Below are positions 1 through 64,000 of a stretch of 64,000 nucleotides of DNA, in pieces. Source of the stretch: Chryseolinea lacunae (GTDB lineage: Bacteria > Bacteroidota > Bacteroidia > Cytophagales > Cyclobacteriaceae); contig NZ_JAERRB010000002.1 in NCBI RefSeq assembly GCF_016735595.1, forward strand, positions 1 through 64,000, written 5' to 3'. The position numbers were made by a program, and so were the translations under genes. The notes below the pieces were generated by a model. That model was not told where the DNA came from. It made no database searches and worked only from the letters and a program-made list of their open reading frames with translations. Numbering within the stretch: the stretch's first letter is position 1; the number at the start of each line of letters is the position of its first letter.

Positions 1-45
1 ACTTTTTCATTTCTTCCTCATAGGCCGTAAACAGCCGCAAGCGGA

Positions 46-116
46 AAATAAGTCAAGGGTGGCTTTGGGCGTGCGAAGGATTCTGCGCGGCCACTCGCGA
101 AGCCCTTGACTTATTT
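46..116. repeat. 14-nt perfect inverted repeat, hairpin-forming
   Basis: AAATAAGTCAAGGG at 46-59 is exactly complementary to CCCTTGACTTATTT at 103-116. GCTT (62-65) and AAGC (100-103) can lengthen the stem in register if a small bulge is allowed. The 43-nt interior is GC-rich. It shares the end sequence GTCAAGG/CCTTGAC with the palindrome at 391-445. Its function is unknown; transposon end, integron-like recombination site and transcribed hairpin are all possible. Confidence 0.6.
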
Positions 117-390
117 GGAGCGGGGGCTACCTTTGTCTAGTAGGAAGGAATCCCTAGCTCAACTGTCAGATCAAGTACTAGCTATTACAGCTGAAGCTAT
201 CTTTATAGTGATGTTGAAATATGGAAAAACCAGCCCACTATCAGGCACATGTTTCCCACATTCCAACATCTTCAACAATTATTACTGACACAGTTTATTT
301 TACAGACCCTGAATGATAATCTGACACCATGTTCCTGTCCGACCAAATCTTACCCTCTCACAAATGTAAGGTGGATTTTGATTGGAACCC

Positions 391-445
391 GTCAAGGGTA
401 AAATGAACAGCCCCAGGCGCTTGCCTACCCTTCGCTGTCCTTGAC
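391..445. repeat. second GTCAAGG...CCTTGAC palindrome
   Basis: GTCAAGG at 391-397 is complementary to CCTTGAC at 439-445, enclosing a GC-rich interior of about 40 nt. End sequence, size and base composition resemble the element at 46-116, so the two may be copies of one repeat family. The stem is shorter than in the first copy. Confidence 0.4.
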
Positions 446-590
446 TGAACCCACTCAAATTCAGAATCCGCATTTGAGAGTGTAAGGTATAGAATGCAAG
501 CTTCTGATTGCCTATAGAGCCAAGTCTTAACTATTGCAGATAAATGCCTCCCAATATTAATTCGCTCAATGGGCCAGTAGCCAAGTCAAT

Positions 591-625
591 AAAAAGACCT
601 GCAAATCCAAATGCAGGTCTTTTTT
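591..625. terminator. bidirectional rho-independent terminator
   Basis: AAAAAGACCTGCA (591-603) pairs perfectly with TGCAGGTCTTTTT (612-624) around an 8-nt loop. T-runs lie on the 3' side on both strands. It sits just past the stop codon of the minus-strand operon at 679-3697, which it most likely closes. Confidence 0.85.
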
Positions 626-678
626 AGCGTTTGACACAACATCCGACAATTAAAGTTCAGTGATGCAGCGCTAATTAT

Positions 679-1497
679 TTACTTCTTATAACTACTCGTT
701 AACTTCTCGTTCTCCTCTTTCAACCGTTCGACATCGTTTTTGAGCTCAATCACATAAAGCGTCAGCTCCTCAATTTTCTTCAGTAATACAGCATCCATGT
801 TACCAAGGTTTATGCCGACTTGAGCAATATCGCTTTGAGATGGAACGCCCGGCAAATGTTTATGCTGCTGGATAAAAGCGTTGAGTTCAAGCAAGGTTGG
901 GATCTTGTAATCACCTTCAAAAACATAGTCAGGCCAGCTGCCTTGTAGTTTTACCACTACCTCTTCGGCCACAGCCTTACCGGCAACCGCCAATTTGTAT
1001 CCTTTTGTGTCGGCAACACCAATGCCCAGATTACCATCCTGGTCAAATGTCATCTTATTTTGAACTCCGGCTCCATCTCTCTTGGTCATGAATACAAGAC
1101 GGGCACCGACACCGTTAGGGACGACGGAATAGCTTGTCCGTTCAGACCAAATGCCAGCAACCTGGCGATGCTGATCTTTTTGTCCTCCGCTATTGGTAAA
1201 ATAAATTCCGCCGACTTTTGCACCGTTACTGTAGTTATTGACGTTGCGTGCAAATTCAAGTATGGGTCGCCCTTCGTACGTAGTATTAGTAGGAGCGGCA
1301 GCTGAAATGGTCAGCACTTTATCGGGGCCATCGTAGGTTGGTGCGGCTGCCTGGTTTGAATTCATAAACGCACATGCCTCAGTAGGACCAATGCCGACAC
1401 TATAATCTGTTCTGATGCGATCTGAACCGGTCGTGGACCACTGACCGTGACATGTGAACGAGAGACCTGACAATAGGGTAATAGCAATTATTTTCAT
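679..1497 (-). CDS. secreted protein with C-terminal coiled coil, tail-fibre/S74-like region
   Basis: A 272-residue exported protein. The start was placed at the internal Met at 1497, because it gives a clean signal peptide (MKIIAITLLSGLSFTCHGQ). The longer frame to 1536 would overlap the upstream gene and add a polar leader. The middle holds a segment ending in DQDGNLGIGV. The last third has the LELNAFIQQHKHLPGVPS motif, often found in Bacteroidota proteins that end like phage tail fibres with an intramolecular-chaperone-type region, followed by a heptad-rich coiled coil over about the last 35 residues. It lies directly downstream of the T9SS cargo gene at 1520-3697, probably in one transcript, and ends before the terminator at 591-625. 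An extracellular structural or adhesive role is inferred; no catalytic motif is visible. Confidence 0.75.
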   Translation of the reverse strand: MKIIAITLLSGLSFTCHGQWSTTGSDRIRTDYSVGIGPTEACAFMNSNQAAAPTYDGPDKVLTISAAAPTNTTYEGRPILEFARNVNNYSNGAKVGGIYFTNSGGQKDQHRQVAGIWSERTSYSVVPNGVGARLVFMTKRDGAGVQNKMTFDQDGNLGIGVADTKGYKLAVAGKAVAEEVVVKLQGSWPDYVFEGDYKIPTLLELNAFIQQHKHLPGVPSQSDIAQVGINLGNMDAVLLKKIEELTLYVIELKNDVERLKEENEKLTSSYKK

Positions 1498-1519
1498 TTT
1501 CTTATTTGATTTATTTGTG

Positions 1520-3697
1520 TCAATGTTTTTTAACAAGTCGTTTTACGAGGCTGAATTCACTGCATTTCGCCTCCAGGTTGTATAGTCCAGTATTGGCCTC
1601 CGGGATTGCAAACGTTAGCACCTGTACACCAGCTTCAAGATAGGCGTCGAACAAGATTTCGCGATTTCCGCCGTAGATGTCTGAGATTGTAATTTGAACG
1701 TTTTGAGCCTTGCTGAGATTAACTTGTACATTGTACTTGCCGTTCGTGGGGTTCGGGTAAACTGATAGTTGTTCTACCAATTTGGATGCTTCTTGGTATT
1801 TGGCATGCAGCGTTGTGGAGTCGATGATATAAGGTTTGTATTGCTCGTAAATCGAATTGTACTGCGCTCTAATTTTTGCTTCCAGGTTGGCGTTCACTTG
1901 TTTGGTAAGTTCTTCTGCGCTAGGCGGCGTATACGGCCGCACAATCTCACGTCCTGCTGATGGGGTGGTGGTGTTACATGCTGTGAGGGGCCCGTTGAAG
2001 ATTCGAACTGTTGAACCGCTTGCTATCTTAGAGCCAGGTTTAAGCACCACAGATTTGTTGGCTGCAAGCTCAACCGCCGAGGCTGTCACTATTCCAGTAA
2101 GTTCGAGCGATTCATAGGCCCAATATTTTCCACCGATGCTGATGTTCCCGAGCGTCTTGTTCATCGAGTTTTTGTAGGCTGGCTCGTTAGATCCTCGCGA
2201 CAGCATATAAATGTTGTATAGGAGCATATAATCCAGCCCGTTGAATTTTCCAGATGTCTCTCCAAGATTTTTATAGTCTATGTAGCCGTCGGCGCTTTGA
2301 GGTCGTTCCCAGCGGCTGACGCCTCGCCAGCCGTTCAGCCCAACATCGTTTACATCGGACGCAGGACGATGATGCGGTCCCTCACATGGTGCGCCGGTTA
2401 TAATGTGTGCAAAATAGTCCGACCCAATGGTTGTAGAGTTATCATTCAAATATTCATTCAGCAAGGCATAAACTTCTTGATGTTGTTTTAAACCGTAAGA
2501 TGTCAGGAAATTATCGGTGACATTTGAAAATTTCACAGATGGAGGATCACCTATGTCGGGCAGGGGACCGATTGGCGGAAAGGAAATCTTCAGCCCCGGC
2601 AAATCAACGTCAAACTCCCAAAAAATCAATCCTGGTATGAGGGTTTTTCTCTTCTTAGGCGAAATGGCGTATTGCCAAGAGTTCCCGACTGCAGCATAGG
2701 TCATAATCAGAGCAGCCTGAAAATCTTGCTTTTTGAAGTCGTAAATCAACGACATGATTGGCGGTCCAGCTAAAGGATCACACAACTCGTACCACCGTTC
2801 TTTAGAGAGTGGAGGCAAGGCGGTTGAATAATTTTCCCCGGTTATTTTTTCTGCAGCCGCAACAAGTCCGTATGAGTTCCACTCAGTGAAGATGTTGTCA
2901 CCATTTTCAAACATTTCTCCGTTTGCCAATTTACCAAACCATCCGTGATTCTCGTACCATTTGGTTATTCTGTTAGTGTAGGCCTGAGCCTTTGCCGAAA
3001 AGTCATATCCTCCGTAACTATCGCTGCCGAGGCATTTCTTGACAAGGGCAAACCCCATAAATAAATCAGCGATCTGGTCTTGCGTCATATAAATGTTGCT
3101 TTTGGCCGTGTTGGGTTCAATCTTCTCTTCATAGTGATGGTTATAAACTGAATTTATGCGAAAGCTGCCGTCACCTGAATAGCGGGCGACCCAATCGGGG
3201 CGAATTCGTTTCAAAAATTCCTTACTTACATCATCTCGAACGAACGTACCATTAAGATCACCAGGTTCGCAGCCAGATCCCCAATGAGGATAATACAAAT
3301 AGTCAGCCTTTTGATCCAGTCGTTCGTACGCTTTCATGGCATAGTATAGCTCGCGCAAGGTGTTTCCCGTCGCTTGACCGTTGCGTTTAAGGAGTTGATA
3401 TTCGGTCGCCAAAACACCAATATAGTAGCCTAGATACGATGTTGCGTCTGCCCAAGACAGGTCAACCTTCTCACGATTCTCAGTATTAGTCATGTCTACT
3501 GTTTCGGCTGGCAGGCTGTATCCAGTGGCGACGTTACAATTAAGCGGATTTTCTTCGCCCCGCACCAAGAACTCATCGACAAGACGGTATCGGTAGTACC
3601 AATATCGATTCTGGTCTTGCCAACTGGTCAGTTGAGCGAAGGTTTCTAGCGACAGCAAGCATGCGAGCATCGCTAAAACGGTTTTAACTTTTATCAT
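1520..3697 (-). CDS. T9SS type A sorting-domain-containing secreted protein
   Basis: 725 residues. Residues 1-22 form a signal peptide ending TFAQ. The last 80 residues (from about 646, VYPNPTNG) match the type A C-terminal sorting domain that sends cargo through the type IX secretion system for release or surface attachment. Before it, at about 529-573, lies a segment with the LKPGSKIASGS pattern of the Bacteroidota 3-coathanger stack domain. The 500-residue N-terminal part is rich in Trp and Tyr and predicted helical, with repeated helix pairs that suggest an alpha/alpha barrel. I do not recognise the family and see no catalytic signature. It is the first gene of a two-gene operon with 679-1497, 22 nt apart. 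Substrate and function are unknown; cell-surface location is well supported. Confidence 0.85.
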   Translation of the reverse strand: MIKVKTVLAMLACLLSLETFAQLTSWQDQNRYWYYRYRLVDEFLVRGEENPLNCNVATGYSLPAETVDMTNTENREKVDLSWADATSYLGYYIGVLATEYQLLKRNGQATGNTLRELYYAMKAYERLDQKADYLYYPHWGSGCEPGDLNGTFVRDDVSKEFLKRIRPDWVARYSGDGSFRINSVYNHHYEEKIEPNTAKSNIYMTQDQIADLFMGFALVKKCLGSDSYGGYDFSAKAQAYTNRITKWYENHGWFGKLANGEMFENGDNIFTEWNSYGLVAAAEKITGENYSTALPPLSKERWYELCDPLAGPPIMSLIYDFKKQDFQAALIMTYAAVGNSWQYAISPKKRKTLIPGLIFWEFDVDLPGLKISFPPIGPLPDIGDPPSVKFSNVTDNFLTSYGLKQHQEVYALLNEYLNDNSTTIGSDYFAHIITGAPCEGPHHRPASDVNDVGLNGWRGVSRWERPQSADGYIDYKNLGETSGKFNGLDYMLLYNIYMLSRGSNEPAYKNSMNKTLGNISIGGKYWAYESLELTGIVTASAVELAANKSVVLKPGSKIASGSTVRIFNGPLTACNTTTPSAGREIVRPYTPPSAEELTKQVNANLEAKIRAQYNSIYEQYKPYIIDSTTLHAKYQEASKLVEQLSVYPNPTNGKYNVQVNLSKAQNVQITISDIYGGNREILFDAYLEAGVQVLTFAIPEANTGLYNLEAKCSEFSLVKRLVKKH

Positions 3698-4069
3698 TGG
3701 ATTGTTTTTAAAAAAAATAGATTACTGCTTTGAGGGTGGCGTAATTTTTCAAGACACGCGAAATCCTTTCGGGATGCTTGTATGCTACGAGTTCCAGGGC
3801 ACATATCCGACAATGCCTGAAATTGGATCACTTCCTGGCGGCCAAAAGCTCTGTTATTTCAAAGGATCTTGTACTCCACTCCACATGAGCTTTGCCTCAC
3901 GGACTTCGCATCTCATAGGGTTGTCACCAATACCGGGACATCGCGAGCCGTAGGCGGGCGAGGCTTGCAGCCATGGATTAATTGAACCACCTCCATGGCG
4001 AGAGTTCTATTCGTTTTCTCATTACATCTATTGCTTACTTCCATAACGTTTCACAAAGAAAAAGCCTCG

Positions 4070-4090
4070 CACTGCAAGCAAATTGCAGTG
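4070..4090. repeat. CACTGCAA...TTGCAGTG hairpin
   Basis: CACTGCAA (4070-4077) and TTGCAGTG (4083-4090) form a perfect 8-bp stem with a 5-nt loop. A-runs flank both sides on the plus strand, so a U-tract follows the hairpin in a minus-strand transcript. The same core recurs in the hairpins at 9126-9154 and 26096-26114. A terminator role on the minus strand is plausible. Confidence 0.5.
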
Positions 4091-4193
4091 AAAAAAAATT
4101 CGACTGTGACAGCATTTTCGATCTACGGTGCGATCAGGCCAGGACCCACTTTTGGAATGTATTGTTTTTCGATCAATCGGATCTGAAGCCCAT

Positions 4194-4941
4194 ATGATGG
4201 AGGAACGCCTGGGGCGGATCTTTTGCGGCGAGCACGGAATAAGCACTGCTACACTTTTCAATTGAAAAGCAAAATATGGCGGACTTGAGGCGAGCCAACT
4301 AAAACGCATTAAAGAGCTTGAAAGAAATGATGTCAGTATTCAGCGTGGTTCTTTGATGATCTCATCGAAAAAAAAGCTTTAACGACTGGCGAGGAAAGAC
4401 AAGTTATGCTTTTTCGGCAAGCCTTAAGGACAAAGTTCTCATTTACGGTCGCAACTTTTGACCACCGAATCTCAGATTGTGATGTGTTGACAAAATGCAT
4501 TTTTTTGAACCGTAGGCACTATGGTAATATCATAGGTGGATACTCGGTCCGCCACAAATTCTTTCTCTCGTAAAGTGCTGTAAATCCAAGTAATAGTAAT
4601 CGGTTCAGAGCCCTCCTCTTCACTTATTAAAAATTTTGATTTTTAATAAGTCCTGAAGGAAAAGGTTCGAACTACCGACCCTCCAGTCTACTGCCCTGAT
4701 TTTATACAAGGATCAAGATGGAAGAAATACGGACATCTTGAGTTGAAATTTATTCAGCCAGCAAAGCCAAATTGAGCGCTTCAACAGAACCTATCGCGAT
4801 GAAGTCCTAGGTGCTTACTTGTTCGATGACTTACATCAGGTTAGATATGAGAACAGAGAAGTTTATCTGAACACAACAATGTTCGACCTTAGATAACTTT
4901 AGGCCACGGGCGTTCCTGTTGAAATGTGGAAGCCCCCAGGC
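4194..4941 (+). pseudogene. IS3-family transposase remnant (OrfA and OrfB fragments)
   Basis: Fragments in different frames match the IS3-family OrfA/OrfB pair. OrfA: GEHGISTATLFN from about 4230, a one-base loss at the expected WKSK, then KYGGLEASQLKRIKELE from 4272. A piece reading DDLIEKK near 4355 is the OrfA end in another frame. OrfB: PDFI near 4695 (the catalytic-core GPEF region), LKFIQPAKP ending at 4769, then after a deletion and frame change IERFNRTYRDEVLGAYLF from 4771. NNVRP and PVEMWKP shortly after complete the usual C-terminal order. Most of the OrfB N-terminal half is missing and there are several stops and shifts, so it is inactive. Terminal inverted repeats were not identified. 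Confidence 0.8.
4623..4650. repeat. perfect 11-bp AT-rich hairpin inside the IS remnant
   Basis: CTTATTAAAAA (4623-4633) and TTTTTAATAAG (4640-4650) pair perfectly around TTTTGA. The flanks TTCA (4619-4622) and TGAA (4653-4656) can lengthen it. It lies between the OrfA and OrfB fragments of the IS3 remnant, where intact elements have coding sequence, so it arrived or formed after decay. It could act as a bidirectional terminator. Confidence 0.5.
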
Positions 4942-5199
4942 CGACACCGAGTATCCCCACATTCCAACAAGGGGTTAAGATGGTAATTATTACATTCGAG
5001 TGTAGCTACTATGGGAAAGCTTACGCTACCATGTGACCAGTCCCCAGACTGGCGATTCTAAATTCTCAAACTTTAAACGGATTGATAACATCAGTCTTAC
5101 TTTGCAAGTGATCTACAGCTTAAGGTATACTACAAATTGGTAAATTTAAGTGGTTAGTCTTTGGGCTGGACCTTCCCTTACCACTTAGCTCCGTAATTA

Positions 5200-8184
5200 A
5201 TGATCGATAAAAAAATCACCATCCTTATTGGGAAAGCCATAAGGGAAGGAAAATATCTGAATATTACCTACAAAAACAGAAGTGGTGAGGTCACGCCATT
5301 TTGGATAAGCGTGTACGATATTACTGCTCGGGGAGAACTACGTGGGAACATATTCAATGTCACGAAGGACAACCCTATATTGGACGGTAAAATATTTATA
5401 TCGGAAATCCAGTCTGCTGAAATCCTTAAGTTCTCGCACTATGACGTTCCGGAAAAACTTATATCAAAACTGGACCATGATGATAGCTTGCTGATTTATG
5501 ATTTCTATCGGTATGATAACAATATTCTGGACTATTACCTGGAATGCTATAAAGCAAACAGAGATCCTTTTCTGCACAAAGCCCATTTAATTGAAGGCTT
5601 GGATTTACCGGAATTGGTGAAGACAACCCCCTATTCACTAACCGATAAACAGCAAAGGCAGATCATTCAGGAAATCTACAGCAACGATTATAAATCATTC
5701 CATGATTATGAATTGGCCCTATGCGAGTTCTCTCTTGATCTGATGTCAAGAGGCAAATTTGTAATTGCTTTCAGAAAGCTGACGTTTGATCCTGTTCGTA
5801 AAACCCTTCGTCTGGCAAGCAAAACGCAATTCAATCCGAACTTTTACATTCAGGGAGTAAGACACTCGCTGTCGTACTACACAGATTTAAGTCCGGCTGA
5901 TTTTGAAACGCTGTATGCCAGGGATAAAGCTGAGACTATTGAAATGGTGAGAAGTAGTTTTAAAACAGGCGAGCTACCAAACACACGACCTGAGGTGGTC
6001 GTTTTAGGATACAATCAAATCGATATTGCCGGGATCTATGATAACATTAATGAAGACCACCAGAACAATGAAGTGCAAATTCCCATAAAAGCATTTTTTC
6101 AAAACCTGTCGCTGCTGGACAGAAAGAATAGAAAAGAGCCACACATCGTGCTGTATGATAAGCATGTGAATATCGATCAGCTTCGCACGGTTTACAATGC
6201 ATTAAAATACCCGATCACGTACGTGCAAGGGCCACCGGGCACGGGCAAAACACAAACGCTTCTTAATATTATCGTGAATTGCCTCACCAACGGCAAAACG
6301 TTGTTGATCTCATCCAATAACAATGTGCCCTTGGATGGGATCAAAGATAAATTGGACTTAGGGAAGTATCGTGATAAAAATATTTTGTTCCCCGTAGTCA
6401 GGCTGGGTAATGTGGAATACATCGCGCAGGCATTAAAAACAATCAGGGCGTTGTATGCCTTTGAAACGAAAGATGTACCCAAGGAGGAACTGCTTTTTAA
6501 CTTAAAAGAAAAATCGAAGGAGAATAACAAGTTACTACTGGGTAAGCTCAAGCAATACGAAGATAGGTTAGACTTAGCTCAAAACATCGAATTCGTAAAC
6601 AGCTTATTGGCGAAAGAAAGAAACCATCTGCTGGAAAAGGAGAAGGACGTACTGGAAGAGAAACTTGGTCAGATACCGGAGATCAATAATGACGATTTGA
6701 ATAACATCTATGAAGTAATAAAGGGAAATCACCAATTGCTTCAGTTTTTTTATTTCGAATCACTACGTTGTGTAAAACGCCTGAGAACGAAGGATTACCA
6801 GGAGCTTATTGAAATCCTGGAACTTGAAGACGAGTTTGACCAAATAAAAGAATTTAATAGGTGGATTGCGGACGACGAGAATCTGGAAAAGTTCACACGG
6901 GTATTCCCCATCATCCTCACGACTAATATATCCAGTCGCAAACTGGGTAGAAAGTTTAAGTTTGATCTGCTGGCTATCGATGAAGCCGGCCAGTGTGATG
7001 TAGCCACCAGCCTTATCCCCATTTCCAAGTGTAAAAACATGGTGTTAATAGGTGACACCAACCAACTAAAACCGATTGTTCTTTTTGAAGAAACCAGAAA
7101 CGAGGAACTGATGAAACAGTTCGCGGTTGGTGAAGCGTATGACTACTACCAGAATTCAATTCTTTCAACGTATAAGAGAATAGATAATATTTCTCGGGAT
7201 ATTTTATTGAGCTATCATTATCGCTGTGGTAAAAAGATCATTAGTTATTCAAACATGCGGTTTTATGAGAATAAGTTGAATCTTTCGATGCTGAGTAACA
7301 TCGGTGAGGTGCAGCTTATCAATGTGAATAATGTAAACCATAAACTGAAGAACTCTACCCTGGAAGAGGCACAGGAAATTGTAAATCACATAAGGATTAA
7401 CAGGCTATCCGACGTTTTCATTATCACCCCATTCAGAAACCAGGAAGAAGTTTTAAATCATTATCTGCAGGCGGCAAAAGAGAAGGGTGAAATTGATCCC
7501 GCGATAAGTTGTGGAACAATTCATAAAGTCCAGGGTCAGGAAAACAAAACTATAATCATATCAACATCGATTTCGGGAAATACAACGCTCCGCACATACG
7601 ATTGGGTGAAGAACAATAGTCAGTTGATTAATGTTGGTGTTACCCGGGCACAGGAAAAACTTGTGGTGGTTACAGACAAAAAGGCTATAGATATTTTATC
7701 CAGGAAGGATGATGACTTATATGCACTAATTGAATATGTTGAAAAACATGGAGCCACCCAGATTTCACAAAGTGTGGTAAATAGGTTTACCATTGGGTTC
7801 TCGCAAAATTCAATATTCGAGGACGAGTTCTATAAAACCATGAGCCACTATTGTACAGTGCAGGGAACCCGATTCGAAAGGAACGTAAAATTAATCGATC
7901 TGTTTCCGGAGGAGATCAATAATTCAGCATTAAATAAACGAGAGTTTGATGGAGTCATCTATGTGGGTAAGGTGCCTCAGATCGTATTTGAGATCAATGG
8001 TGCCGAGCACTATCACGATAGAAAGCGAATGGACTCTGATAAGCTTAAAACGCAACTCCTGAACAGCAAAAACCTGAAATTGATTTTTGTTCCGAATCAA
8101 TACGTTAAGCACTACGAATTTTTACGCGAATTGATCAATAAAATAAGAGGTGGCGTGTATCAAAAAACCTTGTTTGACATCTAA
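5200..8184 (+). CDS. SF1 (Upf1/Dna2-like) helicase fused to PD-(D/E)XK-like nuclease; putative defence protein
   Basis: 994 residues. Residues 8-75 resemble a WYL-type small beta domain (AIREGKYLNITYKNRSG, then a conserved-looking RI/EI strand), a weak match. Helicase motifs follow in order: Walker A GPPGTGKT at 344-351, Walker B DEAG at 594-597, motif III GDTNQL at 618-623, motif V region GTIHKVQGQE at 772-781 and motif VI VGVTRA at 812-817. This is the Upf1/Dna2-like SF1 layout with a 240-residue helical insert between motifs I and II. The C-terminus (about 860-994) has D917, E931-x-N933 and D947-K948, spaced as in DUF2726/Vsr-like PD-(D/E)XK nucleases. The gene stands alone beside a dead IS element in AT-rich DNA and has no operon partner. 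Helicase-nuclease fusions of this type (for example Nhi) act against phage; a defence role here is inference. A DNA-repair role is the alternative. Confidence 0.85.
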   Translation: MIDKKITILIGKAIREGKYLNITYKNRSGEVTPFWISVYDITARGELRGNIFNVTKDNPILDGKIFISEIQSAEILKFSHYDVPEKLISKLDHDDSLLIYDFYRYDNNILDYYLECYKANRDPFLHKAHLIEGLDLPELVKTTPYSLTDKQQRQIIQEIYSNDYKSFHDYELALCEFSLDLMSRGKFVIAFRKLTFDPVRKTLRLASKTQFNPNFYIQGVRHSLSYYTDLSPADFETLYARDKAETIEMVRSSFKTGELPNTRPEVVVLGYNQIDIAGIYDNINEDHQNNEVQIPIKAFFQNLSLLDRKNRKEPHIVLYDKHVNIDQLRTVYNALKYPITYVQGPPGTGKTQTLLNIIVNCLTNGKTLLISSNNNVPLDGIKDKLDLGKYRDKNILFPVVRLGNVEYIAQALKTIRALYAFETKDVPKEELLFNLKEKSKENNKLLLGKLKQYEDRLDLAQNIEFVNSLLAKERNHLLEKEKDVLEEKLGQIPEINNDDLNNIYEVIKGNHQLLQFFYFESLRCVKRLRTKDYQELIEILELEDEFDQIKEFNRWIADDENLEKFTRVFPIILTTNISSRKLGRKFKFDLLAIDEAGQCDVATSLIPISKCKNMVLIGDTNQLKPIVLFEETRNEELMKQFAVGEAYDYYQNSILSTYKRIDNISRDILLSYHYRCGKKIISYSNMRFYENKLNLSMLSNIGEVQLINVNNVNHKLKNSTLEEAQEIVNHIRINRLSDVFIITPFRNQEEVLNHYLQAAKEKGEIDPAISCGTIHKVQGQENKTIIISTSISGNTTLRTYDWVKNNSQLINVGVTRAQEKLVVVTDKKAIDILSRKDDDLYALIEYVEKHGATQISQSVVNRFTIGFSQNSIFEDEFYKTMSHYCTVQGTRFERNVKLIDLFPEEINNSALNKREFDGVIYVGKVPQIVFEINGAEHYHDRKRMDSDKLKTQLLNSKNLKLIFVPNQYVKHYEFLRELINKIRGGVYQKTLFDI

Positions 8185-8341
8185 TAGAACGATGGTGTAA
8201 GCAATGTCACCTTTGTGACCCCTTTATCTTGTCTCGTAAACTTCCTGATAACTAAGCTCCTCTCATACAATCTATTCAAATCCGCATAAAATTAGTTGAA
8301 CAAGATGTTTGATGAGAAATTTGCGATATTAAAGTAAAGTA

Positions 8342-8372
8342 TTTGACTTGAGTGCACCGGCGTTTATCTTTT
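8342..8372 (+). promoter_or_regulatory. Bacteroidota-type promoter with inverted repeat
   Basis: TTTG (8342-8345), a 19-nt spacer, then TATCTTTT (8365-8372) fits the TTTG-N19-TAnnTTTG consensus well. GCGTTTATCT (8360-8369), which overlaps the -7 box, is exactly complementary to AGATAAACGC at 8419-8428. The transcribed leader could fold, or a regulator could bind both arms. It serves the gene at 8470. Confidence 0.55.
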
Positions 8373-8469
8373 TTAACTGAGTGGAATCAATGAGGATATT
8401 TACTAGAGCGGGTTGGGCAGATAAACGCGCTGATTGAATGAGTTCCTATGTTTAATCCTATCAATCTTT

Positions 8470-9048
8470 ATGTTTGAAATCATCGCAGAAACAGCTGCAG
8501 AAGTAGTGGTCGAAGTTCTCTTCAGAATTCCTGTCATATTGTATAGATGGATTACAGGCAAAGACGGCGAACGCATCAACGACTATAAAACAGACCGGAA
8601 AAGGTTTATTCAATTTGAAGGAATGAAGAAGCGTATTTTGGTTGAGGAACGCGACATCGCCCTTGTTAAATCCAAGATTTCTGAAACACTAGGGGAGCTT
8701 GCCGAAAGCCTGGTCATCGACGACTTTCAATTTCAAACCACAGATCAAGGAACGATCATTCATGCCCCCAGGTCAATATCATTTTTTACGTTCCATTTTT
8801 TAATTCAAGCGTTGGGCCGGCGGGACATCGTGGCGATAGGTCTTGTCGAGTCCACGCGGTTTGCCTATTCTGCTTACAACGATCCAAATTCGGTGAACGT
8901 GATCGGACAGACGTACATGGGAAACCGGTTTTTTATTTCCCTGGTCGAAGATTATTCAAAAAAGCAATTTCTCAGAGTGAACAATAGAATAAAAACGAAC
9001 CCTGCATATAAGGTGCGTGCGTTGAAAAATGAATTGAGGCAGATATAA
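8470..9048 (+). CDS. hypothetical protein with hydrophobic N-terminus
   Basis: 192 residues from the Met at 8470; an upstream in-frame start at 8434 would add 12 hydrophobic residues. The first 25 residues (MFEIIAETAAEVVVEVLF and following) form a hydrophobic, probably amphipathic or membrane-associated helix. A charged cytosolic domain follows, with KDGERINDYKTDRKRF and, later, an alternating alpha/beta pattern. I do not recognise a family and see no catalytic motif. It is monocistronic: it has its own promoter at 8342-8372, lies 286 nt after the helicase gene, and is followed by a hairpin at 9126-9154. Being next to the helicase-nuclease may be chance. Membrane association is moderately supported, function unknown. 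Confidence 0.6.
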   Translation: MFEIIAETAAEVVVEVLFRIPVILYRWITGKDGERINDYKTDRKRFIQFEGMKKRILVEERDIALVKSKISETLGELAESLVIDDFQFQTTDQGTIIHAPRSISFFTFHFLIQALGRRDIVAIGLVESTRFAYSAYNDPNSVNVIGQTYMGNRFFISLVEDYSKKQFLRVNNRIKTNPAYKVRALKNELRQI

Positions 9049-9125
9049 ACAATATCTGGGGCGTTAGAACGATCCGTTCAATAAGTGCGCTGAGATCCAA
9101 GCAGAAAAAAATATTTTTTGAAAAA

Positions 9126-9154
9126 ACACCACTGCAAGTTTTTTGCAGTGGTGT
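9126..9154. repeat. 12-bp perfect hairpin with CACTGCAA/TTGCAGTG core
   Basis: ACACCACTGCAA (9126-9137) pairs with TTGCAGTGGTGT (9143-9154) around GTTTT. The plus strand has no T-run after it; on the minus strand a T-run follows directly. It shares its core with the hairpins at 4070-4090 and 26096-26114. Confidence 0.6.
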
Positions 9155-9270
9155 GGACTACGTTTGTGTCAGGCCATAGCAGTTTGGTTTTCGGTTCCTG
9201 GTTTGAGCCCGGCGTGTAGCCATAGCGGTAATGCCTGGGTAGACTTTACTATCGGAGCGTTGGTTGTTTT

Positions 9271-9310
9271 GCACGGTGGAGAGTTTTTTCTCCTTTGAGG
9301 GTAGCCGTGC
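9271..9310 (+). promoter_or_regulatory. stem-loop in the SusC 5' leader
   Basis: GCACGG (9271-9276) pairs with CCGTGC (9305-9310), and inside it GGAGA (9278-9282) pairs with TCTCC (9289-9293) around a T-rich loop. It lies 120 nt before the SusC start. A regulatory leader structure is possible but unproven. Confidence 0.35.
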
Positions 9311-9431
9311 ACGCTCAGGTAGAGTTTGCCCGGTGTTATCACACATAATTTTTCAGTCTGATCTCCGTGGAACGGGTTCAAACAGGAACTGATTTTGTCT
9401 TCTTGAATACGTAATTAACCTAACCTCGCCT

Positions 9432-12400
9432 ATGATGAAATGTTTACACACGGTGCCTGTACACTTGCCGGTTAAGGAACAACTCATTCCTCTTCTGTTC
9501 ACCGCCTTGTTTTCGGTGGGCCTATTGTCAGCTTCTGCGGGTGGTAATGCGCACGGCGTCCGGAAGAATCTTTGGGGCGACAACGTTGCGGCATTGTCCG
9601 GAGTCAAGCTGCACTCGCTTCCTGCTATGGCCGTTGCGAGTGCCGCGGTTAGCAAGATCATGCAGCAAGCGGTTACCGGAAAGGTTGTGGATGAAAACGG
9701 AGTTGCATTGCCGGGAGCTTCGATTTTGATTAAGGGATCGACCCGGGGCACGGCCGCAGATGCTGGAGGGGCGTATACCCTCACCGTAAATCCTGACGAT
9801 GTGCTGGTGTTTTCGTTTGTTGGTTTTGAATCGCAGGAAGTTCTGGTGGGGAGTCAGACCGTGGTGAACGTTACGCTGAAAGGCTTCACGGCCTTGGAGG
9901 AAGTGGTGGTGACCGGCTATGGCGATGTTTCCAAGCGAACGTATACAGGCGCCGCGCAAAGTCTGGCCATGGAAGATGTGCACGTGAAAGGGCTTGGCGA
10001 CGTTTCTCAGATGCTGCAAGGCCGTGCCGCCGGTGTTAACATACAAAACGTGTCGGGCACGTTTGGTGCAGGTCCGAAAATCACCATTCGCGGTGCGTCG
10101 TCCATCACCGGCGATGGCAAACCGTTGTGGGTGGTTGACGGTGTGGTGCAGGAAGATCTGGTGAATCTGTCGCTGAGCGACCTGGTATCGGGCAACACAA
10201 GTACCCTCATCGGGTCGTCGGTGGCCGGTCTTAACCCGAACGATATTGAAAGCTTTGAGATATTGAAGGACGCTTCGGCCACCGCGTTGTATGGCTCGCG
10301 GTCGCTGAATGGTGTCATTGTTATCAAGACAAAACGCGGACGTCGCGATGCCCCGCTGTCGGTGAGTTATTCGGGCGAGTTCACCACCCGTCATGTGCCC
10401 ACGTATGCTAACACCGACATCCTGGACTCGAAGGAAAATTTCGGCATCCTGAAAGAGTTGGAAAACAAGGGCCTGCTCGACATCACAACCATCAGCCAAA
10501 GCCGCTACAGTGGTGCATACGGCATCATGGCCAATCGCATCAACACGTTCGACCCGGAGACCGGCGCGTTCCAAGTAGCAAACAACCCACAAGCGCGAAA
10601 CCAGTTTCTCCAAACCTACGAGCAGGCAAACACGAACTGGTTCAACACCTTGTTCAAATCGTCAGTAACACAGAATCACACAATCAGCCTGTCGGGAGGT
10701 GGACACAACAATCAGTTTTATTCTTCCGTCGGATTATACAAAGATCCCGGTTGGACCATCGCCGACAAAGTGGACAGGTTATCGCTCAATCTCCGCAATA
10801 CTTTTTTTCTGAAGAGAGATGCGCAACTCACGGTGTCAATGCTCGGTTCCTATAGGCAGCAATTGGCGCCGGGATCGTTCAACCGAAATTCGGACGACGT
10901 ATATGGTTCACTCACGCGCGACTTCGACATCAATCCGTATTCGTATGGACTCAATACCAGCAGAACACTCCGGCCTTACGATGACAACGAAAACCTGGAG
11001 TATTATACTTTCAACTGGGCACCCTTTAATATTCTGAACGAAACAAAAAACAACTTCACCGATGTGCGCGTGCAGGACATAAAACTGCAAACCGATTTTC
11101 AGATACCGTTGTTCCACAATAAGGTGCAGTATGCTTTTGTTGGGGCGGTTCGGTATGCAAACAGTGTGAGCGAACATCAGATCACCGAGGATAGCAATGT
11201 GGCGGGAGCGTACCGGGCCGACGACAACACGGTTATCCGCGACGCCAACATTTTTCTCTGGAAAGATCCGGACAATCCCACACGTCCGCCCGTGGTGGTG
11301 CTGCCCGAAGGAGGGCTTTATTTCAGGACCGAAAATTTTCTTCGAAACTATTATGTGAGAAACTCGCTCACGTTTAAGGAGACCTTTAATGCCGATCACG
11401 AGTTTGATGCATTTATCGGGCAGGAAATTCGGTTTGTGAATCGTGAAGAAACCGGATTCGAGGGCTATGGGCTCGACTATTCGGGTGGGAAAATTCCGAA
11501 CACCGATCCGAATATCATTTCCAAGGTGCTGGGAGAACAAGGGTCCTATTTCACGCTGGGAAGTCCCCGAAACCCCGGCGACAGGGCCGGCACAACCAGT
11601 GAACGAACGGCCAGTTTTTTCTCGCGCCTTACCTATGGATTCAGAGGCAAATATTTCTTTTCCTTCACGGGAAATCTCAACGCCTCCAACACGCAAGGAC
11701 TGCGGAATGGAAAAGTGCGCTGGACGCCGACCTATACTTTTGGTGCAAAATGGAACGCGAAGGAAGAAAGTTTCTTCCGGGACTATGGCTGGCTAACAAC
11801 CCTGAATCTTCGTGCATCGTATGGCCTCACCGCCATCGCGGGCACGGCCACGAACACGTTGGCCGTGTTGCGCAGCAACATTACACAAGGACGCTGGCGC
11901 ATTAATGACCGCGAATCAGCTATCACAATCGAAGACCTGCGCAACAACGACCTCACCTACGAGAAACAATTTGAAACCAACATCGGCCTGGATCTAGGGC
12001 TCGCGAAAAACCGGATTAACGTGACGGCCGACATCTATCAGCGAAAAGGATTTGATCTTTTTGACTACGTGCGCACATCGGCAGTAGGGGGACAAGCCGT
12101 CAAATTCATCAACAACGCCGACATGACGACCCGCGGCGCTGAAGTTTCCCTGCGCACCAAAAACATAAGCTCGGGAGCGTTCACGTGGACGTCGACATTA
12201 AATTTCTCTGCCTTCCGGCAACGTGTCACGCAAATTGAAAGCAAGCCCACATTGTTGGATGCTATTGACGACACAGGCGCGAGCTTTATTGGCTATCCGA
12301 GAAACTCCCTGTTCTCCATTCAATTTGCAGGGCTCACCGACAAAGGACTTCCATCGTATACAATTCCGGACGAAGACAAAACGTTTGGTGTCGATTTTCA

Positions 12401-13007
12401 GGACACAGGCGTTACGCTAACCACGCCTGAGGGACAGGCGAAAGGTCTGTTGTCTTATCTCAAATATGAGGGGCCGACAGACGCGAACAAGACGATCAGC
12501 CTGCAAAACACTTTCCACTACAAAAACTGGTCGCTGGGCTTTTTCATCACGGCATCGGGAGGCAATAAGGTTCGGTTACCAGCCATGTTTGGTGCTAGTT
12601 CTTTCACAGACCTGACGGTGTATTCCAAAAGTTTCATCAACCGCTGGGCGTTGGCCGGCGACGAGAAGGTGACGTCGTTTCCCGTCATTCCCGATTCCAG
12701 GTTAACGCAAGAGAACGGCCTGACCGAACTTGCCAGGGCCTACAACGCCTACAACTTTTCGACACAGCGCGTGGCCGATGGCTCGTATGTGCGACTGCGC
12801 ACGGTGAATCTGAGCTACACACTTTCCAAAGAACTGCTGACCAAACTGTATGTGAAGAGCATGGTCATTAGCGCGCTGGTGCAAAACCCGTGGTTGATTT
12901 ATGCGGACAAAAAACTGAACGGCGTCGATCCCGAATTCTACAACTCCGGAGGCGTGGCCCAACCAATCACCCGACAGTATACTCTTTCTCTGAACCTCGG
13001 ACTTTAA
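9432..13007 (+). CDS. SusC/RagA-family TonB-linked outer membrane protein
   Basis: 1191 residues, normal for SusC. A hydrophobic export signal lies at about 15-38. A CarboxypepD_reg-like domain covers about 81-149 (VTGKVVDENGVALPGASI). Then come the SusC junction motif EEVVVTGYG (about 156-165) and the plug domain with LQGRAAGVNIQNVSG and LWVVDGV. The remainder is a 22-strand barrel ending in alternating residues (YTLSLNLGL). It is the outer-membrane channel that imports a large substrate, with SusD as lid and TonB-ExbBD supplying energy. It leads an operon: SusD starts 24 nt downstream, then a zinc metallohydrolase lipoprotein and a DUF4302 lipoprotein. No glycoside hydrolase or sigma/anti-sigma pair is adjacent, so the substrate cannot be read from context. 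A peptide or metal-bearing ligand is more likely than a polysaccharide. Confidence 0.95.
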   Translation: MMKCLHTVPVHLPVKEQLIPLLFTALFSVGLLSASAGGNAHGVRKNLWGDNVAALSGVKLHSLPAMAVASAAVSKIMQQAVTGKVVDENGVALPGASILIKGSTRGTAADAGGAYTLTVNPDDVLVFSFVGFESQEVLVGSQTVVNVTLKGFTALEEVVVTGYGDVSKRTYTGAAQSLAMEDVHVKGLGDVSQMLQGRAAGVNIQNVSGTFGAGPKITIRGASSITGDGKPLWVVDGVVQEDLVNLSLSDLVSGNTSTLIGSSVAGLNPNDIESFEILKDASATALYGSRSLNGVIVIKTKRGRRDAPLSVSYSGEFTTRHVPTYANTDILDSKENFGILKELENKGLLDITTISQSRYSGAYGIMANRINTFDPETGAFQVANNPQARNQFLQTYEQANTNWFNTLFKSSVTQNHTISLSGGGHNNQFYSSVGLYKDPGWTIADKVDRLSLNLRNTFFLKRDAQLTVSMLGSYRQQLAPGSFNRNSDDVYGSLTRDFDINPYSYGLNTSRTLRPYDDNENLEYYTFNWAPFNILNETKNNFTDVRVQDIKLQTDFQIPLFHNKVQYAFVGAVRYANSVSEHQITEDSNVAGAYRADDNTVIRDANIFLWKDPDNPTRPPVVVLPEGGLYFRTENFLRNYYVRNSLTFKETFNADHEFDAFIGQEIRFVNREETGFEGYGLDYSGGKIPNTDPNIISKVLGEQGSYFTLGSPRNPGDRAGTTSERTASFFSRLTYGFRGKYFFSFTGNLNASNTQGLRNGKVRWTPTYTFGAKWNAKEESFFRDYGWLTTLNLRASYGLTAIAGTATNTLAVLRSNITQGRWRINDRESAITIEDLRNNDLTYEKQFETNIGLDLGLAKNRINVTADIYQRKGFDLFDYVRTSAVGGQAVKFINNADMTTRGAEVSLRTKNISSGAFTWTSTLNFSAFRQRVTQIESKPTLLDAIDDTGASFIGYPRNSLFSIQFAGLTDKGLPSYTIPDEDKTFGVDFQDTGVTLTTPEGQAKGLLSYLKYEGPTDANKTISLQNTFHYKNWSLGFFITASGGNKVRLPAMFGASSFTDLTVYSKSFINRWALAGDEKVTSFPVIPDSRLTQENGLTELARAYNAYNFSTQRVADGSYVRLRTVNLSYTLSKELLTKLYVKSMVISALVQNPWLIYADKKLNGVDPEFYNSGGVAQPITRQYTLSLNLGL

Positions 13008-13031
13008 TAACCGTCAAAAAAAGTCACTGCT

Positions 13032-14531
13032 ATGAAACTAAAAATATGCTATATAACGCTGATGGTTTTGGCACTTGGAGCGTGCACAAATTTTCTGGAT
13101 GAACCGCTTGACAACCGGACGATTGTGGATACACAAGACAAAGTTGCCAAGCTGCTGGTCAATGCTTATGCAGACGCACAGTATGCCGAATTCGCAGAAA
13201 GCATGTCGGACAATGCAGACGACAAAGGTCCGGTGGCGCAAGCCAGCACGCAAGGGCAGTCAAACGTGGAGGCCTACCACTGGAATGACTATGCGTCGCT
13301 GACCGACCTGGACTCGCCGACGAATTTTTGGGAAAGGAGTTATGCGGCCATTGCCCATGCCAACCAGGCGCTGGCATCGCTGGAACAAATTGGCGGAGAC
13401 AAAACCCGCTTGGCGGCATTGCGCGGTGAAGCCTTGCTGGCCCGGGCCTATGCCCACTTCATGCTGGTGAACTTCTTTAGCCTGCGCTACAATCCGGCCA
13501 CGGCCGCGAGTGAGCTGGGAATACCCTATGTGCTTTTGCCGGAAGAGAATGCCATCGTGCACTATCAGCGCGAAACGATGGCAGAAACCTATCGCCTGAT
13601 AGAAGCCGACCTGACCGAAGGGTTGACACTGGTGACGAATGACTACAAGGAGCTGAAGTTTCATTTTAACGAGAAAGCCGCGCATGCATTTGCTACACGC
13701 TTCTACCTGTACAAGGGCGCGTGGGACAAGGTGATTGAAAATGCCACGCTTGTGCTGGGCAACAACGCACCCGAGCTGTTGGTGCGCGATATGGTTTCGG
13801 CTTCGGTAAGTGAGCTGACCTACACCCAACGCGCCACGCAATATTCGTCTGTGACAGAACGGGCAAACCTGATGGTGTCTTGGGCTCACTCCCTGGTGGG
13901 ACGAAATTTTGCTTCGTTTCGCTATGGTCTCACAGCCGCGAAGGTCGATGAATTGTTTGCGGACCGAACCACCAATCCCTTCCGGAAAGCCTGGGGTTAT
14001 ACTATCTATGGCACCGACGTGTATAATAATATTCCCAAGTATGATGAATATTTCAGAATCACGAACGTGACGGCAGGAACGGGCGACCCCTATGCGTCTC
14101 TGGTTCATTTCACAAACGACGAAGTGTTGTTGAACCGGGCCGAAGCCTACGCAATGCTGGGCCAATTTGAAAACGCATCAAGCGACCTAACGGCCTACCT
14201 CTCGCAAAAAATCGACAGCTTCAATCCGGCTACCGACGAAGTAAGTCTCGCCTTGATGAACACCACGTATCCGGCGATTGCGAACGAATACACTCCGCCC
14301 TATGCACTCACCAGCGATCAGGCCGCCTTCATCAAAGGCATTGCCGAATTCAGGCGGCGCGAGTTTTATCACGAAGGCATGCGGTGGTTTGATGTGAAGC
14401 GGTTCAACCTGGAGGTTAGACACAAACAGGTTGATGGCGATCCCATTGTGCTGGCCAAGGACGATGCGAGACGTGCTCTGCAAATTCCCCAGTCGGCCTT
14501 GGCGTTTGGAATTGTGGCCAACCGACGATGA
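13032..14531 (+). CDS. SusD/RagB-family nutrient-binding outer membrane lipoprotein
   Basis: 499 residues with a lipoprotein signal (LALGAC, lipidated Cys18) and the typical SusD opening NFLDEPLDNRTI. TPR-like helices run through the middle (RGEALLARAYAHFMLVNFF). The C-terminal region carries the usual RRREFYHEGMRWFDVKRF block found near the end of SusD proteins. It is a surface lipoprotein that caps the SusC channel and binds substrate. It is co-transcribed with SusC (24 nt upstream) and overlaps the longest form of the next frame. Family assignment is firm, ligand unknown. Confidence 0.95.
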   Translation: MKLKICYITLMVLALGACTNFLDEPLDNRTIVDTQDKVAKLLVNAYADAQYAEFAESMSDNADDKGPVAQASTQGQSNVEAYHWNDYASLTDLDSPTNFWERSYAAIAHANQALASLEQIGGDKTRLAALRGEALLARAYAHFMLVNFFSLRYNPATAASELGIPYVLLPEENAIVHYQRETMAETYRLIEADLTEGLTLVTNDYKELKFHFNEKAAHAFATRFYLYKGAWDKVIENATLVLGNNAPELLVRDMVSASVSELTYTQRATQYSSVTERANLMVSWAHSLVGRNFASFRYGLTAAKVDELFADRTTNPFRKAWGYTIYGTDVYNNIPKYDEYFRITNVTAGTGDPYASLVHFTNDEVLLNRAEAYAMLGQFENASSDLTAYLSQKIDSFNPATDEVSLALMNTTYPAIANEYTPPYALTSDQAAFIKGIAEFRRREFYHEGMRWFDVKRFNLEVRHKQVDGDPIVLAKDDARRALQIPQSALAFGIVANRR

Positions 14532-14584
14532 ACATGCGTGCACAGAAAAGACATTTTAGTTTCAGAAGAACGCAAACGAAAAAT

Positions 14585-15448
14585 ATGAACAGAATCATAA
14601 GCATCATTCCGAGTTGGCTTTCGCTGGCAGTGTTGGTGGTCGTACTGGCCACCTGCAGTTCCGACGAATCCCTTTCGCCCGGCAGCAACCTCAGCACCAC
14701 CGCCGTTCCCCTCAATGCACTAGACACCTGGATAAACGACAACTTCACAAAACCCTATAACATCGAGGTGGTGTACCGTTGGTCGGAATCGCTGGTGGAC
14801 CAAAGCCGATACCTGCACCCGCCGCTGGCCGACAGTGTGCGGCCCGCGTTGAATGTGTTGCACAAACTTTGGATCGAGCCCTACACGGCCGTGGGCGGTG
14901 CGGGCTTTGTCGAGAAAATCGCGCCACGCCAAATCGTATTGGTGGGGGGGAGAAATGTGAATCCATCGAACACCATCACCCTGGGCCTGGCAGAGGCAGG
15001 GAAACGGATCAGCCTTTTTGAAATCGATCTTCTCAACAAAAAGAACAAAGGCGAAATCGATCAGTTCATTCACACGATTCAGCATGAGTATGTCCACATC
15101 CTGAATCAGACCAAACCTTTTGATGAGGCGGCTTATGGCACAATTTCACCGGAAGGCTACACGGCGCAGTGGTTCAACGAGACAACGGACGGTTCGCGCG
15201 AGGAGGGTTTTATCACATCCTATGCGCGCGCCAGTGAAATAGAGGATTTCGCCGAAATGGCGTCCACCATGCTGAACATGAGCCGCACCGAGTGGGATGA
15301 CTTGCTTGTGTCTATCGGGGGCACAGGGCAATCGCGGCTTCGTCAAAAGGAGCAAATCGTGGTTGACTATTATAAGACTGAATACAACCTGGACTTGTAT
15401 GTGTTGCAAGACTCGGTCTATCGTGCCACCCAACGACTTATTGAATAG
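14585..15448 (+). CDS. substrate import-associated zinc metallohydrolase lipoprotein
   Basis: 287 residues. The start at 14585 was chosen over 14528 because it gives a proper lipoprotein signal (VVLATC, Cys24) and avoids overlap with SusD. The active-site motif is H167-E168-Y-V-H171 (HEYVHILNQ), with E220/E224 in EDFAEMAS as likely third-ligand or helper residues. This matches the zinc metallohydrolase lipoprotein family known to accompany SusC/SusD pairs (TIGR04549, Peptidase_Mx1-like). It probably trims a peptide or similar substrate at the cell surface before or during import. The next gene, DUF4302, is also a known companion, so the four genes form a recognised Bacteroidota locus type whose substrate is unsettled. 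Confidence 0.9.
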   Translation: MNRIISIIPSWLSLAVLVVVLATCSSDESLSPGSNLSTTAVPLNALDTWINDNFTKPYNIEVVYRWSESLVDQSRYLHPPLADSVRPALNVLHKLWIEPYTAVGGAGFVEKIAPRQIVLVGGRNVNPSNTITLGLAEAGKRISLFEIDLLNKKNKGEIDQFIHTIQHEYVHILNQTKPFDEAAYGTISPEGYTAQWFNETTDGSREEGFITSYARASEIEDFAEMASTMLNMSRTEWDDLLVSIGGTGQSRLRQKEQIVVDYYKTEYNLDLYVLQDSVYRATQRLIE

Positions 15449-15523
15449 ATTCAAAACAAACTACAGATTCCAATGGCGAGGTGTTGTCCAATCATTGGGA
15501 GGAAGTTTTAAAACATGACTAGG

Positions 15524-16927
15524 ATGAAAAAACTGAAGCATATTTTTCACAGAACGGTGGCCAGCGCGCTATTGGTTCTTATCCTGATTGCATTTGCTTG
15601 CCAGGACAATAAAGTTGATCCGGTTTTTCATAAATCACCGGCCGAGCGAAGCCTGGAAAGTATTAATTCTTTGCGTGAGCTGTTGAAAGCCAGCGAAGAC
15701 GGATGGATTGTTTCGTACAAGCCCAGTAAAAATGAAACGGGTTCCTATCAATTTGTCTTTAAGTTTCTGAAAGATTCGATTGTGGAAGCGGCCTCCGACT
15801 TTTCGCAAAACGATCTGAACCCGGTGAGATCGGAGTACACAGTTCTTCAAGGATCGACCACAAAACTTTCGTTCTCCACGTTTGGGGCGTTGCATAGATT
15901 ATCGGACTCCGATTTCTCACCTATTCCTGGCGACAGAGGCGCGGGTCTTAAAGGAGATTTTGAATTTCTATACTATGGCCAAAACGCTGGGGGCGATTTG
16001 ATCTTCCGCACAAATCGCACACAGGATACGGTGATCTTTCGCAAGAGCACTCCCGGTGCACTGAACGATCTTGCACAGTCGTATGCAAACCTTGGCAGGT
16101 TGACGGGTCGGCGATCGGTTTATCGCACGTTGCAGGAAACAAATGGCAATAAGATTGTGAAGTCGGCCTTCGATTTACCGTATGATGCGCGTGTGATAAT
16201 GATTCAATCCGTGGAACAAATGGTGGTGGGGGCCACGCTTATTTCTTCGTACTATGACGGTTATGTGACCGGATATGGATTAACGCCACAAGGCATATTT
16301 CTGGATTCAGTGAAGCTGAGCAACGGAAGCTTCATAAAGAATGTCGCGTTCAGCTACGATGCCACACGCAATCGTTTTGCTGCGACACTAAAAGGCGGCG
16401 CAGAACTTTCCATTGGCGATGCCGACGGTCCGATAGTTCCGGTGAATGGCCAGAAGTTTATGCTTGATCCAACGTTGACGTCAAGCCTTGCGTTCTTCTA
16501 TGGCGACGAGGACCTGGGTGGGCTAACCACGCCGGAATTTAACAGACTTTTCGAGAAGGTGAGTGACATCGGTTTGGCACCCCGATTCTCATTCGCGATG
16601 CAGGTGACCTATAACGGAACCAAAATTGACTTCATCTCGATGCCGGGAACGGCCAGTGTCACGAACTCAACCGTGAGGCCGCTATTGGTCTTTGAGGACA
16701 AGGGCGATCGTTTGGTTATGAAAAGGAATGGCTTCAGAGATCCCGACAGCGTGGTAAAGCCTGCAAACGAGGCTTTGTACAATGAGTTTATGGACTTCAT
16801 AACCGACCCCGAGGGATTCTATGTCGAAAACCTGGGAAGGGTAACACGGTACTCGAATCTGATTTTTACATTCACCAGTGTGAAAGACCCGTCGGTGAGG
16901 TTCGGCATGTATCACGTGGCGAGGTAA
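15524..16927 (+). CDS. DUF4302-family lipoprotein of the SusCD operon
   Basis: 467 residues from the Met at 15524; an in-frame Met 3 codons upstream (15515) is equally possible. The lipoprotein signal ends LIAFAC, with Cys26 lipidated. The N-terminal part SPAERSLESINSLRELLKAS followed by GWIVSYKPS is typical of DUF4302 (PF14135) proteins, which bind to the outer membrane beside SusC/SusD and the zinc metallohydrolase. No catalytic motif is visible; surface binding or substrate presentation is inferred from context. It is the last gene of the operon and is followed about 100 nt later by a terminator (17024-17052). Confidence 0.85.
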   Translation: MKKLKHIFHRTVASALLVLILIAFACQDNKVDPVFHKSPAERSLESINSLRELLKASEDGWIVSYKPSKNETGSYQFVFKFLKDSIVEAASDFSQNDLNPVRSEYTVLQGSTTKLSFSTFGALHRLSDSDFSPIPGDRGAGLKGDFEFLYYGQNAGGDLIFRTNRTQDTVIFRKSTPGALNDLAQSYANLGRLTGRRSVYRTLQETNGNKIVKSAFDLPYDARVIMIQSVEQMVVGATLISSYYDGYVTGYGLTPQGIFLDSVKLSNGSFIKNVAFSYDATRNRFAATLKGGAELSIGDADGPIVPVNGQKFMLDPTLTSSLAFFYGDEDLGGLTTPEFNRLFEKVSDIGLAPRFSFAMQVTYNGTKIDFISMPGTASVTNSTVRPLLVFEDKGDRLVMKRNGFRDPDSVVKPANEALYNEFMDFITDPEGFYVENLGRVTRYSNLIFTFTSVKDPSVRFGMYHVAR

Positions 16928-17400
16928 AATTGTTTTTTGAAGACTGATTTCGGGTTGAGTAGTCAGAGCGAACGCCGCTGCAAATTCGTTTTGTAATTTT
17001 ATGGATGTCCTAAATACCTGAGCAAAAAGCCACAATGCGTTGTGGTTTTTTTGTTCCCGTGGTGTTGCGTTACTGATGTTTTTGTAGCATGAAGAGTAAA
17101 TTCAGGCTCTGGCACATCTCATAGAAGTTCACAACGGGGCATAGCTAGACTAATCTTTGTGTCTATATTGACCGTAATTTTCCATAGATTAGTATGTGTT
17201 GATGTTGCGATTTTAATTGATGATATTTCTGTCACACCTTCTGTTTTTCCTCAAACCTGATAACGAATGTCCAAAAAAATTAAGAGGACTTTTTGTCTTG
17301 CTATTTTTTGTTTTTTTTGCAACTCTTTCTGCCAGCATGCTGTCATTGATAGGAAAATAGTTGAGCTTGATTAATGGATGAGTAAGAAATAAACTTCATA
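16928..17400. other. 473-nt gap: terminator and one inverted repeat
   Basis: After the terminator at 17024-17052 no coding potential is seen. CTAATCT (17150-17156) and AGATTAG (17186-17192) form a 7-bp inverted repeat around a 29-nt AT-rich spacer containing TAATTTTC, a possible -7 element for the gene at 17401. The rest is AT-rich and unremarkable. Confidence 0.4.
17024..17052 (+). terminator. rho-independent terminator of the SusCD operon
   Basis: CCACAA (17030-17035) pairs with TTGTGG (17040-17045) around a TGCG tetraloop, followed by seven T. AAAAAG precedes it, so it may also work on the minus strand. Confidence 0.85.
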
Positions 17401-18132
17401 ATGATGTGTAGGGCCAGCGTTAAATTCTTCGAGGCGTTCAGCCATTCCGGTTGTCATAGAGCCTTTATTCAATGCTGTGTGGTAGTTGTTACCCTGCTTC
17501 TTCTCTCATGCACTTACCGGCCACAGGAGAAAAGATTGACGGGAATGTCGGGCAACAATCGAGTGCTTTCAACAGGCTATAAAAAACAAGGCGACACCAT
17601 TCACTTTAAGCGACTTGCTGTGAAGGAGTTGCTATTGTTGGTGCAAGAAGGGAAAATATTTCATGGTCATTTAGTGATATCGCAACAGAAATTCAAGGCG
17701 GTTTCGGAATTTGAGAAGGCACTGGGTGTGGCCGATTCACTGATGGCAGCAATCAGCGCCGAAGGATGGGCTCCAAAGCTGGCCGAGGGGAGGGATCTGA
17801 TGTTCATTCAGGTTATACCCGATTCTGTCATGAGCACGCTTGACGTGCTGGGTTTTATGAACCTCAGGCATCGCGTAGAAAGTAAAATTGACAACGCCTT
17901 GCTGAGTGCGGGCGCAGGCGAATGGGTTGGCGGCGATATGGGCGCTGGCGCGAACATGTTGTTTGAAGTTGACAATTGGGACAACGCGAACCAGATGGCT
18001 ATGAAAATTCTGAAGGATGAAGATTTGCTTGATCATGTTTTGATTGCGAAACGGGTTTTGATTTCAAGCGACGATTGGCAATATGAAATCGTATATCCGG
18101 TCGAATTCGAGGGCGTGTTCAATGACCTGTAG
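17401..18132 (+). CDS. hypothetical lipoprotein
   Basis: 243 residues. The N-terminus is unusually long and Cys-rich before a hydrophobic stretch (CVVVVTLLLLSC), with a lipobox LLSC placing the lipid on Cys37. The mature part is soluble, with mixed alpha/beta character and a conserved-looking GAGEWVGGDMGAGANMLF stretch. I do not recognise the family. It stands alone, 270 nt after the SusCD terminator and 420 nt before the DUF4331 genes, on the same strand. Outer-membrane lipoprotein location is reasonably supported, function unknown. Confidence 0.6.
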   Translation: MMCRASVKFFEAFSHSGCHRAFIQCCVVVVTLLLLSCTYRPQEKRLTGMSGNNRVLSTGYKKQGDTIHFKRLAVKELLLLVQEGKIFHGHLVISQQKFKAVSEFEKALGVADSLMAAISAEGWAPKLAEGRDLMFIQVIPDSVMSTLDVLGFMNLRHRVESKIDNALLSAGAGEWVGGDMGAGANMLFEVDNWDNANQMAMKILKDEDLLDHVLIAKRVLISSDDWQYEIVYPVEFEGVFNDL

Positions 18133-18551
18133 GAAAAGTAAATCTGTAGTACAGGCTCGTACTGTGCATGTGGTCCATGATCGTGACTCAACCCTTGTTC
18201 CACTCTATAACTAAAGTCCGCCATCTGGTTTCACTACGTCTAAGACCATTCATGATTTCTGGTTTCCGGCGATCTGGTGATGGGAGCGCGCGTTTATATC
18301 GGTCGGCCACTTTCCACTTGTTTTCACGTCACCTTCATAAGGCCTTGGCCGGTGCCTAACACATTAGGCAGCATATTGTTCTGACATGACTTGGCATTTT
18401 TTTTTCGTAGATATTCTTCCCCACTTCAAGTCGTGCTGTCAATAGTAACGGGAAGCTTGGATGTGTTCGTGTCAGATTTATTTTTGGATTCAAAAATCCA
18501 ATCGTGGGTTGTTTATCGTAGGTGGTTATGAAATCAATTAACAACCCAATT
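18133..18551. other. 419-nt gap with the DUF4331 promoter
   Basis: No gene is supported here. The only clear signals are the promoter and hairpin at 18457-18501. The rest shows no repeat or coding pattern. Confidence 0.5.
18457..18501 (+). promoter_or_regulatory. promoter overlapping a hairpin/operator
   Basis: TTG (18457-18459), a 19-nt spacer and TATTTTTG (18479-18486) fit the Bacteroidota promoter consensus. TTGGATT (18484-18490) and AATCCAA (18495-18501) form a perfect 7-bp palindrome with a 4-nt centre. It overlaps the -7 box and the expected start, which suits a repressor operator. It drives the DUF4331 gene at 18552. Confidence 0.55.
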
Positions 18552-19229
18552 ATGAAAACAAAAAAAATCAACGTTCGAAGGAGCCTTGCCGTGCTGCTTG
18601 TTGCCGGAGTCATCTCGTCGGCAACCTATCTCATCGCGGCCGATCACATCGATGCGCCGGCGGTGACGGGCAAGGCGTCTGACATTACGGACTTCTATGC
18701 TTTTGAAAGTCCCTCAAACAGCAGCAACCTGGTGTTTGTGGTGAACACGCAGGGCTTGCTGGCGCCGACGGCTACGGCCGCCAAGTCGTTCGATTCGGAT
18801 GTGATGCTGGAAGTGAACATCGACAACTCGTCGACCAAAGACAACCAGGAAGACCTTGTGTTGCAGGTGACTTTCGAGGATGGCAAAGTGCAGGTGTATG
18901 GTCCTGTGGCCCCGATCCAGAAAGGATTGAACAGCACATTGGTTGCGACGGCCAACAAAGCGGAGGCCACCGTGAGCACCTATGCCGGTTCACCTATGAC
19001 GGGTGAAGCCAATGGTGTGAAAATTTTTGCCGGCCCGCGCGACGATCCGTTCTTCTTCGATCTCGATCAGTACAAGAAAGTGATTGCCGGAACAGCCACC
19101 GGATTCAGCAACCCCGGCACCGACACTTTTGCTGGCACCAACGTGATGGCGGTTGTGATCGAATTGCCAAAGTCGTTGCTGGGCACTGGCACGGTGAATG
19201 CCTGGGCTACTTCGAATCGTAAAAACTAA
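18552..19229 (+). CDS. DUF4331-family exported protein
   Basis: 225 residues from the Met at 18552, which gives a signal peptide (RRSLAVLLVAGVISSATYL); the frame opens 30 nt earlier. The mature start AADHIDAPAV and the following DITDFYAF segment are hallmarks of DUF4331 (PF14224). The domain ends within the NPGTDTFAGTNVMAVVIELP strand. Typical DUF4331 proteins are longer, and the companion gene at 19255 appears to supply the remaining part. Biochemical function is not established. It is the first gene of a run DUF4331, DUF4331-like lipoprotein, TPR lipoprotein, TonB receptor, which suggests a periplasmic or surface role in uptake. Confidence 0.85.
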   Translation: MKTKKINVRRSLAVLLVAGVISSATYLIAADHIDAPAVTGKASDITDFYAFESPSNSSNLVFVVNTQGLLAPTATAAKSFDSDVMLEVNIDNSSTKDNQEDLVLQVTFEDGKVQVYGPVAPIQKGLNSTLVATANKAEATVSTYAGSPMTGEANGVKIFAGPRDDPFFFDLDQYKKVIAGTATGFSNPGTDTFAGTNVMAVVIELPKSLLGTGTVNAWATSNRKN

Positions 19230-19254
19230 ATCTCCACTCAATCTCCTTAAGACA

Positions 19255-19779
19255 ATGAAACTGAAATATAATAACCTTCTGGCGCTTGGTGCACTGCTTG
19301 TGCTTGCCGCCTGCAATAACGACGACGATGCCACTCCCACGCCCGTGACTTACGTGCAGGAAGATCAGATGGCACGCCCCGCAATCAACACCGTGTTTGT
19401 GAGTGCCGCTGACAAAGACTCCTTCAATGGCACCATCCCGTCGGCGCAAGGCGCGGCGTTTGCCACCAAGTTCAAAGACAAACTGCTGGCGCTTAATGCC
19501 GGCTACACAACAAACCTGTTGGGTCTCAATGCCACCGACTTCACCGGCGTGTTGGCTACCGATGTGCTGAGCGTTGCGCTCACGGGTGCTACCACCTTCT
19601 ATGATGGCACGAATGTGCTGACGGGCCGCAAGCTTAACGACGACGTGATCACCGTGGAACTGATCCTGCTCTTCGGCGGACCCGATGCAACGATGAACCC
19701 CACGCTCACCGACGATCACGTGGATGCAAACGACAAGGCGTTCCTGACTACATTTCCGTATCTGGCTTCACCACATTGA
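19255..19779 (+). CDS. small lipoprotein with DUF4331-like C-terminal region
   Basis: 174 residues from 19255; the longer frame from 19198 overlaps the previous gene and hides the signal. The lipobox is LVLAAC, with Cys20 lipidated, followed by an Asn/Asp-rich tether (NNDDD). The body, MARPAINTVFVSAADKDSFN and later a terminal DDHVDANDKAF segment, resembles the second half of longer DUF4331 proteins. It follows the DUF4331 gene by 25 nt and is followed by a terminator at 19790-19825. It may form a two-chain version of the DUF4331 fold with its neighbour; this is inference. Confidence 0.75.
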   Translation: MKLKYNNLLALGALLVLAACNNDDDATPTPVTYVQEDQMARPAINTVFVSAADKDSFNGTIPSAQGAAFATKFKDKLLALNAGYTTNLLGLNATDFTGVLATDVLSVALTGATTFYDGTNVLTGRKLNDDVITVELILLFGGPDATMNPTLTDDHVDANDKAFLTTFPYLASPH

Positions 19780-19789
19780 TATGAACAAG

Positions 19790-19825
19790 ACCCGGAGTGA
19801 ATCGCTCCGGGTTTGTTTTTTATTT
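19790..19825 (+). terminator. terminator between the DUF4331 pair and the TPR gene
   Basis: ACCCGGAG (19790-19797) pairs with CTCCGGGT (19805-19812), followed by a T-rich tract. It lies only 14 nt before the TPR lipoprotein start. It therefore either ends the message or acts as a partial terminator that lowers expression of the downstream genes. Confidence 0.85.
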
Positions 19826-19838
19826 CAAACAACACCCC

Positions 19839-21146
19839 ATGAAAAATAAAACCGTATACGTGCTGTCGCTTGCCTTTCCCGCGCTGTTGCTTTTGAGTTG
19901 CTCGGAGAAGCGTGAGCAAGATATTACCCACCGGGCCGACTACGCACCCTATCTGGCGCCTCGCGCCGATGCTTCGCTGCAACAATGCAACGAGGAGATA
20001 ACCTTCTGGAAAAACAAACAACAACGCACGCCCGACAGCGAAACGTGCAGGCTTCGGTTGGCCGGACTGTTGTCGTCGCGTTTTATGTTGACGGGTGACA
20101 TTGAGGATGTTTTTGTTTCTGATAGTCTGTACCAATCTGTGCTGGCTTCGTCGGGAAATGAAAATGCTTCGGTACACCGGGCCCTCGCGGCCAATGCCAT
20201 CACACAACATCAGTTTGGCGAAGCGTATCAACAAATCCAGAAAGCGCTGGCCATTGGTGAAGGAAAGGCGGCGTCGCTGTTTATGCTGGTGGATGTGAAC
20301 CTGGAACTGGGCGACTATGATGGTGCCCAGCGTGCACTGAATAAAATTGCTACGCGAAATCTTTTCCCCTACATCGTTCGGAAAGCCAAGATCAAAGATC
20401 ATGAAGGCGATCTCGACTCGGCCATCGTGCTCATGGAAACGGCGTTGGTGAAAGCCAAAGATAATGCGTCGCTTTTGTTGTGGACACAATCCAATCTGGC
20501 CGACATGTATGGTCATGCCGGACGTGTTGAGGAAGCCTACCGGCTCAACCTCGCCATTCTGGAAACAAATCCCGACTACGACTATGCGTTGAAAGGAATT
20601 GCCTGGATTGCTTTTTCGCACGATCATCGCTATGCCGAAGCGCGCTCCATTGCACTCTATATAAACAGCAAACGTGCCACGCCCGACATGCATTTGTTGC
20701 TTGCGAAAATCGCCGATGCCGAAAACAACATGGAAGAGAAGATGAAGGAACTCCGCGTATTCTATTCGCTGGCCACCAGCCCGCGTTATGGCGACATGTA
20801 TAATAAATATCTGGCGCTGGTTGAAGTAGAAGAATTTTCAAACCCGGCGAAGACCATTGCGCTCGCACAGCGCGAAATTCACAACCGTCCAACGCCGCAG
20901 TCGTATGACTTGTTGGCGTGGGGATATTATCACGACGGTAAGTTTGCAGAAGCCCTGCAAGTGGCCGAAGACTTTCTGGTTGACAAAACCTTTGAGCCCG
21001 ATGTGCTCTATCACCTTGGCATGATCTACGAAGCAAACGGTCAGCATGGCAAAGGCAGTGATTATCTGAATCGTGCCAAAGAAAGTTCTTTTGAGCTTGG
21101 ACCGGTGGTTGCGAAAAAAATCGAAAAGGCGTTGAAAAGCAGTTGA
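19839..21146 (+). CDS. tetratricopeptide-repeat lipoprotein
   Basis: 435 residues from 19839, where a lipoprotein signal (FPALLLLSC, Cys21) is clear. The remainder is a string of TPR-type helix pairs, e.g. ANAITQHQFGEAYQQIQKAL, LGDYDGAQRALNKIA and a C-terminal YHLGMIYEANGQHGKGSDYL. TPR lipoproteins act as protein-protein scaffolds in the periplasm or outer membrane. The terminator directly upstream means it is probably expressed less than the DUF4331 pair or from read-through. The TonB receptor downstream (133 nt) suggests an accessory role in that uptake system. Confidence 0.85.
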   Translation: MKNKTVYVLSLAFPALLLLSCSEKREQDITHRADYAPYLAPRADASLQQCNEEITFWKNKQQRTPDSETCRLRLAGLLSSRFMLTGDIEDVFVSDSLYQSVLASSGNENASVHRALAANAITQHQFGEAYQQIQKALAIGEGKAASLFMLVDVNLELGDYDGAQRALNKIATRNLFPYIVRKAKIKDHEGDLDSAIVLMETALVKAKDNASLLLWTQSNLADMYGHAGRVEEAYRLNLAILETNPDYDYALKGIAWIAFSHDHRYAEARSIALYINSKRATPDMHLLLAKIADAENNMEEKMKELRVFYSLATSPRYGDMYNKYLALVEVEEFSNPAKTIALAQREIHNRPTPQSYDLLAWGYYHDGKFAEALQVAEDFLVDKTFEPDVLYHLGMIYEANGQHGKGSDYLNRAKESSFELGPVVAKKIEKALKSS

Positions 21147-21194
21147 TGTGTGAAGGCGCCTTGTTAATGAACCTTTAGCCTATACTAATCTGAT

Positions 21195-21202
21195 TATTTT
21201 TG
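21195..21202 (+). promoter_or_regulatory. possible -7 box before the TonB receptor
   Basis: TATTTTTG fits the TAnnTTTG -7 consensus. The best upstream element is TTTA at 21174-21177, with a short 17-nt spacer. It lies 78 nt before the receptor start. Confidence 0.3.
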
Positions 21203-21279
21203 CGGCCCGTTGCCATTTCCGGTTTATGAAAGCTGGCATTGGTGGGCGGTTATTTTCTGTCCGAAAGAAAACAGACCCT

Positions 21280-23517
21280 ATGAAACGAATCATTCTACAA
21301 CTAACACTTTGTTTGTTTGCCCGGATGGCTTTTGCGCAGGGCACGCTGCAAGGTTCTGTGCACGACGAAAAAAACGAGCCGCTGATTGGCGCTACCGTAT
21401 ACATTGAAGCGTCAGGAACGGGAGCCGTCACCGATCGGTTGGGTCAGTATAGCATCGCACCGTTACATGCCGGACGCCATGCTGTGCGCGTGTCGTATAT
21501 CGGCTATGAAACACAACGTTCTTCGGTGGTGATTGCCGACAAACAAACTACGCGCTTCAACGTCAGCCTCGCGATGGGCAACGGCGTGCAGCTGGCCGAC
21601 ATCACCGTTACAGGCGGAGTGGAACGTCCGCTGAACACGTTGTCGCAAGTGGACATTCGCTTGCGACCCGTGAACACGGCGCAGGATATTTTGCGTATGG
21701 TGCCGGGGCTGTTCATAGCGCAGCACGCCGGCGGAGGCAAGGCAGAACAGGTTTTTATTCGCGGCTTCGATGCCGACCACGGCACCGATATCAACATCGA
21801 AGTGGATGGCATGCCTGTGAACATGGTGTCGCATGCGCACGGACAAGGTTATGCTGATCTCCATTTTCTCATCCCTGAACTGGTGAGCCATGTAGACTTT
21901 GACAAAGGACCCTACTTCGCCGACAAAGGCGATTTCACCACAGGCGGCTATGTCGATTTTCAGACACGCAACAAACTCGAGCGGAACTTTGCACGCCTCG
22001 AAGGTGGTTCGTTTGGTGCGGGCCGCGCGGTGGCGGGTGTGAATGTGTTGAACCGTCAACGGTCAAGCGCCTACATCGCCTCCGAATTTTCTCGCACCAA
22101 CGGCTTCTTCGAGAACAGCCAGCACTTCAGACGATTTAACGTGCAGGGTAAATTCAATACGCAACTGAACGAAGACACACAACTTTCGCTGGGCCTTTCG
22201 GTGTTCGACAGTCAGTGGGATGCCAGTGGGCAAATTCCGGAGCGCGCGGTGAGCCGGGGCATCATCACGCGGTTTGGTTCTCTGGATCCTACAGAAGGCG
22301 GCGAGACGGGGCGTATCAACGTCAACCTCAAAGCCAGTCACACCCTGCGCAACGGTGCCACGCTGGAGAATCAGGTGTATGCGTTTCGGTATCGCTTTAA
22401 TCTCTTCTCGAACTTCACGTTCTATCTCAATCACCCCGACACGGGCGACCAGATCCAGCAGCAGGAACACCGTTGGGTGTATGGCTACAGAACACGCTAC
22501 AGCCACACCAGTACACTGGGCAACCTACGTCTGCAAACGGAAGGCGGAGTCGGCTTTCGCTATGATGTGATCGACAACATCGCGCTGAGCAACACCACCC
22601 TCCGCGTGTTTGTGAGCGACCTGAAACGCGGCGACATCCGCGAAGGCAATGCGCACGCTTATTGGAGCGAGACCTTGTGGCTTGCGCCGAAGTTTTCGGT
22701 GAACGCGGCCGTGCGTTTTGACTATTTTCACTTTGCCTACACCGACCGCCTCAGCGTGACACAACCCGAAAGCAAAGGACAGGGCATCGTGAGCCCGAAA
22801 CTGAATTTCAATTATCAACCCACCGAATCAGTGAATTTGTTTGTGCGCACCGGCACCGGCTTCCACTCCAACGATGCGCATGTGGTGGTGGAGCAGTTGG
22901 CCAGTGAAACATTGCCTCGTGCCTATGGCATTGATATCGGTGCCGACATCAAGGTGACGCCTTTGCTGCTGGTGCACACCGCGCTGTGGCGTCTCGACCT
23001 CGATCAGGAATTTGTGTATGTTGGCGATGAAGCCGTGGTGGAACCCAGTGGCAAAACCAAACGCGAAGGCATTGATCTCTCTGTGCGCTACCAACTCGCA
23101 CCCTGGCTGTTTGCCGACGCCGACGTGAACGTGACACATCCCCGCGCCAAAGGAGCAGCCGAAGGCGAGAACTACATTCCGTTGGCCCCCACGGTGACCA
23201 GCATTGGCGGCCTCAGCGTTCGACGCACGCGTGGCTTTAACGGCAGCTTGCGTTATCGTTACCTGGGCGACAGGCCCGCGAACGAGACTAACACCGTTGT
23301 GGCGACAGGCTATTTTATTGCCGATGCCATCCTGAACTTTACCCGCCCGGGTTATGAGTTTGGTGTGTCGGCGGAAAATATTTTTAATATGAAATGGAAT
23401 GAAGCCCAGTTCGATACCGAGTCGCGATTGCTGAATGAAGCAGCACCGGTATCGGAAATTCATTTCACTCCCGGAACACCGTTTGCAGTGAAGGTGAGGT
23501 TTACAAAATATTTTTGA
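21280..23517 (+). CDS. TonB-dependent outer membrane receptor
   Basis: 745 residues from 21280, chosen because it yields a signal peptide (RIILQLTLCLFARMAFAQ); the frame opens at 21226. A CarboxypepD_reg-like domain covers about 20-100 (LQGSVHDEKNEPLIGATVYI). The plug runs from about 115 to 230, with VFIRGFDADHGTDINI and MVSHAHGQGYADLHF. This is the His-rich plug signature of a distinct TonB receptor branch often found near metal-handling or DUF4331 loci. The rest is a 22-strand barrel ending in Phe (VRFTKYF), as expected for BAM recognition. It imports a small ligand in a TonB-driven manner. Context links it to the upstream TPR and DUF4331 genes; ligand unknown. Confidence 0.9.
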   Translation: MKRIILQLTLCLFARMAFAQGTLQGSVHDEKNEPLIGATVYIEASGTGAVTDRLGQYSIAPLHAGRHAVRVSYIGYETQRSSVVIADKQTTRFNVSLAMGNGVQLADITVTGGVERPLNTLSQVDIRLRPVNTAQDILRMVPGLFIAQHAGGGKAEQVFIRGFDADHGTDINIEVDGMPVNMVSHAHGQGYADLHFLIPELVSHVDFDKGPYFADKGDFTTGGYVDFQTRNKLERNFARLEGGSFGAGRAVAGVNVLNRQRSSAYIASEFSRTNGFFENSQHFRRFNVQGKFNTQLNEDTQLSLGLSVFDSQWDASGQIPERAVSRGIITRFGSLDPTEGGETGRINVNLKASHTLRNGATLENQVYAFRYRFNLFSNFTFYLNHPDTGDQIQQQEHRWVYGYRTRYSHTSTLGNLRLQTEGGVGFRYDVIDNIALSNTTLRVFVSDLKRGDIREGNAHAYWSETLWLAPKFSVNAAVRFDYFHFAYTDRLSVTQPESKGQGIVSPKLNFNYQPTESVNLFVRTGTGFHSNDAHVVVEQLASETLPRAYGIDIGADIKVTPLLLVHTALWRLDLDQEFVYVGDEAVVEPSGKTKREGIDLSVRYQLAPWLFADADVNVTHPRAKGAAEGENYIPLAPTVTSIGGLSVRRTRGFNGSLRYRYLGDRPANETNTVVATGYFIADAILNFTRPGYEFGVSAENIFNMKWNEAQFDTESRLLNEAAPVSEIHFTPGTPFAVKVRFTKYF

Positions 23518-23586
23518 TTGAACGGTCTACTGATCTCCTTCCTCCACAAAACAAAAGAATAGGTAGCGCCCAAATTGAACATTTAT

Positions 23587-23594
23587 TATATTTG
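23587..23594 (+). promoter_or_regulatory. -7 box upstream of the ABC-F gene
   Basis: TATATTTG matches the TAnnTTTG consensus, but no well-spaced -33 box is seen. The leader of about 100 nt contains AAGCCC-GCAA-GGGGATCTT (from about 23650), which can form a short hairpin before a T-rich run. Leader attenuation is known for some ABC-F genes; here it is only a possibility. Confidence 0.3.
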
Positions 23595-23696
23595 CCCACT
23601 CAAACGCCAATCCGTGTAGTCAACAACTTCTTTTCAAAGTACTAAAGGGAAGCCCGCAAGGGGATCTTCATTTTTCACTTTTTAACGGAAGAAGTT

Positions 23697-25289
23697 ATGC
23701 TAACGCTTCACAAGCTATCCTATATGCATTCCAATGGCGATGTTTTGTTTGACGACATCAGCCTCTCCATCAACACGCATCAGAAAATCGCACTCGTCGG
23801 TAACAATGGTGCGGGAAAATCTTCGCTCTTAAAAATTATGGCTGGCGATCTGTCGCCGTCACGGGGCTCAATTGCAGCCGATACAAAACCATACTATGTG
23901 CCTCAGCACGTTGGCCAGTTTAATGACCTCACGCTTGCACAGGCCTTGCATGTGGACAGGAAGTTGGCGGCCTTGAAAGATATTGTGGATGGCTATGCCA
24001 CAGAGACCAACCTGACCCTGCTGAACGACGACTGGCTTCTCGAAGAGCGATGCGGCGAAGCCCTGGCAAACTGGAAGCTGGAAGGCCTGGACCTGAACCG
24101 GAAAATGGCAACGCTTAGTGGCGGTCAGAAAACAAAAGTCTTTCTCGCGGGCATAGCCATTCACCAGCCCGACATCGTGTTGCTCGACGAACCCAGCAAC
24201 CACCTGGATGCATCGACGCGGAAACTGCTCTATGAATACATAACCACCACATCCAACACGCTGGTGGTGGTGAGTCACGACCGAATTTTGCTGAATCTTC
24301 TTCCTGCTGTTTATGAACTCAGCAGACGTGGCATCGCGGTGTATGGCGGCAACTATGATTTTTATGCCGAACAAAAAAAGTTGGAGGGCGAGGCGCTAGT
24401 CCAAGACCTAAAGAGCAAAGAAAAAGCCCTTCGCAAAGCAAAAGAGGTGGAGCGCGAATCGCTGGAGCGAAAACAAAAGCTCGATGCCCGCGGCAAGAAA
24501 AAACAAGAGAAGGCCGGATTGCCCACCATATCGATGAACACATTCCGGAACAACGCCGAAAAAAGTACATCGCGCCTCAAAGATGTTCACACTGAAAAAA
24601 TAGACACGCTTGCCCAGGCAGCAAGCCAGATCCGAAAAGAACTTCCGGTAACCGACACCATGAAGATCGACCTCGACAACGCAGCGCTTCATCGCGGAAA
24701 AAAATTAATAGAAGCAAAAGACATCAATGTTGGCTATGGCCGTTCATTTCTTTGGAAACAGCCACTAAATTTTTCAATAGCCAGCGGTGAACGAATTGTT
24801 ATTAAAGGCGACAACGGCTCTGGCAAAACAACGTTGATCAAACTAATGTTGGGAGAAGTTGTGCCGCAAATGGGCACCATCCAACGCGCAACATTCAGAA
24901 CCGTTTACATCGATCAGGACTATTCAATGATCAATCGAAATTTTACCGTCTACGAGCAGGCGCAACACTTTAACGACGGCAAACTGCCGGAGCATGACGT
25001 AAAGATTCGCCTCAATCGTTTTTTGTTTTCAAAAGAATTTTGGGACAACTCCTGCGAAGCCCTGAGCGGCGGAGAAAAAATGCGATTGGTGCTTTGCTGT
25101 CTGATGATAGGCCGCCAGGCTCCCGACGCAATAGTGCTGGATGAACCCACAAACAATCTGGATATTCAAAACACAGAAATTTTAACGAATGCACTAAAAG
25201 AGTACACCGGGACGTTGATCATGGTATCGCATGATCGGGATTTTATCGATCAGATGAAGGTGAAGCGTGAAATTGTGGTGGGAGGTTGA
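23697..25289 (+). CDS. ABC-F family ribosome-associated ATPase
   Basis: 530 residues with two ABC domains and no membrane part. Domain 1: Walker A GNNGAGKSS (35-43), signature LSGGQ (140-144), Walker B VLLDEP (161-166). Domain 2: Walker A GDNGSGKTT (371-379), signature LSGGE (456-460), Walker B VLDEP (480-484). The interdomain linker (about 224-335) is long, highly charged and coiled-coil prone, as in ABC-F proteins that reach into the ribosomal E/P site. Members either rescue stalled translation or protect from ribosome-targeting antibiotics; which applies cannot be decided from sequence alone. The gene is monocistronic. Confidence 0.95.
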   Translation: MLTLHKLSYMHSNGDVLFDDISLSINTHQKIALVGNNGAGKSSLLKIMAGDLSPSRGSIAADTKPYYVPQHVGQFNDLTLAQALHVDRKLAALKDIVDGYATETNLTLLNDDWLLEERCGEALANWKLEGLDLNRKMATLSGGQKTKVFLAGIAIHQPDIVLLDEPSNHLDASTRKLLYEYITTTSNTLVVVSHDRILLNLLPAVYELSRRGIAVYGGNYDFYAEQKKLEGEALVQDLKSKEKALRKAKEVERESLERKQKLDARGKKKQEKAGLPTISMNTFRNNAEKSTSRLKDVHTEKIDTLAQAASQIRKELPVTDTMKIDLDNAALHRGKKLIEAKDINVGYGRSFLWKQPLNFSIASGERIVIKGDNGSGKTTLIKLMLGEVVPQMGTIQRATFRTVYIDQDYSMINRNFTVYEQAQHFNDGKLPEHDVKIRLNRFLFSKEFWDNSCEALSGGEKMRLVLCCLMIGRQAPDAIVLDEPTNNLDIQNTEILTNALKEYTGTLIMVSHDRDFIDQMKVKREIVVGG

Positions 25290-25391
25290 TGAGCTGTCGA
25301 CGCCTCAACCTGTCTTTGTTTCGTACGGCGATTCCCAACTTCCGAACATGTTGGCCTGATCTTGACATGGGTGTTGAGCGTCATGCTACGT

Positions 25392-26051
25392 TCATAACGA
25401 CATACCGGGCCATTGCGACCTGCCTAAATCATGATCCGGGCTGAATGTTGAAATTCGTAAACTCAATTCCAGCCCGTTGTCGAAAGGAACAAATCGTATT
25501 CCGCCGTCTTTGCTATAGTTAATCACAATCCCGGAAGGTTGATAGCGGTCGTCGTCGACCATCTGTTTCAGTAGGTCCGTATATTTTTCCAGATCGGGTA
25601 ATGTGCAACCTATCTGTCCCTTCACGAGTAGCTGAAGGAAGCCATTCATTTGATGAGAGATAGTGTTAAACATGCTGTTCAGCGTCAGGTAGGGTCGAAT
25701 ATCGTAGTCAACTTTTTCAGACGTCAAGTCCAGAAAGCAAAGCCAGTGTGCGCTGCCGGATAGTAATGCCAGCGTGGTGTCGTTTTTTAAGTGGTTCAAT
25801 AATTTTACCCGGCCGCTCTTTGATAGTTCATTTTTTAGAGAGGTTTCGTCTTTTTTAAATTCCATAATAAAATTGCGGCCACCAACAATGCCGAACAAGT
25901 CGCCTATCGTCTTGTTCTCTGGAATTTGTGGCAGCAGTGTTGTGGCGATGGGCAGGGAATACTTCTGCATGGCGAGCGAGTAGCCCATGGCCAGTATAAA
26001 ATTGCCGATCTGAACATTTTCGTAGCGATAACTTCCGCTTTGCTTTTTCAT
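25392..26051 (-). CDS. hypothetical protein with PD-(D/E)XK-like motif
   Basis: 219 residues from the ATG at 26051; the frame continues upstream only to a TTG. The segment D51-LFGIVGGRNFIMEFKKDE places an Asp 13 residues before E64-F-K66. This is the spacing and strand pattern of a PD-(D/E)XK nuclease core, with helices before (QIGNFILAMGYSLA) and after. It also contains a predicted alpha/beta C-terminal half. The match rests on a short motif and could be chance. The gene is minus-strand and monocistronic; a hairpin at 26096-26114 separates it from the upstream membrane protein gene. No known partner is adjacent. Function unknown. Confidence 0.6.
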   Translation of the reverse strand: MKKQSGSYRYENVQIGNFILAMGYSLAMQKYSLPIATTLLPQIPENKTIGDLFGIVGGRNFIMEFKKDETSLKNELSKSGRVKLLNHLKNDTTLALLSGSAHWLCFLDLTSEKVDYDIRPYLTLNSMFNTISHQMNGFLQLLVKGQIGCTLPDLEKYTDLLKQMVDDDRYQPSGIVINYSKDGGIRFVPFDNGLELSLRISTFSPDHDLGRSQWPGMSL

Positions 26052-26095
26052 TGGTCTTTGCGTTAGGATTTGGTATGCTAACAATAGCGAAAGAG

Positions 26096-26114
26096 ACTGC
26101 AACGGTTTTGCAGT
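26096..26114 (-). terminator. ACTGCAA...TTGCAGT hairpin, likely terminator
   Basis: ACTGCAA (26096-26102) and TTGCAGT (26108-26114) pair around CGGTT. Read on the minus strand, it follows the gene at 26281-26958 and is succeeded by a pyrimidine-rich CTCTTTC. It is the third copy of the core seen at 4070 and 9126. Confidence 0.45.
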
Positions 26115-26280
26115 GGAGAAAAAATCTTAGAAAGCGGTCGTCCTTTTAATTTCGATTATTTAGAATGATTGTTAGGAGTGGGTGAGGGGGTTTTGTAATT
26201 AGCAGGGGGTGCTTTAACGTTGTGGCCAGCTGTCTGTAGTCTTTCGCACATGCCCTGTCCAATCGAATTTACACCAACAA

Positions 26281-26958
26281 CTAACTCATCCCGCCACTCA
26301 CACCTTTAGTGAACAACTCCACTTTCAGCATGCGTTCATACCCTTTCAGGTTGGGTGCGGGATGGTGCCCATGTTGGATCATGGCTTTGACCAGGTTCTG
26401 AAGTATGCCATGCAAGGCTTCAACACCGGGTGTTGAACTGGAGTTGACGGGAACTTTCAACACGAGGCCGGCAGATTTTGAGGAGATTTCCAGAGCGCGA
26501 TATTGCTCCGGTGCGGGCATTCGCATGTTGATGGCACTGTTTAGCAGCACCGTGAACGAAACGCTCGTGGTGCCGTTGTGATCGGCAATGATTTGGTAAT
26601 TGTCTATCGTGGCCAGGTAAGCCTCCTTGTGTAATTTCCAGAGGCTGTTGTCCAGTAATTTTATTCCGACAAACCCAACGGAGGCAAGTTGCGAAAAGGG
26701 TTGGCGCTGAAAAACTTTCTGTTTATTGGCGTACTCAACATATTCGGTGTAGAAGGCAATGGCCATCAGGATCACCGAAAGACCAATGGAAAATATCGGA
26801 AGCATTATCAGGGCATCCGCACCCAGAAATTCGTGCCAGGCGTTTTTGGTGATGGCCAGTACCAATATCAGGCTGAACATCACCACGAAAAAAATGATCG
26901 AGCAGAGAATTGTTCCTTTAATGAGGTTTCGGCGTGTGAGGTTAAAGAAGGAATTCAT
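26281..26958 (-). CDS. hypothetical membrane protein, two TM helices
   Basis: 225 residues. After a basic N-terminus (TRRNLIKG) there are two membrane segments, at about 15-37 and 48-68. A soluble cytosolic domain follows to the end, containing an alternating beta pattern (ATIDNYQIIADH) and a C-terminal helical stretch with HGHHPAPNLKGYERM. I do not recognise the family. It is one of several minus-strand membrane or envelope genes of unknown role between 25392 and 30561. The spacing to neighbours (about 100 nt upstream, 230 nt downstream) suggests separate transcription. Confidence 0.65.
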   Translation of the reverse strand: MNSFFNLTRRNLIKGTILCSIIFFVVMFSLILVLAITKNAWHEFLGADALIMLPIFSIGLSVILMAIAFYTEYVEYANKQKVFQRQPFSQLASVGFVGIKLLDNSLWKLHKEAYLATIDNYQIIADHNGTTSVSFTVLLNSAINMRMPAPEQYRALEISSKSAGLVLKVPVNSSSTPGVEALHGILQNLVKAMIQHGHHPAPNLKGYERMLKVELFTKGVSGGMS

Positions 26959-27059
26959 TTGGATTGTGGCGTGTATTAAATATTCGATGTGAACCTGTTG
27001 ATTGTATTTGAAAGTCTCGGAAAAGTAAGAGATTTTTTAGGATTGTTGGCGATCTTCTG

Positions 27060-27620
27060 TTAGTCCGGCTCTTTCTTCTTCATTTTTCGCCGTTGATTCA
27101 AGATAAAGGCAATGCCGACAAGCATCCCTATGAAGCCTCCGGCATAGCTGAAATTATGCATCATGCCTACTTTTATGAAATCTCTGACATCTGCGGGGTT
27201 ATCGGGAGGAAGAGCCACGTAGTAATCAATCGGTTCTTTTACGAGGTAGAAATGTGCAAAGGATAAACCAACAAGACCTGTTAGAAAGGATATTACAATC
27301 GTGATCAAAAAAGCCTTCAGGGTTACTCTGAAAATGTTTCGCGGGCTCTTGTGAACAAGTCCGACAAGTCCCAGAATCAAGCCAATGGGAATTCCCGTCC
27401 ACCATGTTGCCAATAACCCTACAAGTGAAACTGCAATTCTTGGATTTGGAAGAGGTGAATGAGTTTCTACACCAATCAATTGAAATTGTTGAAATTTATA
27501 TTGTGTGAAATATTCGGGAGAAATGGTATAGGTCAGTTGATCATGCAGCATTCCGTAGACTCCGGCAATTACACAAGCCAGCACGATTAAGACTGGCAGC
27601 ATCAAAATTTTCTTAGCCAC
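27060..27620 (-). CDS. hypothetical multi-pass membrane protein
   Basis: 186 residues from a GTG at 27620; an ATG at 27602 is an alternative. About four hydrophobic segments are visible (LMLPVLIVLACVIAGVYG, SLVGLLATWWTGIPIGLILG, FLITIVISFLTGLVG, FIGMLVGIAFIL), and the C-terminus is very basic (NQRRKMKKKE). It begins 2 nt after the stop of the TonB-C-domain gene, so the two are translationally coupled. The family is not recognised; a membrane partner for the adjacent secreted protein is a reasonable guess. Confidence 0.65.
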   Translation of the reverse strand: MAKKILMLPVLIVLACVIAGVYGMLHDQLTYTISPEYFTQYKFQQFQLIGVETHSPLPNPRIAVSLVGLLATWWTGIPIGLILGLVGLVHKSPRNIFRVTLKAFLITIVISFLTGLVGLSFAHFYLVKEPIDYYVALPPDNPADVRDFIKVGMMHNFSYAGGFIGMLVGIAFILNQRRKMKKKEPD

Positions 27621-27622
27621 AG

Positions 27623-28471
27623 CTAGTTCGTTAACTTATAGTTGATCGGCAACACAAAAGCAGACTTCACCGGTCGGCCTTTGTATACGGCGGGATTCCA
27701 GTTTGGAAATTCTTCAAGTTTGCGGACAACTTTTGTTTCGAACCCGAAGCCTTCATTGGTTTTAGGACTGAACTCCGTGAGTTTTCCGTTTTCGTCAACG
27801 ACAAAGTAGATAAATACTTTTCCTTCCTTCCCCACAAACCGAGCTAGGGTGGGATACTTTACAACCTTCACTACATGTTGGCCGAATGCCTGGATTCCTT
27901 CCTTGGGTGAGGCGGGTGTGTCTACCTGCTGATAGAGCGTATCGCCCTTTGTGTGTCGGACGCAATAGCTGGTGATACGCACCGAATCTTTATACTCTTC
28001 GTAGTAGCTGTCGGGATCGCCCGGTTCGGGCTGCGATTTGCGGATGCCCGTGCCGTTGGTCAATTGTTCTTTTCCGTCTACTGACCAGGCTTGGGTGAAT
28101 CGAATTTTGTTTTGGAAAAACACCACCTCCAGACTTGGTCCTCCCGCTTCATAATAGTATCTGTATTTGGCCTCCAGTGTTTTGAACGATTCGCGATAAC
28201 GCTGTACATATCCCATGGATCGTATGTACGAAACAAACAAATCAGCTTCGGTTGCATCGGTAGTGCCGGTAATGGCACCAGAGAGTGTTAGTTTGTTTTT
28301 CTTATAGTCTTCCGTCGACACTTGATTGCCAGACGTTACATAACGACGTTCATAATCGGTTTTTGCTTTTGAACGGCCCTGGAAGTACATGGTGAAGTAT
28401 TGACTTTCCTGGGCAACGGAATGTAAGGTGGTGATAAAGAGTAGAACGAGGAGCGTGTTGATCTTCTTCAT
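27623..28471 (-). CDS. secreted protein with TonB C-terminal domain
   Basis: 282 residues with a signal peptide (LLVLLFITTLHSVAQ). The N-terminal 160 residues are a poorly known beta-rich domain. The C-terminal 95 residues (KYPTLARFVGKEGKVFIYFVV onward, in segments) match the TonB C-terminal fold, including the VDENGKLTEF strand and the closing SAFVLPINYKL. Because there is no transmembrane anchor or proline-rich spacer, it is unlikely to transduce energy like true TonB; such proteins are common in Bacteroidota as periplasmic adaptors. It is coupled to the membrane protein gene downstream. Confidence 0.8.
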   Translation of the reverse strand: MKKINTLLVLLFITTLHSVAQESQYFTMYFQGRSKAKTDYERRYVTSGNQVSTEDYKKNKLTLSGAITGTTDATEADLFVSYIRSMGYVQRYRESFKTLEAKYRYYYEAGGPSLEVVFFQNKIRFTQAWSVDGKEQLTNGTGIRKSQPEPGDPDSYYEEYKDSVRITSYCVRHTKGDTLYQQVDTPASPKEGIQAFGQHVVKVVKYPTLARFVGKEGKVFIYFVVDENGKLTEFSPKTNEGFGFETKVVRKLEEFPNWNPAVYKGRPVKSAFVLPINYKLTN

Positions 28472-28501
28472 GATTGATTTTTTAACGGGGTTAGGGGAGG
28501 G

Positions 28502-29533
28502 TCAAGGGTTGTTTTTTTTAAGTTGATTATGTTCGGTTGGCTTAATTTGTTTTTCCCGGATGTTTAAGACTACGGTGAATATGGTTGCGACAAGCAAGAG
28601 CATGGGGAGCTCGTCTAAATTCAAATAGTATCCTTTGGTAAAAAAGTATACAATCAGAAAAGACCCCGCGCCCATCATCGCAATAAAAATAATGGCGGCA
28701 ATGACAACATTCACGGCTGGCCATTTTGTTTTGATGTAAGTGATGGCAAGAACATTGATCAGGGTGCATGTAAGCAACAATCCTATTCTAGCGATTTCTC
28801 CAATTTCGTTTATAAATTCATGATGATTGATGCTTGAAATAATGTTTGCCGTGATAACGGTGTCGTACATGTCGGGAAGAATATTACTTTCTCCGTAGTA
28901 ACGATTTAAGGGTGTGATTCTGCAGCTTTTAAAGTATTGCACGGAGTCGGTTAAGTAGTCTCCCATATAACCCAGCAGAATCATTTTTTCGCTGATGTTT
29001 TCTGCGTTTATTGGAAACAGGTCTGATAGTTCTCCTGCTATGTAGTGCGTGGATGCACCGCGGTAGTTGATGATCTCTTTCTTATTTCCGCGTCCTTTAA
29101 ATCCTGTGAGCTGAAACTCAAAATAGTCCGTTCTGTCACTGTTGAAATGCGTGACCACATTCTGGTCCTCGATGATTTCACTTAGGTTTCCGCCATGAGG
29201 ATCGGCCTCGCAATGGACAAAGACAACCTTTTTGTTGTCGCTATAGTGTCGGCTGATTTCCTGATCTTCCGATGAGAGGTGACAGAGGTTCACACCGATC
29301 ACCCTGGGATTGAATTTAAGAAGCGAGTCAATCCCGATTTTTATTTCCGCTGATTCTAATTTTCCAGTATTCAGAAGAATAATGTCAGGGTCGACCTCAG
29401 GCAAAATCCGGAAATAAAATATGTTTTCGCGTGTGTTCTTACATAGATCCAGGCGGAACAAATTTATTCTAATGAAATGATAAGCCACAACAATAACGAG
29501 GGCGAAAAGCAATGGAAGGACATATCGTTTCAT
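28502..29533 (-). CDS. CHASE2-domain membrane protein without output domain
   Basis: 343 residues from the Met at 29533; the frame opens 30 nt further upstream. One TM helix lies at 3-20, then an extracytoplasmic domain with the CHASE2 pattern (DIILLNTGKLES, INYRG, ISEKMILLGYMGDYLTDS, ITPLNRYYGES, TVITANIISSI). Three TM helices follow (about 245-265, 272-297, 308-325). In CHASE2 receptors a kinase or cyclase follows the third helix; here only a 15-residue basic tail remains. It lies just upstream of the TonB-C gene on the same strand. It may sense a ligand and signal through a partner, or be a decayed receptor. Confidence 0.75.
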   Translation of the reverse strand: MKRYVLPLLFALVIVVAYHFIRINLFRLDLCKNTRENIFYFRILPEVDPDIILLNTGKLESAEIKIGIDSLLKFNPRVIGVNLCHLSSEDQEISRHYSDNKKVVFVHCEADPHGGNLSEIIEDQNVVTHFNSDRTDYFEFQLTGFKGRGNKKEIINYRGASTHYIAGELSDLFPINAENISEKMILLGYMGDYLTDSVQYFKSCRITPLNRYYGESNILPDMYDTVITANIISSINHHEFINEIGEIARIGLLLTCTLINVLAITYIKTKWPAVNVVIAAIIFIAMMGAGSFLIVYFFTKGYYLNLDELPMLLLVATIFTVVLNIREKQIKPTEHNQLKKNNP

Positions 29534-29664
29534 ATCAAAAATTCTCAAACATCTTTGAGCCAATGGTTGCTACAACTTTGTGAACATTGGCCGGCTCTTT
29601 TTCAACGTTTCAAGGTTTAACAAATTCCGACGGAATAATTTAACATCAGGCATCAAGGGGGCGG

Positions 29665-29952
29665 TTATCGCAAGTCAATTATTTCAGTCATTTTGTAGGT
29701 GTCAGGGTCAACTCCGAAAACATAGACTAGTTTCCCTTGTAATTTAACTTCGGCCGTTATCTCTCGTGATTCAATAATGGGTTCAAATTTTAGGCCCTCT
29801 TCATGAAATAGTTTTTCGAATATGTCTGAATTCTTGCTCTTAATGATTTCTACAAGGGTATTAGGCTCTATCCGATCTACTTTAACCGAGTCGATCTGGC
29901 CATAAACAACACTGGTCACAAGAAATGAAATCAAGGTGAACAAGGATTTCAT
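29665..29952 (-). CDS. small secreted hypothetical protein
   Basis: 95 residues with a signal peptide ending VVYGQ. The mature 75 residues are mixed alpha/beta and end TYKMTEIIDLR. No family is recognised. It is followed by the CHASE2 gene 130 nt downstream and preceded 27 nt upstream by the next minus-strand gene, so it may share that message. Confidence 0.55.
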   Translation of the reverse strand: MKSLFTLISFLVTSVVYGQIDSVKVDRIEPNTLVEIIKSKNSDIFEKLFHEEGLKFEPIIESREITAEVKLQGKLVYVFGVDPDTYKMTEIIDLR

Positions 29953-29979
29953 GGCGTTTCATTTTGTTTATTTCACAGT

Positions 29980-30561
29980 CTAGTTCTTCGCAGGATTAAT
30001 CATAATATGCGCCCGATGCGTGCCCGGATCCATAATCCATGGCATCCCGGGACTAGACGGTTGCAACGGCAGGCCTGTCGACTCGGCAGTGGCATAGGGA
30101 ATATAGATCACATAGCGCAGGTAGCCTTCCGTCACTTCGCCTGTGGTCTTGTCGTATTGATCGTCTTTGGCAGAATATACATAGAGTGTTGATGGCGATT
30201 TGGGCATGAGCAGTTTGCCGGACTTCACTTCATGTTCGCGGATGGTGAAAACTTCCGGTTGTGTTTTTCCTTCTTTTTTCAATTCGCGGCCGCGGGCCAT
30301 AAACGGATCAAGGTCTTTGTGATAGCACGACACACTGAGGCCGGCTTGCGCAGGGTCGTCGCCAAGACAGATCATTTCATTTTCGCCTTTTCGCAACAGC
30401 ACCAGTTCGCCCTTGGCGTTGTAGCCATATACGGCCGCTTTGTCGCGCAACTCCGTGGGGGCCGCCAGCGTGGCAAGCTTGATGGAAACTTCTGTGGAAG
30501 GGGTTTGTGCCAGGGCCATGTGGCAGATCAACGAGAGGGAAATAAAAAGCCGTGCTTTCAT
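29980..30561 (-). CDS. secreted hypothetical protein
   Basis: 193 residues from the Met near 30561, which starts a good signal peptide (MKARLFISLSLICHMALAQ); the frame opens at 30633. The mature part has an alternating pattern with GENEMICLGDDP and a C-terminal PWIMDPGTHRAHIMINP segment that looks conserved and His-containing. No enzyme family is recognised. It is divergent from the cytochrome b gene (30749), and the two share a promoter region of about 190 nt. Confidence 0.65.
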   Translation of the reverse strand: MKARLFISLSLICHMALAQTPSTEVSIKLATLAAPTELRDKAAVYGYNAKGELVLLRKGENEMICLGDDPAQAGLSVSCYHKDLDPFMARGRELKKEGKTQPEVFTIREHEVKSGKLLMPKSPSTLYVYSAKDDQYDKTTGEVTEGYLRYVIYIPYATAESTGLPLQPSSPGMPWIMDPGTHRAHIMINPAKN

Positions 30562-30748
30562 AGTGGTGTTGGTCTGATTTTTTTCGCGCCGTCGCAGGAT
30601 GCGATTGCGCCAATGAAGGTATTGAATTTTCATGAATTCGAAATGTTCTTTGTGGCCAACGCCCCGGAGGCTGCACTGGCCTTTGCCGGAAAATTTGTAT
30701 ATTCACCTTACCTCTGATTCTGGAGATAACCATTAATTGCCTCTCCCA

Positions 30749-31498
30749 ATGGAATCTCAACCTACATCAACCCCGCCGCTCCGGCATGCCCGCTGGGTGC
30801 GAAGTTCACATTGGATTATCACCATCAGCTTTTTGTTGCTGGCTTTTTCCGGCTTTGTCATTCTGATGTGTCATCCGCGGCTCTATTGGGGGGAGGTGGG
30901 CAACGACCTCACGCCTGCATTGTTCGAATTGCCGGTGAGTCGAAACTATCAGCACGGGGGGTGGGAAAACCAAACGCCGTTTTTTGCAACCGCCGGATCG
31001 CCGGTGAGCGCAAGCCGCAGCTACGACATTTTTAATCAGAACGGCTGGGGACGAAGCCTGCATTTTTTGTCGGCGTGGTTTCTGGTGATTACGGGCGTTG
31101 TTTATTTGGTAGCAGGACTTTTCACCGGACATTTCAAAAACAGGCTCTGGCCGCAGTCGGGCGAATTTTCGCCGCGGTTGTTCTGGCGCGATGTGGTGGC
31201 TCACCTGCGCATGAACATGTTCACAGCGCAGGCAAACTACAACCCGCTGCAAAAGGCGGCTTATCTCGGGGTGATCTTTGTGCTCATGCCGGTGATTGTG
31301 CTCACGGGGCTCACCATGTCGCCGGCCATCACGGCGGCGTATCCGTTTCTGTTGAAAATGTTTTTCGGAGCCCAGTCGGCGCGCACCATTCACTTCTTTG
31401 CTTCTGTATTTCTCGAACTGTTTCTGCTGGTGCACGTGGCGATGGTGATCCGGTCGGGTTTCAAACAACACATGCGTGCCATGACTATCGGAAAGTGA
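30749..31498 (+). CDS. cytochrome b/b6-domain membrane protein, di-heme type
   Basis: 249 residues from the ATG at 30749; a TTG 12 nt upstream also opens the frame. Four TM helices of the bacterial cytochrome b561/Ni-Fe hydrogenase b-subunit type. Candidate heme ligands are H21 in SSHW, the His in GRSLHFLSAW, and the His pair in RTIHFFASVF and LLVHVAM. It passes electrons between quinone and the periplasmic molybdopterin enzyme encoded 3 nt downstream (31502). The pair resembles MsrPQ/YedYZ-like or sulfite-oxidase-like modules, although this cytochrome is not a MsrQ homologue by obvious motifs. Confidence 0.85.
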   Translation: MESQPTSTPPLRHARWVRSSHWIITISFLLLAFSGFVILMCHPRLYWGEVGNDLTPALFELPVSRNYQHGGWENQTPFFATAGSPVSASRSYDIFNQNGWGRSLHFLSAWFLVITGVVYLVAGLFTGHFKNRLWPQSGEFSPRLFWRDVVAHLRMNMFTAQANYNPLQKAAYLGVIFVLMPVIVLTGLTMSPAITAAYPFLLKMFFGAQSARTIHFFASVFLELFLLVHVAMVIRSGFKQHMRAMTIGK

Positions 31499-31501
31499 TA
31501 T

Positions 31502-32245
31502 ATGAAAAACAGAACACTCATCACACGGCGCAAGGCCCTCGTGGCAGGACTCACCTCCCTGGGCGCGCTCATGTTGCCCGGTTGCTCCAAGCCGGTGCCG
31601 CCCACCTATGGAAACATTCTGCGCATGGGCGACGCGTTCACCTATGCCGCACAACGCACGTTGCTGCCGGGGCAGTCGCTGGTGAAGGAATATCGCTATG
31701 GCGACATTTCATCGTTTCCCGCCACGGGCACAACCAATCCTGCCGACACATCGAGTCCGCAATTCAACGAAGACTATAGCCGTCATCTCAAAAATGCTTT
31801 TGCCGATTGGGGATTGTCTGTTGAAGGGCTGGTGTCGCACCCGGGAAAGTATTCGCTGGCGGCCCTTCAGAAATTTCCGGCGCGCAAACAGATCACACGT
31901 CACACCTGCGAAGAAGGCTGGACGGCCATTGCCGAGTGGACGGGTGTGCCGCTGAGTACGGTGTTGCAGGGCGCGGGCATCTCACAAAACGCGCGCTTTG
32001 TAAGTTTTTATTCATACGACGGTTGGGTCGACTGCATCGACATGCTCGATGCCTTTCACCCACAAACCATCCTGGCCTATGGCATGAATGGCCGCGACCT
32101 GCCTGTGCCTCACGGTGCCCCTGTGCGTCTGCGTGTGGAGACACAGATTGGCTACAAGAGCATGAAATACATTGAACGCATCATGGTCACCGACACCTTT
32201 GTTGACGTCGGTGACACGGGGTGGGCGTGGTATGTAGGGATTTGA
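31502..32245 (+). CDS. molybdopterin-dependent oxidoreductase, sulfite-oxidase fold
   Basis: 247 residues. The N-terminus has a twin-arginine-like TRRKALVAG followed by a lipobox LPGC (Cys28), so it may be a Tat-exported lipoprotein. The oxidoreductase molybdopterin-binding domain covers about 85-240. C136 in the HTCEEGWTAIAEWTGVPL segment is the expected molybdenum ligand, and VPHGAPVRLRVE is the typical C-terminal block. It acts in the periplasm, probably reducing or oxidising a small molecule or methionine sulfoxide, with electrons via the cytochrome b upstream. There is no C-terminal dimerisation domain, as in YedY-type enzymes. Confidence 0.9.
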   Translation: MKNRTLITRRKALVAGLTSLGALMLPGCSKPVPPTYGNILRMGDAFTYAAQRTLLPGQSLVKEYRYGDISSFPATGTTNPADTSSPQFNEDYSRHLKNAFADWGLSVEGLVSHPGKYSLAALQKFPARKQITRHTCEEGWTAIAEWTGVPLSTVLQGAGISQNARFVSFYSYDGWVDCIDMLDAFHPQTILAYGMNGRDLPVPHGAPVRLRVETQIGYKSMKYIERIMVTDTFVDVGDTGWAWYVGI

Positions 32246-32248
32246 GAC

Positions 32249-34003
32249 CTAAGCCTCAACCGAAACCTTCTCACCAATTTGCTGACGCCACATGGCGTAG
32301 TACAATCCTTTTTCCTGCAACAGCTCTTCGTGTTTTCCCGATTCGATGATGTGGCCACGCTCGAGCACAAAGATCTTGTCGGCATGCATGATGGTGGAAA
32401 GCCGGTGGGCAATGAGGATGGTGATGTGGTCTTTCAACACCGACACTTCGCGAATGGTGTCGGTAATTTCTTCTTCCGTCAGCGAGTCAAGCGACGATGT
32501 GGCTTCATCGAACACGAGAATGTCGGGTTGGCGAAGCAGCGCGCGGGCAATGGACAGTCGTTGTTTTTCTCCTCCCGACACTTTCACACCACCTTCACCG
32601 ATCACCGTGTCCAGCCCTTTGTCGGCGCGGGCCAGCAAACTCTGGCAGGCTGCTTTCTGCAACACGTTCAAACAATCTTCGTCGCTGGCGTCGGGGCGCA
32701 CAAACAATAAGTTTTCGCGGATGGTGCCCGAGAACAGTTGCGTGTCTTGTGTCACAAAGCCGATCTTTTCGCGCAGTTGATCCAGGTCGATTTCGGTGCT
32801 GGGAATGTTGTTGTATAAAATCTGTCCTTCCTTGGCTGGATAAAGTCCTACCAGCAATTTGACGAGCGTTGTTTTTCCGGAACCCGACGGGCCTACGAAA
32901 GCAATGGTCTGACCGTTGTTGGTGGCAAACGAAATGTCATTCAACGCATTGGTACTGGCCGATTGATGTTTGAAACCCACGTTGTTGAAGCTGAGGTTTG
33001 TGATGCGTCCAACATGCTGTGGATTCTTAGGTTTGGGCTCCTTGGGCAAGTTGAGGATGCGATTGAAATTCAGCAGCGACACTTCCGCTTCGCGATAGGC
33101 GATGATCACGTTGCCCAATTCCTGCAGGGGACCAAAGAGGAAGAACGAATAAAACAGAAACGTAAAATATTTTCCCGCCGACAACTCCTGATCGAAGATG
33201 AGCAACAAGAGGATGACCACCATCACGCTGCGCACAAAATTCACTGTGGTGCCTTGCAGGAAGCTCATGCCTCTCACATACTTCACTTTCTTCAGTTCGA
33301 GTCCGAGAATTTTATAGGTGGTGTTGTTGAGGCGTTCAATCTCCTGGTTGGCCAGCCCGAGGCTTTTCACCAGCTCGATGTTGCGTAGCGATTCGGTTGT
33401 TGATCCTGCCAGGGCTGTGGTTTCTTTCACGATGCTTTTTTGCACAACCTTGATCTTGCGGCTGAGCAACCAGCTGGTGAGGGCAATCACAGGAATGGAT
33501 GCAAAGTAGACCAGCGTCACCTTATAGCTCACCGTGAGCGAATAGACGATGACAAAGATCATGGCCACCAGGCTCGAGAACAGCACGCTGATGAAGGAGG
33601 TAATGAATTTTTCGGAGTCGGTTCTTACTTTTTGCAGGATGCCCAGTGTTTCGCCGCTGCGCTGGTCTTCGAATGTCTGATAGGGCAGTTCGAGGGAGTG
33701 CTTCAGTCCGTCGGCATACATTTTTGCACCGAGTTTTTGCACCACGATGCTGGTAAAATAGTCCTGGAGGTTTTTGGCGATGCGCGACACCATGGCGGCA
33801 CCAATGGCCAGGGCCACCAGGTAAAGTATGCCATTAATGAATTGTCCGCGCGAAAGCGTATCCTTTTTCTCGATAAAGTTGTCGACGATCTTTCCCGTAA
33901 TATGCGGGTCGAGTAGCGAAAAGACCTGGCTGGTAGCAGCCAGGAAAAGCGCAACGGCAATGAGGCCTTTGTAGTTCTTGAGGTAGCGTAATAGTATTTT
34001 CAT
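32249..34003 (-). CDS. ABC transporter, fused permease and ATPase (exporter type)
   Basis: 584 residues: six TM helices over about 1-300, then an ABC domain with Walker A GPSGSGKTT (about 370), signature VSGGEKQ (about 474), Walker B ILVFDEATSSLD (about 490-501) and H-loop IAHRLST. It is a half-size exporter that works as a dimer; substrate classes include lipids, drugs and peptides and cannot be chosen here. It converges with the molybdoenzyme gene (4 nt between stops) and stands alone on its strand. Confidence 0.95.
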   Translation of the reverse strand: MKILLRYLKNYKGLIAVALFLAATSQVFSLLDPHITGKIVDNFIEKKDTLSRGQFINGILYLVALAIGAAMVSRIAKNLQDYFTSIVVQKLGAKMYADGLKHSLELPYQTFEDQRSGETLGILQKVRTDSEKFITSFISVLFSSLVAMIFVIVYSLTVSYKVTLVYFASIPVIALTSWLLSRKIKVVQKSIVKETTALAGSTTESLRNIELVKSLGLANQEIERLNNTTYKILGLELKKVKYVRGMSFLQGTTVNFVRSVMVVILLLLIFDQELSAGKYFTFLFYSFFLFGPLQELGNVIIAYREAEVSLLNFNRILNLPKEPKPKNPQHVGRITNLSFNNVGFKHQSASTNALNDISFATNNGQTIAFVGPSGSGKTTLVKLLVGLYPAKEGQILYNNIPSTEIDLDQLREKIGFVTQDTQLFSGTIRENLLFVRPDASDEDCLNVLQKAACQSLLARADKGLDTVIGEGGVKVSGGEKQRLSIARALLRQPDILVFDEATSSLDSLTEEEITDTIREVSVLKDHITILIAHRLSTIMHADKIFVLERGHIIESGKHEELLQEKGLYYAMWRQQIGEKVSVEA

Positions 34004-34183
34004 GCGATAGGCGGTGGAATTGACATGACGACTTCTGCATCATGATCGAAGGCTAACAATATAATGTGTTGGTAGGTTCCGTAGAAAAGACGTGTCAAGG
34101 CCTAAATCTACTCAATTCTTGTGTGGAGCGTGGAGGTAGGTTGTCTGTTCCGATTTATACAATCTCACCGCCAGCGAGCCCGT

Positions 34184-34202
34184 TATTTTTGGGGAAATTC
34201 CC
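34184..34202 (+). promoter_or_regulatory. -7 box with overlapping palindrome before the AraC gene
   Basis: TATTTTTG (34184-34191) fits the -7 consensus. Directly next to it GGGAA-A-TTCCC (34192-34202) is a palindrome at the expected transcription start, a likely operator. No good -33 box was found, which fits activator dependence. Confidence 0.4.
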
Positions 34203-34245
34203 GTAATTTGAATCGGGATCGAACCAACGTTAACCACGGAATCCT

Positions 34246-35058
34246 ATGGAATTCAAGCATTTTGCGCCATCCGACATATTGAAGCCCTACGTGGAGTGCT
34301 TTTATGAATTCCGTTCCGACCGCGATGTGGTGTTTGACGACACCGTGTTTCCCAGCGGCAACATGGAAATCATTTTCAACCTCGGCGGTGGCACATGGGA
34401 ATCGGCCAGTGCAGACCACTATGTGAAGACGCCGACCATCGAGCTGTGGGGGCAGATTACCAAACCGCTGCCCATTCGTTCGAAGGGAAAACATTGTATG
34501 CTTGGCGTGAAGTTTCTTCCCCATGCGGCGTCCTATTTTCTGAATGTGGAAATCAGCGAGTTGAATAATAGCATCACCGACGTTGGCGATGTTCTTGGCA
34601 ATCCCATTCGCGTGCTGCACGACCAATTGTTTTCGACCGACGAGGTGACGAAGCGAATTTCGTTGCTGGAGAATTTTCTGGTGAAGCGACTGGTGGCTGT
34701 TGACCACAAAGCCTTGCGCATTGAAAAAGTGGCTCACCTCCTGACCAGCATGAAGAAGCTGGCGTCCGACGGCAACCTCAACGATGTGGCTTCTCAACAT
34801 GGCATCACCACGCGTTATCTTCAGAAGTTGGTGTTCCAGCACACGGGACTGTCGCCCAAGGCGCTGGCAAAAATCAACCGGTTCAAACACAGCCTTCGTC
34901 TCATTGCGCGCAACGACCAGCCGCTTACCTCGGTGGCTTATGACTGTGGTTATTTTGATCAGTCGCATTTTATCCGTGAGTTCAAGTCGTTCACCAGCAT
35001 CACGCCGTCGGCCTATCTCGAAAATAGATTCCCGGTTAATCAAGCGATTTTCTCCTAG
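34246..35058 (+). CDS. AraC-family transcriptional regulator
   Basis: 270 residues. The N-terminal domain (about 1-150) is of the DUF6597 type found in many AraC regulators (LKPYVECFYEFRS, FPSGNMEIIFNLGG). The C-terminal AraC double helix-turn-helix covers about 165-265, with LNDVASQHGITTRYLQKL and the second-helix signature VAYDCGYFDQSHFIREF. It probably binds a small ligand and controls a nearby gene; the isocitrate-lyase-like gene 280 nt downstream is the obvious target. A palindrome at its own promoter suggests autoregulation. Confidence 0.92.
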   Translation: MEFKHFAPSDILKPYVECFYEFRSDRDVVFDDTVFPSGNMEIIFNLGGGTWESASADHYVKTPTIELWGQITKPLPIRSKGKHCMLGVKFLPHAASYFLNVEISELNNSITDVGDVLGNPIRVLHDQLFSTDEVTKRISLLENFLVKRLVAVDHKALRIEKVAHLLTSMKKLASDGNLNDVASQHGITTRYLQKLVFQHTGLSPKALAKINRFKHSLRLIARNDQPLTSVAYDCGYFDQSHFIREFKSFTSITPSAYLENRFPVNQAIFS

Positions 35059-35285
35059 ACGTTTCTCGAAGGCGATCTACTGCATACAATGCCTTTGTCA
35101 ATGTTGATGAAGGCATTTTCTTTTTGTCGATTTACGGGTGCGTGAAAAGATTCCCGGATTTGCATCTGTATTTTCACTCAAGAATCCCTGAAACTTGTCT
35201 GTCTGAGCGTGAGTTATTTTTTAATGTTTTTTTATAAAAAAATTGTCAGTTCCGATTTGTGCAAGTGCCGGCGACACGTTCGCTT

Positions 35286-35293
35286 TACTTTTG
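35286..35293 (+). promoter_or_regulatory. promoter -7 box before the PEP mutase-like gene
   Basis: TACTTTTG matches TAnnTTTG and lies 45 nt before the start. The nearest TTTG (35256-35259) has a 26-nt spacer, longer than usual, so the promoter may need an activator such as the AraC protein upstream. Confidence 0.4.
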
Positions 35294-35337
35294 TTACAGA
35301 TCAATGGATCAGCAAGCAACTAACCCTTCTTACGAAT

Positions 35338-36108
35338 ATGAGTAAATATGAAATTTTCTCCAGTCTTCACCGCGGCGAAGAACCCCTGTTGCTGGGCAAC
35401 CTGTGGGACGTGAACAGCGCCACATTGTTCGAGGCTGCGGGCTACAAGGCGGTGGGCACATCGAGCCAGGCTGTAGCAAAGTCATTGGGCTATGAAGATG
35501 GCGAGAACATTCCTTTTGAATGGCTCTTGCAACTGGCAAAGCGCACAGTGGAGCGCGTGCGCATACCCGTCACGATTGATATGGAGAGCGGCTATGCGCG
35601 CACCATCGACGGCATCATTGCCAACCTCGAGCAGCTTCACGATGTGGGCGTGGTGGGCATCAACATCGAAGACACGGTTCCCGCATCGTCGCGAACGCTA
35701 CGTCCTGCTGCTGAGTTTCAGGACTTGCTTTCCGCCATCGTTAACCGTCTTCAACAAAAGAACATCAGGCTGTTTGTTAACGTGCGTACCGACGGCTTTC
35801 TGCTGGGCTTGCCCAACGCATTGCCCGAAACGCTGGAACGAATCCACCTTTATGACCGCACAGGCATCGACGGCATCTTCGTGCCTTGCATCACCGCATC
35901 CGACGACATACGGGCCGTGACCAGTGCAACACAACTTCCTGTCAACGTGATGTGCATGCCGCATCTGCCCGACTTTGCCGAACTGAAAACCCTGGGTGTG
36001 AAGCGCATCAGCATGGGACCGTTTGTGAACATATATGTCAACAACAAAACGAATGACGCCATTCGCACCGTGGCGAGCGAGAACAGCTTTGCCTCACTAT
36101 TTCAATAA
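35338..36108 (+). CDS. isocitrate lyase/PEP mutase-family enzyme
   Basis: 256 residues from the Met at 35338; the frame opens 129 nt earlier, but that part carries no family sequence. The alpha/beta barrel motifs of the family are present: LLLGNLWDVNSAT, TIDMESGY (Mg-binding acidic residues), VGINIEDT and FVNVRTDGF. The true Cys of isocitrate lyase (KKCGH loop) is absent, so it is closer to carboxy-PEP mutase/2-methylisocitrate-lyase-like enzymes of unknown substrate. The adjacent SnoaL-like gene starts 47 nt downstream, likely in one transcript. Confidence 0.88.
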   Translation: MSKYEIFSSLHRGEEPLLLGNLWDVNSATLFEAAGYKAVGTSSQAVAKSLGYEDGENIPFEWLLQLAKRTVERVRIPVTIDMESGYARTIDGIIANLEQLHDVGVVGINIEDTVPASSRTLRPAAEFQDLLSAIVNRLQQKNIRLFVNVRTDGFLLGLPNALPETLERIHLYDRTGIDGIFVPCITASDDIRAVTSATQLPVNVMCMPHLPDFAELKTLGVKRISMGPFVNIYVNNKTNDAIRTVASENSFASLFQ

Positions 36109-36155
36109 GCCATCGGAACACATCAAAAAAATCTTTAACCAAAACAATATACACC

Positions 36156-36539
36156 ATGAATTTACCAAGAAGACCCGAAGACGCGCACGCCACGCTGGCG
36201 GCCGCCTTCAACACCGGCAATGTGGCCACCGTCATGAACATGTACGACGCCGACGGCATCATTGTGCCCGAGCCCGGCAAGCCTGTGTCGGGCAGAGAAA
36301 AATTTGAGGGTGCCATCACGGCCATCCTGTCCATCAAAGGCAAAATGGAAATCAAAACAGTCTACTGTCTGCAGGCCGGCAACGTGGCCGTGGGCCGCAG
36401 TGAATGGAGCATCACCGACGGCAGCGACGTGAAGGTGAGCGCCAAAGGCATCGAACTCATGAAGCAGCAAACTGACGGCACGTGGAAGATCGTCATCGAC
36501 CACGCGTTTGGCGCCGAAGGGAATTTGGTGGCGCAGTGA
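36156..36539 (+). CDS. SnoaL/NTF2-like (DUF4440-type) protein
   Basis: 127 residues with the cone-shaped NTF2-like fold: an N-terminal helix (DAHATLAAAFNTGNVATVMNM as two helices), then YDADGIIVPEPGKPVSGRE and curved strands ending WKIVIDHAF. Family members bind or convert small hydrophobic molecules; no catalytic residue can be pinned down. It follows the PEP mutase-like gene by 47 nt and ends before a terminator (36567-36589). Confidence 0.85.
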   Translation: MNLPRRPEDAHATLAAAFNTGNVATVMNMYDADGIIVPEPGKPVSGREKFEGAITAILSIKGKMEIKTVYCLQAGNVAVGRSEWSITDGSDVKVSAKGIELMKQQTDGTWKIVIDHAFGAEGNLVAQ

Positions 36540-36566
36540 GGATGAGAACAGTGAACAAAGTTAAAG

Positions 36567-36589
36567 ACCCGGTGATCCCGGGTTTTTTT
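36567..36589 (+). terminator. rho-independent terminator
   Basis: ACCCGG (36567-36572) pairs with CCGGGT (36578-36583) around TGATC, followed by seven T. It closes the PEP mutase/SnoaL transcript. Confidence 0.85.
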
Positions 36590-36730
36590 GTGAATAAGTT
36601 TTCAGTGTGGAAAGACAACGCAATCGTAAGGCAATAGAGAAAAGCTACCGCCGTCTAAGATGCACATGAAGAGAGTAAGCAACCTTTCCTATCTTTCGTA
36701 GTCCATTGGAGATACATAACATCACACCCC

Positions 36731-37849
36731 TTGAAAACCCGCGAAACCTACATCGACAACATCCGCATCCTGCTCACCGTGCTCGTCATTCTTCATCACA
36801 CGGCCATCACCTATGGCGGCCCGGGCGGGTGGTATTATTCCGAGCCGGCCGATGGGCTGGTGTCGGGGTTGTTGCTTACGGTGTTTGTGTCTACCAATCA
36901 GGCATTTTTTATGGGCTTCTTCTTTTTGTTGTCGTCCTATTTCATTCCAGCTTCGATTGCTCGCAAGGGTGCGGCGCGCTTCATGCTCGACCGGTTGAAG
37001 CGGCTGGGCATTCCTATGGTATTTTATTCGCTGGTCATCACGCCGGTCATGATTTACATGTTGGTGTCGATGGGGCAGGAGCGACCCATCACGTGGGCCG
37101 ATGTGTTCATTCACCGCGAACAGTGGATCAGCCTTGGCGTGTTGTGGTTTGCCGCGGCGTTGTTGTTGTTCACGACGGTGTATGTGGTGGCAAAACGTTT
37201 TGCGGTCAACACAACCGAAGCAACATTGGCGTTGCCGGTGCGCTTCACGATTTTTCTTTTTGCGTTGGGGTTGGGCGTGGTGTCGTTTCTGGTGCGCATC
37301 GTGTTTCCTATCGGGTGGACGCTTGAGCCGGTGGGGTTTCAGTTCGCTCACTTTCCACAGTACATCGCGTTGTTTGTGGTGGGCATTGTAGCCTACAAAA
37401 ATCAATGGTTGGCGGCCATCACCTATGAAGAAGGAAAGGTGTGGCGACGCGTGGCGTTGCTGCTGGTGTTTGTGGGCTTTCCGTGCATCTATGCGCTGAA
37501 GGTTGTGACACACGCGGAGCTCAATGCATTTTTGGGAGGGGCCACCATTCAGTCGTTTGTGAACGCCGTGTGGGAGCAGTTGCTCGGTGTGGCGCTCGTC
37601 ATGGCGTGGCTGGGCATTGCGAAGCGGCGGTTAAACGAGCAGGGTGCGGTGGCAAAAGAATGTTCACGGAGTGCCTATGCCGTCTACATCATTCACCCGC
37701 TGGTGTTGTTGCTCATGGCGTTGTTATTGAAGGATGTGCATCTGCCGTCGCTCGTCAAGTTTGCGATCACGGGCACACTGTCTGTTGCCGCCAGCTTTGC
37801 CCTGGGTTGGGTGTTGGTGCGTGTGCCGCTGGTGAAGGAGGTAGTGTAG
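36731..37849 (+). CDS. membrane acyltransferase (Acyl_transf_3 family)
   Basis: 372 residues starting from a TTG; no in-frame ATG lies upstream before a stop, and the KTRETYIDNIRI start is the usual one for the family. About ten TM helices are visible. The family motif with catalytic His is ILHHTAITYGGPGG. It transfers acyl groups to membrane or surface glycans or small molecules; the acceptor is unknown. A TATCTTTC box at 36690 lies 40 nt upstream. It converges with the DUF1801 gene. Confidence 0.88.
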   Translation: MKTRETYIDNIRILLTVLVILHHTAITYGGPGGWYYSEPADGLVSGLLLTVFVSTNQAFFMGFFFLLSSYFIPASIARKGAARFMLDRLKRLGIPMVFYSLVITPVMIYMLVSMGQERPITWADVFIHREQWISLGVLWFAAALLLFTTVYVVAKRFAVNTTEATLALPVRFTIFLFALGLGVVSFLVRIVFPIGWTLEPVGFQFAHFPQYIALFVVGIVAYKNQWLAAITYEEGKVWRRVALLLVFVGFPCIYALKVVTHAELNAFLGGATIQSFVNAVWEQLLGVALVMAWLGIAKRRLNEQGAVAKECSRSAYAVYIIHPLVLLLMALLLKDVHLPSLVKFAITGTLSVAASFALGWVLVRVPLVKEVV

Positions 37850-37857
37850 TTTGCCGG

Positions 37858-38259
37858 CTACTTCGCGGCGGCAGCCTTCTTTTTGGGTTTTTCTTTTGCT
37901 TTCATTTTTTCCAGTGTGGCTTTCACCCTGTACTTCACAATCTTGGTCACCAGGGCCAACGGCAACGGCTGATCGAGCGGGAAGCGCACCGACCCTTTGG
38001 CGCCTTCGTAGCCGGAGAGTTCTTTTTTGAAAGCCACAAGCCCTTGGGGTGCGGGATAAAAACCGATGTGATTTTTGAAGGCAGCAAAGTGCACGAGGTT
38101 GCCATGCAACACGAATGTGGGAATGGCATACTTGATCGCCTCTTCGGCCTGGGGTGCGGCCTTTTTGATGGTGGCCCGCATGTCTTCCAGTTTTTTCTGA
38201 ATGGGTTTGGGGAAACCGGCGATGTATTCATCGATGTTGGCGGCGAGCGTGCTGTTCAT
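37858..38259 (-). CDS. DUF1801 family protein (YdhG-like)
   Basis: 133 residues from the Met at 38259; the frame opens further upstream. It has the DUF1801 pattern: IDEYIAGFPKPIQKKLEDMR, AEEAIKYAIPTFVLHGNLVHF in segments, and FYPAPQGLVAF. The C-terminus is a Lys-rich tail (KEKPKKKAAAAK). Homologues are called iron chaperone-like or are uncharacterised; the role is open. It is monocistronic. Confidence 0.85.
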   Translation of the reverse strand: MNSTLAANIDEYIAGFPKPIQKKLEDMRATIKKAAPQAEEAIKYAIPTFVLHGNLVHFAAFKNHIGFYPAPQGLVAFKKELSGYEGAKGSVRFPLDQPLPLALVTKIVKYRVKATLEKMKAKEKPKKKAAAAK

Positions 38260-38604
38260 AGGGATCGGGATTTGTTGTTTTGAAACCGGGTTGCCTGTCA
38301 CTTTTTAGCAGCAGGATCTGGAAACGAATTTACGACCTTACCAACATTTGAAAAACGTGCAAACGCGACATTCTGCGGGGCCGATTGCGGCAGCGGCTGG
38401 TTGGCCGTTCCACAACACCCTTCTGGTGGTAAACACATGCATCCGCAACCGAACACACATTCATTGCCCCACCCGAAACCGGGGGTACGTCCGCCGGCCG
38501 CGTTGTGGGGTGGAGGAATAATGTCTGGGTGCGGGGCTGTGTCTTCTTTTGATTGTTCGGGACTTTGCTTTACTTTTAATAAATCCTAATGGGCTGTATT
38601 TAAA
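38260..38604. other. 345-nt gap between divergent genes
   Basis: No coding sequence. Apart from the promoter at 38548-38578 it contains a GC-rich stretch with CCCCAC (near 38468) and GTGGGG (near 38508), which could form a weak hairpin. Nothing else is recognised. Confidence 0.45.
38548..38578 (+). promoter_or_regulatory. Bacteroidota-type promoter
   Basis: TTTG (38548-38551), a 19-nt spacer and TACTTTTA (38571-38578) place a start near 38586, about 20 nt before the GTG start at 38605. Confidence 0.6.
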
Positions 38605-39144
38605 GTGACCAGACTTTTCTCGATACTGTTCTCCATCCTCGTGTTTGTGCACGTGATCGGCTATTATGGTCTGTTCCTGGGAATGGCGTATCAAAACGAC
38701 CGCGAGATGCTTGAAAAGCTGGATGCCGAGGATTATGATCCATCCGAAACCATCCTCATCAAGGTGCCCATAGCCATTCCCTACGTAGCCGACGCCAGCC
38801 GGTTCGAGCGTGTAGACGGCTCCTTCGAACGCGACGGTGAATTCTATCGCCTGGTGAAACAACGCTATTCGCGCGACACCCTCTTCCTGGTGTGTGTGAA
38901 AGATCAGCAACGCAAAACCATCGAAGACTCGTGGGTGAGTTTTGTGAAAACATTCAACGGCAAGCCCACCGAACGCAGCGCCGGTTTCAAACTTCCCATC
39001 CTCATCAAAGATTATGTTGTGCAGGCTTTCTCCATCCGCTCGGTGTCGCTAGGCTGGGTGAATGGTGTGGAGAAAACCACCGCCGTCATTTTTTCGATTT
39101 CCGATTTCTACCCATCCATTCCGCATCCTCCTGAACGAGGCTGA
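38605..39144 (+). CDS. hypothetical membrane-anchored protein
   Basis: 179 residues from a GTG at 38605, the only in-frame start after a stop; it is supported by the promoter 20 nt upstream. Residues 4-27 (LFSILFSILVFVHVIGYYG) form a TM helix or uncleaved signal. The rest is a beta-rich periplasmic domain with charged loops and the segment FKLPILIKDYVVQAF. No family is recognised. It is monocistronic. Confidence 0.6.
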   Translation: MTRLFSILFSILVFVHVIGYYGLFLGMAYQNDREMLEKLDAEDYDPSETILIKVPIAIPYVADASRFERVDGSFERDGEFYRLVKQRYSRDTLFLVCVKDQQRKTIEDSWVSFVKTFNGKPTERSAGFKLPILIKDYVVQAFSIRSVSLGWVNGVEKTTAVIFSISDFYPSIPHPPERG

Positions 39145-39427
39145 CCCTTTCCGGATTCTTACTCTAGAATTTTCCAAGTCTGTTTGCGAACAGGAATGAT
39201 CGCATTTGTTTTTCCGCGCATGCGGCAAAGACATCACATTTCATTTCTGAACCCAACGGAACGCTCGCTACTGATCACCGTCTTTTTGAAATGTGCACAA
39301 CGCTAACGTTGTCATGCAAGGTCACGCCATGCACACAGAAAAAGACTCACGGTCACACCCGGGCATTTATTCCTTATGATCTCTTTGATCGTTGCTTCCG
39401 CGATTTTCCCGGAAAACAAAAAACACT

Positions 39428-41698
39428 ATGAAAAGAAAACTACTTGCTATACTTTCTCTCGCTGTGGTGATGCTTGCGACCGCGTGGTCGTGTGCGAAAA
39501 AGAATGCGTGTCACGACGAAATGGTTTCGATCCTCGATCAAGTGCACAAGGCATCTCACCGTCCGGCAAACCAATTTTATCCAGAGGCTGGGTTGGTATA
39601 TATGGACTCGCTGCTGAGCCTGGAGCACAGCACACCCAGCCAGATCCGCTATTGTCAATATCTGAAGGCCAACATCCTGCTAGAGTTGGGCGAAGAAGAA
39701 AAAGCCATTGCCCTGCTCGAAGGCATTGTGAAAGAAGACAACGAAGCGCAGGTGGAGCTGGCCTGGAGAGATCTGGCCGTGGCTTACCTGCGTCAGGGTG
39801 AGCGTGCCAATTGCATCTCTAACCATGCGGCCGAGTCGTGCCTCATGCCGGTGAAGGGCATGGGTGTGCACAGCGACCCCACGGGTTCCCGCAAGGCGAT
39901 CGAAATTTATCAACGCCTGCTGACCAGACATCCCAATGATTTTGAGTCAGGTTGGTTGTTGAATCTGGCCTACATGACATTGGGTGAATATCCGAAAAGC
40001 GTGCCCGCCAAATTTTTAATCCCCGGTCTCGAAGGCGACACCACCGTGAAGGTCAATCCTTTTCAGGATGTGGCGGCCGACCTGAAGCTGGATGTGAAAA
40101 ACATGGCAGGCGGCAGCGTGGTCGAAGACTTTGACAACGACGGCTACCTCGATCTGCTCACCAGCGGCATGGGAACCGAAGAAGCCATGCACTACTTCAA
40201 GAACAACGGCGACGGCACCTTCACCGATCGTTCCAACCAGGTTGGCCTCAAGGGTATCAGCGGTGGTTTGAACATGGTGCAGGCCGACTATAACAACGAC
40301 GGTTTTGTGGATGTGCTGGTGCTGCGCGGTGCCTGGAAAAAACAATTTGGCGAAGAACCCAACTCCCTGCTGCGCAACAACGGCGACGGCACCTTCACCG
40401 ATGTGACTACCGAGGCGGGCCTGCTCTCGTATCACCCCACACAAACCGCGACCTGGAATGATTTTAACAACGATGGCTGGCTCGATCTTTACATCGGCAA
40501 CGAGTCGGTGCTCGCGCCGTTTGAAGTGCCGCATTACTGTGAATTTTACATCAGCAACCGCGACGGCACATTCCGCGAAGTGGCCGCCAAGACGGGCTCC
40601 AATGTGCTGGCTTATGTGAAGGGCGTTACCTCGGGCGACTATGACCACGATGGCTGGAAAGATATTTTTCTCTCCACCATGAACGGCGAACGCATTCTGT
40701 TGAAAAACATGGGACTTCACGGACAGGAAATTTCATTCGAGAATGTGACCCACAGCGCCGGCGTTGGCAACACGCATGGCAACACATTCCCCACCTGGTT
40801 CTGGGACTATGACAACGACGGCTGGCTCGACATTTTTGCGTGCGACTATTCCTTTAAAAACACGCTGGCCTATTATGCCGCAGCCGAGAAACTTCACGTT
40901 CCCGCGGGCAATCCCGAAAAGATGTTGCTCTATCACAACAACCACGACGGCACGTTCACCAACGTAGCCGATAGCCTGGGCCTCACGCGCAACACGTTTG
41001 CCATGGGTTCCAACTTTGGCGACATCGACAACGATGGCTGGCTCGACATGTATCTGGGTACAGGCAATCCAGACTACAAATCGCTTGTTCCAAACAAAAT
41101 GTTTAAGAACCTGGGAGGTAAAAAATTTGCCGACGTCACCACCTCGGCCAGGGTGGGACATCTTCAGAAAGGTCACGGCGTTTCATTTGCCGACATGGAT
41201 AACGACGGCGACCAGGACATCTACATTGAAATGGGTGGCGCCTTTCCCGGCGACGCCTATCAGAACTCGTTCTTCCTAAACCCGGGGCAAAGCAACAACC
41301 GGTGGATCTGTCTGAAGCTCGAAGGCACCGAAGCCAACCGGGGAGCTATTGGCACAAGCCTGAAAATCACGTTCACCGAAAACGGCGTGAAGCGCAGCGT
41401 TTACCGCGACGTGAATTCGGGTGGCAGCTTTGGTGCATCGCCACTGCGCCGTGAAATTGGTGTGGGACAAGCCAACGTCATCGACGAGATTGAAATTAAA
41501 TGGCACGGCAGCAAAAACGTTCAGGTTTTTAAGAACGTTGGCGTGAATCAATTTTTGAAAATCAAGGAAGGCAGCGACAAGCTTGAAAAGGTGAACCTGA
41601 AAATGATCATCTGGAGCTTGCCCGAAAAACTATGCTTACCCCTCGCCGGCAACGCGACAACGCCTGCCGCCGTCAGATTGCAACCAAATACGTTGTGA
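39428..41698 (+). CDS. CRTAC1-like lipoprotein: TPR, FG-GAP repeats, ASPIC/UnbV domain
   Basis: 756 residues from 39428, with a lipoprotein signal (MLATAWSC, Cys22). TPR-like helices lie at about 50-190. From about 235 to 595 there are seven FG-GAP blades with calcium-loop motifs (DFDNDGYLDLL, DYNNDGFVDVL, DFNNDGWLDLY, DYDHDGWKDIF, DYDNDGWLDIF, DIDNDGWLDMY, DMDNDGDQDIY). They form a beta-propeller of integrin alpha/VCBS type. The ASPIC/UnbV domain covers about 636-712 (AIGTSLKITFTENG). Surface lipoproteins of this kind are common in Bacteroidota and thought to bind other proteins or glycans. The final 35 residues look unrelated to the domain. It is monocistronic; a long imperfect palindrome follows at 41728-41837. 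Confidence 0.9.
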   Translation: MKRKLLAILSLAVVMLATAWSCAKKNACHDEMVSILDQVHKASHRPANQFYPEAGLVYMDSLLSLEHSTPSQIRYCQYLKANILLELGEEEKAIALLEGIVKEDNEAQVELAWRDLAVAYLRQGERANCISNHAAESCLMPVKGMGVHSDPTGSRKAIEIYQRLLTRHPNDFESGWLLNLAYMTLGEYPKSVPAKFLIPGLEGDTTVKVNPFQDVAADLKLDVKNMAGGSVVEDFDNDGYLDLLTSGMGTEEAMHYFKNNGDGTFTDRSNQVGLKGISGGLNMVQADYNNDGFVDVLVLRGAWKKQFGEEPNSLLRNNGDGTFTDVTTEAGLLSYHPTQTATWNDFNNDGWLDLYIGNESVLAPFEVPHYCEFYISNRDGTFREVAAKTGSNVLAYVKGVTSGDYDHDGWKDIFLSTMNGERILLKNMGLHGQEISFENVTHSAGVGNTHGNTFPTWFWDYDNDGWLDIFACDYSFKNTLAYYAAAEKLHVPAGNPEKMLLYHNNHDGTFTNVADSLGLTRNTFAMGSNFGDIDNDGWLDMYLGTGNPDYKSLVPNKMFKNLGGKKFADVTTSARVGHLQKGHGVSFADMDNDGDQDIYIEMGGAFPGDAYQNSFFLNPGQSNNRWICLKLEGTEANRGAIGTSLKITFTENGVKRSVYRDVNSGGSFGASPLRREIGVGQANVIDEIEIKWHGSKNVQVFKNVGVNQFLKIKEGSDKLEKVNLKMIIWSLPEKLCLPLAGNATTPAAVRLQPNTL

Positions 41699-41727
41699 GC
41701 TATAGATGTTGTGTGATACTGTGATTG

Positions 41728-41837
41728 GAGATTCTGCTTTTGTGTTGGACGACTTTGTTTTACCCGTCGTTGGGATGCGTGAAGGGATGCATCGCAGGGA
41801 CTGGCAAAAACAAGTTGGTCAACCGAAGCAGAATCTC
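41728..41837. repeat. 110-bp imperfect palindrome, possible MITE or REP-like element
   Basis: GAGATTCTGCTT (41728-41739) is perfectly complementary to AAGCAGAATCTC (41826-41837). Inside, TTGGACGACTTTGTTTT and AAAACAAGTTGGTCAA are complementary with a few mismatches. The arms form a long stem around a GC-rich centre containing GGGATGCGTGAAGGGATGC. It lies between convergent genes, 30 nt after the FG-GAP gene, and could also end transcription from both sides. Confidence 0.55.
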
Positions 41838-41895
41838 TGATTAAAAAAATGCAGAAGCTGTTGCGCCAACGTGCGTTTCCTTCACAACAGGCTCG

Positions 41896-42120
41896 CTACT
41901 GTTTCTTCTGATTTTTTTCGATCCGTTGAACTTTCCGGTCGATCCGGATGAGATAAAAAATCACACCGGTGAGAATGATGACCAGCCCCACCACCACGGT
42001 GTATATTTTTCCATCGCTTCGCAGCGCGTCGGCCATCTCGGGTGTTCCTGACGTTTGAGCATGGCCTTGTGCCGAAAGGCAAAGGATGCCGAAAAGCAAA
42101 AGCAGTCTAGTCCATTTCAT
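41896..42120 (-). CDS. ccmD: CcmD-family heme exporter/maturation small protein
   Basis: 74 residues: an N-terminal signal-like helix (LLLLFGILCLSAQGHAQ), a short linker, then one TM helix (YTVVVGLVIILTGVIFYLI) and a charged tail (RIDRKVQRIEKNQKKQ). Size, TM position and basic tail fit Bacteroidota CcmD, which helps cytochrome c maturation. It overlaps the end of the CcsA/CcmC-like gene by 14 nt, so the two are coupled. Confidence 0.8.
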   Translation of the reverse strand: MKWTRLLLLFGILCLSAQGHAQTSGTPEMADALRSDGKIYTVVVGLVIILTGVIFYLIRIDRKVQRIEKNQKKQ

Positions 42121-42781
42121 CTTGCAGTCGTGAATAGGTTTTTAATCGGAGTAAAAGTGTCGTGATCCACCATCCCAACAAACAGAAAGCAACGACGGCG
42201 GTGTAGATCACCAGTTTCATGTCGTGCGATGTGTCGAACAAGCGGAAGCCGGGATTGCCGCCGTTGCCGGGGTGAAGCGAGTCGGTCATGCGCGGAAGAA
42301 TGAAGATGAGCGGGATGAGGATGGCGAAAGCAAAAATGTTGTAGACGGCGCTTAATCGTCCGCGCTGGGTTTCGTCTTGCAGCGATCCGCGCAACACAAA
42401 ATAGGCGACATAGATCATGAGGCCGATGGCGGTGTTGTTAAGTTTTGGATCGTTGGTCCAGAACGCGCCCCACGTGGCTTTAGCCCACACCATGCCGGTG
42501 GCCAGCCCCAGCACCCCAAAGAACACCCCAACCTTGGCCGCTTCCACAGCGAAGTCGTCGTGCGGGAGGCTGCCCGTGCGCAGATACTTCACGGAATAGA
42601 TCACCGAGAGCAGAAAAAGCAACAGCATGGTGCACCACATCGGAAAGTGAAAATAGAAAAGGCGAATACTTTCGTTGAGAATGAACAGCCGCGGCACCGG
42701 CAACAGAAATCCGCCCACCACCGAATAGTAGAGCAGAACAATGCACAGGATTTTCCACCACTCCAGTTTGTACTCTTTCAT
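42107..42781 (-). CDS. ccsA: CcsA/CcmC-like cytochrome c biogenesis protein
   Basis: 224 residues from the Met at 42781, the start that gives the usual N-terminus. Six TM helices with the tryptophan-rich WWD-type signature KATWGAFWTND and external His residues (FYFHFPMW and DTSHDMK) that hold heme. It handles heme for attachment to cytochrome c. It is coupled to ccmD downstream. The ccmB partner usually next to it in Bacteroidota is not in the neighbouring DNA; upstream is an unrelated permease. Confidence 0.88.
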   Translation of the reverse strand: MKEYKLEWWKILCIVLLYYSVVGGFLLPVPRLFILNESIRLFYFHFPMWCTMLLLFLLSVIYSVKYLRTGSLPHDDFAVEAAKVGVFFGVLGLATGMVWAKATWGAFWTNDPKLNNTAIGLMIYVAYFVLRGSLQDETQRGRLSAVYNIFAFAILIPLIFILPRMTDSLHPGNGGNPGFRLFDTSHDMKLVIYTAVVAFCLLGWWITTLLLRLKTYSRLQDEMD

Positions 42782-42922
42782 AGCGCAGACGTTTGAGTTA
42801 CAGCCGCACAAATTACTGCATTGCCGGCAATTCTGAACTGCGCCGTGAAAATATTGGTACCTGCTTTTGATGAAAGGAAAGTTTGCCGGGGGAGCGTTGT
42901 CCTTTCACCCCGGCCAAAAAAC

Positions 42923-45331
42923 TTATTCCGAACGCAAGCTATTGGAAGGATTGGCCGTGGCCGCCTTCAGGGCCTGCGTGCCTACCGTGAGCCACGCCAC
43001 CACCAGGGCCAGCAACGCGGCGCCGGCGAAATACCACCATTGCAGTTCGATGCGGAAGGCGAAACTGTCAAGCCATTGTGCGGCCAGCATATAGCTGAGC
43101 GGAAGGGCAATGATGATGGCGGTCAGCACAATTTTGGTGAACTCGCCCGACAACAAATAGACAATGCCCGCCACCGATGCGCCCAGTATTTTGCGGATGC
43201 CGATTTCCTTTACCCGCCGTTCGGCCGTGAACACGGCCAGGCCAAACAACCCCAGGCACGAAATGAGAATGGCAATGCCGGCAAAGTATTGCGACAGTGA
43301 AGCCACACGCTGTTCCGAAGCATAGAGCTTGTTGAAGTCGTCGTTCATGAACCGGTATTCAAGCGGGAGGCCTTCGTTGTAGGTGGAATAGAATTTTTGG
43401 ATGCGCGCAACGGTTTCGCGTTCGGCACCGGCTTTGATCTTCACGAGAATGTTTTCGCATTCGCCGGGTTCGTCAGGCATGCGGAAGAAGAAAGGTTCAA
43501 CGCGATGGTAAAGCGATTCGTAGTGAAAGTCTTTCACCACGCCGATGATCTTTTTTTCGTGTCCCCACATCACAACGGTTTTCCCCACGGGATCTTTTAG
43601 GTTCATGGTGGCAATGGCCGTTTCGTTGAAGATGACGGCGTCGGCATCGGTTTTGAAATCGCGCGAGTAGGTTCTTCCCGCCACCAGCTCAAGCCCCAGC
43701 AATTCCAGCAGGTTGTAGTCTGCATAGATGGCGCCAAACTCCACGCCCTGATCTGGCTGTTTCCCTTCCCACGAAACACCACCGCCACCACCATGATAGC
43801 CAAACAGGTCGCCGCCCATGCTGGCCGTGTTCACCACACCGGGAATGTTTTTCAGTTCGGCGAGAAACGTTTCCATGTGGTTGCGGGCCTTGCCTTCGTT
43901 GGTGAACAGGAGGATGTTGTCGCGGTTGTAGCCGAGATTTTTTGTCTGGATGAAATAGATTTGTTTATACACCACCAGCACCGACAGGATGAGAACGATG
44001 GAGATTGAAAACTGAAATACCACCAATCCCTTGCGAATCCACGACTCGCCACCCTTCGAATTCAGCTGTCCCTTCAGCACGGCCACCGTGTTGAATCCAG
44101 AAAGGTAGAAGGCCGGATAACTTCCGGCGAGAATGCCGGTGGCCACGGCCACACCCAGCGCAAACACAACAAGACCGGTGTTGACATCAAGAGTCACGTG
44201 TTTGCCGGTGATGTCGTTGAAGAATGAAAGCAGCGGAACGGAAACGATCAGGGCCAGCACCAGCGCCAGGCACGACAGCACCACCGACTCGCAGAGGTAC
44301 TGAAACACGAGACCATAACGCCCCACACCAATGGATTTTTTGATGCCAATCTCTTTCATCCGCCGCGAGGCTTGCGCCGTCGACAAATTCATGAAGTTGA
44401 TGCAGGCGATGACGAGAATGAACACGGCGATGATCGAAAACAAACGCACATATTCGATGCGCCCGCCCGAAGGCATGCCGTTCACGTAGGCACCGTGCAA
44501 ATATTTGGAGGAGTATTGTTGCAGAAACACACGACCTTCCCACTCAAGCCCTTCGGAACCGTGCAGCTGTTTGTGTTTCGCAACGCTGTAGTCTTTCAGT
44601 CGGTTGTTTAGCGCATCCACATCGGTGCCGGCCTTCAGCAGCGCGTAAGTGTGCGAGCTGTTGCTGTACCACGACGCCAACCCGAATTTTTCTGTGAACG
44701 TGTTGTAGTATACGGCATACGAAAACAATACATCGAACTGAAAGGAGGCGTTGGCCGGGGGTGCTTTCACAATGCCGGTCACGGTGTAGGCGCCCTTCAG
44801 TTCAGGATTTTCGCCCTCCCAGGCCAGCGTTTTTCCGACCACGTCGTCGGTAGTGTTGAAGAGCTTCAGGGCCAGCACGTCGGTGATGACGATGCCGTAT
44901 TTTTCGGTCAGCGATTTTTGCCGGTCTCCGTGCAGCAGATCGTAGGAGAAGACCTTGAAAAAATCTTTGCCCACATAGTGGGGTCGTGCTTTCATGTGTT
45001 TGTCGCCCAGGGTCAGTGTGCCTGTGCTTCGGCCAATGGTCGACACCACCGCTTCCACTTCCGGCACATCGTCAACCATCAGGGGTGCCAGCAGCGACGG
45101 TGTTTCCTCGCCCGTGCTAATGGTGCCGTCGGCGTTGGGATAGGTTTTCATCACCTGGTAGAGCTGGCTGTCGTTTTCAAAAAACGCATCCACACTAAGT
45201 TCGTCGGCCACCCAGAGGTAGATCAGAAATGCACAAGCAAACCCCGAGGCCAGCCCGGCAAGGTTGATGATGAACGAGCCTTTGTAGCGGCGAAAGCTCC
45301 GGAGAGCCAGCAGAAGGTTGTGATACAGCAT
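42923..45331 (-). CDS. ABC transporter permease, MacB/FtsX type
   Basis: 802 residues: two copies of an FtsX-like unit, each with a large periplasmic domain (MacB_PCD) and TM helices. Segments LAGLASGFACAFLIYLWV (near 25-45), SIIAVFILVIACINFMNL (near 300) and the C-terminal FTKIVLTAIIIALPLSYML are membrane spans; the cytosolic RRVKEIGIRKILGAS motif before the C-terminal part is diagnostic. Such permeases work with a separate MacB-like ATPase, which is not adjacent here. Substrates include peptides and lipoproteins, or the complex acts mechanically. It is monocistronic. Confidence 0.92.
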   Translation of the reverse strand: MLYHNLLLALRSFRRYKGSFIINLAGLASGFACAFLIYLWVADELSVDAFFENDSQLYQVMKTYPNADGTISTGEETPSLLAPLMVDDVPEVEAVVSTIGRSTGTLTLGDKHMKARPHYVGKDFFKVFSYDLLHGDRQKSLTEKYGIVITDVLALKLFNTTDDVVGKTLAWEGENPELKGAYTVTGIVKAPPANASFQFDVLFSYAVYYNTFTEKFGLASWYSNSSHTYALLKAGTDVDALNNRLKDYSVAKHKQLHGSEGLEWEGRVFLQQYSSKYLHGAYVNGMPSGGRIEYVRLFSIIAVFILVIACINFMNLSTAQASRRMKEIGIKKSIGVGRYGLVFQYLCESVVLSCLALVLALIVSVPLLSFFNDITGKHVTLDVNTGLVVFALGVAVATGILAGSYPAFYLSGFNTVAVLKGQLNSKGGESWIRKGLVVFQFSISIVLILSVLVVYKQIYFIQTKNLGYNRDNILLFTNEGKARNHMETFLAELKNIPGVVNTASMGGDLFGYHGGGGGVSWEGKQPDQGVEFGAIYADYNLLELLGLELVAGRTYSRDFKTDADAVIFNETAIATMNLKDPVGKTVVMWGHEKKIIGVVKDFHYESLYHRVEPFFFRMPDEPGECENILVKIKAGAERETVARIQKFYSTYNEGLPLEYRFMNDDFNKLYASEQRVASLSQYFAGIAILISCLGLFGLAVFTAERRVKEIGIRKILGASVAGIVYLLSGEFTKIVLTAIIIALPLSYMLAAQWLDSFAFRIELQWWYFAGAALLALVVAWLTVGTQALKAATANPSNSLRSE

Positions 45332-45614
45332 GAGGTAGGGGTTAGGGTGGTTAATGGTAAGGATACCCTGCTCTGCGGAAAGGTTGCACCTTGGAGAAAG
45401 ATTCTTTTCGGGTGAATGGCCCTGAAAACGAAAGACACGCGCTTCCTTCTGGGAATGCGCGTGCCTTGGCTATGCTTCTGCGTCTATTTTTGTTTCTGTG
45501 CCACCAGGATCAGTCGGGGCGATGTTGTTACCCGTCACGCGACGTAACGACAGTCGAAATATTTACGCATGGGAACGGCCAAAGTGTAAACGTTTTGTTA
45601 CACGTGAACCTCCA

Positions 45615-46655
45615 TCACTTGGCCTTGATCAGCGACAGCAGAAGCTCGGGTTCGTTGGTGGTGATGAGGTCGACGTGCAGCGCCAAAAGATTTTCCATCA
45701 GCGTTTTGTCGTTCACCGTCCACACGTTCACGATCAGCTTTTTCGATAGTGCGTCGCGGATCCAGTCGGGGTTCTTTTGATAGATGCTGAAATGATAGTC
45801 GAGGCCTGAGAATTTTGCGGCAACAAGTTCGGCCGGAGTTTTATCGCCGGTCAGGTATTGCACGTGGGCATAGGGGGCAAGTTTCATCACCTCCAGGCAC
45901 ACATCATAGTCAAAGCTGATGTAGTCGACCCACCCTTGCGCGCGCAACCGTTCAACGATCGACATAATTTTACGCGTGAGCGCGATGGAACTTTCCTTGC
46001 CTAGCTCGGAGGCTTTTATCTCGAGGATGAGCCTGGTTTTGTTTTGCTGCTGTCCGGCCTTCAGATAGTTTTCGAGTGTGGGCAACGTTTCGCCATTCGA
46101 AAGCTTTAGTGCCAGCAAAACATCGGATGTTGTTTTGGCAATGGACACGCCTTGTATGGAAGGATCGTGATGAATGACGGGCAGTGAATCGGCCGACATG
46201 TGCACATCGAACTCGCTGCCTTCACAACCCAGGGCCACGGCGTGGTTCAACGCGGCAATGGAATTTTCGGTAGCGCCAGTGTTTTTCCACGCACCGCGGT
46301 GGGCAACAACTTTGTTGCGTATAAAATCATCTTTCACCAGGCTCACCGTTTCTGTGAACTGGCCTGCCGATGTGGCCACGGTGAGCGTTACGTCAAAGAC
46401 TGTGAGTGCCTTATCGAGTTTGTCGCGACGCACAATCAGCTGATGGTTCTTGTCGACCTTGAACGCCTGCGCATGGGCGCCGCTCAGCGTCACGAACTTG
46501 ATCTGGCCCGCGGTGGTGGTAACCACGCCAACCTGGTCACGGTCCTGGGAAATTGTGTAGCGGGTGAGATAAAGCATGCCGGATCTGGTTTGGGCTTGAC
46601 AATATACGCCGGCAAAGGCCAGGGCAAAGAACAACGCGATGAGGATTTTCTTCAT
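45615..46655 (-). CDS. glycerophosphodiester phosphodiesterase, secreted
   Basis: 346 residues from 46655 with a signal peptide (LFFALAFAGVYCQAQ). A short beta domain of cadherin-like appearance lies at about 27-108. The GDPD barrel follows, with H119-R120-G, the E148/D150 pair in SEFDVHM and H162-H163-D as catalytic and metal-binding residues. It cleaves glycerophosphodiesters such as glycerophosphocholine to glycerol-3-phosphate in the periplasm. A weak hairpin (45584-45603) follows the stop and may terminate it. It is monocistronic. Confidence 0.92.
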   Translation of the reverse strand: MKKILIALFFALAFAGVYCQAQTRSGMLYLTRYTISQDRDQVGVVTTTAGQIKFVTLSGAHAQAFKVDKNHQLIVRRDKLDKALTVFDVTLTVATSAGQFTETVSLVKDDFIRNKVVAHRGAWKNTGATENSIAALNHAVALGCEGSEFDVHMSADSLPVIHHDPSIQGVSIAKTTSDVLLALKLSNGETLPTLENYLKAGQQQNKTRLILEIKASELGKESSIALTRKIMSIVERLRAQGWVDYISFDYDVCLEVMKLAPYAHVQYLTGDKTPAELVAAKFSGLDYHFSIYQKNPDWIRDALSKKLIVNVWTVNDKTLMENLLALHVDLITTNEPELLLSLIKAK

Positions 46656-46871
46656 GTTCAATCGTTTTAGGGAACCACACGCGAAAGTACAAAGAACACA
46701 CAACGGTGTCACCGCGAACGGCCGGCAGATTGATTAAGGTTAAGTTAAATCTTTGAGCCGCCGAAAAAAATAAGGGACGCCTCAACGAAAAAGCACGTCC
46801 GCTTGCATCCAATGCCAGGTTTGCCCGTTAGACGAAGTTTGGTCATCTCAACTCACATAAATACCCCCGGC

Positions 46872-47318
46872 ATGCATCTGGCACAAATCAATATTGGAAG
46901 AATCAAAGGCATAGACATGAACGACCCCATCATGGCAAGTTTTGTTGCCCAACTGGATGAGGTGAACGCCCTGGCCGAGGGCAGCCCGGGATTTGTGTGG
47001 CGGCTAAAGGACGAATACAACAACGCCACGGCCTTCAATCCCTATGGCGACGACCGCATCATCATCAACATGTCGGTGTGGGAAAACATGGAGGCCCTTC
47101 AGCAGTATGTCTACAAGGGACGTCACGTGGAGGTGATGCGTGAGCGGCGCACATGGTTTGAAAATTTCGGGAAGCCGTTCATGGCTTTTTGGTATGTGCC
47201 CATCGGCCACCAGCCCACCGTTGCCGAAGCCGTGGAGCGTTTGGCGCATTTGCAGGAGCATGGCCCCACCGCGCATGCGTTCGATTTCAAAAGCCGTTTT
47301 CCTGTGCCGGTGGCCTAG
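46872..47318 (+). CDS. DUF3291 family protein
   Basis: 148 residues from the ATG at 46872; the longer frame to 46803 starts with TTG and adds no family sequence. It has the DUF3291 pattern: MHLAQINIGRI at the start, SPGFVWRL, a WENMEALQQYVYKGRH stretch typical of the ABM-like fold, and FMAFWYVPIGHQP. Related dimeric alpha/beta proteins include monooxygenase-like enzymes; activity is not known. It converges with the nitrilase-like gene (12 nt apart). Confidence 0.85.
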   Translation: MHLAQINIGRIKGIDMNDPIMASFVAQLDEVNALAEGSPGFVWRLKDEYNNATAFNPYGDDRIIINMSVWENMEALQQYVYKGRHVEVMRERRTWFENFGKPFMAFWYVPIGHQPTVAEAVERLAHLQEHGPTAHAFDFKSRFPVPVA

Positions 47319-47329
47319 GTTGGTCGCTG

Positions 47330-48058
47330 TTAGAGAATCTTTTCAATCACATTTTGTGTTTCGGTGTCGAACACAAGGAGGCCTTCGCGTGTATCGTCCA
47401 GTTGCTTCAGCAGTTGACCACGCGAATTCCACACAGACGAATTCCCCGTGCTCATAAAATCATCGCTTTGTCCTACGGCATTTGCCATCAGCACGGGCAC
47501 GAAATATTTGCGGGCAATGTCCGACAAACTTTTGCTGGCCTTCTCCACACCCGTTGCCGACTTGGCCACGCTGGCAATGTAAACACCGGCGCCGTTCTTC
47601 AACGCATGTTCAGCATGTTCGGGCACAGACAATTCATAACAAATGGCCAACGCCACGGCTGTGTCTTTCACGGAGAGGTCGGTGTAGTTTGGTCCGCTCA
47701 CGAAGAACGGATCTTCGTCGGCATGCAGGTATTTTTTGGAATAGGTTTGTCTCGCTTTTTTAGGTTGAAAGAGAATCATACTGATGGAAGGTGCCGTGGT
47801 GTTTTGCGTGGGCACGCCAACACCGATCACAATGTTGCCGGTGTTGCTCAGAGTTTGAAAACCATCCAGGCGGCTGTCGTCTGGGGTAGTGGCCAGTGCC
47901 TTGGCCACGGTGGGTTCATATCCCGTTAAGGAAAGCTCCGGAAAAATGATGAGGTCTGCGCCGAATGCAATAGCGTGGTCGATGTATTTTTTGTGATGCT
48001 GAATGTTGCCTGCGATGTCGCCTTTTACGGACCGGGTTTGGGCTACGCAAATTTTCAT
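47330..48058 (-). CDS. carbon-nitrogen hydrolase (nitrilase superfamily)
   Basis: 242 residues with the full catalytic triad of the superfamily: E41 in FPELSLTGYEP, K109 in YSKKYLH and C140 in AICYELSVP. The length is that of the short amidase branch. It hydrolyses an amide or a C-N bond of a small molecule in the cytosol; substrate not predictable. It is monocistronic. Confidence 0.92.
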   Translation of the reverse strand: MKICVAQTRSVKGDIAGNIQHHKKYIDHAIAFGADLIIFPELSLTGYEPTVAKALATTPDDSRLDGFQTLSNTGNIVIGVGVPTQNTTAPSISMILFQPKKARQTYSKKYLHADEDPFFVSGPNYTDLSVKDTAVALAICYELSVPEHAEHALKNGAGVYIASVAKSATGVEKASKSLSDIARKYFVPVLMANAVGQSDDFMSTGNSSVWNSRGQLLKQLDDTREGLLVFDTETQNVIEKIL

Positions 48059-48452
48059 GAGGGTTGGTTGGATAATGAATGTGATCTAAAGATAATACGC
48101 CGCCGTTGTTTTCACTTCCTGCGCCCAAGATTTTGATTCCGGGTAACGTCTTTGCCGACCGCTCATAAAAACTTCTTCACGATTTCGACCCTGTGCAGAA
48201 TTTTTTCCTATATTCCATTGCCCATCCAAGTCCAAGTGAGGTTAGTTTTTTGTGGTAAAGGATTAGAAACTAAACACGCTGGTTTGATGGTGGCGTTATC
48301 TGAAATGTATTCCGCGCGAAGTCTCTTCGATTCGGCGGCGGTTGTGTCCCTTGCGATACGATCACATCCCCCTGCACACGGGTTCAGCATGGATCATCAC
48401 TCAATAGGCGCTGTGCGTTTTTAGTGGCAGTATTTTCTTTAAAGACATCGTT
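48059..48452. other. 394-nt gap before the signalling operon
   Basis: No gene is supported. The stretch contains TATTTTCT near 48433, a poor -7 match 15 nt before the kinase start, and no clear -33 box, repeat or hairpin. The promoter of the signalling operon must lie here but is not identifiable by eye. Confidence 0.4.
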
Positions 48453-51400
48453 ATGAAAATCGGACTTGACAGAAAAATTCTCGGTGGATTTGTATTGTGC
48501 TGTGTGATTCTCGCCGTGGTGGCCGTGGCCTCGTTCCGGAACAGCGACAAGTTTATCGACACGGCGTTTTGGGTTACCCACACACACGAGGTGTTGAATG
48601 AATGCGAGCAGATCATCCTCAACGAGGTGGAGGCGGAAGGTCGTGCGCGGGGCTTTGTGATCACCGGCAACGAGGACTTTCTCGAACCCTTTGGTGTGGC
48701 CATTTTGAATGTGAGCACGCACCTTGAAAAAATGCGCCAGCTCACCGTCGACAACCCGACACAGCAACGCAACATCGCGCGACTGGAGGTTCTCACGCAC
48801 GATCATCAGGCCATACTCAAAGCCTATATCGAAATGCGTCGGCAAGGTTCGGAAAGCGCGCAACTGGTGGCCCCCACGCTGGAGAGCAGCCACATCCTGA
48901 CCGAAATCAGAACGCAGGTCGGCGCGATGCGAAAAATGGAGGAAGCGTTGATGATAGCGCGCAAACAACAAAACGACGACGAAGTACAAAATTTTTCTAC
49001 GCTCTTCATCGTGTTGCTCGGCGTGATGGTAGTGGTGCTCGCGGTGGTCTATGTTATCATCTCGTCGAACCTCAGAAATCTGCGAAGGCTGGAGAAGCAG
49101 AGCTCCGACAAAAACTGGATCCTCGCCGGCACGGGCGAAGTGATCCGCGGCATGCAAGGCGACAAGAGCGTGGGCGAGTTGGGTCACGAAGTGCTGCGAC
49201 GACTCACGCGCTATCTCGACATACCCCTGGCTACGTTTTATGTAACCGAAAGCGATGGTGCGTCACTTCGGCTGGCGTCGTCGTTCGCGTCGTCAGAGAA
49301 GGACACGCTTCACCCGGTGATTCGTTTTGGCGAGGGCTTTGTGGGCGAAGTGGCTGCCGAAAAACGAACCATGATTTTGTCGGGTCTCCATGCCGAACAC
49401 TATGTGGTGAACACCACGTTTGGTGCGGTGCGCCCGCAGTTCATTCTGGCCTTTCCGTTTCTGTTCGAAAATGTGGTGATCGGCGTGGTGGAATTGGGCT
49501 CACTCAAAGCATTCAACGAACAACAGCTGGAGTATCTTCAGCGCGTGTCCGATAGCATTGCCGTGGCCGTCATGTCGTCGCAGGCCCGGGAAAGTGCTAA
49601 AAGCTTGTTGGAAGAAACACTGCGCCAGGCCGAAGAACTGGAAGTGCAGCAGGATGAACTGAAAAAGTTTAACGACGAGCTTCATGCAAAAACCGAAATG
49701 CTGGAACGTTCGGAGGTGGAACTCAAGGCCCAGCAGACGGAACTTGAACACATGAACGTGGACCTTGAAGAAAAAGCAAACCAGCTGAGCAGCCAGAAAC
49801 ATGCGTTGCAAAATGCACAAACGGAAATTGAGCGTAAGGCTCAGGAAGTGGAAATGAGCAGCCGTTATAAATCCGAATTCCTGGCCAACATGTCGCACGA
49901 GTTGCGCACACCGCTCAATAGCATTCTCATCCTCGCGCAACTGCTGTCGGAAAATAAGAACAGAAGCATGACGGCAAAAGAGGTGGACTTCGCGCGAAAC
50001 ATCCATACCTCCGGCACGGGCTTGCTCAACCTCATCAACGAAATTCTGGACCTTTCCAAAATTGAAGCAGGCAAAATGGAACTCGACATCGAGCCTGTGT
50101 CCGTGTCGGGGCTGGCGCAGACTGTCCAGGAAATGGTGTCGGCAATGGCCCTTGCAAAGTCGCTCACGTTCAACGTGGTGATCGACAGCGCCTGGCAACG
50201 TGCTACGTTGGCCACCGATCACCAGCGCGTAGAGCAGATCTTGCGGAACCTGTTGTCTAACGCCATCAAGTTCACACCCGCGGGCGGCACCATCACCCTG
50301 TCTGTTGGCGCAGCGCCCGACAACGCCGTGTTTAAGAACCCGGCCCTTCAACACCAAATGAGTGTGGTCATGTTTAAGGTGACCGATACGGGCATCGGCA
50401 TCGCCGAAGCAAAACGCGACCTCATCTTCCAGGCGTTTCAGCAAGCCGATGGCTCGACCAAACGAAAGTATGGTGGCACCGGACTCGGGCTGTCCATATC
50501 GCGTGAATTGTCGAGCGTGCTCGGTGGCGAAATTCAGCTGCACAGTGAAGAAGGTGTGGGCAGCACGTTCATGCTTTTTCTTCCCGCGACATTCGATGCC
50601 ACGCTGAGCGTGACACGCGACAAACTCGTGTCGGTAAAAGAAAGACCCGAACGAACACCGGCGTCGCACAACCTAATTCCCAGAGAGGATATCGCATTGC
50701 AGGCAAACGGCGTGGACGATCGTCATGCCATTGCCGAGGCCGACAAGGTGGTGCTGGTTATTGAAGACGACGAAAAATTTGCACAGGTGTTGTTGAGCTT
50801 CATTCACGAGCGCGGTTACAAAGGTGTGATCGCATCGCAAGGCAACACGGGCGTGAGCTATGCGCGTCACTACCGGCCCGTGGCCATTCTGCTCGACATG
50901 AACCTGCCCGTGATGGAAGGCGACGAAGTGATCCGCCAGATAAAGAACGATCCGGATCTGCGACACATCCCCGTGCAAATCATTTCGGCCTACGACAAGA
51001 AAAAAGAAGGTATGCTACTAGGCGCGTTCGACTATCTCCATAAACCCGTTTCCATTGAGGATCTTCGTCAGGCGTTTGATCGCATCGAAAACTTCACACA
51101 GCGGAGGCTGAAGAAACTTCTCATCGTTGAAGACAACGCTCAACAGAACCACGCCATCCGCGAACACATTGGCGGCGGCGACATCAAATCCGTATCCGCG
51201 CATTCGGGCGAAGAAGCGTATGCGTTGTTGCAGCATGAAAGGTTTGACTGCATGATCATCGACCTCGGCCTGCCCGACATGACGGGGTTTGACCTTATGG
51301 AAAAAATTCGCGCCAACGATACGCTCAACCGGATTCCGATCATCGTCTACACGGGCAAGGATCTTAAGAAAGAAGACACCCAGCGGCTCAACAAACTGGC

Positions 51401-51914
51401 CGACACCGTGGTGCTGAAAACTGCGAACTCGCAGGAGCGGCTGCTCGATGAAACCATTCTGTTTCTCCATCGTGTGGAGTCGCAGCTGCCAAAAGAAAAA
51501 CAATCCATCATCCGCAAACTTCACAACGCCGATGCCATTCTGAAAGACAAACGAATCCTGCTGGTGGACGACGACATTCGTAACATCTACTCGCTCACCA
51601 ACGCCCTCGAAGAAGAAGGCCTTGTGTGCGTGACGGCAGAGAACGGCAAAGTGGCCCTCGACATTCTTCAACGCGACCCCGCCATCGACCTGGTGCTGAT
51701 GGACGTGATGATGCCCGAGATGGATGGTTATGAGGCCACGCAGGAAATCCGCAAGATCGACGCCTTCAAAAAACTGCCCATCATTGCCCTCACCGCCAAG
51801 GCCATGAAGGGCGACAAGGAAAAATGCCTGGCGGTGGGCATGTCTGACTATGTTTCGAAACCGGTGGAAGTGGCACAACTGCTCTCACTCATGCGTGTGT
51901 GGCTTTATAAATAG
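48453..51914 (+). CDS. hybrid sensor histidine kinase: CHASE3-GAF-HisKA-HATPase-REC-REC-REC
   Basis: 1153 residues. TM1 8-27 and TM2 about 182-205 enclose a helical CHASE3 sensor (HTHEVLNECEQIILNEVE region). A GAF domain lies at about 237-380, then a coiled coil (390-470) leads to HisKA, with the phospho-acceptor H482 in NMSHELRTPLN. HATPase covers about 588-713 (LLSNAIKF, DTGIGI). Three receivers follow with acceptors D815 (LLDMNLP), D937 (IIDLGLP) and D1084 (LMDVMMPEMDGYE). The last has the full DD...D...K set, the others look similar. It starts an operon with CheR 8 nt downstream and then a receiver-kinase. Signal: probably osmotic or cell-envelope, as for other CHASE3 sensors; not shown by sequence. 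Multi-step phosphorelay is likely. Confidence 0.95.
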   Translation: MKIGLDRKILGGFVLCCVILAVVAVASFRNSDKFIDTAFWVTHTHEVLNECEQIILNEVEAEGRARGFVITGNEDFLEPFGVAILNVSTHLEKMRQLTVDNPTQQRNIARLEVLTHDHQAILKAYIEMRRQGSESAQLVAPTLESSHILTEIRTQVGAMRKMEEALMIARKQQNDDEVQNFSTLFIVLLGVMVVVLAVVYVIISSNLRNLRRLEKQSSDKNWILAGTGEVIRGMQGDKSVGELGHEVLRRLTRYLDIPLATFYVTESDGASLRLASSFASSEKDTLHPVIRFGEGFVGEVAAEKRTMILSGLHAEHYVVNTTFGAVRPQFILAFPFLFENVVIGVVELGSLKAFNEQQLEYLQRVSDSIAVAVMSSQARESAKSLLEETLRQAEELEVQQDELKKFNDELHAKTEMLERSEVELKAQQTELEHMNVDLEEKANQLSSQKHALQNAQTEIERKAQEVEMSSRYKSEFLANMSHELRTPLNSILILAQLLSENKNRSMTAKEVDFARNIHTSGTGLLNLINEILDLSKIEAGKMELDIEPVSVSGLAQTVQEMVSAMALAKSLTFNVVIDSAWQRATLATDHQRVEQILRNLLSNAIKFTPAGGTITLSVGAAPDNAVFKNPALQHQMSVVMFKVTDTGIGIAEAKRDLIFQAFQQADGSTKRKYGGTGLGLSISRELSSVLGGEIQLHSEEGVGSTFMLFLPATFDATLSVTRDKLVSVKERPERTPASHNLIPREDIALQANGVDDRHAIAEADKVVLVIEDDEKFAQVLLSFIHERGYKGVIASQGNTGVSYARHYRPVAILLDMNLPVMEGDEVIRQIKNDPDLRHIPVQIISAYDKKKEGMLLGAFDYLHKPVSIEDLRQAFDRIENFTQRRLKKLLIVEDNAQQNHAIREHIGGGDIKSVSAHSGEEAYALLQHERFDCMIIDLGLPDMTGFDLMEKIRANDTLNRIPIIVYTGKDLKKEDTQRLNKLADTVVLKTANSQERLLDETILFLHRVESQLPKEKQSIIRKLHNADAILKDKRILLVDDDIRNIYSLTNALEEEGLVCVTAENGKVALDILQRDPAIDLVLMDVMMPEMDGYEATQEIRKIDAFKKLPIIALTAKAMKGDKEKCLAVGMSDYVSKPVEVAQLLSLMRVWLYK

Positions 51915-51922
51915 GAAAAAGA

Positions 51923-52744
51923 ATGAGCAACACTCTTGATGACAAAGCATACAAAGGACTGCTGGAAGCCATTCGCTTTATGTATGGCTATGACTTCACC
52001 GAATATGCCGAACCTTCGGCGCGCCGGCGCATTCTTCACTTCATGGAAATTAAACGCATCGACACCGCCACCGAACTGGGAAGGGTGTTGATGAACGATG
52101 AACATGTGTTTGAAGAATTTGTGCAAACCATGTCGGTCACCGTCACCGAAATGTTTCGCGATCCACTGTTCTACAAAGCGCTGCGCGACGCAGTGGTGTC
52201 GCAGCTGGCAACCTATCCCGTCATAAAAATCTGGATTGCCGGTTGTGCCACGGGGCAGGAAGTATATTCCATCGCCATCCTGTTGAAAGAGGAAGGTTTG
52301 CTGGACCGGTCCATTCTCTATGCCACAGACATCAACCAGCACTCGCTGCAGCTGGCGCGACAAGGTATCTTCGCGTTGCCCGCGATGAAGACGTACACAC
52401 AAAACTATCTTCAGGCAGGAGGCAAAGGAGCGTTCTCGGAATATTACACAGCCAAACACGACGGCGCATTGTTCGATCGAAGCCTTTGCGAAAACGTGGT
52501 GTTCTCACCGCACAATCTCGCCACCGACGGATCGTTCAACGAGTTTCAGCTCATCATTTGCCGCAACGTCATCATGTATTTTAATCAGAGCTTGCAAAAC
52601 AAAGTGGTCGACCTCTTTCATCAGAGTTTGAGCGCCTTTGGTTTTCTTGGCCTGGGCGACAAGGAGTCGCTCATGTTTTCGCAGCATAGCCGCAGCTTTG
52701 CGGAAATCAGTCTCAAACAAAAGATATACCGGAAAGTGAAATGA
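51923..52744 (+). CDS. cheR: CheR-family protein-glutamate methyltransferase
   Basis: 273 residues. The CheR N-terminal helical domain (1-80), with conserved TVTEMFRDP (73-81), is followed by the AdoMet-binding motif AGCATGQEVYSIA (106-118) and NVIMYF near 215 (equivalent to RNVLIYF). The usual E in CSTGEE is Q here, a common Bacteroidota variant. The C-terminal NWET/F pentapeptide-binding tail is not evident. It methylates glutamates, classically on chemoreceptors, but none is encoded here. It sits between two histidine kinases (8 nt and -4 nt), and no CheB partner is present, so the substrate may be the adjacent sensor kinase. That is inference. Confidence 0.92.
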   Translation: MSNTLDDKAYKGLLEAIRFMYGYDFTEYAEPSARRRILHFMEIKRIDTATELGRVLMNDEHVFEEFVQTMSVTVTEMFRDPLFYKALRDAVVSQLATYPVIKIWIAGCATGQEVYSIAILLKEEGLLDRSILYATDINQHSLQLARQGIFALPAMKTYTQNYLQAGGKGAFSEYYTAKHDGALFDRSLCENVVFSPHNLATDGSFNEFQLIICRNVIMYFNQSLQNKVVDLFHQSLSAFGFLGLGDKESLMFSQHSRSFAEISLKQKIYRKVK

Positions 52745-53919
52745 ACCAGACGAGCATGAGCACCCACGTAACGCTTCTTTTGATCGACGACAAGTCCACC
52801 AACATTTTTGCGCTGGAACAACTTCTTGAAAAACCCGATCGCAGTTTTCTTCAGGCCACCGACGGCAACGAAGGCTTGCGCCTGGCGCTCAACCACGACG
52901 TGGACCTTATCATACTCGACGTGCAAATGCCCGGCATGGATGGTTTTGAAGTGGCGCACATCCTGAAGTCGAACAAACGCACCAAAGACATTCCCATCAT
53001 TTTTGCATCGGCCGAAAAAAAAGAACGACAGTCCATCATTCAGGGATTTGAAGAAGGCGCCGTAGACTATCTACCCAAACCGCTCGACCCCGAACTCACC
53101 AAAGCAAAAGTTGCCGTGCTGCTCACCATACAGCTGCAAAAGCGCGAACTCATTGCCAAGAACATCGCGTTGCAGGAAGCCGACGCACGCATCAACGCGC
53201 TGAATACAGAACTGAAAAACCATCTCGAACAACTGGAGCAGGCCAACAAAGACCTTGAATCGTTTTCTTATTCCGTGTCGCACGACTTACGCGCCCCTGT
53301 GCGCTCCATTATCGGCTATGCCACCATGCTGGCCGAAGACCTCGACACGAACGATGCCCGCATCCGCCAGGCGCTGGGCCGCGTGCAACAAAACGCACTG
53401 AAGATGAACCAGATGATAGACGACCTGCTCGCCTTTTCGAAACTGGGACGGAAACCTCTGCAAACCACAGCGGTGGACATGACGCAACTGGTGGAAATGG
53501 TGCTCCACGAAATCAAAACACAACAAAACCATCAGGCCAAGATTGTGCTTCACAAGCTTCATCCCACCCGTGGCGACCACGCCCTGCTGGCCCACGTATG
53601 GACAAATTTGATTTCGAACGCTATTAAATACTCCGGAAAAAAAGAAAGCCCTTTGGTAGAGATCAGTTCTGCCGAAGTCGGTGGCGAGGTGGTGTATGCG
53701 GTGAAAGACAATGGCGCAGGATTTAGCATGGACTATGCGTCGCGTTTGTTTGGCGTGTTTCAGCGCCTGCACAAATCGAGTGAGTTCGAAGGCACAGGAG
53801 TTGGTCTGGCCATTGTGCACAGGATTGTGGGCCGCCACGGGGGAAGAATTTGGGCGGAGGCTAAAGACGGGGAAGGGGCGACGTTTTATTTTACGTTGGG
53901 AGCGGCGCAGGATTTTTAA
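52741..53919 (+). CDS. receiver-histidine kinase hybrid (REC-HisKA-HATPase)
   Basis: 392 residues. The start ATG overlaps the CheR stop (ATGA). The receiver covers 10-125 with acceptor D60 (ILDVQMPGMDGFE), followed by a coiled coil (128-170). HisKA carries H181 (SVSHDLRAPVRS), and HATPase spans about 275-388 with NLISNAIKY and the DNGAGF and GTGVGLAIV loops. The kinase is probably switched by phosphorylation of its own receiver, possibly by the upstream hybrid kinase. It is the last gene of the operon. Confidence 0.92.
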   Translation: MNQTSMSTHVTLLLIDDKSTNIFALEQLLEKPDRSFLQATDGNEGLRLALNHDVDLIILDVQMPGMDGFEVAHILKSNKRTKDIPIIFASAEKKERQSIIQGFEEGAVDYLPKPLDPELTKAKVAVLLTIQLQKRELIAKNIALQEADARINALNTELKNHLEQLEQANKDLESFSYSVSHDLRAPVRSIIGYATMLAEDLDTNDARIRQALGRVQQNALKMNQMIDDLLAFSKLGRKPLQTTAVDMTQLVEMVLHEIKTQQNHQAKIVLHKLHPTRGDHALLAHVWTNLISNAIKYSGKKESPLVEISSAEVGGEVVYAVKDNGAGFSMDYASRLFGVFQRLHKSSEFEGTGVGLAIVHRIVGRHGGRIWAEAKDGEGATFYFTLGAAQDF

Positions 53920-53947
53920 TACCTTTACGCCCTAGCTTGTTATTCCG

Positions 53948-55888
53948 ATGTCGTATCACGTTTGTCTCTCCGCAGTGCTGTTTTGCATTGCCGTGAGTGT
54001 TTCTGCTCAGGAAGAACTAATTCTCGGTTCTATCCAGGAGTATCGCGAAGCCTCCAATCGCCTGAGTACCTATGATGATCTGAAAGTGGACTGGACCATG
54101 GATGGCCAGACGCAGGTCTATTTCAATGAAGGGCTCAATAACCTTATCGAAAATCATCCCGCCATGGCGGAGACCAATTTTAACGAGGTGCTTAAGCGCG
54201 AGCCCAAGTTGTGGCAAGCTTTCTATTTTCGCGGGGTGAGCCGTCGGCAGCTTGAGAAATTTGGTGGCGCGCGTTGGGACTTTCAACAAGCGTTGAATCT
54301 GCATCGGTGTTATGAAGCGCAGGTGGAGATGGGGAAAATTGAACAACAAACGTTCAACGTGGCCGAGGCCGTTAAGGCCTACGATAAAGCTGTGAAGATG
54401 GCACCCGAGAAACCCGTGGCCTACTATCTGAAGGCAAACATACTGGCCGACCTGGGTCAGGGCAAAAACGCGGTCGAAGGCTATACGCAATGTCTTGTTC
54501 GCGACAGCCTCTTTCATGACGCCCGCATCCGGTTGGGATTGATGAAAGTTACCTCGCCGGCCACCACGGCACAGGCGCTGCCGGAAGTGAACCAGGTTTT
54601 GAAAATGGATTCTCTTCACCGGTATGGGTTGTTTTTCAGGAGCATTTTCGCATTCAAAAGCGAACCCGTGCAAACTGAAAAAGATCTCAACCGATTGGTG
54701 CGGCTGTGGCCCACCAACCTGATGGTGCTCTATCTTCGCGGCCTCATGCTGTCGTCGCAGGGAAATTATGAGCGGGCCTTTCCTGACTTTCACAAACTGA
54801 TTGAAGCCACCTATCACGACGAGAACGCGTTTCGCGGACAACAATCCTGGATCGATAAAAGAATCGACATCCAAAATGCAGGAGCCTACACGGTAATGCG
54901 TGTATACGGCCTGTCGGAATTTGATTCGCGGCTCATAAAAGAAGCCTATTGCCAGTTGATAACAGGACATTATTCACAGGCAATCTATACCATCGACAAA
55001 ACCAATATTTCATACAAAGATCCCCTGTGTTTCTTTTTGAAAGGGGTGGCCAGCGAACACATGCGCAACCACAACCAGGCCTATCGCTACTACGCAAAGA
55101 CACTGGCGCTCGACAATGACATTCTGGATGCACACAAAAAACGCGGTATCTACGAACAGGAACTGGAAGAATGGGACAAGTCTATTGCCGACTTCAATGA
55201 AATGCTGCGCATCAACCGTGAAGCGTTTGTGGCCTACAAACTCAGAGGACTGTCGTATTATCATTCGAAGCAGGTGCCAAAAGCCATAGCCGATTTCACT
55301 CGCTATTTGCAGCGCGACAGTCTCGACAAGGAGGCCTATGGGTTCAGGGGCATGGCCCATCTCGCCACCCGGCAACCACTGGAAGCCGCCGTGGACTTTG
55401 CAAACTCGGGCAACGTGCACATGCTCAACTTCAAGAAACTGACCTATTCCCTTGATTCAATGCTCATCCTGAAAGATACGGCCAAGGCCTACGCCTATGC
55501 TAACCGACTCACCAAGGCAGCCCCGTTCTTCACCGAGGGCTATGCATTGAAATTGAAATTGCTGGCCTCGCACGGCGACTGGCCTCGCGTAGGCCAGGAA
55601 GTGAGTCGTGCCCTGGCCAATAGCCGTACCGATGCACCTAAACAAAGTCACTCTTTGCTACTGGCCATACAAGCCGCGGCATGGGCCAAAGAAAAAGAGT
55701 ATGACAGGGCCTTCACCACGTTCGACGAAGCCCTGAAGTTTGATCAGGCCAACACGTGGGCGTTGCTTGAACGGGGAAAAGTGTTTTTGGAAATGAGCAA
55801 AAAAAGCAAAGCCATTTCCGATTTCAAGAAAGCCTCCGGATACGGTAACAAGGAAGCACAAGCGCTGCTGAAGCACCTTGAGGAATGA
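53948..55888 (+). CDS. secreted TPR protein, first of a tandem pair
   Basis: 646 residues with a signal peptide (LFCIAVSVSAQ), followed by TPR helix pairs along the whole length, e.g. YDKAVKMAPEKPVAYYLKAN and DILDAHKKRGIYEQELEEW. It is about 29 nt after the receiver-kinase gene, with no terminator between, and may belong to its message. The next gene is a clear paralogue with the same motif order. The TPR fold suggests protein binding in the periplasm or outer membrane; no enzymatic part is visible. Confidence 0.88.
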   Translation: MSYHVCLSAVLFCIAVSVSAQEELILGSIQEYREASNRLSTYDDLKVDWTMDGQTQVYFNEGLNNLIENHPAMAETNFNEVLKREPKLWQAFYFRGVSRRQLEKFGGARWDFQQALNLHRCYEAQVEMGKIEQQTFNVAEAVKAYDKAVKMAPEKPVAYYLKANILADLGQGKNAVEGYTQCLVRDSLFHDARIRLGLMKVTSPATTAQALPEVNQVLKMDSLHRYGLFFRSIFAFKSEPVQTEKDLNRLVRLWPTNLMVLYLRGLMLSSQGNYERAFPDFHKLIEATYHDENAFRGQQSWIDKRIDIQNAGAYTVMRVYGLSEFDSRLIKEAYCQLITGHYSQAIYTIDKTNISYKDPLCFFLKGVASEHMRNHNQAYRYYAKTLALDNDILDAHKKRGIYEQELEEWDKSIADFNEMLRINREAFVAYKLRGLSYYHSKQVPKAIADFTRYLQRDSLDKEAYGFRGMAHLATRQPLEAAVDFANSGNVHMLNFKKLTYSLDSMLILKDTAKAYAYANRLTKAAPFFTEGYALKLKLLASHGDWPRVGQEVSRALANSRTDAPKQSHSLLLAIQAAAWAKEKEYDRAFTTFDEALKFDQANTWALLERGKVFLEMSKKSKAISDFKKASGYGNKEAQALLKHLEE

Positions 55889-55899
55889 GGATATTTGGT

Positions 55900-57849
55900 A
55901 TGAGCAACCTGTTTCGAAATAGTCTACTTGCTGCGCTGCTTCTCGCGTCGGTCCACACATCGGCCCAAATGGAAATGCTTGCAGATGCCATGCGCGAATA
56001 TATGAAGACGTCTACGCGCCTTCAGACCTACGACGAAGTGAAGGTGGATTGGAAGATGGATGGCAAGACGCAGCTTCACATGAACGAGGGACTCAACAAC
56101 CTCGCAGAGGGAAATCCCAAGGTGGCCTCCGAGGAGTTCGGCGCGGTGCTCAACGCTGCGCCGTCTGTTTGGCAAGCGTTCTACTATCGCGCCGTTTGCG
56201 CCAAGCAACTTCGGAAATATGGCATGGCCAAATGGGATATCCACCAGGCTCTTCGACTGCACGGTCCGTTTTATGAAGGGTATGTGGAACTTGGAAAAAT
56301 CTATCGTCTGGAGTCGGATCAGGATGAGGCGCTTGAATATTTTGAAAAAGCCATAAAGCTGGACCCCAAGCGGAGCATGGCCTATTATCTGAAAGCCAAC
56401 CTGAAATCGAAACAACAATTTCGCCGCGAGGCCATCAAGAACTACGAAGCCGCGCTTGAGCATGACAGCCTTTTTTCGGATGCCGGCATTGCGCTGGCGA
56501 TGTTGCAGGTAACGTCCGACAAGAAAGTTGAGCAGGCCGTGCCCTACCTCGACCGGGTGGTGCGTAGAGACACGCTTAACCGCATCGCGCTGTTGCTGCG
56601 CACGTGCATGACCTTCGACAGCCGACCCCAGCAATGTTTGAAAGACCTGAACCTGCTCGTGAAGCTGTGGCCCACCAACCTCATGGTGTTTTACCTCCGT
56701 GGCCTGCTCTATGCAAAGCTCGAAGACTATGAACGCTCCTTCCCCGACTTTCACAAACTCGTTGACAACACCGCAGAAGATGAGAACACGTTTGGCGGAC
56801 AACAAAGCTGGATCGACAAGAAGATCGACATTCAAAACCTCGGCGCCTACACGGTGTCGCGTGTGTACGGTTTTTCGGATGCCGATGCTGTGTTGATCAA
56901 AAAAGCATATTGCCTCCTGGTAAAAGGAGAGTATGCCGACTGCATCGTGGCCGTAGATAAAGCAACGGTCGCCCAAACTGATCCGCTAAGTTTCTATATG
57001 AAAGGTGTTGCCAGCGAGCACCTCAACAAACATCCCGAAGCCCTCGCCTACTACAATCAGGCCCTGGCCCTGGACAACGACATTCTGGATGCACACAAGA
57101 AGCGTGGCATCTATGAACAGGAAATGAAGCAATGGGACAAATCCATTGCTGACTTCAAGGAGATGTTGCGCATCAACCCGCAGGCCTATGTGGCGAGAAA
57201 GTTTTTGGGGCTAACCTTCTATCATGTTAAAATCTATCCTAAAGCCGTAGTTGAATTCAACCGGTATCTCAGTCGCGACAGTGCCGATCAGGTGGCCCTG
57301 GGCGCACGTGGCATGGCCTACTGGAACCTGGGTCTGAAGCTTGATGCCGCCGCCGACTTTGCCAACTCGGAAAACTTTCAGATGCTGGAGTTTCCAGAAA
57401 TTGCACGGTCGATTGATTCATTGCTGGTGCGCAAAGACACCGTGAAGGCTCTTCGCTACATCGAACGCATCACCACCGGCGCACCGTTTTTCACCGAAGG
57501 GTATGTGATGATGATGAAAGTGCTCATTGCGAAAAACGATTGGAGCCGCATCAACAAAGAAATTGGCGAAGCACTTTCCAACAGCCGTGCCGATGCAAGC
57601 CATAAAGACCATGCCTACCTGCTCACCGTGAAAGGCGTTACCTGGTTGAAGAAAGAGAAATATGACTATGCATTCAACCTGCTGACCTCCGCCCTCGACT
57701 ACGACAAAGAAAATTCATGGACCTGGCTCGCCCGTGGCCAGACTCAGTTGGCCCTCAACCGAAAAAGCAAAGCCGTGTCGGATTTGAAAAAAGCGGTGGC
57801 GTTGGGAAACAAGGAAGCCGAGACCTTGCTGAGGCAAGTGGGGGAGTGA
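55900..57849 (+). CDS. secreted TPR protein, second of the tandem pair
   Basis: 649 residues from the ATG at 55900, chosen for its signal peptide (LLAALLLASVHTSAQ); an ATG at 55885 overlaps the previous stop (ATGA) and would add five residues. The TPR array is collinear with that of the gene upstream, including the YDEVKVDWKMDGKTQL start and the DILDAHKKRGIYEQE block, so it arose by tandem duplication. Translational coupling to the first copy is likely. The divergence between copies suggests separate partners. Confidence 0.88.
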   Translation: MSNLFRNSLLAALLLASVHTSAQMEMLADAMREYMKTSTRLQTYDEVKVDWKMDGKTQLHMNEGLNNLAEGNPKVASEEFGAVLNAAPSVWQAFYYRAVCAKQLRKYGMAKWDIHQALRLHGPFYEGYVELGKIYRLESDQDEALEYFEKAIKLDPKRSMAYYLKANLKSKQQFRREAIKNYEAALEHDSLFSDAGIALAMLQVTSDKKVEQAVPYLDRVVRRDTLNRIALLLRTCMTFDSRPQQCLKDLNLLVKLWPTNLMVFYLRGLLYAKLEDYERSFPDFHKLVDNTAEDENTFGGQQSWIDKKIDIQNLGAYTVSRVYGFSDADAVLIKKAYCLLVKGEYADCIVAVDKATVAQTDPLSFYMKGVASEHLNKHPEALAYYNQALALDNDILDAHKKRGIYEQEMKQWDKSIADFKEMLRINPQAYVARKFLGLTFYHVKIYPKAVVEFNRYLSRDSADQVALGARGMAYWNLGLKLDAAADFANSENFQMLEFPEIARSIDSLLVRKDTVKALRYIERITTGAPFFTEGYVMMMKVLIAKNDWSRINKEIGEALSNSRADASHKDHAYLLTVKGVTWLKKEKYDYAFNLLTSALDYDKENSWTWLARGQTQLALNRKSKAVSDLKKAVALGNKEAETLLRQVGE

Positions 57850-57940
57850 TGTCACGTTGAAACAAAACGTTCGGCGCATCGGTTAAACTACGGAGAAGCC
57901 ATGTGACAGACCGTATTGTTAAAATGAATCGCATATCCCC

Positions 57941-58411
57941 ATGCTCACCTTTCGCGCCCGGATCTATAAAACCGGCATCAACACGTGCGTTGACATGCCC
58001 GAAGCCATCACCAAAAAAATGCCGCCCACCAAAGGCCGCATCCATGTGAAGGGAACCGTGAACGGATTTGCCTTCACGAAAACCCTGGTGCCGGTGAAGG
58101 GAAAACCTTTTCGCTTGTTTGTGAATGCTGCCACATTGAAAGGTGCCGACACGACTCCCGGCGAAGTGGCCCGCTTCACTGTACAGCAGGTGTTGAAGAA
58201 AGTAGAGAAGAAGTATGCCATGCCTCCCCGGCTGCGCAAAGAACTTAGCAAACATAGCGTACTAAAGAATTTTGGGGCCCTCACACCCGCACGTCAGAAA
58301 GACATCCTGAAGTATCTGAGCTTTGTCACCAACGAAGCCACCGTGTTGAAGCATGCCGAAAAGATTATCTCCAAACTGAAGGCCGGCGAGAAGAACGTTC
58401 GCATACCGTAG
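57941..58411 (+). CDS. YdeI/OmpD-associated (DUF1905) family protein
   Basis: 156 residues. The DUF1905 beta domain with VKGTVNGFAFTKTLVPV is followed by the YdeI C-terminal helical part, with LSKHSVLKNFGALTPARQ and KYLSFVTNEAT. Family members have been linked to antimicrobial peptide resistance, but the mechanism is unclear. It is monocistronic; a promoter for the next gene follows. Confidence 0.88.
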   Translation: MLTFRARIYKTGINTCVDMPEAITKKMPPTKGRIHVKGTVNGFAFTKTLVPVKGKPFRLFVNAATLKGADTTPGEVARFTVQQVLKKVEKKYAMPPRLRKELSKHSVLKNFGALTPARQKDILKYLSFVTNEATVLKHAEKIISKLKAGEKNVRIP

Positions 58412-58414
58412 CCG

Positions 58415-58445
58415 TTTTCATCCTTCCTCTTTTTCGGTATCTTTC
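58415..58445 (+). promoter_or_regulatory. Bacteroidota-type promoter before the plug/MG2 gene
   Basis: TTTT (58415-58418), a 19-nt spacer and TATCTTTC (58438-58445) fit the Bacteroidota consensus, 30 nt before the start at 58475. Confidence 0.5.
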
Positions 58446-58474
58446 GTTAACAGTAACCGCCAACCCTTCTGCCT

Positions 58475-61258
58475 ATGCATCGTGTGTGTATTGGAATGAT
58501 CCTGCACATCTTCCTTGGTCACGCTGTTGCGCGCGCGCAAACCAGTGGCATTCGCGGCAGCGTTACAGATCAGGGAACACAGCAGCCCCTTCCATATGCC
58601 AGCGTCTACATCAACCTCACCACGCAGGGAACCTACACAAACGAACGCGGCGAATTTGTGTTGACACTCTCTCCCGGGCCACACGAAGTGATTGTTTCTT
58701 TTGTAGGCTATCAACCGTTTCAAACCCGCGTGAATGTGAACGCGGGCGAGTTCACCGACCTGGCTGTGTCGCTGAAGGCGGCAGTGCTGAAAGAGATGGT
58801 AGTGAGCGGAACCAAAGACACGCAATGGCAGCGACAACTGGGCCGCTTCACGAAATTGTTTATGGGCACCGGGCCGAGTGCTTCACAATGCAAAATCCTG
58901 AATCCCTATTCCCTTGAATTCACCGACGAGAAAGGTGTTTTCTATGCGAAGTCATCCGTGCCGCTGGAAATCGAAAACCTTTATTTGGGCTATCGAGTCT
59001 ATTATGATTTGCGGAATTTTATGGTGGGACCAACCCACTACCTCATCGCGGGCTATGTGCGCTTCGCAGAGATTGAAACGATTGACTCGTTGCTGGAAAA
59101 AAAATGGAGAAAGAACCGCGACGCTGTCTATAAAGGCTCCAGCCGTCACCTGTTGAAAGCGCTGGTGACGGGCAAAGTGAAAGAAGAAGCATTCGAAGTG
59201 TACCAGGACAATTCCACCGCCATCGCCGTGCGCAATGCAAATTTCATGGGCAACGTGGACCGGCTCGTAACCATATACAACACCGACAGCATCGTGTCGC
59301 CGGGCAAGGCGCCGGGGTGGTACGCGGTGAAGCTTCCACCGAGGCTGGAAGTGCACTATGTCCATAAGCCCTCAGTAGCCAAGGTCTATCGCGACGTTCC
59401 GTATCCTGTGAGTTGGATCGATGTGAAAGGTGGATCGCTGGAAGTGAACGCCGAAGGCATCCTCGCCAATTCGTTAAAGATGGTAGTGTCTGGCGCCATG
59501 GGCGACTCGCGCATAGCCGAAATACTCCCCAACGACTATGTGCCCGATGCAACGACAGAACACCATCGGAAAATTGTGCCGCGCACCATCGGGCAACTTG
59601 CCGTGCTTGCCGAAAAGCCCTACTTGCATACGGACCGATCTTACTACTATCCCGGCGATGTGATCTGGTTCAAAGCCCACATGCAATACTATTCGCCGTC
59701 GATGAGAGATTCACTGAGCCGTGTGCTGTATGTCGATCTCGTTGACGCAGAGAAGAAAATTGTGATGACACGCGTGTTTCCGCTTTCGCGGGATGGCGGT
59801 GTTGGCCACCTGGAATTGCCGCAGGCATTGCCCCGGGGAAATTATCAACTGCGAGCCTATACGCGGTGGATGCTGAACTTTGACCGCGCATTTGTTTTTG
59901 TGAAACCGGTGCAGATTCTGGCCGACAACGAATGGGTTCGGCCTGCCGACAGAAATCCGGATCAAACGTCGGACAACATTGTGCTCACCACGGATAAAGA
60001 CCACTACAAAACGCGCGAAAAAATTTCGATGACCCTCCAGGTGATGCCAGCCGATGTGCCGTTGACAACGTTGCTTTCGGTGTCTGTGACCGACCTCGAC
60101 CAGGCTGTGCCCGCCCGGAACGAAACAACCATTCTGGCAGCACACCTTCCGACAGTGTCCCTTCCCGACACACTCGCCCGTAAAAACATGCACACCATTC
60201 AATATGGCATAGACGTGAAAGGACATGTTACCAACCCGCAGGGCAAAGCGGTTCAGGGCGTGTTGACGTTTGTTCAGAAAAATGCCAACGACGCGTTTGT
60301 GGTAAAGACAGATGAGGCCGGAAATTTTTATGTGCCCGACTTGTTGGTCTATGACACGGCTAAACTTTTGGTGCAGCCCAAGACGGTGGGAGGGCGGTTT
60401 GGAAAGATAGCGCTGGATTCGGTTGTGCTTTCTCCGCCGGTTCAATCGGCCGAGGCGTTGCACCTCGACATACAACGCGATGCCGTGTCACATCACCGCT
60501 ATAAACAAGACCGACCTGCAAAGATACTGGAAGAGATTGTAGTGAGCACAGCACGCGCCCCCAACGAGAAGCGCGTGAGCCTTGCCACCCCTGACGCGTT
60601 GGTTGACGGCACCTACTTCAGGTCGGGCGCCTTTGCCGACATCATTCTGGCCCTGCAAAGCAAAGTGGCCGGTTTGCGCATCATCACCATCATCGGGCCC
60701 GACGCTTGGCCGCGGCGGTACATTCTTTTTGGCGCAGCGTCGTCGCTGGGATCGCTTGAGGCCCAGGAGCCCATTGTGCTTGTGGATGGCGTGATGCTGA
60801 ATTCGGGCATGGGTGGAACGGTGGAGCAGATTTCGAAAATTGATCCGAACGAGATCGATCGTGTGGAAGTCACAAAATTCGGCAACGGCGCCGCCTATGG
60901 CGCCCGTGGTGGCAACGGGGTGATCGCCATTTTTACGCGCAACAAATACGATGAGCGCACGGGTAAGAAACCGCTCCCGTATAACAAAGAAAAATTGGTG
61001 CCGCTAAACATACAAGGTTATGCATCACCTCTGTCGTTCAGGGGACGCGATCACGCCACCGAAGATGCCTCCGCAGTGCCCGACTATCGTGCCACGCTGT
61101 ATTGGAACCCCGAAGTAGCCCTTGACGAACACAATCAAACACGGATCACGTTCTATGCGGCTGACCTCGAGACACGCTATCGCGTGGTTGTGGAAGGGCT
61201 CACGGCCGACGGCGTGCCCCTGCGAGCAGAAAAAATTATTGTCGTGAAACTTCCATGA
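58475..61258 (+). CDS. barrel-less TonB-plug protein with CarboxypepD_reg and macroglobulin-like domains
   Basis: 927 residues. Signal peptide 1-22 (LGHAVARAQ). CarboxypepD_reg-like domain at about 25-100 (IRGSVTDQGTQQPLPYASVY), then a SusC-like junction KEMVVSGTKD (about 104). The middle holds an unrecognised 270-residue region and a macroglobulin MG2-like domain at about 378-472 (KPYLHTDRSYYYPGDVIWF). A second junction, ILEEIVVSTARAP, lies near 685. A TonB-plug domain covers about 708-822 (LQSKVAGLRI, PIVLVDGVMLNSG, VEVTKFGNGAAYG). The rest is a short beta-rich tail with no barrel. Such proteins probably work at the surface with another receptor. Alone in its transcript; a promoter lies 30 nt upstream. 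Confidence 0.85.
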   Translation: MHRVCIGMILHIFLGHAVARAQTSGIRGSVTDQGTQQPLPYASVYINLTTQGTYTNERGEFVLTLSPGPHEVIVSFVGYQPFQTRVNVNAGEFTDLAVSLKAAVLKEMVVSGTKDTQWQRQLGRFTKLFMGTGPSASQCKILNPYSLEFTDEKGVFYAKSSVPLEIENLYLGYRVYYDLRNFMVGPTHYLIAGYVRFAEIETIDSLLEKKWRKNRDAVYKGSSRHLLKALVTGKVKEEAFEVYQDNSTAIAVRNANFMGNVDRLVTIYNTDSIVSPGKAPGWYAVKLPPRLEVHYVHKPSVAKVYRDVPYPVSWIDVKGGSLEVNAEGILANSLKMVVSGAMGDSRIAEILPNDYVPDATTEHHRKIVPRTIGQLAVLAEKPYLHTDRSYYYPGDVIWFKAHMQYYSPSMRDSLSRVLYVDLVDAEKKIVMTRVFPLSRDGGVGHLELPQALPRGNYQLRAYTRWMLNFDRAFVFVKPVQILADNEWVRPADRNPDQTSDNIVLTTDKDHYKTREKISMTLQVMPADVPLTTLLSVSVTDLDQAVPARNETTILAAHLPTVSLPDTLARKNMHTIQYGIDVKGHVTNPQGKAVQGVLTFVQKNANDAFVVKTDEAGNFYVPDLLVYDTAKLLVQPKTVGGRFGKIALDSVVLSPPVQSAEALHLDIQRDAVSHHRYKQDRPAKILEEIVVSTARAPNEKRVSLATPDALVDGTYFRSGAFADIILALQSKVAGLRIITIIGPDAWPRRYILFGAASSLGSLEAQEPIVLVDGVMLNSGMGGTVEQISKIDPNEIDRVEVTKFGNGAAYGARGGNGVIAIFTRNKYDERTGKKPLPYNKEKLVPLNIQGYASPLSFRGRDHATEDASAVPDYRATLYWNPEVALDEHNQTRITFYAADLETRYRVVVEGLTADGVPLRAEKIIVVKLP

Positions 61259-61336
61259 GAAATTAATCAACTAGATAGGGATGGTCTTTGTCGCGCCGGG
61301 GTTTGATGCTCGGGAGGTACCTATGACACGGTCGTT

Positions 61337-62587
61337 TTAAATAATCTCCTTTACAGCCTCCACAAACGTGTCGATTTCGTCTTTCGTATTAAAATAATGC
61401 GGCGAGGCCCGGATAGCCCAGCGCACATTCTTTTCATCAAAATCGATCACGGCGAAATTGCGAAAGGTGGGTACGACGTTGATTTTTCTATCGCGCAACG
61501 TCTGCACCTTGCGCCTGGGATCTGCGTTGGCGTCGTGTGTGGTGAACGTCACCAGTCCTCCCACTTCGGGTCCGCGATCCAGCACGCGCAGTCCGGGGAG
61601 GGTGGCCAGTTCGTGGCGCAGGTAGTCCGACAACAGCTTCACCTGGTGCCAGATTTTGTCCTCGCCAACCCGAAGACAATATTCAATGGCCAGCCGTGTT
61701 CCGAGCACAAGCGCGTAGGCAAACTCCCAATCCTCGAACCGGGTAGCATCGGCGCGCGGGGCGTATTTATCTTTCGCGATCCATTCCGCTCCGCGCATGT
61801 CGATGAACAACGGCTCCAGGCCGTGGCTGAGGGCTTTGTCGGAGATGTACAAAAACCCGGTGCCCCGTGGTCCCCGCAAAAACTTGCGGCCCGTCACGCT
61901 CAGGAAGTCGCAGTGCAATTCGGACACATCCAGTTTCATTTGCCCGATCGATTGACACGCGTCCAGGATGTACCACGTTTTTTCGCCGTGCGTTTTTTCA
62001 TAGGCCGCATAACATTCACCAATCTCCTTCACAGGCTGCACAAGACCCGAATTGGTGGGAATGTGCGTGATGGCCAGCAACCGCGGCTGCAGCGTGTGGA
62101 GCTTGCGTCGCAGGTCGTTCAGATCAACGCCGCCCTCCGGCGCATTCCGGATGTGTTCGATGCGCAGGTTAAATCGTTTCTGGCACGACAGAAATTGGAT
62201 TTGGTTGGAGATGAAGTCGTCGTTGTCGGTGAGAATGACGTCACCTTCGCGGAATGGAATAGACGAGAGCGCGCGTGTATACGAATCGGTGGCACTGGCC
62301 GTAAAGGCAATGTTGCCGGGCTGGCAGTGCAAGAGCCGCGCGGCCTGCACATAGAATTGTTGAATGGCGTCGGCCCGAACGGCTGAAGCCTCGTAGCCAC
62401 CCATGGCTGCCTCGAGGGTGATGTGGTCCACAATGGCGCGCGTCACCTCATCGGGCATGAGGCTGGCCCCGGCGTTGTTCAGGTGCACAACGTTGGCACA
62501 GCCCAGGGTGTCTTTGCGAAATGCGGCGACTTCGGCGTCGGTGAAAATGCTTTCAGTGTTGTGGTATAAAGTTTTCGGGGAGGACAT
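61337..62587 (-). CDS. class V aminotransferase-fold PLP enzyme
   Basis: 416 residues of the fold-type I class V family (isopenicillin N epimerase/cysteine desulfurase-like). D209 (LDACQSIGQ) binds the pyridine nitrogen. The PLP lysine is K235 (VTGRKFLRGPRG). The start MSSPKTLYHNT and the HLNNAGASLMP block at about 35-50 are typical. The Cys loop of desulfurases is absent. It follows the RidA gene by 11 nt in one operon; RidA would clear the reactive enamine/imine made by this enzyme. Exact substrate unknown. Confidence 0.92.
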   Translation of the reverse strand: MSSPKTLYHNTESIFTDAEVAAFRKDTLGCANVVHLNNAGASLMPDEVTRAIVDHITLEAAMGGYEASAVRADAIQQFYVQAARLLHCQPGNIAFTASATDSYTRALSSIPFREGDVILTDNDDFISNQIQFLSCQKRFNLRIEHIRNAPEGGVDLNDLRRKLHTLQPRLLAITHIPTNSGLVQPVKEIGECYAAYEKTHGEKTWYILDACQSIGQMKLDVSELHCDFLSVTGRKFLRGPRGTGFLYISDKALSHGLEPLFIDMRGAEWIAKDKYAPRADATRFEDWEFAYALVLGTRLAIEYCLRVGEDKIWHQVKLLSDYLRHELATLPGLRVLDRGPEVGGLVTFTTHDANADPRRKVQTLRDRKINVVPTFRNFAVIDFDEKNVRWAIRASPHYFNTKDEIDTFVEAVKEII

Positions 62588-62598
62588 AGGAATTCGAA

Positions 62599-62991
62599 TT
62601 ATGAATTAGGGTGGATATTGATTTCCGCAATGCACTCAATTTCAACCAGTGCATCGTGTGGCAGGCCGAGCACGGCCACCGTGGTGCGCGCGGGTCGGTG
62701 TGAACCAAAACAAGTTTCGTATACGGCGTTCATGCGCGCGAAGTTTTTCATGTCTGTAAGGTATACGTTGGTTTTCACCACGTCGGGCAAGGTGATGCCG
62801 GCTTCCTGCAAAACGGCTTCGAGGTTAAGTAACGCCGTGCGGGTTTGATCTTCAATGTTCAGAGATTCTATTTTCATGGTGGCGGCATCGAGCGGTGTTT
62901 GTCCCGAACAATACACCCGCTGGCCCGTGACGATGGCGTGCGCATAGGGACCGATGGCCCGTGGCGCTTGTGAGGAAAAGATTGGCTTCAT
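62599..62991 (-). CDS. RidA-family enamine/imine deaminase
   Basis: 130 residues from the Met at 62991; the longer frame adds a 18-residue lead without family features. RidA signatures are VYCSGQTPLDA, a NVYLTDMKNFARMNAVY stretch and RTTVAVLGLPHDALVEIE with the catalytic-pocket Arg and Glu. It hydrolyses 2-aminoacrylate-type enamines and imines. It is the first gene of the operon with the class V aminotransferase, divergent from the AsnC-type regulator (63112). Confidence 0.93.
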   Translation of the reverse strand: MKPIFSSQAPRAIGPYAHAIVTGQRVYCSGQTPLDAATMKIESLNIEDQTRTALLNLEAVLQEAGITLPDVVKTNVYLTDMKNFARMNAVYETCFGSHRPARTTVAVLGLPHDALVEIECIAEINIHPNS

Positions 62992-63111
62992 ACGTTGTTT
63001 GTGATGTTTGAATGACGACACAAAGTTGACAACGCACGCGCGCATAAATTCTGCAAAGGGAATGGAATGGCAGGTTTTTCAGGTAATTTTGGTATTCAAA
63101 ACGCACAAAAC

Positions 63112-63573
63112 ATGCAAGCCCTGGACGAGTTCGATAAAAAGCTGCTCCGCCTTCTGCAACACAACAATCGCTCGACCGCCGAAGAACTCGGCGCCGCGGT
63201 GGGGCTCAGCCCTTCGGCCGTGCAACGCCGCCTCAAAAAACTTCGCGACGACAAGGTGATCGAAGCCGACGTCTCCATCATCTCACCAAACGTGCTGGGC
63301 TTTGGCATCACTTGTGTGGTCGACATTGTGCTGCAGGATGGCAACTCGCGTGCCCTTGAAAAATTTAAAACCACCATGCGCAAATGTCCCGAAGTGATGC
63401 TCTGCTATTTTGTGACGGGCACCTACGATTTTGTGATCATCGTCAACACCCGCGACATGCAACACTATGAAGCCTTCAGCAAAAAATGGCTGATGGACAA
63501 CAACAACGTGAAGCATTTCTATACACACGTGGTGATGGATCGGGTGAAGACCGGATTTAGCGTGGAGGTGTAA
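63112..63573 (+). CDS. Lrp/AsnC-family transcriptional regulator
   Basis: 153 residues from the Met at 63112. An in-frame Met at 63067 would add 15 residues, but TAATTTTG at 63084-63091 looks like a -7 box placed so that transcription starts near 63098, favouring the shorter form. The HTH (about 5-60) is LDEFDKKLLRLLQ followed by LGAAVGLSPSAVQRRL. The RAM-type ligand domain follows, with VLGFGITCVVDIVL and CYFVTGTYDFVIIV. It is divergent from the RidA/aminotransferase operon and probably controls it in response to an amino acid. Confidence 0.9.
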   Translation: MQALDEFDKKLLRLLQHNNRSTAEELGAAVGLSPSAVQRRLKKLRDDKVIEADVSIISPNVLGFGITCVVDIVLQDGNSRALEKFKTTMRKCPEVMLCYFVTGTYDFVIIVNTRDMQHYEAFSKKWLMDNNNVKHFYTHVVMDRVKTGFSVEV

Positions 63574-63596
63574 CTACCACGCCCCTAAAATTCGGT

Positions 63597-64000
63597 TCAG
63601 GCAATGAATGCGCTCTTCTCTTTCGTGTAGGTCAACGTGAGCATGTGCATGGCGCGCGTGCAGGCGATGTAGAGCATGCGCTTGTCCATTTCCGTTTTGT
63701 AATTCCGGATGGAGGCAAATGGTACAATCACTTCATCAAACTCCAATCCCTTGGCCAGGTGTGCCGTGGTCACCACCACGCCTTCTTTAAACGACGTGCT
63801 GTCGGCGCTGAGCAGGTGAATGCCGTGAGCTTTAATTTCAGCATAGACAAACTCGGCCTGCTCGCGTGTTTTGCAAATGATGCCCAGCGATTGGTGTCCG
63901 GAGTTCTGAAAATTGATCACCAGGTTTTTGAGCGCCTCTGTTTCGGCGGCGTTGCTTTCGAAGCCGGTCACCACGGGCGCGGCACCGTGCCGTTCCATGG
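63597..64000 (-). CDS. UvrD/HelD-like helicase, C-terminal part (cut by window edge)
   Basis: 134 residues of the C-terminal part; the frame runs on past the window end. It has the SF1 motifs V and VI: TTAHLAKGLEFDEVIV and MLYIACTRAMHMLTL, as in HelD/UvrD-type proteins, and an upstream segment GIICKTREQAEF. HelD-like proteins release stalled RNA polymerase, UvrD repairs DNA; the missing part decides. It converges with the AsnC gene (23 nt). Confidence 0.85.
   Translation of the reverse strand, partial: MERHGAAPVVTGFESNAAETEALKNLVINFQNSGHQSLGIICKTREQAEFVYAEIKAHGIHLLSADSTSFKEGVVVTTAHLAKGLEFDEVIVPFASIRNYKTEMDKRMLYIACTRAMHMLTLTYTKEKSAFIA

Follow-up and report, generated by a model that had tools for sequence, protein, structure and literature searches.

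The anti-phage protein Hhe, which carries DUF4011 and consists of a single long helicase protein of the AAA_11/AAA_12 type, ends in a Vsr nuclease. Its profiles in NCBIfam (NF042953) and PADLOC are 1797 and 1911 positions long. In Type III-B CoCoNuTs the protein CnuH combines a UPF1-like SF1 helicase with a Vsr-like PD-(D/E)xK nuclease in one chain; it has a large helical insertion following its Walker A motif and an N-terminal wHTH, and is accompanied by homologues of McrB and McrC (CnuB and CnuC) and a coiled-coil protein, and the authors of the description predict RNA as the target (PMC11090510). Mokosh type II likewise places helicase and nuclease activities in one system, with a PLD-like domain, and Nhi-like proteins carry a NERD domain (both PMC10952713); Nhi of S. 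epidermidis is a single-gene nuclease-helicase directed against phages (PMC12904381). Superfamily-I helicases are listed among the partner domains of WYL domains, and the available part of that survey makes no mention of a Vsr nuclease at the opposite end of such fusions (PMC4012209). The gene of Chryseolinea lacunae considered here is related to these defences and is probably a one-gene defence against viruses, in a combination of domains that is new as far as found: no description of a three-part architecture of WYL-like, UPF1-like and Vsr-type domains was found in the openly accessible literature.

The window is the whole stretch of 64,000 nucleotides that was analysed (contig NZ_JAERRB010000002.1, positions 1 to 64,000), and the gene occupies positions 5200..8184 of its forward strand, on which the domains and motifs of the gene and the upstream integrase remnant also read, in an open reading frame of 994 codons with no interruption; by Pfam and predicted structure the 994-residue product joins a WYL-like fold, a UPF1-like SF1 helicase and a Vsr/DUF2726-type nuclease. 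The middle of the protein is, on motifs and modelled fold, a UPF1/Dna2-type SF1 helicase with intact motifs, for which 5'-3' translocation on single strands is predicted. The first RecA-like domain (AAA_11, residues 323-628, 6166..7083, Pfam 5e-29) holds Walker A GPPGTGKT (residues 344-351, 6229..6252), the Walker B or motif II sequence DEAG (594-597, 6979..6990) and motif III GDTNQL (618-623, 7051..7068), together with a helical insertion at about residues 405-568 of the predicted structure, and the second (AAA_12, residues 714-827, 7339..7680, Pfam 1e-17) includes VGVTRA at 812-817; all four motifs lie where the original prediction had placed them. Ahead of the motor the model shows a beta-rich region (residues ~126-300, 5575..6099), which from the domain order we take to occupy the position of the UPF1 1B/OB barrel. 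Both RecA-like domains are present in 40 of 40 family members, the helicase motifs are conserved across the 61 aligned members, the window protein included, and this conservation extends to Bacilli members of as little as 32% identity and to a phage or prophage copy of 31%. The best PDB matches of the motor fold in Foldseek include SETX, IGHMBP2, UPF1 and Dna2 (E 1e-17 to 1e-13, with a TM to the query of only 0.28-0.32), and viral helicases and replicases are among the 50 matches listed from a viral structure library. The full-length model is of moderate quality (pLDDT 76.6, pTM 0.54), and inter-domain contacts are not established by such a model.

The family comparisons rest on two alignments, one of 40 rows that comprises the window protein and 39 of 45 loci (L015, L017, L030, L036, L046 and L050 were dropped as interrupted or cut), and one of 61 rows that adds the phage or prophage copy (L094) and 20 of 40 matches from the Bacilli class. 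These 20 were taken mostly from the upper part of the match list, with room for flanks required, and the larger set thus excludes the most divergent Bacilli-class matches and those lacking the N-terminal part. Across both alignments the C-terminal region (residues 868-983, 7801..8148) keeps D917, E931, G934, E936, H937, D947 and K950 invariant (61 of 61 rows), in the pattern D917 / E931-x-N/D-G-x-E-H937 / D947 / K950. A nuclease-like set of D917, E931, N933 and K948 had been proposed; all four residues are present, but the lysine was misassigned, K948 being lysine in 30 of 61 rows, and H937 and D947 were missed. The catalytic residues are probably among the invariant D, E, H and K positions, any individual assignment being conjectural. 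DUF2726 matches 34 of 40 C-termini at E<=0.1 (best 1.4e-6), the window C-terminus alone reaching 0.005 and 17.0 bits, below the 24.7-bit cut-off, and the sole PDB profile match of the region is the DNA homing endonuclease I-Bth0305I (3r3p, E 0.0076). RAP also matches 8 of 40 C-termini weakly, with a best value of 0.0024. When the C-terminus was aligned by profile to three Vsr proteins, no signal emerged: the score was 13.6, below the maximum of 50 decoys (21.4). Conserved residues, DUF2726 matches and predicted structure together support residues ~868-983 as a predicted Vsr/DUF2726-type nuclease, so that the PD-(D/E)XK superfamily originally proposed stands, in the EDxHD-like kind and with a different lysine.

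At the other end, residues 1-82 (5200..5445) are modelled as a helix and five strands, and the fold of residues 1-80 is supported by structure comparison as that of a WYL domain, a Sm-like SH3 barrel. The model of residues 1-120 has a pLDDT of 85, Y24 is invariant in 61 of 61 aligned members, and Foldseek ranks 1-13 are all chains of three WYL proteins, BrxR, DriD and PafBC (E 0.003-0.02, none <=0.001; prob 0.99-1.00; TM to query 0.43-0.51), with CapW at rank 24. The fold thus bears out the WYL-like N-terminus that had been proposed, while the sequence evidence for it is weak. Pfam gives no WYL match (PF13280) to the window protein at E<=1, nor is WYL among the 25 of 32 families listed for the 40 members, and a PDB profile search with the N-terminus returned four matches (E 0.034 to 0.66) with no WYL protein named. 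Profile alignment of the 40-row N-terminus with 20 WYL proteins scored 2.6, below the best of 60 decoys (11.4), and its probability against two WYL subsets, run without decoys, was at most 5%; the same method recovered a split-WYL positive control at 98%. The 61-row N-terminus aligned in register with the two subsets at scores of 21.8 and 17.7, against decoy maxima of 17.9 and 16.5 (100 decoys each), and scored 24.2 with all 20 WYL proteins, without decoys, at probabilities of 4-40%; this hints at homology with WYL domains. By the titles of their entries, structures of DriD and CapW with single-stranded DNA exist. In these two proteins the sensing of single-stranded DNA by the WYL domain serves transcription.

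Set beside the described systems, the window protein shares with CnuH both the helicase-Vsr fusion and the helical insertion after Walker A, but it has the WYL-like helix and five strands in place of the wHTH, and its family lacks a constant partner; membership of Type III-B CoCoNuTs is rejected, as neither the N-terminal wHTH nor the operon of NxD-type McrB (CnuB) and CnuC was found. Hhe is rejected because DUF4011 is missing at E<=1 in Pfam and NF042953 reaches 69.6 bits, over the helicase core, against a cut-off of 2000 bits; at 994 residues the window protein is also far shorter than the Hhe profiles of 1797 and 1911 positions. The best PADLOC match is MkoC of Mokosh type II (6e-41, best stretch residues 560-865), but the similarity is to its helicase: the nuclease is of the Vsr/DUF2726 type, no PLD family is matched in Pfam at E<=1, and membership is again rejected. 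The PADLOC candidate PDC-S37, itself a candidate only, matches the helicase, and in L094 the match runs from residue 587 to 978 on profile positions 933-1318 of 1550, covering the nuclease end; in the best stretches the first ~930 profile positions are unmatched. Nhi, which the original prediction had named as an example of anti-phage helicase-nuclease fusions, is not the closest relative; no NERD domain is matched in Pfam at E<=1, and Nhi-like membership is rejected as well.

The gene is AT-rich and its distribution is patchy. It was found in 2 of 58 relatives, its own genome apart, in 1 of 394 other Bacteroidia, and in 40 of the 395 genomes that sample one Bacilli host's class, that host counted; C. 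lacunae itself has no second copy, other matches there being partial and 24-40% identical. Identity to the window protein is 61–89% in Bacteroidota and 32–41% in Bacilli, where six of the 40 class matches start past residue 160 and may thus lack the WYL-like part or have another version of it. A housekeeping core gene is rejected by this distribution, which bears out the expected accessory, horizontally spread gene. The expected insertion-sequence flank is also real: an integrase-core remnant (rve_3) that is not part of the enzyme lies upstream at 4756..4893 (Pfam 6e-6; 26.3 bits, slightly below the 26.5-bit cut-off) and is read as IS3-type and as a sign of mobile DNA. Elsewhere in the flanks the piece at 4266-4379 and the reading frame at 679-1536 have no Pfam match, the frame at 1520-3697 carries a Por secretion tail, and that at 8434-9048 matches nothing in Pfam, NCBIfam or PADLOC. 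Of the 5 other genomes of the genus, 1 has a relative of the upstream flank gene, at 52% identity. The description of the gene as lone fits the near neighbours examined, with no defence gene among those scanned in the window.

Defence genes, those of restriction among them, are enriched around the Bacteroidota copies. Around 20 of the 45 loci, picked for the length of their contigs, the 165 genes in 232 kb gave 85 and 68 PADLOC family matches at 1e-15, and control regions elsewhere on the same contigs gave 21 and 16 from 212 genes in 240 kb (153 against 37 in total); these are counts of family matches rather than genes, a single gene being able to match many families, the families behind them are listed as the first 25 of 85 and the first 25 of 68, and the mad3 and RtcR models match both near homologues and in controls. 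In 4 of 21 genomes a gene like hsdR lies no more than 10 kb away (two above the family cut-off and two below), with about 0.15 expected (32 rows, 4.2 Mb; 0.16 when the 34 rows that reach 60 bits are used). The closest relative, L006 (89%), stands 62 bp downstream of HsdS, KAP, unknown, McrB-like and McrC genes on the same strand. In L026 and L162, too, McrB-like and McrC genes immediately precede the family gene on its own strand, while in L034 they follow it on the opposite strand; MNTAD occurs in three of these McrB-like proteins (L006, L026 and L034), which we take to be the canonical McrB form and not the NxD form of CoCoNuTs, and the motif pattern was not matched in that of L162. No recurrent restriction, McrBC, Vsr or large-helicase neighbour accompanies 33 of 47 distinct loci, many of which are short, and no constant partner gene appears in the Bacteroidota and Bacilli loci surveyed. 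A BLAST search of 20 Bacilli loci with 12 neighbour proteins, 8 of them from defence systems and 4 structural proteins of phages, found only McrB and McrC, at one locus; the predicted association with defence islands is supported for the Bacteroidota copies, and this limited search gave little sign of it in Bacilli. On the contractile-tail phage or prophage contig L094 the family gene, 31% identical, stands behind the tail module, one unassigned reading frame after the baseplate wedge gene.

Because of the fold assignments, the conserved motor and nuclease residues, the patchiness, the defence neighbours in Bacteroidota and the position by the L094 tail module, the gene is probably a single-gene anti-phage, or more broadly anti-invader, helicase-nuclease. 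The original prediction of a single-gene defence candidate is thereby supported, with the corrections given above, and defence is the function that we infer. In the mechanism proposed, the WYL-like barrel would bind a signal in the form of nucleic acid, for which single-stranded DNA laid bare in phage replication or damage is the likeliest candidate, the motor would load there and move by ATP hydrolysis, and the Vsr-like domain would nick or cut the nucleic acid along which it is carried, destroying the invader genome or, if cutting is unspecific, the host cell too.

The same protein could defend through RNA, with single-stranded RNA as the track of the UPF1-like motor and with phage or host transcripts cut by the Vsr-like domain in abortive infection, as proposed for CoCoNuTs. 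Many of the best structural matches of the motor are RNA helicases (SETX, IGHMBP2, UPF1 and Aquarius), but Dna2 is among them too; Vsr acts on DNA, as does the homing endonuclease matched by the C-terminus, and there are structures of WYL proteins with single-stranded DNA. The Type III-B helicase-Vsr fusion is predicted to act on RNA (PMC11090510), but its type of McrB partner is absent here. The C-termini also have the weak RAP matches, and the RAP protein FASTKD4 is described as Vsr-like and as an RNA binder that does not cleave (PMC11879112). DNA appears somewhat the likelier target, and RNA-directed defence is unlikely, if the best placed of the alternatives. An accessory DNA-repair or replication-restart helicase-nuclease of the Dna2 kind, borne on mobile DNA and without an immune role, is improbable: Dna2 and RecD-type similarity is seen in the helicase, prophages and islands carry repair genes too, and the limited BLAST test found little defence context around Bacilli copies, but the patchy distribution, the lack of a constant neighbour of any kind, the surplus of defence-model matches around Bacteroidota copies and the copy behind phage tail genes speak against it. 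That McrBC-type (Type IV) restriction uses the protein as an additional subunit beside McrB and McrC, in the manner of CnuH, is very improbable despite the four adjoining loci, since McrB-like genes occur in just 3 of 47 distinct loci and, where BLAST was run with the L006 proteins as sole queries, in 1 of 20 Bacilli loci, three of those found have the MNTAD form and none lies beside the window gene, and an obligate McrBC partner is rejected.

Returning to single-gene defence, we suggest tentatively, and by analogy, that the WYL barrel might be the direct on-switch of an effector, sensing single-stranded DNA and gating a UPF1-type motor with its Vsr nuclease, in a one-gene immune family common to Bacteroidota, Bacilli and phages. 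If the defence reading is true, the gene would be a compact system with sensor, motor and cutter in a single chain, in a family that roughly one in ten sampled genomes of one Bacilli host's class carry, and what WYL domains sense in immunity would become testable with one purified protein. The gene would further connect the UPF1-like helicases of CoCoNuTs, Hhe and Mokosh as one branch whose end domains have been swapped.

The open reading frame at 5200-8184 on the forward strand translates without interruption into a 994-residue protein, and every motif quoted in the original prediction is present in that translation at the residue named for it. The motor is covered by the Pfam families AAA_11 (residues 323-628, 5e-29) and AAA_12 (residues 714-827, 1e-17), and the predicted whole-protein model (pLDDT 76.6, pTM 0.54) best matches PDB structures of SETX, IGHMBP2, UPF1, Aquarius, Sen1 and Dna2. 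Partial NCBIfam matches to an IGHMBP2-family helicase, ProA, the PLuB helicase-like protein, Hhe and RecD types all lie far under the cut-offs of those families. Among PADLOC models the top match is MkoC (6e-41), followed by MkoA, PDC-S37 and Hhe, with the best-matching stretches in the helicase part.

The C-terminus carries a match to DUF2726 (residues 914-981; 0.052) that falls below the Pfam cut-off. When the C-terminal 139 residues of 40 members are searched at E<=0.1, DUF2726 is matched by 34, RAP by eight, DUF559 by five and MTES_1575 by one, and a few unrelated families are each matched by 1 to 3. A PDB profile search with this region (E<=10) returned a single match (0.0076), an entry titled mobile intron protein, which is the EDxHD homing endonuclease I-Bth0305I (named in PMC3943268 and PMC11879112). 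The active sites of EDxHD enzymes have been called PD-(D/E)xK-like (PMC3943268), and I-Bth0305I has been compared with Vsr, in whose active site Asp51 is paired with His69 (PMC11879112). Across an alignment of 61 members, with identity to the window protein reaching down to about 31%, D917, E931, G934, E936, H937, D947 and K950 are invariant. The nuclease-like set first proposed, D917/E931-x-N933/K948, stands in its two acidic residues, but position 933 is N in 43 members and D in 16, and position 948 is K in only 30. On this pattern the predicted site is read as Vsr-like rather than canonical D-ExK.

The N-terminus had been called WYL-like, and the predicted fold agrees while the sequence support is weak. 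A model of residues 1-120 alone (pLDDT 85) comprises a helix, five strands and further helices; its first 13 structural matches in the PDB are chains of the WYL proteins BrxR, DriD and PafBC, and behind them come Lsm and further WYL chains, among them CapW in a structure with single-stranded DNA. As the E-values of these WYL matches are 0.003-0.02, with none at 0.001 or better, the assignment is a statement on fold. A separate 76-residue reading frame at L008:479-709, in the locus of a relative, matches residues 1-75 of the family, with 72% identity to the window protein, and the full copy there follows about 1.9 kb downstream; the short frame is either what is left of a duplicate or a WYL-like module standing on its own.

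A scan of 84,980 species genomes, biased to near relatives since it was built on exact query peptides, gave 45 loci, by their titles 43 in Bacteroidota (61-89% identity, one a 163-residue fragment) and two in Bacilli at 38%; 39 of them were aligned with the window protein. In profile searches, 40 of 395 genomes from the class of one Bacilli host (itself counted) match at 1e-100 or better, as do 2 of 58 relatives of the window's genome at 1e-100 and 1 of 394 Bacteroidia at 1e-60, that genome itself excluded in both, rates not strictly comparable because thresholds and queries differ. Six of the 40 (G818, G660, G589, G582, G513 and G707) start past residue 160, so in some proteins the helicase and nuclease may be joined to a different N-terminal domain or to none. 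Each of 28 genomes searched holds one match at 1e-40. IMG/VR contains 33 loci encoding relatives, with near full-length cover in one (L094; 31%, residues 10-979), where major head, tail sheath, baseplate hub and baseplate wedge genes and one unassigned frame precede the homologue; by these genes L094 is a phage or prophage of the contractile-tail kind, and the homologue sits behind its tail module. Neither the 142 plasmid records nor the eight deposited phage records with a match include one spanning 80% of the query, and every match is below 60% identity.

The gene has 39.5% G+C against 51.3% in window 9433-64000, and in all 18 loci for which both figures are available the gene is poorer in G+C than the control region. 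In the tree the window protein clusters with L006 and L007 (100/100), and orders are partly mixed, with Chitinophaga beside Cytophagales (94/74) and Flavobacteriaceae at two places, several of these forks being weakly supported. Two isolate copies (L015, L017) have an internal stop. Upstream of the gene lies an integrase-core remnant (4756-4893), itself preceded by a frame with stops at 4266-4379 that by eye resembles an IS3 OrfA piece and has no Pfam match. The window copy is flanked by a gene whose product bears a Por secretion tail (Pfam; 1520-3697, reverse strand) and, downstream, by a 204-residue, TTG-initiated frame (8434-9048) that Pfam, NCBIfam and PADLOC all leave unmatched, past which a large frame (9432-13007) resembles a SusC-type porin by eye.

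No neighbour gene is constant across the relatives' loci. At 20 homologue loci (165 neighbour genes of at least 100 residues, 232 kb), PADLOC returned 85 and 68 matches at 1e-15, against 21 and 16 in 20 control regions taken elsewhere on these contigs (212 genes, 240 kb), figures that count family matches and not genes. Among the best 25 of the 85 and of the 68 are Type I and IIG restriction, a Type IV enzyme, AbiEi/AbiEii, IetA, DrmC and PDC-S41; the mad3 and RtcR models listed there also match in controls. Control matches are mainly MTase_II models (14 of 21 in one list, one member each), PDC-M16A, RtcR, mad2/mad3, RecD-like, PDC-S48 and PDC-S68. HsdR/HsdM/HsdS, McrBC, Vsr or large-helicase neighbours recur in 15 of 49 loci; dropping L051 and L053, which by their coordinates duplicate L011 and L037, leaves 14 of 47. 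Pfam confirms HsdS and McrC, TIGR00348 confirms HsdR, and some other names were given by eye. Four of 21 genomes (about 0.15 expected) have an hsdR-like gene no more than 10 kb from the homologue, two above the family cut-off and two below. At L006:4377-11522 and L026:472-8061 in Bacteroidota, whose McrB-like proteins carry MNTAD, and at L162:7998-14800 in Bacilli, the homologue is immediately preceded by McrB-like and McrC genes of its own strand; the full order in L006, the closest relative, is HsdS, KAP NTPase, an unknown, McrB-like and McrC, with the homologue 62 bp on. At 20 Bacilli loci, BLAST with 12 named neighbour proteins found McrB and McrC only, in one locus, and by this measure the defence context is thinner than around Bacteroidota copies. 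A Schlafen-type helicase (Schlafen-group-3, PF09848) of about 620 residues lies roughly 0.5-6 kb from the homologue in three Bacilli loci (L145, L150, L158) and is possibly a second nuclease-helicase; PF09848 also matches in 11 of 14 control genomes.

The motor-plus-cutter layout is like that of Hachiman, described with the helicase as sensor and the nuclease as effector (PMC12278908), and of Nhi, thought to answer phage single-strand-binding proteins (PMC12904381). The nearest described architecture is CnuH of Type III-B CoCoNuT, a UPF1-like helicase fused with a Vsr-like nuclease (PMC11090510), although the N-terminus and the McrB-type partners of CnuH have no counterpart here; the McrB-like/McrC order in L006, L026 and L162 recalls CoCoNuT, but the MNTAD of the first two differs. 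Taken together, the findings are best fitted by a mobile single-gene defence. A defence role is likely, held with slightly lower confidence because the Bacilli context is thin and in some copies the N-terminus is not matched. The WYL-like barrel would be the natural candidate for the sensor, given that WYL proteins have been solved with single-stranded DNA and that combinations of WYL with SF1 helicases were noted in 2014 (PMC4012209).
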